Shown piece after piece: positions 1 through 33,757 of a stretch of 33,757 nucleotides of DNA. A program made the position numbers and the translations under genes. The stretch is from Nanobdellota archaeon (GTDB lineage Archaea; Nanobdellota; Nanobdellia; Pacearchaeales; GW2011-AR1), in contig DAOWGX010000029.1 in NCBI GenBank assembly GCA_030641715.1, positions 1 through 33,757 on the forward strand. Direction: 5' to 3'. Within the stretch, counting starts at the first letter, position 1. The number at the start of each line of letters is the position of its first letter. Under the pieces are notes generated by a model. It was not told the DNA's origin, ran no database searches, and saw only the letters and a program-made list of their open reading frames with translations.

Positions 1-302
1 TCAATCTCATAAGGCAACGGATCCCGATTTTCCGGAGGACGATATTTCAAAATATTACATATATAAACATCATCTAAACTCAGACCAACCTTCTCAAGCA
101 ACTTATCTAAATTTTTCCCAGCAGCACCGACAAAAGGAACCCCCTGCTCATCTTCCAACCTACCTGCAGCCTCACCAACAAAAACAATTTTAGCCTCGGG
201 ATTACCTTTCCCAAAAACCAAATTAGTAGACGTAACCCTCAACGGCAAATAAATACTCAATATTTCTTTCTCAATTTCTTCTAATAATTCCTTATTTCCC
301 AT
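1..302 (-). CDS. Family-4 uracil-DNA glycosylase, 5' part (runs off left edge)
   Basis: The first 100 codons start at ATG 302 and the gene leaves the window at position 1. Family-4 UDGs remove uracil from DNA at the start of base-excision repair. Visible motifs are VFGKGNPEAK, the active-site loop GEAAG..ED followed by GVPFVGAAGKNLDKLL, and KYRPPENRDP. These match the family consensus GEAPG-E-D, PFVGRAG-LL and K-C-RPP-NR-P. The family normally holds a 4Fe-4S cluster with two N-terminal Cys (C-x-x-C-P-L) and the Cys of KCRPP. Here those positions read SIYLPL and KYRPP, so three expected ligands are absent; the only Cys seen is in YICN. The start lies 6 nt after the stop of the upstream homing-endonuclease gene, so the two are probably co-transcribed. 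The family call is firm; activity and cluster status are open because the C-terminal half is outside the window. Confidence 0.85.
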   Translation of the reverse strand, partial: MGNKELLEEIEKEILSIYLPLRVTSTNLVFGKGNPEAKIVFVGEAAGRLEDEQGVPFVGAAGKNLDKLLEKVGLSLDDVYICNILKYRPPENRDPLPYEI

Positions 303-308
303 TAAATA

Positions 309-1193
309 TTATTTTTTCCCAATTTCAAATTTATCCATAAACCTATATAGTGCCGAAAGACTCACCCCAATCTTATCTGCAATTTCCCGGGGAAACAACC
401 CATCCTCCCAATAACATTTTTTAACAAAATCTACTATATCAATCTTCCTTTTATATTCAAAATCATAAAAATTCCTTCCCACCTTATTTCTCCTTTCCTG
501 ATCTAAAAAATTCTTCCTTGCCTCAATCATCTTTTCATATTTTCTTCCAAGCATTAAATCCTCGCTATCTAAAGAATCATATAAAAATTCCAAAATCTTG
601 TTCGCATTAACTGAATAATACTCTAACTGATAACAACAACTCATCCCACCATTCTTCATTTTCTTTTCTCTTTTTCTAAGATTATAACCTTTCAATCCCA
701 GCCTCGAAACCAAAGCCTCAGCCAACTTCAACATAAATCCATAACTCCCATTTGAAAAACCAACACAAATCTCCTTGCCTCCATTATCTCTAATCCTTGA
801 TACAATCCACCCATCACCATCCAAAAATCCTCTAATAAAATCTCGCAAATAATCTTTAGGAACTTTAGGAAATATCAAAATCTTTTTCTTATTAGGAACT
901 ATTCCTAACTTCTTAATATCATCCAATATTATTCTATTTGAAATTCTCAGTCTATAAGACCCTTCTCCTTTTGATAACGGATAATTCGACTCCATTGTCA
1001 TATTAAAAGATTCCAACAATTCCATGTTAGATACATATTTATCAGATAAATCCCAAGATAAAGTCCTCCCATGAACATTACCATCTGCACAAATAAAACC
1101 TAAAATATAAGCCATCCTCGAAGACCATTTCTTAAAAAAATGTTTATTTATATCATATAACCTTTTCCCAGATTTTACAGTTCCCATCTTCAT
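309..1193 (-). CDS. Free-standing LAGLIDADG homing endonuclease with C-terminal HTH
   Basis: 294 residues from ATG 1193. Two LAGLIDADG motifs are visible: YILGFICADGN near residues 30-40 and DFIRGFLDGDGW near 120-131. This is the layout of a single-chain (pseudodimeric) endonuclease, and both motifs keep the acidic residue. The last 50 residues (IVDFVKKCY...PREIADKIGVSLSALYRFM) look like a helix-turn-helix, which would add DNA contacts. It is not inside an intron or intein visible here. An upstream in-frame ATG at 1214 exists, but the TATA box TTTATAA at 1214-1220 covers it; ATG 1193 lies 24 nt from that box, as in a leaderless transcript. The gene lies 6 nt before the UDG start, so it may have been inserted into the UDG promoter region. 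Target site unknown. Confidence 0.85.
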   Translation of the reverse strand: MKMGTVKSGKRLYDINKHFFKKWSSRMAYILGFICADGNVHGRTLSWDLSDKYVSNMELLESFNMTMESNYPLSKGEGSYRLRISNRIILDDIKKLGIVPNKKKILIFPKVPKDYLRDFIRGFLDGDGWIVSRIRDNGGKEICVGFSNGSYGFMLKLAEALVSRLGLKGYNLRKREKKMKNGGMSCCYQLEYYSVNANKILEFLYDSLDSEDLMLGRKYEKMIEARKNFLDQERRNKVGRNFYDFEYKRKIDIVDFVKKCYWEDGLFPREIADKIGVSLSALYRFMDKFEIGKK

Positions 1194-1213
1194 ATTTCCC
1201 AGGAGATATAACA

Positions 1214-1220
1214 TTATAAA
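1214..1220 (-). promoter_or_regulatory. TATA box for the homing endonuclease / UDG pair
   Basis: The minus strand reads GGTTTATAATG. The box is centred about 24 nt before ATG 1193, which suits a leaderless archaeal transcript and fixes the start of the endonuclease gene. Confidence 0.55.
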
Positions 1221-1288
1221 CCTTTCTGCACATTCCCCTTCCCGACGACAATATTGATATAACCTTTAAAAATCCAAACTTAATAAAT

Positions 1289-4200
1289 CTATTTCTTCTT
1301 AAAATAAACAACAGCCCCGACAACTGCCATGAGAAGAACTAAACCACCTACAAGCCACCACATCCAAGACTTCTTCGCCTCCTCGACGACTTCCGCAATA
1401 CTATCCCCAATACTATCAATCAAAGAGTCCCCATCGCCTCCAGTAATCTCCCCCTCAGGAATCTCCTCAGAAATCGTTTTCATCAAAAGCTCAGCACCAC
1501 CTCCACTAATAGAATTCAACTTAACCGAAAAGTCATAAACATTATCACCATCAAGCTCGAACTTCACCTCATCACCAATAAAAAGCGTCTTTGTCTGAGG
1601 TTCAGAACTAATAGTTATATTAACACTATTCTCTCCGACAGAATCAACATTAAGCGTATGATTCTCACTATCCACACTAAACTTGACCTTATAATTCCTC
1701 CGAAGAATCACAGTATATCCCTCACTAAGTTTCTCCGCTGTAGGATTGTATGTAGGAGTTCCACCCCCACCACCAGAAGAAGAACCATCATCACTAGGAG
1801 TCGTCGTCACCGTAGTCGCACTACCAGTTATGCTCGGCTCCGTCCCCGAAAAATGAGGCAACCTAACCCAAATTCGATTACTTGTTGTATTGATATAACA
1901 AGGATTCGTTGCATTAAACTCCGACACATTTGTCCCACAAATATTATCTCCAATCAAAGTCGCCCACTCAGACGAACGAGCTGAATAATGAGAATAATTC
2001 GCCGCCAACAAAGTCCCATTCGTCCCATTCAACGACGTATCCCAAATCGGACTGCTCCAACTTTCATCATACAACTTAGGAATACTTAAATTAACATCCG
2101 CACTCTCATTCAAACCCGCCACAGACGAACTCCCCTCGGTGTAAGGCATCGAAATCAAAATATAATCATAAATCGTCGGACCATTAGAACCGAACTTCAA
2201 GGCAGACTCAAAACCACTCGAAGTGGACTCACTCGTCCCGCTTTCAAACTCCCCACTAGGAGGACCCGAAGCAAGCAAATCAACATTAACATAATGAATT
2301 ATAATCCCCGTGCTTAGCAGACCCATCCTAAAACTCAATGACCCGCCGCCAACAACTGCATTCAAAGGATTAAACTCGCTGAGGTTAGCAGAACTCGTAG
2401 CAACACAGCCCACAGAAGGGTTAGGAACATCACAGGTAGAATTCGAAATATACAAACCAATCTGCACCCCGCTAATAGAAGCCCCATCGGTAGCACCTGG
2501 ACTAAACTCACTCATAGTCACATTAGGATTCGTCTGAATATCCAAACCAGTTTTAATACTAACCCTCCTCGGTGCATAAGTCTGAGAATACACATTCATC
2601 TCCTTAATCCCCTCATCCCCTGGCATACTCAACAAAGGAATCGAAAAACTCCCACTACTACTCGAAATATCCTCCATAAACGTAAACTCCACACAACCAT
2701 AATCCGAATAATCAACGCCAATTTCTATATGAACCGACATATTTTGTAAAATATCACTACTTGCATTAACCAAATTAAAAGTCTGCTTAGTAAGATTAAC
2801 TATATGGTTACTTCCATCCATAGAATCAGACATATTAATTATCGAACTGGTATTCCCCAAAAAATCATACATCGTAAAATTCAAAGCCTCGTTAGCCGCA
2901 TCAACCGTAATATTTCTATAGCTTCCATAATAAGTAGAACCATTTTCAGCAACCGCCAAAAGCAAATATTTCACAGTCTCCATCGCAGAATAAGGTAAGG
3001 TGATATTATAAAATCCTGACGAAACATTATACTGATCACTCAAATTTAAAGGTCCGGTCGCGTTACTCCTCCACGCACTCGCATTATAAGGCAAACCTCC
3101 CCGAGTCATCCCAATCATATCCGACGGCTCCAATAGATAAGGCACAATAGTAAAATTATCCCAGCCCGCAATACCCGACTTATTAATATAACCCGAAACC
3201 CACGAAAAACTTTCACTAACATTAAACTGCTTACTCAAAACCTTCGTTGTATAATTATACTTAGACAGACTTCCAATATCATAATCCACCGTCGCCCCCG
3301 AAAAATTATTCCAGTCATAACTCACTGGAACAAACTGATTTGTAGAATCGCCATCAGCCGGCCAAACCATAATAGAATAATTCCTATCTCGAGGAACATA
3401 AACTAAAGCACCAGAAGCCGAAGTATTAGAACTCATAGAAACCTCATAACCGAGCTTAGTATCCTTAATCATATACCCAAAAGGAATTAAACTACCTGTC
3501 GCATTAACCGCAGTTACATTTATTGTCCCCGCCTCTTTCAAATAAAAATTAACGTCCGACAAAGCTGAGAACTGAGCATAAGGAAATACGGGAAGCACCT
3601 GCCCGACATAATCAACCGCCCCTGTCGAAACATTCGCATGAGTAATAACCGATTTATACATATAACTCTCATAACTTAAACCCGCCTCGATAAAAGTATT
3701 AAATACTCCAGTCACACCAGAATTAGAAGAATTCGAACCCAACAGCGTAGGACCCTGTGCACCCATTGTCCAAAGAGTAATATTTACAACAGAATTATTC
3801 AATACCACCCCATTGGCATCCATCACAGTCCCGTTAAAATTCCAACCAATTTTTGCACTAAGAGGAAGATAATCTCTGCTATCACTACTACTTCCAACCA
3901 CATCATATCGAGAATCACAAAAATAATCGCCATTCAAATTCGTGCAAGTATCACTATATCCATTCCCATTGTCATTCGTCCAAAAGTTCCCCCCGATATA
4001 AGTCTTGCCAACAATATTTGTCGGAGTAGAATTCGTCGTGTTAAAATAACTAACATCGGAGCCTACCCAGTTAACTCCCGAACCGCTCGTCGACGTATTA
4101 AAAATATTATTATAAAAACTATGATTTGCAGCAGTCAAAAGATGAATAACATAAGAATCCGATTTCCCTGTTTTAATTATATTACCCGACAAAATAGCAT

Positions 4201-5455
4201 GATGCGAACTATTAAAATAAATCCCATTCGAATCATTCCCCGTCGTCGTTATATTATTCGAAGACATATTATTATAACTATCGCTCCAGAGATGAATTCC
4301 GTCAGAATGATTTGCCGACGTTGTTATCACATTATTATAAAAAAGAAGGGGCGAACTCTCCGACATCACGGAATAAATTCCATAGGAGGCATTTCCGGAA
4401 ACTGTTATCGTATTCGAAGTCAAATTAGTTCCGACACCATCAGCCAGATAAATCCCATCCCCATACTCCCCCGTCGCTGTTATAGTATTTCCATCCACAG
4501 AATGATTAGCACCCCATATCCAAATTCCGGCATTATTAATCCCAGACATCGTTATATCATTCAAGCTAACATTTATACCTTCACTACTTTGCTCTAAAAA
4601 AATCCCGCCCATCGCATCCATCGAACTCAAATTCCCCGAAACAACCACAGTATTATTAAAAACCAAACCAGTTAAAGAATCACCCATATTAATTCCCGAC
4701 GAATCATCCTCAGAAGTCGTAACCACGTTCCTTTCAACAGTCGCATTACTTCCCCCTGTATGCAAAAAAATCCCCGCTGCACGAACCTCAGAAGTTGTAA
4801 CTGTATTATTAAAAACAACTCCATTAACGGAATCTTCATTCAAAAGAATTCCATAAGAAGCAATTCCCGATGTCGCCACCGTATTCCTGTCAAGATTCGA
4901 ACTATCACCCGCATCACCCACAAAGATACCATGCGAATCATTACCCGAAGTCGTCGCATTATTTAAACTAACATTTACACTAACCGAATCTCCCTCGAAA
5001 AAAATCCCTGCCGACCCATTTCCATAAGTTATAACAGTATTATTGTAAACCATCGCATTCGTAGAGTTCGCACCGAAAAAAATCGCACTGCTATTTACTC
5101 CCGACGACCCGTTTTGAATTATAACACAATTTCTAATCGTAACATTAGTATAACCAATCTCGCTGCTCTCATTAATATTTGCAATTCCCCATCCTCCCGA
5201 AGAATTCCCATAAGTAATATTATAACCCGCACAATCAATAACAAGACTCTCATTAGCAATTATAAGACAATCTCCATCCCCTCCGGAACCAATTGATTGA
5301 TTCAAGGTATAAACAGCGTAAGAAGTATTCAGAACTCCGCAGCTCGTAACATTCTGAGCAGCACTCCCATCATCTACAAACTCAGCCAAAACAAAAAAGA
5401 CAGACACAACCAAAATCAAGGCTACAAAAACAAAAGAACAAATTTTTTTCACCAT
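1289..5455 (-). CDS. Membrane-anchored NosD/PbH1 parallel beta-helix surface protein
   Basis: 1388 residues from ATG 5455; a TTG three codons upstream (5464) is less likely. An N-terminal signal peptide (MVKKICSFVFVALILVV...) is followed, at about residues 40-470, by many PbH1-type turns such as GNDSHGIFVGD and YGILLNEDSVNGVVFNNT, as in NosD and other right-handed beta-helix proteins. The helix closes with GGNFW...RDYLPL, the usual NosD-type ending. Then come Ig-like stretches, a GGGGG linker, and a beta domain (about 1231-1340, containing FIGDEVKFELDGDNVYDFSV) of a type I remember from surface proteins of DPANN archaea. The protein ends with one membrane helix and YFKKK. N-x-S/T sequons are dense. 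The likely role is glycan binding or an envelope scaffold outside the cell. It is third in an operon with the two genes before it and shares its anchor with the 124-residue protein. Confidence 0.85.
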   Translation of the reverse strand: MVKKICSFVFVALILVVSVFFVLAEFVDDGSAAQNVTSCGVLNTSYAVYTLNQSIGSGGDGDCLIIANESLVIDCAGYNITYGNSSGGWGIANINESSEIGYTNVTIRNCVIIQNGSSGVNSSAIFFGANSTNAMVYNNTVITYGNGSAGIFFEGDSVSVNVSLNNATTSGNDSHGIFVGDAGDSSNLDRNTVATSGIASYGILLNEDSVNGVVFNNTVTTSEVRAAGIFLHTGGSNATVERNVVTTSEDDSSGINMGDSLTGLVFNNTVVVSGNLSSMDAMGGIFLEQSSEGINVSLNDITMSGINNAGIWIWGANHSVDGNTITATGEYGDGIYLADGVGTNLTSNTITVSGNASYGIYSVMSESSPLLFYNNVITTSANHSDGIHLWSDSYNNMSSNNITTTGNDSNGIYFNSSHHAILSGNIIKTGKSDSYVIHLLTAANHSFYNNIFNTSTSGSGVNWVGSDVSYFNTTNSTPTNIVGKTYIGGNFWTNDNGNGYSDTCTNLNGDYFCDSRYDVVGSSSDSRDYLPLSAKIGWNFNGTVMDANGVVLNNSVVNITLWTMGAQGPTLLGSNSSNSGVTGVFNTFIEAGLSYESYMYKSVITHANVSTGAVDYVGQVLPVFPYAQFSALSDVNFYLKEAGTINVTAVNATGSLIPFGYMIKDTKLGYEVSMSSNTSASGALVYVPRDRNYSIMVWPADGDSTNQFVPVSYDWNNFSGATVDYDIGSLSKYNYTTKVLSKQFNVSESFSWVSGYINKSGIAGWDNFTIVPYLLEPSDMIGMTRGGLPYNASAWRSNATGPLNLSDQYNVSSGFYNITLPYSAMETVKYLLLAVAENGSTYYGSYRNITVDAANEALNFTMYDFLGNTSSIINMSDSMDGSNHIVNLTKQTFNLVNASSDILQNMSVHIEIGVDYSDYGCVEFTFMEDISSSSGSFSIPLLSMPGDEGIKEMNVYSQTYAPRRVSIKTGLDIQTNPNVTMSEFSPGATDGASISGVQIGLYISNSTCDVPNPSVGCVATSSANLSEFNPLNAVVGGGSLSFRMGLLSTGIIIHYVNVDLLASGPPSGEFESGTSESTSSGFESALKFGSNGPTIYDYILISMPYTEGSSSVAGLNESADVNLSIPKLYDESWSSPIWDTSLNGTNGTLLAANYSHYSARSSEWATLIGDNICGTNVSEFNATNPCYINTTSNRIWVRLPHFSGTEPSITGSATTVTTTPSDDGSSSGGGGGTPTYNPTAEKLSEGYTVILRRNYKVKFSVDSENHTLNVDSVGENSVNITISSEPQTKTLFIGDEVKFELDGDNVYDFSVKLNSISGGGAELLMKTISEEIPEGEITGGDGDSLIDSIGDSIAEVVEEAKKSWMWWLVGGLVLLMAVVGAVVYFKKK

Positions 5456-5464
5456 ATTTTCCAA

Positions 5465-5839
5465 TTAAAATTTCCTAAACTTTTTAAAATAAATCACCAG
5501 AGCAACAACAGCCAAAATAGCCCCCGCACTAACCCACACCCACAAGCTTTTAGCAACTTCTATCACTTTCTCAACGTCAACGAACGGCACATCAGAATCA
5601 CTCACACCATCATCCACCGAAACATTTCCCTCCACAACAGCATCACCAGAAACTGTCTCATTATCGGTAACATTCGCAACAATACCGCCTCCGCCACCTC
5701 CTCCACCAGGACTAACCGGATCTGCAGGAGGATCCACCGAAGGTACAACAACATTATAACCAGCACCGGCGACTAAACTTAACATTAAAACCCCTACAAA
5801 CAAAACCCCTACAAAGACACCCGTTTTTTTCATCTCCAT
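5465..5839 (-). CDS. Small anchored 'stub' protein: signal peptide, poly-Gly, TM anchor
   Basis: 124 residues. The order is signal peptide (MEMKKTGVFVGVLFVGVLML), a Pro-rich stretch ending in eight glycines, an acidic Val/Asp-rich segment with several sequons (NVT, NET, NVS), then VEKVIEVAKSLWVWV...VIYFKKFRKF, a membrane helix with a basic tail. The last part resembles the C-terminus of the beta-helix protein downstream (EVVEEAKKSWMWW...VVYFKKK). There is no globular domain, so it resembles the two ends of a surface protein with the middle missing. It starts 1 nt after the stop of the 1543-residue gene and ends right at the possible TTG start of the next gene. It may be a membrane partner for the unanchored 1543-residue protein; this is inference. 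No named family recognised. Confidence 0.75.
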   Translation of the reverse strand: MEMKKTGVFVGVLFVGVLMLSLVAGAGYNVVVPSVDPPADPVSPGGGGGGGGIVANVTDNETVSGDAVVEGNVSVDDGVSDSDVPFVDVEKVIEVAKSLWVWVSAGAILAVVALVIYFKKFRKF

Positions 5840-5840
5840 T

Positions 5841-8800
5841 TTAAAATCCTAACGAGACAGGGACCTTACACGTCGTCGTTCCAGCACTAGAACCTGCCCC
5901 ACAATTTACATAAGTATTAACAACCTCTGGATTAACACCATCATCATCTACAAAATTAAACGTATTCTCGGAGCTATAAGTCACAGGCATCGTCATCTCA
6001 ACATAATCCGTAGCCCCGCCAAGATACATCTTATCAATCAAAGTATTCCATTTCTTAAGACTCGAATTCATCCCCATCATATTCGTATCCGCGTCACAAA
6101 CAAACGCACCAGTCATATCAATCTTCATAGGCTCAAAAACATTCACACCATAGAACCCAATACTCAAACCATCGCCACAATTACTATGCACTGTTATATT
6201 CATATTCTTAGTGACCGAAGTATTCGTCTTAATACCCACATCGAACGTCGTCGACACTCCACTAATATTAAAAGTCTCCGTAAAATTATAACCCGTCTTG
6301 TTCAAAGCAGGAATATCTACAGTATATCCCTCAGGTAAATCAAGCTTAAGGACAAACGACTTAACCTCCGTACTAACTTTCGTAGTAAAATTTGAACAAG
6401 CCGACACCCCACAATTACCCGAAGGATCACATACCTTAACTTTATAATAATAAGCAGTCCCATTTGCCAATGCATACCCTAAAGTATCACTTATCAAATC
6501 AAGAGCATGGAACGGCTTAAAATTAGAATAATTTTGATACGCTTCCCCTCCAACATCATTCAAGGTCTTATTTAAAATTGTACAAGTAGCATCGCTATAA
6601 TAAAAGCTCACACTCAAATTAGATGGCTCATTAGTATCAATTTTCATAAACGCTCCATCAGACAGCTTATCTATCTTGCTAAACATCACCGTCGGAGCAG
6701 TTTTATCGCTATCATCCACCGCAAACGCAAATGCACCTCCCGTAGCACACTTAGGTGAAAACAAACACATAGGGTCATCACAATCAATCAAACCATTTTC
6801 ATCATCATCAACTCCATTCATACATTCCTCAAAAACATTAAACCCGAACTTCTGTATATTCTTACATTTAGGGTCCTTTGTATTAGGGTCAGAACAATCC
6901 ACAAAACTAAAGTCAATCATCCCCTTGGTATAATATCCCGGACCAAGATAATCCGAAGGACTCGTCCTATTCTGCGTATCATTAGCACTCGCCATAAAAA
7001 TCCTCATGTCCGCCGTCTTATTATAATTCGCAAACGACTCCAAATCCTGCTTACTCAAGGCAATCATCACCCCGCCAATCTCCCCACAACTCATCTTCTT
7101 ACTCGTCGTAACAAGAGCATTAGTCGCAACCCAAGCCCCACCAACACATCTCATCAACTGCTTAGTCTCCACAACACCACTACTCGTATTCCTCGAAACA
7201 TAACTCACCATAAAATCATAACCTTCATAACTAACACTTCCCACAGCATCACAACCTCCAGTCAGACTACCATCTGTATCTAAATACCAATAGAAACTTC
7301 CCGAAGCGTTTCCAGTACCTTCAGTTCCCTCACTCGCAGTTCCATTGCTAGCCATCTTAGCCCCAACATTATATCCATTGCATATAATAGAATTACTCAT
7401 ATTAAAAATTCCCGCACCAAAATTAAATCCTTCATCACTCACTCTCATCCCCATTCCCATCAAATCAACCTCACCACCAACGCCAGGTTCAGCCTCAGGA
7501 CCATATTGCCCAAAAGGATTATCCGAGTCAACCGCCAACTCCACAACGCCTCCTTCCATCTCACCAAAATGCAGAAACTCCGCCTTATCCATACACCACC
7601 CGCTAGACTCATCTACGGAAACATTATTATGAGCATAGCTATCATTCTTATATTGACAAGTAACATTCTTCGAAAGACACGCAGTCTCGTTTCCATCATA
7701 CTGCCAACATCCAGTCTTTCCGCCAGTCCCTGTTCCCATCATCATAAACATCTCCGGTTGACAAGTATTACTCATATCTCTCCACTCACAGATATTTCCT
7801 AAACCAGTACTCCCACAATCACCTACATCTAAACTCTCATTAAAACAAGCCACATCACACCAACCCCCTTGCATAGAATAACTATCTTCTTTCCAAGAAC
7901 AGTTCGTATTTTCTCCACAAGCAGACTCGTTAGAATTCATACAAACTGCAAACGACTTATAATCACACCATCCAGCATTAGGATTATTATTACACCAGTC
8001 AGTTCCGGCACCATCTCCAGCACACCAAGTATCATTCACCCACTGGCAACTAGCATCAGTACAGGTTGCCTCAGTATAATTTTGCCAACAATTAACACTG
8101 TCCATTTTAGTCATATTCATATCACACATACCTCCGCTAAAACTCGTTTCATTAGTACATCCCGCAACAAGCCCACAAGCAGTTAGATTATCATCATACT
8201 TCCAACAGTTAGCCCCAGGCATATCACACCAACCATCAGTATTCCATGTATCAGTCATCCAGGAACAATTCATACCTCCAAATGCAACAGTAGAACTACA
8301 ATCCTCCTCACTACCCTGCGCAAAACAATCTCCCCCAAAAACAGCGCCTCCACAGAAATTATCAAACCCACAATCAGGATCACCACAATCTATCATCCCA
8401 TCAGCATCGTCATCTTTTCCATTAAAACAAATCTCTCCACTATACCCATCAGGACTACATAAACTATCAATACTATCCCACGAACAATTAATCGCACTAT
8501 TCTGACAAGCAGTTACATCATAACAGGAAAAACAATAATTATCACAAACTTGCTTCGTCTTATCCACACAATAACCTTCTCCAGTACCCGCAGCCGTATC
8601 ATTAACCCACTGACAAACAGCAACACTATCCACACAAGCATCATAAGGATTATTCATAAAATCGCAATCTTCACAATTAACATTACAATCCCCCGAACCT
8701 CCGACCTCCATCTCTTGCGGATAATCACACCATCCAAGACCACTAAACGCCGAAGTATCATTCGTCCAACTACAATATCCCAAAGCCGAACCAACACAAG

Positions 8801-10472
8801 CAGCCTCGGCAACAGTCACATTTTCCCAATCACTCCCCGTAGACTTAAACTCGCAAGCCCAACACGAAGTATCGCAATTACCTTTATTACCCTCGCCACC
8901 ACCATCATCAACATCAAAGAACCCAGTCATCTCACACCAGGAATCCTGTTTCAAAATTTCATTCTCAAGATAATACTCTGTCTGCCAAGTTCCTCCGGCA
9001 GAAGTACAGGAACTCTTACTACCAATTACCCCAAGATCTGTTCCCCCTCCCGAACCAAATACCGCACCAGGATTAAAAGAACAATTCTTCACAATCGTAG
9101 AACTATTATCCCAAACACACGGCATTAAGAAATCTTCAATTAACTGCATACATAAAGTATAATTGTTCTTAGAATCTACATGTTCACAGAAAGGAACAGG
9201 TGGCTCGGGCTTTTTATCAGCAGTAGTCCCAGCAGTACAATAAGCTCCAGTAATCGTAGAATTAGTAGTTCCCCACACACAATTCGGCAAAGGTCCAAAC
9301 TTACAGGCAGACTTTAATTTAATATCAGTACACGCCAAATCAGCAGTATTATTAGCATTAGTATAGGTTGCATCTCCAGCCACATGCCCCTCGCACCAAC
9401 CAGCATTAACATTATAACAAATATTATCATTTGAATCATTAGCTACATCATTAGGGGAACTTGAATTACCACTAGTACAATAAGCACAACCAGTAATGTT
9501 ACCGCAAACCAACGGCTGATTATCTGCAAACCAACAATGAGCGCCTCCACCGAACATAAAACCTCCACCACCACCAGCAAAATCACCACTCGGCATTACA
9601 CAAGCTCCGGTAGAATTATACCATCCACCTTGATTAAAACAAGAATCGGTATCATTAAATGCTCCAAAACCTCCATCCCAGAAAGAATCTTCACACAAAC
9701 TATCACCATCCCAAGTACAAGGCATATATAAATCATTCTTCAAAGTATTACACTGTGTCTCATTACCATTGGCATCACTGCACATCTTTGACATACACCA
9801 ACCCCCTCCATAACTAGAATTTTCATAAAAACACATACCATCAAACACCGCCCCACAAGTAGTCTCGTTATCATCATAACTCCAACATCCTGTTTGCTCA
9901 CAACATCCAATATCGGTCAACGTTGCAGAGGGATTTTCCACCTGAGCATCAGACAAAGATTTTATCCAACACCAACTATTTTCATTAGCCCCATTTGCTT
10001 TCCAATTACAAGAATTAATTCCACAAGCAGCCTTATCTCCGTCATAATTCCAACAGCCATCTGTCATTCCACCCCAATCCATATTATCCCAATTTCCCAT
10101 ACATCCTCCAGAAGTAGTAGACTGAGTTCCATTAGGATACCACATAACAAAATAAGGGTCCCAAGTGCAACTAAGATTATAATTTGAAGAATTCAATAAA
10201 GGATTATAAGTTGAGTTTTCACAAAAAGATTGATTCGTCCCATCATAATCCCAACACCCAATATCCATACAACATCCTGGACTCATGTCGCACCAAGGAT
10301 CTTCTGCCATAGTCTTCCATTGACATCCACTCACTGCCACGCACTCTCCAGATGTAGTTCCAGACTTCGCCCAGCAATCAACCCAATCCGCAGAAACACC
10401 CCCCGAAAAAACCAAAACACCGACGACTAAAACAGCCAACAAAGAAAAACTCTTCAAAGATTTTATCACCAT
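5841..10472 (-). CDS. Giant exported Cys-rich repeat protein without its own anchor
   Basis: 1543 residues with a signal peptide (MVIKSLKSFSLLAVLVVGVL...GVSADW). Residues from about 30 to 980 are a chain of Cys-rich modules built on GCW-YD-----C followed by C-W and WC, for example GCWNYDGDKAACG and GCWQYDGNETACL. I count just over 100 cysteines, so an extracellular disulfide-bonded rod is likely. Two Asp-rich loops, CFNGKDDDADGMIDC (about 681) and CMNGVDDDENGLIDC (about 1216), resemble calcium-binding DxDxDG loops. A fibronectin-III-like stretch follows (DKTAPTVMFSKID...). The C-terminus (TCKVPVSLGF) has no membrane helix, unlike most neighbours. It is first in an operon with the 124-residue stub 1 nt away. 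The start is ATG 10472 with a TATA box 28 nt upstream. The family is not named; function beyond the cell surface is unknown. Confidence 0.85.
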   Translation of the reverse strand: MVIKSLKSFSLLAVLVVGVLVFSGGVSADWVDCWAKSGTTSGECVAVSGCQWKTMAEDPWCDMSPGCCMDIGCWDYDGTNQSFCENSTYNPLLNSSNYNLSCTWDPYFVMWYPNGTQSTTSGGCMGNWDNMDWGGMTDGCWNYDGDKAACGINSCNWKANGANENSWCWIKSLSDAQVENPSATLTDIGCCEQTGCWSYDDNETTCGAVFDGMCFYENSSYGGGWCMSKMCSDANGNETQCNTLKNDLYMPCTWDGDSLCEDSFWDGGFGAFNDTDSCFNQGGWYNSTGACVMPSGDFAGGGGGFMFGGGAHCWFADNQPLVCGNITGCAYCTSGNSSSPNDVANDSNDNICYNVNAGWCEGHVAGDATYTNANNTADLACTDIKLKSACKFGPLPNCVWGTTNSTITGAYCTAGTTADKKPEPPVPFCEHVDSKNNYTLCMQLIEDFLMPCVWDNSSTIVKNCSFNPGAVFGSGGGTDLGVIGSKSSCTSAGGTWQTEYYLENEILKQDSWCEMTGFFDVDDGGGEGNKGNCDTSCWACEFKSTGSDWENVTVAEAACVGSALGYCSWTNDTSAFSGLGWCDYPQEMEVGGSGDCNVNCEDCDFMNNPYDACVDSVAVCQWVNDTAAGTGEGYCVDKTKQVCDNYCFSCYDVTACQNSAINCSWDSIDSLCSPDGYSGEICFNGKDDDADGMIDCGDPDCGFDNFCGGAVFGGDCFAQGSEEDCSSTVAFGGMNCSWMTDTWNTDGWCDMPGANCWKYDDNLTACGLVAGCTNETSFSGGMCDMNMTKMDSVNCWQNYTEATCTDASCQWVNDTWCAGDGAGTDWCNNNPNAGWCDYKSFAVCMNSNESACGENTNCSWKEDSYSMQGGWCDVACFNESLDVGDCGSTGLGNICEWRDMSNTCQPEMFMMMGTGTGGKTGCWQYDGNETACLSKNVTCQYKNDSYAHNNVSVDESSGWCMDKAEFLHFGEMEGGVVELAVDSDNPFGQYGPEAEPGVGGEVDLMGMGMRVSDEGFNFGAGIFNMSNSIICNGYNVGAKMASNGTASEGTEGTGNASGSFYWYLDTDGSLTGGCDAVGSVSYEGYDFMVSYVSRNTSSGVVETKQLMRCVGGAWVATNALVTTSKKMSCGEIGGVMIALSKQDLESFANYNKTADMRIFMASANDTQNRTSPSDYLGPGYYTKGMIDFSFVDCSDPNTKDPKCKNIQKFGFNVFEECMNGVDDDENGLIDCDDPMCLFSPKCATGGAFAFAVDDSDKTAPTVMFSKIDKLSDGAFMKIDTNEPSNLSVSFYYSDATCTILNKTLNDVGGEAYQNYSNFKPFHALDLISDTLGYALANGTAYYYKVKVCDPSGNCGVSACSNFTTKVSTEVKSFVLKLDLPEGYTVDIPALNKTGYNFTETFNISGVSTTFDVGIKTNTSVTKNMNITVHSNCGDGLSIGFYGVNVFEPMKIDMTGAFVCDADTNMMGMNSSLKKWNTLIDKMYLGGATDYVEMTMPVTYSSENTFNFVDDDGVNPEVVNTYVNCGAGSSAGTTTCKVPVSLGF

Positions 10473-10496
10473 CTTGGACTACTGTAGAATAATTAC

Positions 10497-10504
10497 TTTA
10501 TAAA
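10497..10504 (-). promoter_or_regulatory. TATA box of the Cys-rich / stub / beta-helix operon
   Basis: The palindromic box TTTATAAA is centred 28 nt before ATG 10472, so the operon mRNA is probably leaderless. The three genes downstream have 1 nt or no spacing, so this is likely their single promoter. Confidence 0.55.
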
Positions 10505-10591
10505 CATTTCTGAAATTTAGAGTTCCAAAATAAAACCCAAAATTATTCATAAAAACCATTTACCCTCGAGAAAATCATCTAATCCTCGACG

Positions 10592-13500
10592 CTAAAAACC
10601 CCTAACTACCTCTCCCGTAACAACGCCCTTATCCTCCCAAGGATTCTCACCCCCCTCCTTCCCCTCATCGTCGTCCCTGCCACCACCCTTATCTCCTGAA
10701 ATCATCATCTTAAAAAACATCTTAAACAAACCCTTAACCTCTCCCGTCGCACTCTCAGGATAAACCTTCGCAGAATTCATAATATCCATCACCTTAAAAT
10801 ACATCTTAATCTCATTAATAAAATTCTTCACAATCCCAACCTTCCGAGGTCTTCTATCCCACGGAGGAGATTCAATCTCCGCCCCCCTCATATCCCTCTC
10901 CTCCATATCAATCAACTCATAAACCTTATCAAAATCAATTTCAATTCTAACATCCTCAGCATCCGCCTCCTCAGGAAGCATCGGTTCCATAATCAAAATA
11001 TCTCCCTCATTAACCTTTGCATAAATATTAAACACAAGTTCTCCCGTCGCTGGCTCAATAAAATTAATATTAACATCAAGGTTCCCATCATACTCTTCAA
11101 CAACCGATCTAATCCTCTTCATAAAACTCCCATCCTTCCTTATCTCCTCCCTCTCCTCGACGGTCAGACCTTCCTCGTTCCCCCTCTCCGCTTTCTCCTC
11201 GGGAGGCCCAGGAAACTCATGCTCCTTCATCGCTTTCTGCATCTCATACTTAATAAACTCCTTCGGTGGAAAAATCCAGACCTTCATATAAGGCGAAATA
11301 ATCGTAACCTTCCCCTCCATCCCAGGCATCTTAACCTCCCTAATTTCCTCCCAATATTCCAAACTCCCATAATCACTCTCATAACTTAAATTAATCAACT
11401 TATAATCCATTACATCCCCAACGTCGTCGAGACCAACACATTGCATCCGGTGTGCCATCTCCATCTGATTATCAACATTATTCCAATAAAGCTCAAAAAT
11501 CCCAGACATATGTTGCTCCCAATCCTCCGCAGAATTAACAAGATACTTCTCAAAAAACCACACCGCAAACTCCTGATTAAAACCCTTTTCAACTTCCCTT
11601 CTCTGCTTTTTCAAATTCTCCAAATCCCATTTACACCATTCAGCCTCGCCGCCAGAATAAAACTTTTGTTTCATCGGTTGAATCTCATCAAACGGCTCGC
11701 CCCACCCATTAAAATAAACAAACGCCTCAGTCTTCTGCTGAGCAGTCCTGCACTGTCCTCCCGCAATAAACACCCCCCTCTCCTCTTTACGAAAATGATC
11801 TTCTACAAAATAATCCTCAAACTCTTTCAATCCAGCGTCGACACAAACATGAACACACTCCTCCGCACATCTCTCAACATCATACCTCTCGCCATCCAAC
11901 TTCTCCTCGCAAACCCTCTTACAATCATCCGGACAACTCTTCTCCCGTCGCCGCCTTTCGTCCTCCTGTCTCCGGTCTTCACCTTCCCTGTCATCTTCCC
12001 AATCGTCCCCGTCCCAATTCTCTTCCACCTCATGAGAACTATCTCCTTCGAAATAAGGTCTATCATCAACAAAATTATTATCAACACCTTCTCCATCAGG
12101 TTTGTCCTCAACGACAACAAATTCACCTTCCCCCGCAGACCCTTCATCCACCACCACATTTCCCTCAGGTTTGTCCTCGATAACAACAGATTCACTCTCC
12201 TCAACAGCTCCTTCCATATCTTCTCCACCACCCTCCACAACAGCCCCTGTAATCCTCATCATAAAAGCCCCAATAAAATTAAACACAGCCTCGCCAGTTA
12301 TCTCAACAGACTCATCTATCTCTGCTTCTACACTCTCTTCGACAACCTCCGACTCACTATCCTCCTCGACAACATCCTCCTCAACTTCCTCTCCAACATC
12401 ATCCCCATCAATAATATCATCTATAATCTCTGTATCCTCTTGCTCCCCCTCCTCGACAACCTCAATCTCAGGCTCATCCACACTCACATCCCCTTCAACC
12501 ACCTCGACAACCTTCGGAAGCATAACACACTTACCGTTGCTGCAAACATCATCCACTCCTCCGCAATCTTCCCTTACCTCACATTCAACCCCAACTTCCT
12601 CCTCGACAACTACTCCTCCGCCAACACACTCGCTGTCAACACAACTCTCACCCTCACACTGCCAATCTTCCTCACACCCTTCACCGACCCCATTCCCATT
12701 AGAACACCGTCCGACCCTGCACTTATAATACATACACTCATCATCAGAAGAACAATCCTCCCCGTAATCCTTCTTATCCGAAACTGAAGAATCACAATCC
12801 TCGTCGCACTTACCACCCTCGAACGGTTCGCAAAATCCATTGCCACAAGTCCACTTACAATCAGTAGGACAATTATACGAATCCTCACCCCTAGTCTCCT
12901 CACATTCACCGTCGCCGCAAACCGAAGAAACCTCACCAGAACACGAAACAGCAACATCATTCCAAATCCCATTCAAACAAATACCCACGACAACTTTCTC
13001 TCCCGATTCACAATGCCTCTCCTTTTTCTGACCATCGACACACTCAGCCTCCTGACACTCCGAAAGCTCCGTAACAACACACTCATTCTCCACACATTCC
13101 GTCTTCCCACAAAGCGACCGAGGACAATCCTCATCAACTCCACAATATTCAACAGCCTCAATACAAATCGGTTCCAAAGGACAACCATTCACATCCTCCC
13201 CGCTAAAAATCACACTCCCCGAACAAACAATAGCATCCCACATTCTGCAAACAGAACAATCATTAGGACAACCCTCAGCCTCGCCAACTTCACAAATATG
13301 ATTCCCGCAAACAGCCTCGTGCCCTCCCGCAATTTCCTCTCTCAACTGACAAACTCCAGAAATACAATACAAATCTTTTATTTCAATTCTAGTTTCATTA
13401 CCATCACCAACTCCAATCTCCATCACCCCGCAAACCTTCCCAGCACACTGACTATCCTCACAATCAGAAAAATCATTCCCATTATCATCTTCGAGATTAT

Positions 13501-14773
13501 CACAAATTTCTTGACCTCGTTCCAAAAACACCTCAACAAGCCTCCTCTCAAAACCAACCTCCTCAAAATAAAATTCTTTCTTATCATAACCCTCAAACAA
13601 ATTCAAATAAAATTCTTTCCTCTCCCGATAATTTTCCTCCCTCAGTCTCTGCTCTATCTCCTTCTCTAACTTCTCAAGCTCCCTCCAATCCTCCCGAGTC
13701 TGCTCCCTATTATTCTCCAACGCCTTCCTCCTCGGCTCCAACTGCTCTTTAACCTCCTCCCAAATATTATTCGACTTCTCATTCCACACATCATTCAACA
13801 TCCACAACTTATTCTTATACGAAATCGCAGAACCATAATCTCCTTTCTCTAAAAATCCTTCAATCTCGTCGATAATCTTCCCCATCTCACCCTTAAACTC
13901 ATCAAAATTCATCCCCTTATATCGCCCTTTAGATTCATATCCCTCGTCCCCAATATCCTCCGGCATCTTAAATCTCCCCCGACTATCAAGCCACATATCA
14001 AGATTAATCCACTGCCACTCACAATCGTCACACATCTCCAACCTCATTATCACCTCAACATCGTCGCCATCAAAAAAATCAATCTCATTCACAAGCATCT
14101 TTTGCTTCTCCCTCTGATTCTCCGAACCAAAAATAGACTTCATAATATCCTCGCACTTCCCATTACTCCTTCTAAAATAACTCTCAAAAACCTTTTCCGC
14201 ATTAACACTTTCCTTAGCAAGAGCTTCCCCGTTCTCCCTCGAAGAATCCAAATTAAACGCTTCCGCCAGAATCTTAATATCCTCAATCTTCCCCTTAATA
14301 TCTATCTGCTCCTCGGGCTTCTGGAATTCCGTCTGAAAATTCAATCTATAGACTAAAGATCCCACATCACTTCTTTTAAACATCGACGGAAACGCACTCA
14401 ATCTAATTTGAATCTTCTTCCCATCAAAAACAATCTTCTTCCAAATAGGAACCTCTTCGTCCAACTTCATCTCATTCCCTTCCCTCTCAACCCAGACCCA
14501 TCTCGTCTCCTCATTCGGCTCCCCCAACGCCTTCCTTATCTGCTCCTGTTTCAAAATCCCTCCGTCGTGCTTCTCAACCGCACCCAACTCCTCATTCAAA
14601 CCTTCCCTCACCGAACTCAAATAAACCATCAACTGAACATAATTTATATTCCCAATCTCGTACTCTTCCGCATAATATGTAACCCTTTGTAATTCATCGT
14701 CGATAGAACCCGCTAAAACCGTTGGTAAAAAAAACAACGATAACAAAAAAAACATCACCACGCATTTTTTCAT
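10592..14773 (-). CDS. Large exported acidic Cys-rich protein with repeated Val-Thr-Gly motifs
   Basis: 1393 residues with a clear signal peptide (MKKCVVMFFLLSLFFLPTVLA). Residues from about 22 to 420 are a mixed helical region rich in Glu and Lys. A loop CDNLEDDNGNDFSDCEDSQC (about 423) resembles Asp-rich calcium loops. Residues from about 450 to 750 are Cys-rich modules such as CGDGECEETRGEDSYNCPTDC. About 780-950 is very acidic (runs of VVEE, DDD) and includes a weakly hydrophobic patch with RITGAVV. A C-terminal domain of about 430 residues begins with CPDDCKRVCEEKL; the protein ends GVVTGEVVRGF without a membrane helix. Sequons are sparse, in contrast with the neighbours. It lies downstream of purA with 47 nt between, and has its own AT-rich box at 14795-14802. 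I do not recognise a named family; disulfide-stabilised, probably metal-binding, surface or secreted protein. Confidence 0.8.
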   Translation of the reverse strand: MKKCVVMFFLLSLFFLPTVLAGSIDDELQRVTYYAEEYEIGNINYVQLMVYLSSVREGLNEELGAVEKHDGGILKQEQIRKALGEPNEETRWVWVEREGNEMKLDEEVPIWKKIVFDGKKIQIRLSAFPSMFKRSDVGSLVYRLNFQTEFQKPEEQIDIKGKIEDIKILAEAFNLDSSRENGEALAKESVNAEKVFESYFRRSNGKCEDIMKSIFGSENQREKQKMLVNEIDFFDGDDVEVIMRLEMCDDCEWQWINLDMWLDSRGRFKMPEDIGDEGYESKGRYKGMNFDEFKGEMGKIIDEIEGFLEKGDYGSAISYKNKLWMLNDVWNEKSNNIWEEVKEQLEPRRKALENNREQTREDWRELEKLEKEIEQRLREENYRERKEFYLNLFEGYDKKEFYFEEVGFERRLVEVFLERGQEICDNLEDDNGNDFSDCEDSQCAGKVCGVMEIGVGDGNETRIEIKDLYCISGVCQLREEIAGGHEAVCGNHICEVGEAEGCPNDCSVCRMWDAIVCSGSVIFSGEDVNGCPLEPICIEAVEYCGVDEDCPRSLCGKTECVENECVVTELSECQEAECVDGQKKERHCESGEKVVVGICLNGIWNDVAVSCSGEVSSVCGDGECEETRGEDSYNCPTDCKWTCGNGFCEPFEGGKCDEDCDSSVSDKKDYGEDCSSDDECMYYKCRVGRCSNGNGVGEGCEEDWQCEGESCVDSECVGGGVVVEEEVGVECEVREDCGGVDDVCSNGKCVMLPKVVEVVEGDVSVDEPEIEVVEEGEQEDTEIIDDIIDGDDVGEEVEEDVVEEDSESEVVEESVEAEIDESVEITGEAVFNFIGAFMMRITGAVVEGGGEDMEGAVEESESVVIEDKPEGNVVVDEGSAGEGEFVVVEDKPDGEGVDNNFVDDRPYFEGDSSHEVEENWDGDDWEDDREGEDRRQEDERRRREKSCPDDCKRVCEEKLDGERYDVERCAEECVHVCVDAGLKEFEDYFVEDHFRKEERGVFIAGGQCRTAQQKTEAFVYFNGWGEPFDEIQPMKQKFYSGGEAEWCKWDLENLKKQRREVEKGFNQEFAVWFFEKYLVNSAEDWEQHMSGIFELYWNNVDNQMEMAHRMQCVGLDDVGDVMDYKLINLSYESDYGSLEYWEEIREVKMPGMEGKVTIISPYMKVWIFPPKEFIKYEMQKAMKEHEFPGPPEEKAERGNEEGLTVEEREEIRKDGSFMKRIRSVVEEYDGNLDVNINFIEPATGELVFNIYAKVNEGDILIMEPMLPEEADAEDVRIEIDFDKVYELIDMEERDMRGAEIESPPWDRRPRKVGIVKNFINEIKMYFKVMDIMNSAKVYPESATGEVKGLFKMFFKMMISGDKGGGRDDDEGKEGGENPWEDKGVVTGEVVRGF
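12096..12178 (-). repeat. In-frame 69-bp direct repeat inside the acidic protein gene
   Basis: The plus-strand string tcaggtttgtcctc occurs at 12096-12109 and again at 12165-12178, a 69-bp (23-codon) period. It encodes EDKP[ED]G twice, each next to Val-rich segments (SVVIEDKP, FVVVEDKP). It looks like an internal duplication of the acidic linker. Confidence 0.6.
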
Positions 14774-14794
14774 AATATATACTAATCTAAATAC

Positions 14795-14802
14795 TATTAA
14801 AA
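14795..14802 (-). promoter_or_regulatory. Possible TATA box for the acidic Cys-rich protein
   Basis: The minus strand reads CTTTTAATAG, with TTTTAATA centred about 25 nt before ATG 14773. No Shine-Dalgarno sequence is visible, so a leaderless start fits. Confidence 0.35.
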
Positions 14803-14820
14803 GTTTTGGGAAAACAAAAC

Positions 14821-16251
14821 CTACCTAACAATCGTCGCATCTCGCTCCGCACCCACAGAGACCATCGCAACACGCCCGCCCGTAAACTTCTCTAAATCCC
14901 CAACAGCGTCCCTAAAAGATTTCGGCAACTTATCAAAACTCCTAACATCCCCAATGTCCCCATATCCCTCATACACCTTATTAATAGGCTTAACCGACCT
15001 GAGAAAACCTTCATCAGTTCCGAACCTAGTAGAAAAACCCATTGAAGTAGCATACTCATAACAAATCTCAAAATCACCTTTATTTGAAAGACAATCTGCT
15101 TTCGTCAAAACCATCAAAGGACCATTTATCCCGACGGCATACTTAAGAGCAACTGCATCAGTCCATCCAATCCTCCTCGGCCTTCCCGTCGTCGCCCCAT
15201 ACTCTCCTGCCGCAAGCCTCATCCCAGCCCCACGAACAAAAGAATCCTCAGACTTAATCATCTTCAAAATCCGAGGATGAGAAGAATCATATTTTATCCC
15301 TTCACCATGCCGGGTAAAATAAATACCATTACTCTCCAACTCATTTTCCAACTCATGTCCAGACTCCCCACAATATTTTTCAGACTTGACTCCCCCAAGT
15401 TCCGTCGGAAACGGACCTCCGCCAACACGAGTCATAAATGGAAACTTAACTATCCCAAGAGGCAAATCAATACGCCGAGAAGAAATACCGACCCCACTAG
15501 CAGTTCCATTAAGAGAACAATCAGACGAAGTAACATAAGGATACGTCCCATGCTCGACACTAAGCAAAAGACCCTGCGCTCCCTCCAGTAAAACCTTCTT
15601 CCCTTGCTTTAAAAAAGTCTGCATCTCTGCATCCGTATCGCTAACAAAAGGAAAAAGTCTACGAGCAAAAGGACGACTTTCCTCAACAATTTTTTCAATA
15701 TCTATCTTTTGATTAGGATAAAAATCTTTAACCTTCCCAATCTTCGAAGAAAGAATATTCTTATCTAAAAATTCAAACATCCTAATACCTCGTCGACCAA
15801 CTTTATCAGAATAACAAGGACCTATTCCCCTGCCTGTAGACCCCACACCTCCATTGCCTTGAGATTCATACCGTGCCTTATCCTGTCCAACATGATAATC
15901 AAGAATAACATGAGCATCCCTGCTAACCATTAAATTATCAATCGTCTTTCCAGCATCAATAATCTCGTCCATTTCCTGAACCAAAACTTTCGGATTAACC
16001 ACCATCCCTTTTCCAAGAATATTAAATTTACCCTCACTGTCGTAAACAATTCCCGCAGGAAGCAAATGAAAAACTCTCTTCTCTCCATTAACAACGACTG
16101 TGTGCCCCGCATTATTTCCCCCAGTTCCTCGAGCAATCACATCAGCCCACTCAGAAAAATAATCAGAAAACTTTCCCTTCCCCGTGTCCCCCCACTGATT
16201 ACAAACAATCGACGCAACCTGAACACCATCCAACAACTTATCAATACCCAT
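14821..16251 (-). CDS. purA: Adenylosuccinate synthetase
   Basis: 476 residues. PurA joins IMP and aspartate with GTP hydrolysis to give adenylosuccinate, the first step from IMP to AMP. Family motifs seen: GTGGNNAGHT (catalytic His), GRGIGPCYSDKVGRRGIR, EGAQGLLLSVEHGTYPYVTSS, TTGRPRRIGWTDAVAL and TKADCL (guanine recognition, NKxD-like). The N-terminal loop reads QWGDTGKGK, where almost all members have GDEGKGK; the catalytic Asp is kept but the Glu is Thr. It is somewhat longer than the usual ~430 residues. The start ATG follows the guaB stop by 1 nt and has GGGAG upstream inside guaB, so the two are an operon that divides IMP between AMP and GMP. Confidence 0.95.
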   Translation of the reverse strand: MGIDKLLDGVQVASIVCNQWGDTGKGKFSDYFSEWADVIARGTGGNNAGHTVVVNGEKRVFHLLPAGIVYDSEGKFNILGKGMVVNPKVLVQEMDEIIDAGKTIDNLMVSRDAHVILDYHVGQDKARYESQGNGGVGSTGRGIGPCYSDKVGRRGIRMFEFLDKNILSSKIGKVKDFYPNQKIDIEKIVEESRPFARRLFPFVSDTDAEMQTFLKQGKKVLLEGAQGLLLSVEHGTYPYVTSSDCSLNGTASGVGISSRRIDLPLGIVKFPFMTRVGGGPFPTELGGVKSEKYCGESGHELENELESNGIYFTRHGEGIKYDSSHPRILKMIKSEDSFVRGAGMRLAAGEYGATTGRPRRIGWTDAVALKYAVGINGPLMVLTKADCLSNKGDFEICYEYATSMGFSTRFGTDEGFLRSVKPINKVYEGYGDIGDVRSFDKLPKSFRDAVGDLEKFTGGRVAMVSVGAERDATIVR

Positions 16252-16252
16252 C

Positions 16253-17731
16253 CTATTCTCCCGGACTAGCCTCCTTAATTATCGCTATATCATGAGGCCT
16301 TCCCTCTATCTGCCCCGCACCCGTAACCCTTATAAAATTCCCACGAGCCTTCAATGCTCCAATATCCTTCGCACCAATATACCCCATCCCCGATTGCAAA
16401 CCTCCCGCATACTTATCCAAAATATCTTCAACAGACCCCTTAAACGGAACTCTACCCTCGACACCTTCCGGAACAAGCTTGCCGGAAATTTGAGAATACC
16501 TCTCCCGAGATCCAGAATAATCCTTCATCGCCCCCAGCGAACCCATACCCCTATAACTCTTAAACCTCTGACCCTCCCGAACAATAACCTCCCCAGGCGA
16601 CTCACGCGTCCCGGCAAAAACACTCCCCATCATAACAGCATCGGCACCTGCAGAAATCGCCTTCACAACATCCCCCGAATTTCTAATCCCACCGTCGGCA
16701 ATAATATACCCCCCGCACTCCTTCGCCGCCCGAGATGCAACATAAATCGCACTTACCTGAGGCACACCAACACCAGCCACAACACGAGTAGTACAAATAG
16801 AACCAGGGCCAATACCCACCTTTACAGCGTCAGCACCAGCCTCAAACAACTCCTTCGCACCTTCATAAGTCGCAACATTCCCCGCAACAAGACTAAACTT
16901 ATAAGAATTATCAAATGTCCTCCTAATCTCCTTGACAGTATCAATAACATTCTTCGAATGCCCATGAGCAGTTCCGATAAGTAACACATCGCACTTCTTC
17001 TCAAGTAATCTACGCACCCGTCCCATATCCCTAATCCCGACATTAGCACCAACTCTCAACTGACCATTACAATCCAGATTATAACCTCCCACATTGCCTT
17101 CAACAACCCCCCGAACATCCTTAAAACAATAAAGCCCCCCAAGAGTCATATCAGAATTCACCAGAACCAACTTAGGAACCTTATCTTCTATCATAATTTT
17201 ATAAGCTTCTTTAACCGAAATATTCGAATCAGCAGTTACAGGATTCTCAACCATAAAACTTCTCACCTTGTCCTTCATCCCAGACAAAGCAGTCCTGTCC
17301 CTAGTCACAAGACCAACAACCTTCTCATTAGGATCAACAACGACCAAAGAAGAAAACCTATTGTCATACTTAGATAAAATACTCTCCACATCCTCCTTCG
17401 TCTGATTAGCCCGAACAGTAATCGGGGATTTAATCTTTTTATTTAAGGTATACTTAACATCGTCAACCGCCTTAACCTGAGACTCAACATCCGACTTCCA
17501 AAGAAATCCCAACCCCCCTCTCATCGCCATAGCCCTCGCCATCTCCGAACCAGTAACCGTATCCATGTCAGAACTAACCAACGGAATCCTCATTTTAAAA
17601 TTCCCAGAAATCCTAGTTTCCAAATCAATATCCACCGGAACCACTTCACTCCTACGAGGAACCAGCAAAACATCGTCAAACGTTAATCCAAGCCCTTTCT
17701 CTTCCGCATCCCGCAAAATATCAATCGCCAT
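16253..17731 (-). CDS. guaB: Inosine-5'-monophosphate dehydrogenase
   Basis: 492 residues. GuaB oxidises IMP to XMP with NAD, the committed step to GMP. Order: N-terminal barrel segment ([16 protein letters not shown]), a CBS pair at about 95-205 ([36 protein letters not shown]), then the rest of the barrel with [11 protein letters not shown] carrying the catalytic Cys, [15 protein letters not shown], and the flap [10 protein letters not shown]...SRERYSQ...[10 protein letters not shown] with the Arg-Tyr pair typical of IMPDH rather than GMP reductase. Odd point: the NAD-contacting Asp of I-D-[ST]-x-HGHS is Gly here ([10 protein letters not shown]). Length is normal for the CBS-containing form. 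The start ATG 17731 has AAAGGAAAA before it. A GC-rich structured element separates it from radA upstream. Confidence 0.95.
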
Positions 17732-17774
17732 TTTTCCTTTTATCCAACCCTTATCGCCAACAATTTTTGTTTTC

Positions 17775-17885
17775 GCCCCTATGTATTTGGGGTGTGCCGG
17801 GACGGCGAGCAGGCTTAATCAAGGCGGAAGGTTGCGTGGCGTACAAACGTACGCGAGCGTTCTTCCAACACAGAGTAAGTCGCTA
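17775..17885. ncRNA. Candidate structured RNA (GC-rich multi-hairpin element)
   Basis: The radA-guaB gap holds about 110 bases of visibly high GC in an AT-rich region, and no ORF. On the plus strand it folds by eye into four hairpins: CCCC-loop-GGGG (from 17777), GCCG-gga-CGGC, GCCTTGATTAAGGC as an imperfect palindrome, and a larger one with stem GGAAG/CTTCC enclosing an 8/7-nt internal loop and an upper stem GCGTAC-aaac-GTACGC. On the plus strand an ACA triplet lies 15 nt after the 3' end of the upper stem, as in H/ACA guide RNAs, but I see no K-turn. Strand is undecided: it could be a separate sRNA or the 5' leader of guaB. It matches no tRNA, 5S or SRP pattern that I can identify. Confidence 0.4.
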
Positions 17886-17895
17886 AAAATTAAAA

Positions 17896-18930
17896 TTAAA
17901 GTTCTATATCTTTTAGGCCGTCCCTCTCTATCATAAACACAGTCTCATCATCAGGCAAATCCGGGCTGTCAATCAATTTACAAACCCGCGAATCCTTCTT
18001 TCCTCGTCGGAGATACATTCTGTACGTACAAGCGTGCCCCACAATATTCCCGCCAATCGCTTTCGTTGGGTCTCCAAACATCTGCGCAGGATCGGACATA
18101 ACCTGATTAGTCACATAGACCGCCAAATTATTCTGCTCCGCAATCTTCATCAAATTATGCAAATACCGATTCAACCGTTGCTGTCTATCCGCCAACTGCC
18201 CACGACCAGAATACTCCGCCCTAAAATGTGCCGTCAACGAATCGATAATCATCAAACGAATCGGCTCACCGTCCTTAATCATCTCCGCAACCTTATCCAA
18301 CAGCAACATCTGATGGTCAGAATTAAAAGCCCGTGCGACCAGAATATTTTTCAAAACCTTATCTGGATTCGCCCCGATACCCTCGGCAAACTGCCTAACC
18401 CTCTCAGGCCTAAACGTCCCCTCAGTATCAATATAAACACACTTCCCATTCGCCCCTCCTTGTTCAATAGGCAACTGAACACCCACAGCCAAAGATATAG
18501 CTAATTGAGTTTTCCCCGACCCAAAAGCACCGAACGCCTCCGTAATAGATTTTGTCTGAATTCCTTTTCCGCCCAGAAGATTATCCAGATTCTTAGAACC
18601 TGTAGTAATATTAAACAACTCCTTCCTCTTTTCCTCATGAGCCAACCCGTCGCTGAAACCCAAATCCATCATCTTCCTCGACGCCTGAATCGCCTTCCTC
18701 GCAACACTCTCACTCATCCCCGCCATCTCACTCAAATGAGCCGGAGTTAAAACAGCCAACCCCATCAAATCATAAATTCCCGCAGCCTCCAACTTCGCAA
18801 CAGCCCCAGGACCAACACCAGGCAGATCAATCAACTGCGCCTTTTTCTCTTTACCAACAACTTTTTTCTCAACCTCTTCAGACTCTTCGACAGCATTCTC
18901 ATCCCCCTCTTTATCAAGTTTTATAACCAT
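17896..18930 (-). CDS. radA: DNA repair and recombination protein RadA (archaeal recombinase)
   Basis: 344 residues from ATG 18930. RadA forms ATP-dependent filaments on single-stranded DNA for strand exchange. Seen: an acidic N-terminus, a helix-hairpin-helix LIDLPGVGPGAVAKLEAAGI, ITTGSKNLDNLLGGKGIQT, Walker A GAFGSGKTQ, LMIIDSLTAHFRAEY (Walker B), the loop-1/loop-2 region RQQRLNRYLHNLMKIAE and VYVTNQVMSDPAQMFGD, and GGNIVGHACTYRMYLRRGKK. The polymerisation motif FxxA reads FSDG, aligned without gaps to the FMRA of Pyrococcus RadA as I remember it. The longer reading from 18975 adds 15 residues that overlap the upstream gene. ATG 18930 is preferred: it has GGAGG just upstream and a TATA box 25 nt away. 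Confidence 0.95.
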   Translation of the reverse strand: MVIKLDKEGDENAVEESEEVEKKVVGKEKKAQLIDLPGVGPGAVAKLEAAGIYDLMGLAVLTPAHLSEMAGMSESVARKAIQASRKMMDLGFSDGLAHEEKRKELFNITTGSKNLDNLLGGKGIQTKSITEAFGAFGSGKTQLAISLAVGVQLPIEQGGANGKCVYIDTEGTFRPERVRQFAEGIGANPDKVLKNILVARAFNSDHQMLLLDKVAEMIKDGEPIRLMIIDSLTAHFRAEYSGRGQLADRQQRLNRYLHNLMKIAEQNNLAVYVTNQVMSDPAQMFGDPTKAIGGNIVGHACTYRMYLRRGKKDSRVCKLIDSPDLPDDETVFMIERDGLKDIEL

Positions 18931-18950
18931 AACCTCCAAAATCCTCTCTC

Positions 18951-18960
18951 CTTTATAAGG
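18951..18960 (-). promoter_or_regulatory. TATA box of radA
   Basis: The minus strand reads CCTTATAAAG, centred about 25 nt before ATG 18930. It lies just before the stop codon end of the upstream gene (18963) and supports a start at 18930 rather than 18975. Confidence 0.6.
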
Positions 18961-18962
18961 AT

Positions 18963-19433
18963 TTATATCATACAAAACAGATAACTCAGAACAAATTTAC
19001 CGACGACAAAAATATTACCCAAAAGTAATAAAACAAAAATAATATCCTCAACAACACCCCCAGACCTAACAAACCCTTTAACCTTCCAACCCAACGGCCA
19101 AAACAACCTCACCCCAGACTTAGTCAAACAATCCAAAAACAAATGCGAAATATATCCAACAAAAAATCCAAACCCCGCCCAAAGACTAATCATCCCTACA
19201 CTCAAACTCAAAACCAGCCCCGCAATCAAACTATGCAAAACCCCTCGATGCTTCGTCATCCATTGCAACGGCCGAAGATACCAACGATTTCCCGCCCGGC
19301 TACTCTTAATATCAATATCGACAAACGCTGTCGCCAACAAAATAAAAAACAAAACCCAAACAGGCATCAACAAAAAATAACTCAACAAAAAATAAACTGC
19401 TAGCGAAAACATAATATGAGTTTTGAATAACAT
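18963..19433 (-). CDS. YdjM/DUF457-like membrane-bound metal-dependent hydrolase family protein
   Basis: 156 residues from ATG 19433; a TTG two codons upstream (19439) is an alternative. It has an N-terminal TH pair (LFKTHIMFSL), several membrane helices, FVDIDIKSS after the second helix, TKHRGVLHSL, and GYISHLFLDCLTKSGVRLFWPLG. The His and Asp residues in these places are the hallmark of the YdjM/DUF457 integral membrane family (putative metal-dependent hydrolases, in some bacteria tied to the SOS response). Length is typical. It lies just upstream of radA on the same strand, so a link with DNA repair is possible, but radA has its own promoter. Substrate unknown. Confidence 0.8.
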   Translation of the reverse strand: MLFKTHIMFSLAVYFLLSYFLLMPVWVLFFILLATAFVDIDIKSSRAGNRWYLRPLQWMTKHRGVLHSLIAGLVLSLSVGMISLWAGFGFFVGYISHLFLDCLTKSGVRLFWPLGWKVKGFVRSGGVVEDIIFVLLLLGNIFVVGKFVLSYLFCMI

Positions 19434-19450
19434 CTCCAAAAGAGCAAACC

Positions 19451-19460
19451 ATAAATTAAA
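19451..19460 (-). promoter_or_regulatory. AT-rich TATA-like box of the DUF457 gene
   Basis: The minus strand reads TTTTTTAATTTATGG; the TTTAATTTAT core is about 24 nt before ATG 19433. The divergent gap (19434-19579) otherwise holds the plus-strand promoter and no further gene that I can see. Confidence 0.35.
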
Positions 19461-19551
19461 AAACTACCTACTCAGATGACATAAAAATTATCACTTCTTC
19501 CCTTAATTCCTAAATTCTAACCTCCATGTTTTATAAAAGAATATCACAAGA

Positions 19552-19560
19552 TTTTTATAT
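19552..19560 (+). promoter_or_regulatory. TATA box of the plus-strand gene pair
   Basis: TTTTTATAT is centred 24 nt before ATG 19580. An earlier ATG at 19526 lies upstream of this box and would not be in the mRNA, so the shorter protein is preferred. A second box-like TTTATAAAAG is at 19530-19539. Confidence 0.5.
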
Positions 19561-19579
19561 CCAGTTTCTTAGAAATTCT

Positions 19580-20377
19580 ATGAAAGAAGTGATTTTGGGA
19601 GTTTTATCCCTTCCTGCCCAAATTATGATAATCTTTGTATGTATTATTCTAATTATCCTCGTGATTCTAAAAATAAAAAAATCAACATTAAAAAAAGAAA
19701 TCAATTCCCAAAAATCCTCAAGAGAGGAATATATAGAAGAATTAACCAAAACAAAAAAATCCGGCAAGAGTCCTGAAGAAAAAGTTGATTTACTAAACGA
19801 TATATCAAAAAGAATATTCGAAGAAAAATATGGTCTTAATCAAAAATCGACTTATAATGATTTAACAAAAAAACTTCGGGAAAGGGGACAAGAACAACTA
19901 TCCATCTTCTCAAAACAGATGTCTCTTTGTTATTACAGTGGGGAAAAATTAAACAAGGAAAAAATAAATAAACTTATAGAAGATTTAATAAAAATAATAA
20001 TGACTACCGACCATGACATTGAAAAAGTAGATAAGAAAAAATCAAAATTCGATCTCAAACGAATTAAAAAAAATTCAGATAATAATTTAACAAAATATGG
20101 ATATTTAAATACAATTCAAAAAAACCCGGGAATTTATACAGACCTAAAAAAATCATTTGAATTAACTAATAGACGAATACTAGATTTAAATAAACTAATA
20201 AGAGAATTATATACTAAAGGAGACAAAAAAACTAAACAAAAAATAAAAAGAGCTGTTAATAATTACAAAAAACAGACCTCAAATATAGCTCAAAAAACAG
20301 AAAGTCCTTTTAAGAGATGCATTTTACAACAGAATATTCTGAAAGAACACTTTAAAGAAATAGAACTATTAAAATAA
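19580..20377 (+). CDS. Single-pass membrane protein with DUF4129-like cytoplasmic domain
   Basis: 265 residues from ATG 19580. An N-terminal membrane helix (IMIIFVCIILIILVILKIKK) is followed by a Lys-rich soluble part. Residues from about 65 to 140 read DISKRIFEEKYGLNQKS...TYNDLTKKL...FSKQMSLCYYSGEKLNKEKI. This is the pattern of DUF4129 and related domains (T-x-x-E/D-L, then Y-S-G near the end) that often travel with MoxR, DUF58 and vWA genes; I call it DUF4129-like from pattern only. The rest is a basic helical tail with possible coiled coil. It is divergent from the DUF457 gene and 9 nt before the next gene. Its base composition is visibly more AT-rich than radA or guaB. Function unknown; the cytoplasmic domain may meet the MoxR system encoded nearby. 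Confidence 0.65.
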   Translation: MKEVILGVLSLPAQIMIIFVCIILIILVILKIKKSTLKKEINSQKSSREEYIEELTKTKKSGKSPEEKVDLLNDISKRIFEEKYGLNQKSTYNDLTKKLRERGQEQLSIFSKQMSLCYYSGEKLNKEKINKLIEDLIKIIMTTDHDIEKVDKKKSKFDLKRIKKNSDNNLTKYGYLNTIQKNPGIYTDLKKSFELTNRRILDLNKLIRELYTKGDKKTKQKIKRAVNNYKKQTSNIAQKTESPFKRCILQQNILKEHFKEIELLK

Positions 20378-20386
20378 TCATAACCT

Positions 20387-21493
20387 ATGGAAAAAAAAGT
20401 AATAATAAATGGTATCTTTCTTATCCTTCTAAGTTTTATAATAATAGTTTTAACTTTAAGATACCTCCCTACAACAGACAAAGAATGCATAGAAGCAAAT
20501 CTTCTGACAAACATAAAATACGATGGTTGTTATGACCTTGGTATGAAAAATATTTTTTTAACAATAAACAGGATGGATAATTATGAAATAAGAGATATAA
20601 GCCTTTCTTTTATCGATAGTAAAGAAAGAGAATTTAAAATAACTAATCTCCCAGGACATAACCAGACAAAAACGTATCAATTCAATGCATCAAGAAACCC
20701 CGGAACCGTTTACATCTCACTAAATATACCGAATATAAATAATTGTAAGGATCCAAAGATGACAATACTAAAAGAATGCAGTTCAGAGAAACACAGCATC
20801 TCATCCTCGATTTCATCAACAGATCCTTTCAGCTTTCTTGAGGAAAATCAAAACAGACCATTTCAGGAATCTAGTTTACTTCTGGAAAGTTTAATAGAAA
20901 AAGAAAGAATATGGACAACTATCTGCAGGTCAGAATGGCTCTGTCAAGATTGGGAAAAATGCGAAGAAGATATCCAGAGAAGAGAATGTTCAGATAAAAA
21001 TAAATGCCCTATACCTACTGGAAGTCCGCAATTCACAAGAGCTTGTGGAAACATATGCATAGAAAACTGGGTTTGTAAATGGTCTGACTGCAGGGATGGA
21101 TTTACAACTCCAACCTGTACAGATCAAAATAATTGCGGAACAAGATTCGCCGAACTAAAAAAACTCCCTTGCAGAATGACAGGAGAATGTACTCCAAACA
21201 TTGAATGTACTCCCTGGTCTAAGTGCAAGATAGATTACAACTTTAACGATTTAATAACAAAGATAGAAAGCATAAACGGAACAAAAATAAGATTATGCGA
21301 GGATAAAAACAACTGCATTGACCCCACGCACGAAATAGGAAGGTGTTCAATAAGCATAGATATAGGTACGAGAAAGAGGATAATTCAAAATAATTTATTT
21401 ATAGAGATTTATAATAGATTGACCAATAAAATCATAGCAACCATAAAATACGATGAGGACCCAGATTCATCCTCGATAAACATTTATTTTTAG
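20387..21493 (+). CDS. Membrane-anchored protein with TSP1-like Cys modules
   Basis: 368 residues. One N-terminal membrane helix (IINGIFLILLSFIIIVLTLRYL) leaves the rest outside. An Ig-like stretch at about 50-130 is followed by a Ser-rich linker and three Cys modules: CRSEWLCQDWEKCEEDIQRR, CIENWVCKWSDCRDGF and CTPNIECTPWSKCKIDYN. The W-x-C-x-x-W-x-x-C spacing with a trailing R-C and C-D-----C resembles thrombospondin type-1 repeats. Other archaeal surface proteins carry the same sort of module, and a version is in the 659-residue protein here (WVCGEWYVC). It is co-oriented with the DUF4129-like gene and ends 3 nt from the stop of the oppositely directed vWA gene. The likely role is protein or glycan contact outside the cell; the ligand is unknown. 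Confidence 0.75.
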   Translation: MEKKVIINGIFLILLSFIIIVLTLRYLPTTDKECIEANLLTNIKYDGCYDLGMKNIFLTINRMDNYEIRDISLSFIDSKEREFKITNLPGHNQTKTYQFNASRNPGTVYISLNIPNINNCKDPKMTILKECSSEKHSISSSISSTDPFSFLEENQNRPFQESSLLLESLIEKERIWTTICRSEWLCQDWEKCEEDIQRRECSDKNKCPIPTGSPQFTRACGNICIENWVCKWSDCRDGFTTPTCTDQNNCGTRFAELKKLPCRMTGECTPNIECTPWSKCKIDYNFNDLITKIESINGTKIRLCEDKNNCIDPTHEIGRCSISIDIGTRKRIIQNNLFIEIYNRLTNKIIATIKYDEDPDSSSINIYF

Positions 21494-21496
21494 AAA

Positions 21497-22417
21497 TTAA
21501 GGAATTGTTTTAAATCTAAAATTATACAAAACCCAATTGAATAATAATAAAATTAAACTGCCAATTAACAAATAAATCGAAATATTCAACGAAACATTAG
21601 TAATCGTTTTTTCAAATTCAAAAATAATCTCATCTAATGCCTCTGCATCTTGAGCACTAAAAAACCTGCCACCAGTATTGAATGCCAGCGCCTTCAAAAA
21701 ATCCTCATCAAGTTTTGAGATAACACCTAAATTACTCTTCCCTCCCTCAATAGTACCCACCGCAATCGTATTAATAATAATATTTCTCTTAGTAGCATAA
21801 GTTATAATCTTGTCTACACCTCCTACATTTGACTGACCGTCAGTTATCAGAATCAGAGATTTCATTTTTCTTGTTCCGAAAATTTCATTCGCACCTATTA
21901 CGGCATTGTAAATATTTGTCCCGCTAACATCTCCAAAGTTAACATTATCAATAGCCATTTTTGCTTTTAATTTCGAAGCATCCAATTCCTGCATAACAAT
22001 CGCATCCCCTGAAAACCCCATTACCCCTATTTCCACCAATGGAAGTTTATCAACAAATTTGACGGCAAAACTTTTCGCTGCCTCCAATCTATTCGGAAGA
22101 ATATCCGTTGCAGCCATACTCTCAGAATTATCTATAGTAAAAACATAAGAAAAAGAACCTGACCTTGTTTCAAGAACGACAGTCATACCTGCAATCCCCA
22201 AAACCAACAAACCTACTATCACAAGATTTAAATAAAGAACAACAAAATTTCTGGAAAAAATTTCTCCACCTGAGATTCGTTTCATTGCCTCAAAATTAGG
22301 AAAAACCAACGACCTCCTTTTATTATAAAGCCCCCCTAAAAAATAGATTAAGATAAAAATAGGAATCGATAATAAAAGCAACAAAAATTGAGGATGTAAA
22401 AATGACGCTTGCATCAT
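21497..22417 (-). CDS. BatA-like membrane von Willebrand factor A protein
   Basis: 306 residues. An N-terminal membrane helix (FLLLLLSIPIFILIYFLGG), a second helix near residue 60 (LYLNLVIVGLLVLGIAGM), a vWA domain, and a C-terminal helix (YLLIGSLILLLFNWVLYNF). This is the BatA/BatB layout. The MIDAS metal site looks whole: DNSES (DxSxS), the Thr of SGTNIY, and the Asp of LITDGQSNVGG. Such proteins work with MoxR ATPases and DUF58 partners in assembly or maturation of other proteins, usually at the membrane. The start ATG overlaps the DUF58 stop by 4 nt, so translation is coupled. Last gene of the operon. Confidence 0.88.
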   Translation of the reverse strand: MMQASFLHPQFLLLLLSIPIFILIYFLGGLYNKRRSLVFPNFEAMKRISGGEIFSRNFVVLYLNLVIVGLLVLGIAGMTVVLETRSGSFSYVFTIDNSESMAATDILPNRLEAAKSFAVKFVDKLPLVEIGVMGFSGDAIVMQELDASKLKAKMAIDNVNFGDVSGTNIYNAVIGANEIFGTRKMKSLILITDGQSNVGGVDKIITYATKRNIIINTIAVGTIEGGKSNLGVISKLDEDFLKALAFNTGGRFFSAQDAEALDEIIFEFEKTITNVSLNISIYLLIGSLILLLFNWVLYNFRFKTIP

Positions 22418-23295
22418 TTTCTTTTAGCCCTCTGTTTTAAAAAAGAGACCAGGGGAACAACAAACGACTTATCAGTTGTCAATCCAAGCAAATCTATATT
22501 CGACTCTAAAAAAAGTTCTTCTACAAGACGCTTTTGCCTGAGTGTTGAAATACCGTATCTCGCAGAATCAATTTTTGGGTCAACAAGAATTTGATTATTT
22601 GAATAAGGATCCTCTAAAACTAACGGAGACATATTCGATGGGAGTCCCTCATCTAAAAGGTCCTTCACCATAATTGCAAAAGTCTCAAATTTAGCAGAAA
22701 GTACTTTCAGAGGTTCCCCACAATTTTTATTCAAATGAATGAAATCGGAAACAAGAATAATCGCAGAAGAAGATTTTATCAATTTCAACAAAAACTCAAT
22801 CATGTTTTCAAAATTAAAATTCCCCCTATAAAGTGCTAAATCAGATAAACAACTGTTTATCAGATAAATCTGGTTTGTTGAATTGGATGGCGGGAGAACT
22901 TTAACAGCCTTATCTGTCCACATAATTAAACCGACATTATCGTTTGAATTAAGCACGAGATGACTAAGAGCTGCAACAACTTCCGCCGCATATTCTGATT
23001 TTAATTTATCCGAAGAGCCAAACATCATGCTGTTACTCACATCAACTACAAAATAAACATCCATATCTCTCTCTTCAATATACTGCCTGGCCAAAAGATT
23101 ATTTGCTCTCAGACTTGCTTTCCAATCAATGTCAGAAGCATCTTCGCCAGGTCCAAATTCCCTGTAGTGGTCAAACTCCAAACCCCTACCTCTAAAAATA
23201 GTTCTATATAAAATCCTCTTAAGCTGGAATTTTTTCATAACGCTCTCAAATTCAGATATAGCGTGAGCAAAATCAATTTTTAGTTTCTGTTCCAT
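22414..23295 (-). CDS. DUF58 protein with vWA-type domain
   Basis: 293 residues from ATG 23295. It has the DUF58 signature RGRGLEFDHYREFGPGEDAS followed by DIDWKASLRAN, and then a vWA-like domain with a DVSNS motif that could bind a metal. No membrane helix is seen. DUF58 proteins are the usual partner between MoxR and the BatA-like proteins. ATG 23295 is chosen because GGAGG lies 10 nt upstream; a TTG at 23316 would put that sequence inside the coding region. A hairpin that includes the GGAGG precedes the gene, and an internal TATA-like box (23361-23370) suggests some separate expression from moxR. It overlaps the vWA gene by 4 nt. Confidence 0.88.
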   Translation of the reverse strand: MEQKLKIDFAHAISEFESVMKKFQLKRILYRTIFRGRGLEFDHYREFGPGEDASDIDWKASLRANNLLARQYIEERDMDVYFVVDVSNSMMFGSSDKLKSEYAAEVVAALSHLVLNSNDNVGLIMWTDKAVKVLPPSNSTNQIYLINSCLSDLALYRGNFNFENMIEFLLKLIKSSSAIILVSDFIHLNKNCGEPLKVLSAKFETFAIMVKDLLDEGLPSNMSPLVLEDPYSNNQILVDPKIDSARYGISTLRQKRLVEELFLESNIDLLGLTTDKSFVVPLVSFLKQRAKRK

Positions 23296-23306
23296 TTTTA
23301 TCTCTC

Positions 23307-23370
23307 CTCCATACAAAATGGAGTATGATAGTTGTTCGCAACTTTCTTTTCCATTTTTATTTATTAAATA
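23307..23370 (-). promoter_or_regulatory. Internal promoter and hairpin leader of the DUF58-vWA pair
   Basis: The TATA-like TATTTAATAA lies at 23361-23370. About 25 nt later begins a short leader with two hairpins on the minus strand: GTTG-cgaa-CAAC (23331-23342) and CTCCAT-tttgt-ATGGAG (23307-23323). The 3' arm of the second includes most of the GGAGG ribosome-binding site of DUF58, so its folding would hide the site. Confidence 0.4.
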
Positions 23371-24324
23371 CTATGGAGCACTGATTTTTTCTAAAACAGA
23401 TTTTATTATTTCCTCTGTTGAAATTTTTTTCGCTTCTGCTTCATAGTTTAAAATAATCCTGTGTCTCAAAATATCAAAAACAACCTTTTGAACATCGACC
23501 GGAATAACATAATCCCTGCCATTTATTAATGCCTCCGCCTTAGAAGAAATAAATAAAGCAATCGATGCCCTCGGGCTTGCCCCATAATCAATATATTTTG
23601 CAAATTCAAAATCAGGACTTCTTGTCTCGCTGACAATTCTTACAATATAATTCTGAATAGCACTCGAGCTAAACACCTCCTTTACTCTTTCCTGAAGATT
23701 TATAATTTTCTCCGGAGACAAAACACTTTTCAGTTCATAATCCTCAAATTTTTTTAGGGTGATATTTTTATCTAAGATATCTATCTCTTCTTTAAATTCG
23801 GGATGTGAAATACGCAATTTAAACAAAAACCTATCAATCTGGGCTTCAGGAAGAGAATAAACTCCTTTAGTCTCTATAGGATTCTCCGTAGCCATCACAA
23901 AAAAAGGTTGCGGCAGGGAATGTGTTTCTTTTGCAATTGTAACCATGTTCTCCTGCATTGCCTCCAACAGTGCTGACTGTGTTTTTGGCGGTGCCCTATT
24001 AATCTCGTCGGCAATAACAAAATTAGTAAAAAGAGGTCCCTTTAAAACTTCAAAACCTTTCTTAGGAGTATAACTCAAAATACCCGTCAAGTCAGATGGA
24101 AGCAAATCAACAGTAAACTGAATCCTTTTCACATCGCAGCCCATCACCTTCGCTATAGCCTTAACAATCAAAGTCTTCGCAGTTCCCGGAACTCCCTCAA
24201 CCAAAACATGACCATTACATAAAATCGCCCTGATAATCGCCCTTATAACTTCCTGCTGACCCACAACAATCTTGGACATCTCTTTCTCTATTTCCCCAAC
24301 AGCCTCTTTAATTTCTCCATCCAT
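23371..24324 (-). CDS. MoxR-family AAA+ ATPase
   Basis: 317 residues, normal for the family. Walker A GVPGTAKT, Walker B FVIADEINRAPPKTQSALLEAM, sensor 1 FFVMATENPIETKG, then SLPEAQIDRFLFK, and a C-terminal lid with YGASPRASIALF. MoxR ATPases act as chaperones for partner complexes and are typically encoded with DUF58 and vWA proteins, as here. The start ATG is 6 nt after the stop of the giant surface protein gene, so the two are probably on one transcript. The client is unknown; the co-transcribed surface protein is the natural candidate, but MoxR is cytoplasmic, so contact would have to pass through the membrane-spanning vWA protein or the surface protein's short tail. Confidence 0.95.
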   Translation of the reverse strand: MDGEIKEAVGEIEKEMSKIVVGQQEVIRAIIRAILCNGHVLVEGVPGTAKTLIVKAIAKVMGCDVKRIQFTVDLLPSDLTGILSYTPKKGFEVLKGPLFTNFVIADEINRAPPKTQSALLEAMQENMVTIAKETHSLPQPFFVMATENPIETKGVYSLPEAQIDRFLFKLRISHPEFKEEIDILDKNITLKKFEDYELKSVLSPEKIINLQERVKEVFSSSAIQNYIVRIVSETRSPDFEFAKYIDYGASPRASIALFISSKAEALINGRDYVIPVDVQKVVFDILRHRIILNYEAEAKKISTEEIIKSVLEKISAP

Positions 24325-24330
24325 TACACT

Positions 24331-27300
24331 TTAGATATAATCTCCCCCTTCAGGTTTACTAAGTTTTATTCTTTTATAAATATATATAATAATCCCAAGA
24401 ACGAAGACAAACAAAACTGAAAAAACTAAATAATAAAAAACAGAACCCATTATATATTCCCCCCTATTCACATTCTCATTCAAGGCTATCGCCTCCTTAC
24501 ATGCACTAATTGCCTCTTCAGATTTTTTTAATGCCTCCTCTATTTTTCCCTGTTCAAACAATTCCTTAGACTCCTCAACAATCTCAGTTAATTCTATACA
24601 CTGGGGATTCTCTGCAACGAATTTTTCCGTAAAAATAATCCTGTTTTCCACCTCTGTCACGTTTGTTTTATTTAAATAAATATAAAAATACGCCCAGTCA
24701 GAAAATTTTGGTATATTCACATCTGCAAAAATTCCCGCCTTATACTTCCCTGACCGGTCTGTGTTTGCATAAATATTCATCGTAATATTTTTCGACTCTC
24801 CCAATAATAATTCGTCGATATAATCCTCGGCAAAAGAAACGCTAACATCCCCAGTCCATTCATTGTTAAAACTAATTTCGCTGGTTAAGTTAATTCCCCT
24901 CAATGCCACCAGGCCCTCGTTCTTTATCAACAAAGGAATCTGTATATGAGGCTCCCCGCGAATCATAACATCGCCATTAGGGAATATTATCTTTAAAGAA
25001 TAATACTTAATTTCAGTCCTCGACCCGCTGCCTCCCGAAGTTGGCACTGGCGTCGTCGAAGGAGTTCTAAATGTTACCGTAAAATTATTACTCGTTGCAT
25101 TGCTCAAAGCATAACTTGTCCCATTATAATCTGTCGCAGTTATATTCAACATCTCGATAGTCGCCCTATCTGGTGCAGGTAGTGTTAAAACCCATCCACT
25201 CGAAACGCTTGCCGAAGGAGAACTGATTCTACTACCTGAAACATTGCTCGAAATCGTAAAATTAACTGTCTGGTTATAATACGTATCATCATAATCTATA
25301 TCCGAAAAAAACCCGCTAACATCTACAGTAATCGGCTGATCATAATATCCTAATTGGGACTCTATCGTCCCGCTAAAATTAACCGGAGAATTTGTATGAC
25401 TTATGTTAGTGCTCCAATTTACTGTAGTATTTAATTCAGTCCTGTTTATAAGATTAAGATTTGAAGGATATGTAATTAAGGTTAAATTTGTAAAATTACC
25501 ATAACCCTCGTCGGTAAAATTCGGTGTAAACGCCCAGGTTAAATTTGTATTGTTCCCATAATAACTTAAATTATATCTTAAAACATTATCTATATAAAAT
25601 TCATAAGTCAGATTATCGCCGGCCGAATGGTTCACCCTGAAAGTTAAATTCGTTGTTTCATCCTCTTTCAAAGAAAAATTTTCAGACAAAGAAGGAAAAG
25701 TTACATTCGGCAGGTCATAGACAAACAGCCAGAAATTATCCGAAGCAGTATTATTCGAAGAATCATTTACAGTTATATTTATCTGATATTTTCCTGCATA
25801 AGACTGATTAAAAGTTACATTCAAAATTCCGGAAGTTGTGTTAAAAATAGTTTCATGATCATTTATAAAATCCGCACCATAAGTAAAGTTATATGAAAAT
25901 TTTAAACCTCCGTCACTATCATTCCCATCCTCCTCATCGCTTGCATTTATATCAAAATAAAAACTTCTATTCACCGCAGATGATTGATTCGTAAGATTCA
26001 TTAAAACAGGGGCATCATCCACAGCCGTTATAGTGAGATTAAAACTTGTCCAGTTACTTTCATTGCTCATATCCGTAACATTTATAGTGATTGTATAGTT
26101 CCCCACATTACTATTTTCGGGGGTAAAGCTTGCTAAATAAGTTGAGAGATTACTTTCATCAGCAGGCACAGACAATATAAAACTAAAATTAACTTTTTCC
26201 CCGACTACAGTAATATTTTCAATTATCGTCATAACATCCAAGGTTTCATTATAAACTGATGTATTTATTATTAAAAAATCATTATCATAAATACTGACAT
26301 CAATCTGACCTAAACTTGATTCATTGACCGTTTTCTCAGTATTTATAATAGAGCTCCCATCAACCCAAGGCGGACTGTTTATATTCGTAATGTTAAAAAC
26401 AAAACTTGTTGTATTTGACAAATAACCGTCGCTGACAGTTACATTAAATTCCCAATAACCGACATCTTGCTTCCAAAGAGTAAAATTAATCATCCCTGCC
26501 GAAGTAAGATCAAAATTTCGAAACGCCGTAGAATTCGCAAAACTTAAAACATCACCGTCGCTGTCGTTTGCCCAGTAATCCCCGGTTAAATTAGTCAGAT
26601 TCAGAAAAAAAGATTCCGTTGTCCCCGCTGTTGAATTAACAGTTAAATTAAAATGATAAGAAGTGTGACTCCAATAAGGAAAATGATTACTAAGAATTGT
26701 TAGATTAAAAGTTTCATAATCTATCTCATCGTCCTCATCTCTCACCGTGACATTAATTGTATAATTCCCAACTTCACTCTCATTCGCTGTAAATTCTATC
26801 TTTGCCGTAGTTTCATTTGTAAGTTTTCCTCCAGTAATAACAGGCATTAATAAAATATCCAAAGCAAAATCAGAAAGACTCAGGGACTGGCTCAAATTTG
26901 ACCGGTTCAAGATTTCATACGTAAAATTTACCGTCTCATTATAACTTCCCTGTTTGTCCGGAATAACTAAATCGCCGTCGGAGACACTTAGATTAATCCT
27001 CTCCCCATTAAGTACAGAGGTAGTAACATCACTTATACTCCCAAGTTCGGGCACATCATTAAGAGAATCATTCCGAACAACATTAATATAAATTGATTCC
27101 GTTTCACTCTCTCCCGACGTAAAATCATCAACACTGATATTAACCGTCCAGTTTCCTATTTCCGTTTTCTGAGGCGTTATATTAATTTCAATCGTCTTCA
27201 TAAAATTAGAAGCATTTGTCTGATTAAAACCATAAAACCAACTCTCGTTTTCAACATTATAAGAAGGACTATAATTTCTCAAAAAAGCCAGACTCGAAAT

Positions 27301-28209
27301 ATTTAATTCGTCTTCAGACCCTTTCGTAGTTATATTAATATAACAGACAAATGTTTTATCTTCTGTCAACGTCTGACCCGTACAGTTCGAAACATTAATC
27401 GTAAGCGACGAGAGAACATTAAACTCAACAATTTGATAACTAGTTTTATTCGTTTCATTGTACCCGGGTTCACAATAACCCGAAGTGCAGTCATAATTCA
27501 CCGCGGCATCCATAACAGAAACATTCCCCCAGTATACTCCTACATCATTTAAACTCGGCGTAAAATTTGCCAGAGTAGACGTATTCGTAACACTTGTTAA
27601 ATTAAAAATAGAACAATTTTCACCAGCACCTCTGCCACTCCAATCCGCATGAGTACAATTATTAAAAAAACTAATATTAAAATACAACGGATAATGCTCT
27701 TCCTCGTCGGTTGCATTTACATATTCATAAAAATTTTCTCCACTAGATAAATTGTATGTTGAACTAAGATTTGTAAATTCTGGGAAGTCGTTGGTTGCAT
27801 TAACGATGAATTCGAAAGTTTCAACCGTAGCCCCCCCACTTATATTAGTGGCTTGTATTGGGATTTCAAAAAAACCTGTTTGATTATCATAAGTTGCATT
27901 AATTGTCAGATTTCCAGTATCCACATTATAAATCTGTATCCAATTTGAAATAGTCGCCTCAGTAGTTGAAAATCTTCCACTAAGGTTAGTCCAATAAATA
28001 GTCCCCTCAGAATCTATAGAAAAATTAACATCATCACTAAACCCAGTAATATTAGCACTTAAATTATGGTAATAAATAGTATCTTCAGAAGCAGTATAAT
28101 TGACCTCATCCCCAACCCAATCAGGAGCACTTGCAAAAACGAACACCACCATTAAGACTGCCAAAACTACCCCAATCAAAACCCAATTCCCCCTACCCAA
28201 ATTACTCAT
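24331..28209 (-). CDS. Giant glycosylation-rich Ig/cadherin-like surface protein with BatD-like C-terminus
   Basis: 1292 residues from ATG 28209, which has GGAGGTG about 6 nt upstream. A signal peptide (NWVLIGVVLAVLMVVFVFASA) is followed by a row of Ig/cadherin-like domains of roughly 110 residues, marked by junctions such as VNATNDFPEF, ITNINSPPWV and ITAVDDAPVL. I count about 100 N-x-S/T sequons, so a heavily N-glycosylated ectodomain is likely. After a PVPTSGGSGS linker comes a NEW3-like beta domain (YYSLKIIFPNGDV...), a helical hairpin like a single TPR (LFEQGKIEEALKKSEEAI, about 1210-1230), one membrane helix and a short KLSKPEGGDYI tail. Ig-like domains plus one helix, encoded with MoxR/DUF58/vWA, recall BatD. 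The start overlaps the AbrB-like gene (ATGAGTAA). Confidence 0.85.
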   Translation of the reverse strand: MSNLGRGNWVLIGVVLAVLMVVFVFASAPDWVGDEVNYTASEDTIYYHNLSANITGFSDDVNFSIDSEGTIYWTNLSGRFSTTEATISNWIQIYNVDTGNLTINATYDNQTGFFEIPIQATNISGGATVETFEFIVNATNDFPEFTNLSSTYNLSSGENFYEYVNATDEEEHYPLYFNISFFNNCTHADWSGRGAGENCSIFNLTSVTNTSTLANFTPSLNDVGVYWGNVSVMDAAVNYDCTSGYCEPGYNETNKTSYQIVEFNVLSSLTINVSNCTGQTLTEDKTFVCYINITTKGSEDELNISSLAFLRNYSPSYNVENESWFYGFNQTNASNFMKTIEINITPQKTEIGNWTVNISVDDFTSGESETESIYINVVRNDSLNDVPELGSISDVTTSVLNGERINLSVSDGDLVIPDKQGSYNETVNFTYEILNRSNLSQSLSLSDFALDILLMPVITGGKLTNETTAKIEFTANESEVGNYTINVTVRDEDDEIDYETFNLTILSNHFPYWSHTSYHFNLTVNSTAGTTESFFLNLTNLTGDYWANDSDGDVLSFANSTAFRNFDLTSAGMINFTLWKQDVGYWEFNVTVSDGYLSNTTSFVFNITNINSPPWVDGSSIINTEKTVNESSLGQIDVSIYDNDFLIINTSVYNETLDVMTIIENITVVGEKVNFSFILSVPADESNLSTYLASFTPENSNVGNYTITINVTDMSNESNWTSFNLTITAVDDAPVLMNLTNQSSAVNRSFYFDINASDEEDGNDSDGGLKFSYNFTYGADFINDHETIFNTTSGILNVTFNQSYAGKYQINITVNDSSNNTASDNFWLFVYDLPNVTFPSLSENFSLKEDETTNLTFRVNHSAGDNLTYEFYIDNVLRYNLSYYGNNTNLTWAFTPNFTDEGYGNFTNLTLITYPSNLNLINRTELNTTVNWSTNISHTNSPVNFSGTIESQLGYYDQPITVDVSGFFSDIDYDDTYYNQTVNFTISSNVSGSRISSPSASVSSGWVLTLPAPDRATIEMLNITATDYNGTSYALSNATSNNFTVTFRTPSTTPVPTSGGSGSRTEIKYYSLKIIFPNGDVMIRGEPHIQIPLLIKNEGLVALRGINLTSEISFNNEWTGDVSVSFAEDYIDELLLGESKNITMNIYANTDRSGKYKAGIFADVNIPKFSDWAYFYIYLNKTNVTEVENRIIFTEKFVAENPQCIELTEIVEESKELFEQGKIEEALKKSEEAISACKEAIALNENVNRGEYIMGSVFYYLVFSVLFVFVLGIIIYIYKRIKLSKPEGGDYI

Positions 28210-28354
28210 CGTCCACCTCCACAATCATTTTCTTCTTATTAACATCAAAACGGATAATAATCTTTTGTCCTTCCCTTAACTCTAAAGTATCTATAACTGC
28301 CTTAGGTATCTTAATCCTATGACCTGTCTGAATACAATTATCCTTAAAAATTAT
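28202..28354 (-). CDS. Small AbrB/SpoVT-type DNA-binding regulator, no canonical start codon
   Basis: About 50 residues ending at TAA 28202-28204. The reading frame gives NCIQTGHRIKIPKAVIDTLE, then LREGQKIIIRFDVNKKKMIV and EVDDE. This is the AbrB/MazE swapped-hairpin fold (R-I-x-I-P-K then L-x-x-G-x-x-I). No ATG, GTG or TTG lies in frame before the motif; the upstream stop is at 28382. Candidates are ATA 28354 (chosen, 28 nt after a TATA box), ATT 28351 or ATC 28363. It overlaps the surface protein gene by 8 nt, and carries that gene's ribosome-binding site, so the two are co-expressed. The likely role is autoregulation and control of the operon; an antitoxin is less likely, as no toxin gene is adjacent. 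Confidence 0.6.
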   Translation of the reverse strand: MIFKDNCIQTGHRIKIPKAVIDTLELREGQKIIIRFDVNKKKMIVEVDDE

Positions 28355-28360
28355 ATCTAC

Positions 28361-28405
28361 GATACTTTTTAAACCCCTTTTTTATACCTAAAAGATACTT
28401 TTTAA
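28361..28405 (-). promoter_or_regulatory. Promoter with tandem 12-bp repeats before the AbrB-surface protein-MoxR operon
   Basis: The plus-strand string gatactttttaa occurs at 28361-28372 and 28394-28405, 33 bp (about three helical turns) apart. A TATA-like TATAAAAAA (minus strand, about 28378-28386) lies between the copies. The repeats could be operators for the AbrB-like protein. The remaining gap up to 28532 is AT-rich with no ORF that I can support. Confidence 0.45.
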
Positions 28406-28532
28406 GGTATTTAAATCTTACTAGATTAATCACCCAAAAATTTCTTCCCTTTCTAATATTATACAATTACAATTAATTCAAAAAATCAATAAACGTACAA
28501 TAACAAAATTGACAATTTCAGGAGTTCTCCCA

Positions 28533-30512
28533 CTAACCCCATCTCCTTCTCTCCCGTAACTTATGTTTCATAATTCTCACCCTATATTTGAAAATCTCCC
28601 TTAGAAGAATTATAACCATAACTAATAAAATAATTAACAGAATTAATAAGATGAGTGCGAAATAATTAGTTTTCACAGGGAGTTTTTCAACAGGACAGAG
28701 CCACGGGCAGGGACCTCCGCAATCTATTCCTCCTTCTCCCTGATTCTGAATTCCATCAGAGCAAGTAGGACATGGGGGGCAGGGACCTCCGCAATCTACT
28801 AACAACTCACATTTTCCGTCGTGGCAATTCTTAACACCGTCCCAGCAACTCGGATTTTCAACATAATGGCACGCCTGGAATTCAGAAGGTTTATCTTCGA
28901 TACTATTGCAGTTATTAATATCCAGACAATCTTTTATTTGAAATCCGCAAGCGTCACCTCCCCACTGATACCCTAAACAATAATCCTTAATCAATCTATA
29001 ATCCTCGCCGGACAAAAGCCCGATGTTCAAACCCTTCTCAGCATTTTGACAAACATACCACTCACCACAAACCCACTCAGGAAAACAGACCGCTCCTCCT
29101 CCGCCTCCCCCACCAGAAGAAATACTCACAGAACAAGGAACATTCCAAACATTAACATTCCACTCGACAGAATCATTTAACGCTCCGTCTGTTACCTCCG
29201 CTTTAACAACATGATTCCCAGAAACCCCGCAGCCAAATCGATAATTAAATTCGTCGAATAAACTCCCAGAATCATATTCTCTCAAAACTCCGTCGACAAA
29301 CCAGTAAGCGTCCGGAACCGTCCAGTCAGGATCATATTCAGTTATATTAAAATACAAACTATCCGTCCCCATAGCGCTAAAATTCAGCTCCTCCCGATAA
29401 TACTCCGTAATCGTCGGAGGCCGGTTCATATTCGTCACAGTTAAACTAAAATTCTGACAAACTGCCGCAGGTTCTCCGTCCTGATTGCATAAACTTATAT
29501 TAGGGGAAATGTTGTCTATCCCAGTATCCCCTACACAAACCTGGATATCATAAATCCCAATCTGACTCTCATTCGGTGTAAACTCCATCGTTCCATTTTG
29601 AGTTATATTAAACAATTCTTCACCATCAAGGAAACTAATATTAAAAATCAAATTGCCAGAATCCTGGCCCCCATCTTCCACATCACTCGCCACAACCTGT
29701 TCATAGAAAGTAGAACCTTCTCCATAAATCCAGACAGTCTGGACCCCTATATTCTCCATCTCAGGGGGATTATTTATTTCTATGACAGTTATATTTACAT
29801 CTTTACTATCCGCATACAGACCATCAGAAACCGAAACTGTTTCAGGATGATTCCCGATATCCTCCTTATCTAAATCCCCTGAAAATATCCTTGCCCTCTC
29901 CGTTGTCCTGTTCACCCTCCCCGTTTTAATAACATAAAAAGGATCTTTAGGAGAAATATCAAACATTAAGTCATCCTCATCCAAATCTGTCGCATTAAAA
30001 TAATAATCTAATCTGTCTGTCTCGCAAACATAAATGGTATCACTAATCTCTCCCAAAACCGGTGCAGAATCATTTACATGGACATAAAAAATAACACTTG
30101 CATTATGCCACTGACCGCCAGAATCGTTCGCATAAACAGTCATTCTATTTGACCATCGCACAGCGCTAAAAGTCTCATTAGGTATAAATTCTATTTCTTC
30201 ATAAACAATTTCATCATGTCTTAAATCATATAGAGTATATTTCCAACTATCTGCTCCAAAACTTGCAGAGACGCTTAGGTTAATCCAATAAATATTTCCC
30301 TGACTAAAATTATAAGTTATATTTTCCGGAGAATGAATATAAATATCTCCAGGACCCCCAATAAAAATATAAACCCCTCCGTTAGAAGAACCCATCCCAG
30401 TTATACCTGCATTAAAAACACTCCCCTGAAAATAAATTAAAGAAGTACTCAACCAACTAAATCCCACAAAACATAACATCAAGATTAATACAAAACCTCT
30501 TTCCCTTTTCAT
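28533..30512 (-). CDS. Cys-rich single-pass surface protein with cadherin-like domains
   Basis: 659 residues. An N-terminal hydrophobic segment (GFVLILMLCFVGFSWLSTSLI) is followed by two or three Ig/cadherin-like domains (INNPPEMENIGVQTVWIYG; MNRPPTITEYYREELNFS), a Gly-rich linker (SSGGGGGGG), a TSP1-like segment (CFPEWVCGEWYVC), then CWDGVKNCHDGKCELLVDCGGPC and CSDGIQNQGEGGIDCGGPC, a repeat type common in archaeal and bacterial surface proteins. A strong membrane helix (YFALILLILLIILLVMVIILL) and a basic tail (RVRIMKHKLRERRRWG) end the protein, so the bulk is outside. Its TATA box is 26 nt before the ATG. No named family; adhesion or surface-matrix role inferred from domains. Confidence 0.8.
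   Translation of the reverse strand: MKRERGFVLILMLCFVGFSWLSTSLIYFQGSVFNAGITGMGSSNGGVYIFIGGPGDIYIHSPENITYNFSQGNIYWINLSVSASFGADSWKYTLYDLRHDEIVYEEIEFIPNETFSAVRWSNRMTVYANDSGGQWHNASVIFYVHVNDSAPVLGEISDTIYVCETDRLDYYFNATDLDEDDLMFDISPKDPFYVIKTGRVNRTTERARIFSGDLDKEDIGNHPETVSVSDGLYADSKDVNITVIEINNPPEMENIGVQTVWIYGEGSTFYEQVVASDVEDGGQDSGNLIFNISFLDGEELFNITQNGTMEFTPNESQIGIYDIQVCVGDTGIDNISPNISLCNQDGEPAAVCQNFSLTVTNMNRPPTITEYYREELNFSAMGTDSLYFNITEYDPDWTVPDAYWFVDGVLREYDSGSLFDEFNYRFGCGVSGNHVVKAEVTDGALNDSVEWNVNVWNVPCSVSISSGGGGGGGAVCFPEWVCGEWYVCQNAEKGLNIGLLSGEDYRLIKDYCLGYQWGGDACGFQIKDCLDINNCNSIEDKPSEFQACHYVENPSCWDGVKNCHDGKCELLVDCGGPCPPCPTCSDGIQNQGEGGIDCGGPCPWLCPVEKLPVKTNYFALILLILLIILLVMVIILLREIFKYRVRIMKHKLRERRRWG
28705..28798 (-). 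repeat. 22-bp in-frame direct repeat (DCGGPCP module)
   Basis: gggcagggacctccgcaatcta is identical at 28705-28726 and 28777-28798 on the plus strand, a 72-bp period. It encodes the two DCGGPCP segments of the 659-residue protein. The exact identity suggests a recent internal duplication or gene conversion. Confidence 0.65.
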
Positions 30513-30532
30513 AAAAACATTAAAGATTATGA

Positions 30533-30543
30533 CTATAAAAATA
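30533..30543 (-). promoter_or_regulatory. TATA box of the 659-residue surface protein gene
   Basis: The minus strand reads TATTTTTATAG, centred 26 nt before ATG 30512; consistent with a leaderless mRNA and with this gene being expressed apart from the 141-residue gene upstream. Confidence 0.5.
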
Positions 30544-30555
30544 CTCCCAATTCAC

Positions 30556-30981
30556 TCACAATTTCCTAAACTCAAACAGAACCTTGCCAGAATAATTATC
30601 CAAATCTTCATTAGAAGAAACAATTAAATTAAAAGGAACTTCGATAGTTTCATCAGGTTCGAGAACAAATTCGTCTTCGGAAAAAACAAATTTCTGCAAA
30701 TTTTTTGAAATGAGAACATTAACCTTTACAGGAAATTTATAAAGATTAGTTAAATTAATCCTCTTTTCCGAAGAGGAATCTAAAATGACTCTGCCGAAAT
30801 TCAACTCATCAGTCCCTGCAACAAGTCCTAGGTTTTCACCGACGCTAAATTTAACATTTATTGTTTTAGTTTGTAACGGAGCTGAAAACTTAACACATAA
30901 CGAGAACACAACTAAAAAAATCGCAACTGCAAATAAAAGATAAAACATTTTTTTATCCTTACTACCTTTTCCGTTTTTCAT
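30556..30981 (-). CDS. Small membrane-anchored Ig-like (ASH/DUF1573-like) protein
   Basis: 141 residues. A basic N-terminus (KNGKGSKDKK) and one membrane helix (MFYLLFAVAIFLVVFSLCV) are followed by a beta domain: LNFGRVILDSSSEKRINLTN, then VNVLISKNLQKFVFSEDEFV and LEPDETIEVPF. The LNFG-R-V-----S--R-I-L-N pattern resembles the ASH/DUF1573-type immunoglobulin fold. The gene overlaps the 367-residue gene by 20 nt and has GAGGAGG just before its ATG inside that gene, so it is translated by coupling. A subunit or accessory of the upstream membrane protein is the natural guess. Confidence 0.75.
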   Translation of the reverse strand: MKNGKGSKDKKMFYLLFAVAIFLVVFSLCVKFSAPLQTKTINVKFSVGENLGLVAGTDELNFGRVILDSSSEKRINLTNLYKFPVKVNVLISKNLQKFVFSEDEFVLEPDETIEVPFNLIVSSNEDLDNYSGKVLFEFRKL

Positions 30982-32065
30982 TTTTCCTCCTCAACATTAA
31001 GACTATTAAAACAACAATTACAATAAGCACAAGGCCTGATAGAACAACATACAATACAATGTTAGATTCTCTCCTAAACTCCAAATCAACAACCTTGCTC
31101 GTCGTTTGTCCTTCATAGAACAAAGTTACGTCTGCCTTAAACTTTCTTTCCTTAATATCGCTTGCATCAAAAAATCCCGTCAAAACAGTTTTCTCCCAAG
31201 GTTTCAGAGATATCGAAGGTGTTGAAAATTTAATATTATAATCAAGAACTTCCACCTCCGCATGCAAATTTTCAATAGGATCATTCCATAAACTCTCCAC
31301 CCGAATCTCAAACCGGTTTATTTTATCCCTTTCGAAAATTTTCGTCCAGTTATAAATCTCAACCATTAATTCCCCCAACCTAAACACCGCCGTAGCCTCC
31401 GCCGGCTTTTCCCCGCCATACTCAACAATCGCGCTAACATTATAATCCGCCGGCTTATAATTTCTAGTACTTAACGTTTTCGAAAATTTTACACTTTTAG
31501 TTGAAGCAACAAATTCCTCCCCCAAATCAATCTGCTCAATCTCCCTCTCCGAATTATAAATCTCAAGAACCGGATGCGCATAAATATCCTCCGTCCCCAT
31601 ACTGAAAACTGTAAGTTCTAAATTGACCTCCTCACCCGCATTCGCATTGGTAGTTTTAAAATCTAACCTTGCATATCTCCCAGGATAAGGAACCTTAACT
31701 TTTATAATCCCCCCGACATCCGAAACAACCGCAATTCCTCCGGCCCCCGAAGAGAGTTGTCTGGCGCCGATTCTGATTCTGTGGGTTCCGGGTTTTTCAA
31801 TCTCCGACGGGAAATCTAAAAAAGCGGTAATCCTCCCCCCTCCGATTAATGACTCCTTATCTAACCTGACATAATCCTTTAAGTCCCCTGAAACATAAAC
31901 ATCTGCTTTAACACCTTCATCAAAAGCAAAATTAAAAGTAAATTCCTGTTTTAAATTTGGTTTAAAATCTATTTCATAACTCGCAGGGCTCACACCAGAA
32001 AGGGCATAAACACTACCACAATTCACAAACAAAAAAACAAACAAAAAAACAGCTCTTTTTTTCAT
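30962..32065 (-). CDS. Type-I membrane protein with Ig-like domains (paralogue of right-edge gene)
   Basis: 367 residues. A signal peptide (RAVFLFVFLFVNCGSVYA) precedes three Ig-like domains: SGVSPASYEIDFKPNLKQEF (N-terminal), a middle one from ARLDFKTTNANAGEEVNLEL, and a third from NRFEIRVESLWNDPIENLHA. A membrane helix (NIVLYVVLSGLVLIVIVVLIVLM) and RRKNEKRKR end it. The third domain and C-terminal helix parallel the protein at the right edge of the window (KLEMLVENKWSEQISGAYAQ...), so the two look like diverged copies flanking the pilin-like gene. A TATA box is at 32086-32097. Function unknown; the layout suggests envelope assembly or sensing. Confidence 0.75.
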   Translation of the reverse strand: MKKRAVFLFVFLFVNCGSVYALSGVSPASYEIDFKPNLKQEFTFNFAFDEGVKADVYVSGDLKDYVRLDKESLIGGGRITAFLDFPSEIEKPGTHRIRIGARQLSSGAGGIAVVSDVGGIIKVKVPYPGRYARLDFKTTNANAGEEVNLELTVFSMGTEDIYAHPVLEIYNSEREIEQIDLGEEFVASTKSVKFSKTLSTRNYKPADYNVSAIVEYGGEKPAEATAVFRLGELMVEIYNWTKIFERDKINRFEIRVESLWNDPIENLHAEVEVLDYNIKFSTPSISLKPWEKTVLTGFFDASDIKERKFKADVTLFYEGQTTSKVVDLEFRRESNIVLYVVLSGLVLIVIVVLIVLMLRRKNEKRKR

Positions 32066-32085
32066 ACTATCAAAACAAGGAGATA

Positions 32086-32097
32086 GTTTTTAAATTT
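32086..32097 (-). promoter_or_regulatory. TATA box of the 367-residue gene
   Basis: The minus strand reads AAATTTAAAAAC, centred about 27 nt before ATG 32065 and directly after the stop codon of the pilin-like gene (32098-32100). Confidence 0.45.
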
Positions 32098-32730
32098 TTA
32101 CACCTGACTATAAGTCAAGGTTACCGTCTCTGTAAGAGCTCCTGTCTTTGAATCGGACGGAACCCTCAATAAAATATCTATTCTCATTTCATCAATTGTA
32201 CCCCCATTCTGAAATACATCACAGATTGTTACAACCGAATCAGTCATATCCTCATAAACATTTCCTGCATAACCTGTAGTATAATTACAACTCCCGGCAT
32301 CTGTACTCGAGACATTATACTGATATAAGGGACTTGTCCCACTAAGAAAACCTGCCGCATTATGATCTGAATGTATTGCCACAGTAACATTGACATTTCC
32401 TATATTTTCTACAATAAACCCTCCATCAACAGAATTCCAATCAGTCCCGTCCACCATCGTATTATTCGTAGCCAATGTAGCATAATCTTTCCCGGCAGTA
32501 ACATAACCACTCCCAAAATCAACCTTCTTAGAACCCCCCGATCCCCCTGCCGAAGTAATATTAATAGACGCCTGCGACTCAATAGTTATATTAACATCTC
32601 CCGTCTCTGTTGCCAGACCCGTAATCTTTTGCCTTACCAAATTAATCGAATCATAAGTAATATAAAGCCCTGCCATCGAAACAACAACAGCAATTATAGC
32701 AACAATTAATAAAGTATTTTCAGATTTCAT
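32098..32730 (-). CDS. Pilin-like single-pass surface protein
   Basis: 210 residues from ATG 32730. A short N-terminus and one helix (TLLIVAIIAVVVSMAGLYITY) lead into QKITGLATETGDVNITIESQ, then a beta-rich ectodomain with KVDFGSGYVTAG, FIVENIGNVNVTVAI and a closing SKTGALTETVTLTYSQV. The N-terminal helix with a beta-sandwich behind it resembles archaeal type-IV pilin-like or archaellin-like subunits, but I see no clear class III cleavage site (K/R-G before the helix), so this is a likeness only. Two Cys may form a disulfide. ATG 32730 overlaps the stop of a small upstream ORF (ATGA). A TTG at 32763 would add 11 residues and lies 25 nt from an AT-rich box, so it remains an alternative. No pilus assembly ATPase or platform gene is in the window. 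Confidence 0.7.
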   Translation of the reverse strand: MKSENTLLIVAIIAVVVSMAGLYITYDSINLVRQKITGLATETGDVNITIESQASINITSAGGSGGSKKVDFGSGYVTAGKDYATLATNNTMVDGTDWNSVDGGFIVENIGNVNVTVAIHSDHNAAGFLSGTSPLYQYNVSSTDAGSCNYTTGYAGNVYEDMTDSVVTICDVFQNGGTIDEMRIDILLRVPSDSKTGALTETVTLTYSQV

Positions 32731-32816
32731 AGGGGAAAGTTCGCAGAATCTTTTGACCCGCAAGGACTTGTCATTGCATAATCTAAAAAACCTGCCTCCA
32801 AAATTTTATTCATCAT
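32727..32816 (-). CDS. Possible 29-residue peptide linked by ATGA overlaps at both ends
   Basis: Too short for usual gene calls. The peptide begins MMNKILEAGFLDYAM and ends CGSKDSANFPL; it has one Cys, no membrane helix and no family that I know. Its first ATG overlaps the stop of the 72-residue gene (ATGA, 32813-32816) and its stop overlaps the ATG of the pilin-like gene (ATGA, 32727-32730). This double 4-nt coupling is the only support. It may be a true peptide or only a translational bridge keeping ribosomes moving to the pilin-like gene. Confidence 0.4.
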   Translation of the reverse strand: MMNKILEAGFLDYAMTSPCGSKDSANFPL

Positions 32817-33031
32817 TGTTCACCCTCCAAATCTCCACCAAAACTATTCTTCTCAACAACCAAACCAACATTTCCAACCGGAGTCTCTCCATGAGATATC
32901 TCATGAATTACATTCCTCCTAGAAACAATCGGACTAACACCTTTAAAACTTAAACTCATACTAATAGAAACTAAGGAAAGCACGACCGCAAGAATCAAAA
33001 GAACACTCACCAACTTTAATTTTTCCCCCAT
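32813..33031 (-). CDS. Small single-pass membrane protein (72 residues)
   Basis: An N-terminal helix (VSVLLILAVVLSLVSISMSL) is followed by about 40 polar residues (SFKGVSPIVSRRNVIHEISH, then GNVGLVVEKNSFGGDLEGEQ). It resembles a signal-anchored short envelope peptide. A TATA box lies 26 nt upstream, so it is leaderless and opens the operon with the 29-residue ORF and the pilin-like gene. No family recognised. Confidence 0.6.
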   Translation of the reverse strand: MGEKLKLVSVLLILAVVLSLVSISMSLSFKGVSPIVSRRNVIHEISHGETPVGNVGLVVEKNSFGGDLEGEQ

Positions 33032-33053
33032 ACATTTTACCTACAATCTTTAG

Positions 33054-33060
33054 TTTATAA
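33054..33060 (-). promoter_or_regulatory. TATA box of the small protein/pilin-like operon
   Basis: The minus strand reads GATTATAAAC; TTATAAA is centred 26 nt before ATG 33031, giving a leaderless start. Confidence 0.5.
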
Positions 33061-33078
33061 TCTTTTCCATACTCTTGT

Positions 33079-33757
33079 TTATTTCTTCAACCTTTTCCTT
33101 AACAACAAAAACCACAACAGATTAATCAAAATCAAAACAACAATACCGACGATTAAAATAACAATTAAATTACCGCCCTCGGAAGTTCCCTCCGACGAAA
33201 TAACATATCCCAGCCCAATCACTTCTATCTTATTCTCGGAAACCTTCAATTGAAGATTCTTTTGCGAAGAGACATCAGCATATTTCAAAAAAACCTTAGC
33301 CTCGTAAGTTTCCGGTTTAACTCCCGCAGTATCCCAGTATGAGATGATTAATTTTTTCGACAGAGAGGGAATATCATAATTCGCAGAACTAAAATCCGCA
33401 ACCAGTTCATCGTCGTCGTTATAAATTTGCGTCTGGGCATACGCTCCCGAAATCTGCTCGCTCCACTTATTCTCGACGAGCATTTCCAATTTGGCAATTT
33501 CCCCCAAACGAAAGTCATTCACTTCAAGCTGCTGCAATTCCAGTTCTTCCTTCCCAATATTAAACTGCCCCTCTAAATTTATTGTCTCTCCGTCGTAAGT
33601 AAGCGTAACAACAGCACGATAAGTCCCGACAGGGGCATCCGCCTTCCATTTCGAGACAAGCTCTTTTCTCTCCTTGCTCTTTATAGATATCGTCGCTGTA
33701 TTAAAACTCGTAACCTTTTCATTCAGTTTATTATAAATATCTATATTTGCCTTAACA
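33079..33757 (-). CDS. Type-I membrane protein with Ig-like domains, C-terminal part (runs off right edge)
   Basis: 225 C-terminal residues are visible. The frame stays open to the right edge, so a TTG at 33537 is not the real start. Two Ig/NEW3-like domains are seen: one with TISIKSKERKELVSKWKADA and PVGTYRAVVTLTYDGETINL, the other with KLEMLVENKWSEQISGAYAQ and ETYEAKVFLKYADV. A membrane helix (LIVILIVGIVVLILINLLWFLLL) and RKRLKK end it. It matches the last domain and anchor of the 367-residue protein in arrangement (E-x-x-V-E-x-x-W, later Y/F-x-A-x-V-x-L-x-Y), so they are likely paralogues. The missing N-terminus probably holds a signal peptide and more Ig domains. Confidence 0.75.
   Translation of the reverse strand, partial: VKANIDIYNKLNEKVTSFNTATISIKSKERKELVSKWKADAPVGTYRAVVTLTYDGETINLEGQFNIGKEELELQQLEVNDFRLGEIAKLEMLVENKWSEQISGAYAQTQIYNDDDELVADFSSANYDIPSLSKKLIISYWDTAGVKPETYEAKVFLKYADVSSQKNLQLKVSENKIEVIGLGYVISSEGTSEGGNLIVILIVGIVVLILINLLWFLLLRKRLKK

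Follow-up and report, generated by a model that had tools for sequence, protein, structure and literature searches.

Can an archaeal gene remain under selection when it offers none of the usual start codons? This question is raised by a short frame on the minus strand of the window, i.e., the whole analyzed stretch of 33,757 nucleotides, which belongs to a 731-kb assembly in 30 contigs (G000) of an uncultivated archaeon. Between the TAA at 28384-28382 and the stop codon TAA at 28204-28202, nothing interrupts the frame, and its 59 codons translate as KRGLKSIVDIIFKDNCIQTGHRIKIPKAVIDTLELREGQKIIIRFDVNKKKMIVEVDDE. There is no ATG, GTG or TTG in it ahead of residue 52, as a first-pass annotation had recognized when it described an AbrB-type gene without a usual start. 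The gene and its start are proposed as follows.

28202..28363, minus strand: AbrB-like autorepressor gene (candidate), 53 codons plus stop, ATC start; ATG-start orthologues, dN/dS versus the sister species
28361..28363, minus strand: proposed start codon ATC; the aligned codon is ATT in the sister species and ATG in 20 other homologues
28374..28377, minus strand: GGGG, possibly a weak ribosome-binding site, 10 nt ahead of the ATC; seen in the sequence, function putative

The profile search that the annotation had recommended gave a divided answer: Pfam PF04014 (MazE/AbrB) matches 14 of the 16 aligned family members (best E 2.3e-6), whereas the window protein is itself a weak match (E 2.4e-4, 21.4 bits), under the gathering cut-off of 24.7 bits. 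The connection to the SpoVT/AbrB-MazE superfamily is made through the aligned members, which share an invariant core around F.D...Q.G.R.KIPKA..DTL. The predicted order of elements is E-E-H-E-E, with a mean pLDDT of 73 for a model made from a single sequence. AbrB-type structures ranked high in a fold search, with Sso7c4, SpoVT, MazE, AbrB and C68 present in its list of matches, but no E value fell under 0.001; a PDB sequence search and an Rfam search of the leader returned no match. Judged by sequence profile and predicted element order, the window protein belongs with AbrB/MazE proteins. Relatives of it were found in 11 of 55 related genomes, at 47-83% identity, nine of them in the same genus. 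The sister species is Candidatus Pacearchaeota isolate RS_3_14 (G004). There is also a paralogous AbrB group (L017, L018, L019 and L020; MKEMIFKDGKIQKG...), the members of which have ATG starts and are sited before other genes.

The genes downstream of the AbrB-like gene, and the signal for the first of them, are listed below.

24331..28209, minus strand: next gene, a large surface protein of 1292 aa with Ig/PKD-like repeats; 8-nt overlap with the AbrB gene
28214..28220, minus strand: GGAGGTG, within the AbrB gene; ribosome-binding site for the surface-protein gene, from sequence
23371..24324, minus strand: MoxR-type AAA ATPase, same operon; PF07726, E 7e-58, linked in relatives
22414..23316, minus strand: DUF58 protein, same operon; PF01882, E 7e-36
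21497..22417, minus strand: VWA-type protein, last gene considered; open frame and recognizable sequence

The overlap (ATGAGTAA, 28209-28202) and the GGAGGTG within the frame are both there as first described, and equivalent purine-rich sites are present in several orthologues. The gene neighborhood is kept across relatives, because in six other species the MoxR gene is found 4-5 kb from the AbrB-like gene on one contig, as it is in the window; the MoxR operon of related Pacearchaeota likewise begins with the AbrB orthologue. An adjacent toxin gene, as in MazEF-type toxin-antitoxin operons, is absent, the neighbors being the surface protein, MoxR, DUF58 and VWA genes. Elsewhere in the window, a 301-aa frame (309-1214, minus strand) has, by eye only, the look of a LAGLIDADG-type homing endonuclease.

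Where would translation of such a gene begin? The first-pass annotation had pointed to ATA/ATT codons, which comparison places three to four codons too far downstream. In 20 orthologues and paralogues, ATG occupies a single position of the alignment, as in M(A/V)EIIFKDNSIQTGHRIKIPKA, and the codon aligned with it is ATC in the window (28363-28361) and ATT in G004. Thus, an AUH codon (AUU, AUC or AUA) occupies the position of the orthologous AUG, with no usual start nearby. The annotation had also named the case that would speak against it, i.e., a relative with an ATG further upstream and a frameshift; this was not seen, and ATG is found at one in-frame codon instead. Translation from some other codon (the GTA just behind, the ATA/ATT three to four codons on, or an upstream start in a different frame combined with a frameshift) is unlikely. 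Such codons do exist: GTA directly follows ATC, ATA/ATT and then ATT come three to four codons later in both species, and an out-of-phase frame led by GTG overlaps the promoter. However, the orthologous ATG aligns without gaps with the ATC/ATT codon, the GTG-led frame begins upstream of the TATA box and should therefore be outside the mRNA, and one out-of-frame TTG is the only usual start codon, whatever the frame, between the expected RNA start and the core.

At this locus, G004 is the closest relative of the window (the MoxR proteins are 86% identical, and all others 70% or less), and for this reason a single ancestral loss of ATG would be the simplest history for the two species. It should be noted that, as these species are sisters, the AUC/AUU start counts as one evolutionary case. 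All genomes in the sample are metagenome assemblies. The ATC could be a sequencing or assembly error: the sequence is known only as an assembly, and the two further AUH cases described below (rubrerythrin and Mre11) also come from one assembly each. An error here is nevertheless highly improbable, because the assemblies of two species deviate from ATG at one position and do so with different bases.

Another possibility is that we are dealing with a pseudogene, in which the frame has stayed open because the start was lost recently, or for the sake of the ribosome-binding site of the next gene. The lack of a usual start codon in both species would fit such decay, as would the finding of no second AbrB-like copy in G000. 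The comparison of G000 with G004 speaks against it. For the AbrB-like gene, dN is 0.08 and dS is about 1.17 (1.1-1.2), so that dN/dS is about 0.07; of the 28 differing sites, 19 are third codon positions, and there are no indels or stops, with a synonymous distance close to 1. Between these species, strong purifying selection acts on this gene without an AUG. The 24 nt 5' of the start codon, GGGG (28374-28377) included, are identical, and 47 of 52 nt agree from the TATA box to the start, compared to 20 of 48 immediately upstream; the leader is more conserved than its surroundings. Decay would in addition require that both sister species had recently, and independently, lost the same base of the same codon. 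As the sequences stand, a dead gene would hardly retain both frame and leader across such a distance, and because of the purifying selection and the identical 24-nt leader we consider decay very unlikely. With decay and sequencing error both unlikely, the comparison suggests initiation at AUC/AUU as the best reading.

The region upstream of the start codon contains the following elements.

28408..28415, minus strand: TATA box TTTAAATA; kept in 21 of 22 upstream regions with one mismatch or none
28394..28405, minus strand: 12-bp repeat TTAAAAAGTATC, first copy (candidate operator half-site); repeat recurs in orthologues
28385..28389, minus strand: half-site AGGTA lying between the two repeat copies, at distances of 11 bp (first half-site) and 22 bp (last half-site)
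28361..28372, minus strand: second copy of TTAAAAAGTATC, ending on the ATC start codon; repeat recurs in orthologues

The TATA box had originally been assigned to GTATAAAA, a TATA-like sequence between the repeats. This sequence is absent from several orthologues and was rejected as a conserved promoter element; the conserved element is TTTAAATA (28415-28408) instead. Given the usual archaeal TATA spacing, the RNA would start near 28385, and its leader would measure about 22 nt. As first noticed, the TTAAAAAGTATC copies are exact and 33 bp apart; when the 125-nt region was shuffled with its dinucleotides kept, 18 of 2000 shuffles produced a repeat of that length. The alignment of upstream regions in related genomes, another check that the annotation had called for, shows conservation of the TATA box and of phased half-sites. 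Counted from the first base of the TATA box, half-sites of the AAGTA type start at 15, 26 and 48 nt in the window, sharing one phase of 11, and this 11-bp phase is kept in nearly every orthologue. Exact direct repeats in eleven promoters have spacings of 33, 33, 44, 33, 22, 33, 22, 33, 11, 55 and 55 bp, so that all promoters with a named repeat (11/11) have a spacing of 11, 22, 33, 44 or 55 bp; among repeats of at least 7 nt, 25 of 42 are at a spacing divisible by 11, versus 8% in shuffles, and, as the orthologues are mutually related, all these spacing counts are non-independent trials. The sequence of the repeat co-varies within a promoter: for example, the repeats of paralogue L020 are TTTCAAAAGAACC, and those of the window are TTAAAAAGTATC. 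The paralogues L017-L020 have their own versions of the half-site (AAGTC, AAGAAC), with the 11-bp phasing mostly kept.

Phased repeats of this kind are what a repressor bound along one side of the helix would be expected to leave. Their autoregulatory look, remarked on from the single sequence, is strengthened by comparison: the repeats lie at the gene's own promoter, have a constant helical phase, and are kept in orthologues. Family and operator pattern together suggest that the AbrB-like protein may bind DNA. When a weight matrix was built without the two AUH species, the AbrB promoter was the top site of the genome, at 35.6 bits, with the next site at 24.3; on account of this difference, the regulator is probably local. 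A second, weaker match is found in both species, with similar sequence, at G000:C14 minus 16805 (24.3 bits) and G004:C50 minus 6990 (19.1 bits), a possible further target.

The last half-site overlaps the start codon ATC, and it is possible, if rather doubtful, that the G of the ancestral ATG was lost as the last base of the phased operator. If so, AUH would be a by-product of selection on DNA binding rather than of selection on expression level. That the last half-site ends on the start codon is in line with such a loss, as are the T or C found at the matching base of the first half-site in most promoters and the exactness of the repeat through the third codon base (12 bp in the window, 8 nt in the sister species). 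In contrast, orthologue L007 retains ATG in the same register, and the rubrerythrin and Mre11 genes have AUH without such an operator. It should be noted that an operator-driven loss concerns why the ATG went, and is compatible with an AUC/AUU-started autorepressor.

Overall, we favor, with a probability of roughly 0.7, an AbrB-like autorepressor with an AUC/AUU start, a phased operator of its own, and low repressor output. At the level of sequence, its support consists of homology, the position of the start, purifying selection, conservation of the leader, and the phasing of the half-sites. The autorepressor would be the first gene of the surface-protein/MoxR/DUF58/VWA operon. Its product would bind the array of AAGTA-type half-sites that begins, in 11-bp phase, immediately downstream of the TATA box and reaches as far as the start codon, and the bound array would shut off the gene's own promoter and hence its own operon. 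Translation would begin at AUC, or AUU in the sister species, at the exact site of the ancestral AUG. These codons, if read as starts as the alignment implies, are expected to initiate poorly and would thus yield little repressor per mRNA, whereas the surface-protein gene, with a strong ribosome-binding site and an AUG of its own, would be well translated. Because AUC/AUU should initiate weakly, the repressor is probably low relative to the surface protein; a low-output role of the start codon would follow.

Several known systems are comparable in part. The infC gene, encoding IF3, starts with ATT in E. coli and with ATC in Streptomyces, and Streptomyces sigR starts with GTC, as shown by experiment (PMC5472188). 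As proposed for the AbrB-like gene, infC is a conserved, self-regulating gene with an AUU/AUC start; however, it is bacterial and regulated in translation through IF3 itself, whereas regulation here appears to be at the level of the promoter. The proposed similarity to sigR is in a non-canonical start, missed by annotation, on a regulator that heads an operon, with the next gene made in excess, and the difference is that sigR encodes a bacterial sigma factor with an experimentally shown start that is GTC and not AUH. To our knowledge, archaea have no IF3. By analogy, the AbrB case may be said to resemble sigR (GTC) and infC (ATT/ATC) in effect, without IF3. Among archaeal regulators, C68 of the Sulfolobus plasmid-virus pSSVx binds adjacent to its own promoter (PMC5569661; PDB 3o27 and 2l66 for C68/Sso7c4), and F55 of virus SSV1 is a repressor acting on tandem repeats that overlap the BRE or RNA start, its own promoter included (PMC5569661). 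C68 and Sso7c4 are small archaeal swapped-hairpin (AbrB-like) DNA-binding proteins, as the window protein is predicted to be, but with another binding motif, other neighbors, low sequence similarity and a fold match that is not significant. F55 shares the tandem repeats at its own promoter but is viral, has a ribbon-helix-helix fold, and recognizes another repeat sequence.

We also surveyed starts in the conserved genes of G000, most of those of G004, and parts of G009 and G001. Initial searches of whole genomes for frames lacking a usual start were overwhelmed by antisense frames and by alignments extended too far; the screen used here required the ATG of a relative at the edge of conservation and was restricted to sense frames with third-position changes. 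Upon inspection, AbrB (in two genomes), a rubrerythrin and an Mre11-like nuclease were left as convincing, the other rows looking like internal methionines or antisense frames. The rubrerythrin frame (locus L187, G000:C4:97315-97836, plus strand) has ATA where its closest orthologue, in G001 and 84% identical, has ATG: AAG ATA GGG AAG ACT GAA versus AAA ATG AGT AAA ACT GAG; the first usual start codon in the open frame is at residue 71. The Mre11-like gene (locus L151, G004:C13 minus, reverse-complement position 3771) has ATC versus ATG in G000 (C10:11753): GTA TAT ACT ATC GTA AAA TTC versus GTA TTT ATT ATG GTA AAA TTC. Its 396-codon frame in G004 is intact, with the first usual start at residue 123; the Mre11 query used for the carrier count was partly hand-composed after the first 20 residues. 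With G009 or G001 as the query, no AUH replacement was found, in samples too small to infer a difference between lineages. A C9 transposase and a C14 DHH-like fragment, both without starts, look broken and were set aside; at G000:C9:5100-6200, an in-frame stop breaks up a transposase-like gene.

Even in the G000/G004 lineage, AUH starts are rare, because 308 conserved genes share a usual start between the two genomes (in G000, 268 ATG, 27 TTG and 13 GTG). Regarding the initiation apparatus, aIF1 is present in four genomes, and there are two tRNAs with anticodon CAT, one of them with an A1-U72 end, as is typical of initiators. Among initiation factors and tRNAs, we saw no alteration that would explain a tolerance of AUH. 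Tentatively, and at somewhat less than even odds, this Pacearchaeota lineage may read AUA, AUC and AUU as starts in several conserved genes, with discrimination looser than believed for archaea, the AbrB codon being one that also ends its own phased operator.

The few well-characterized starts beyond AUG, GUG and UUG, those of infC and sigR, come from bacteria and are controlled by IF3 (PMC5472188). Among 36 triplets of prokaryotic genomes, a switch from AUG to AUU was found in 1 of 61,358 AUG starts (PMC5622118), a figure limited by gene callers, which hide such cases. Archaeal aIF1 has been reported to favor discrimination against non-canonical starts (PMC6237735). AUU and AUC starts are already known in bacteria; what the sequences add is an apparently conserved near-cognate start in an archaeal AbrB-like gene, together with a helically phased putative operator. 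A gene that selection maintains with AUC in an archaeon and AUU in the sister species offers a clean and testable case for archaea, and comparison of start positions can reveal genes that annotation misses. The 11-bp-phased operator would give an archaeal AbrB-like candidate autorepressor a DNA code that is both simple and conserved, and the conserved AUC/AUU suggests that archaea may lastingly use starts that standard gene finders ignore.
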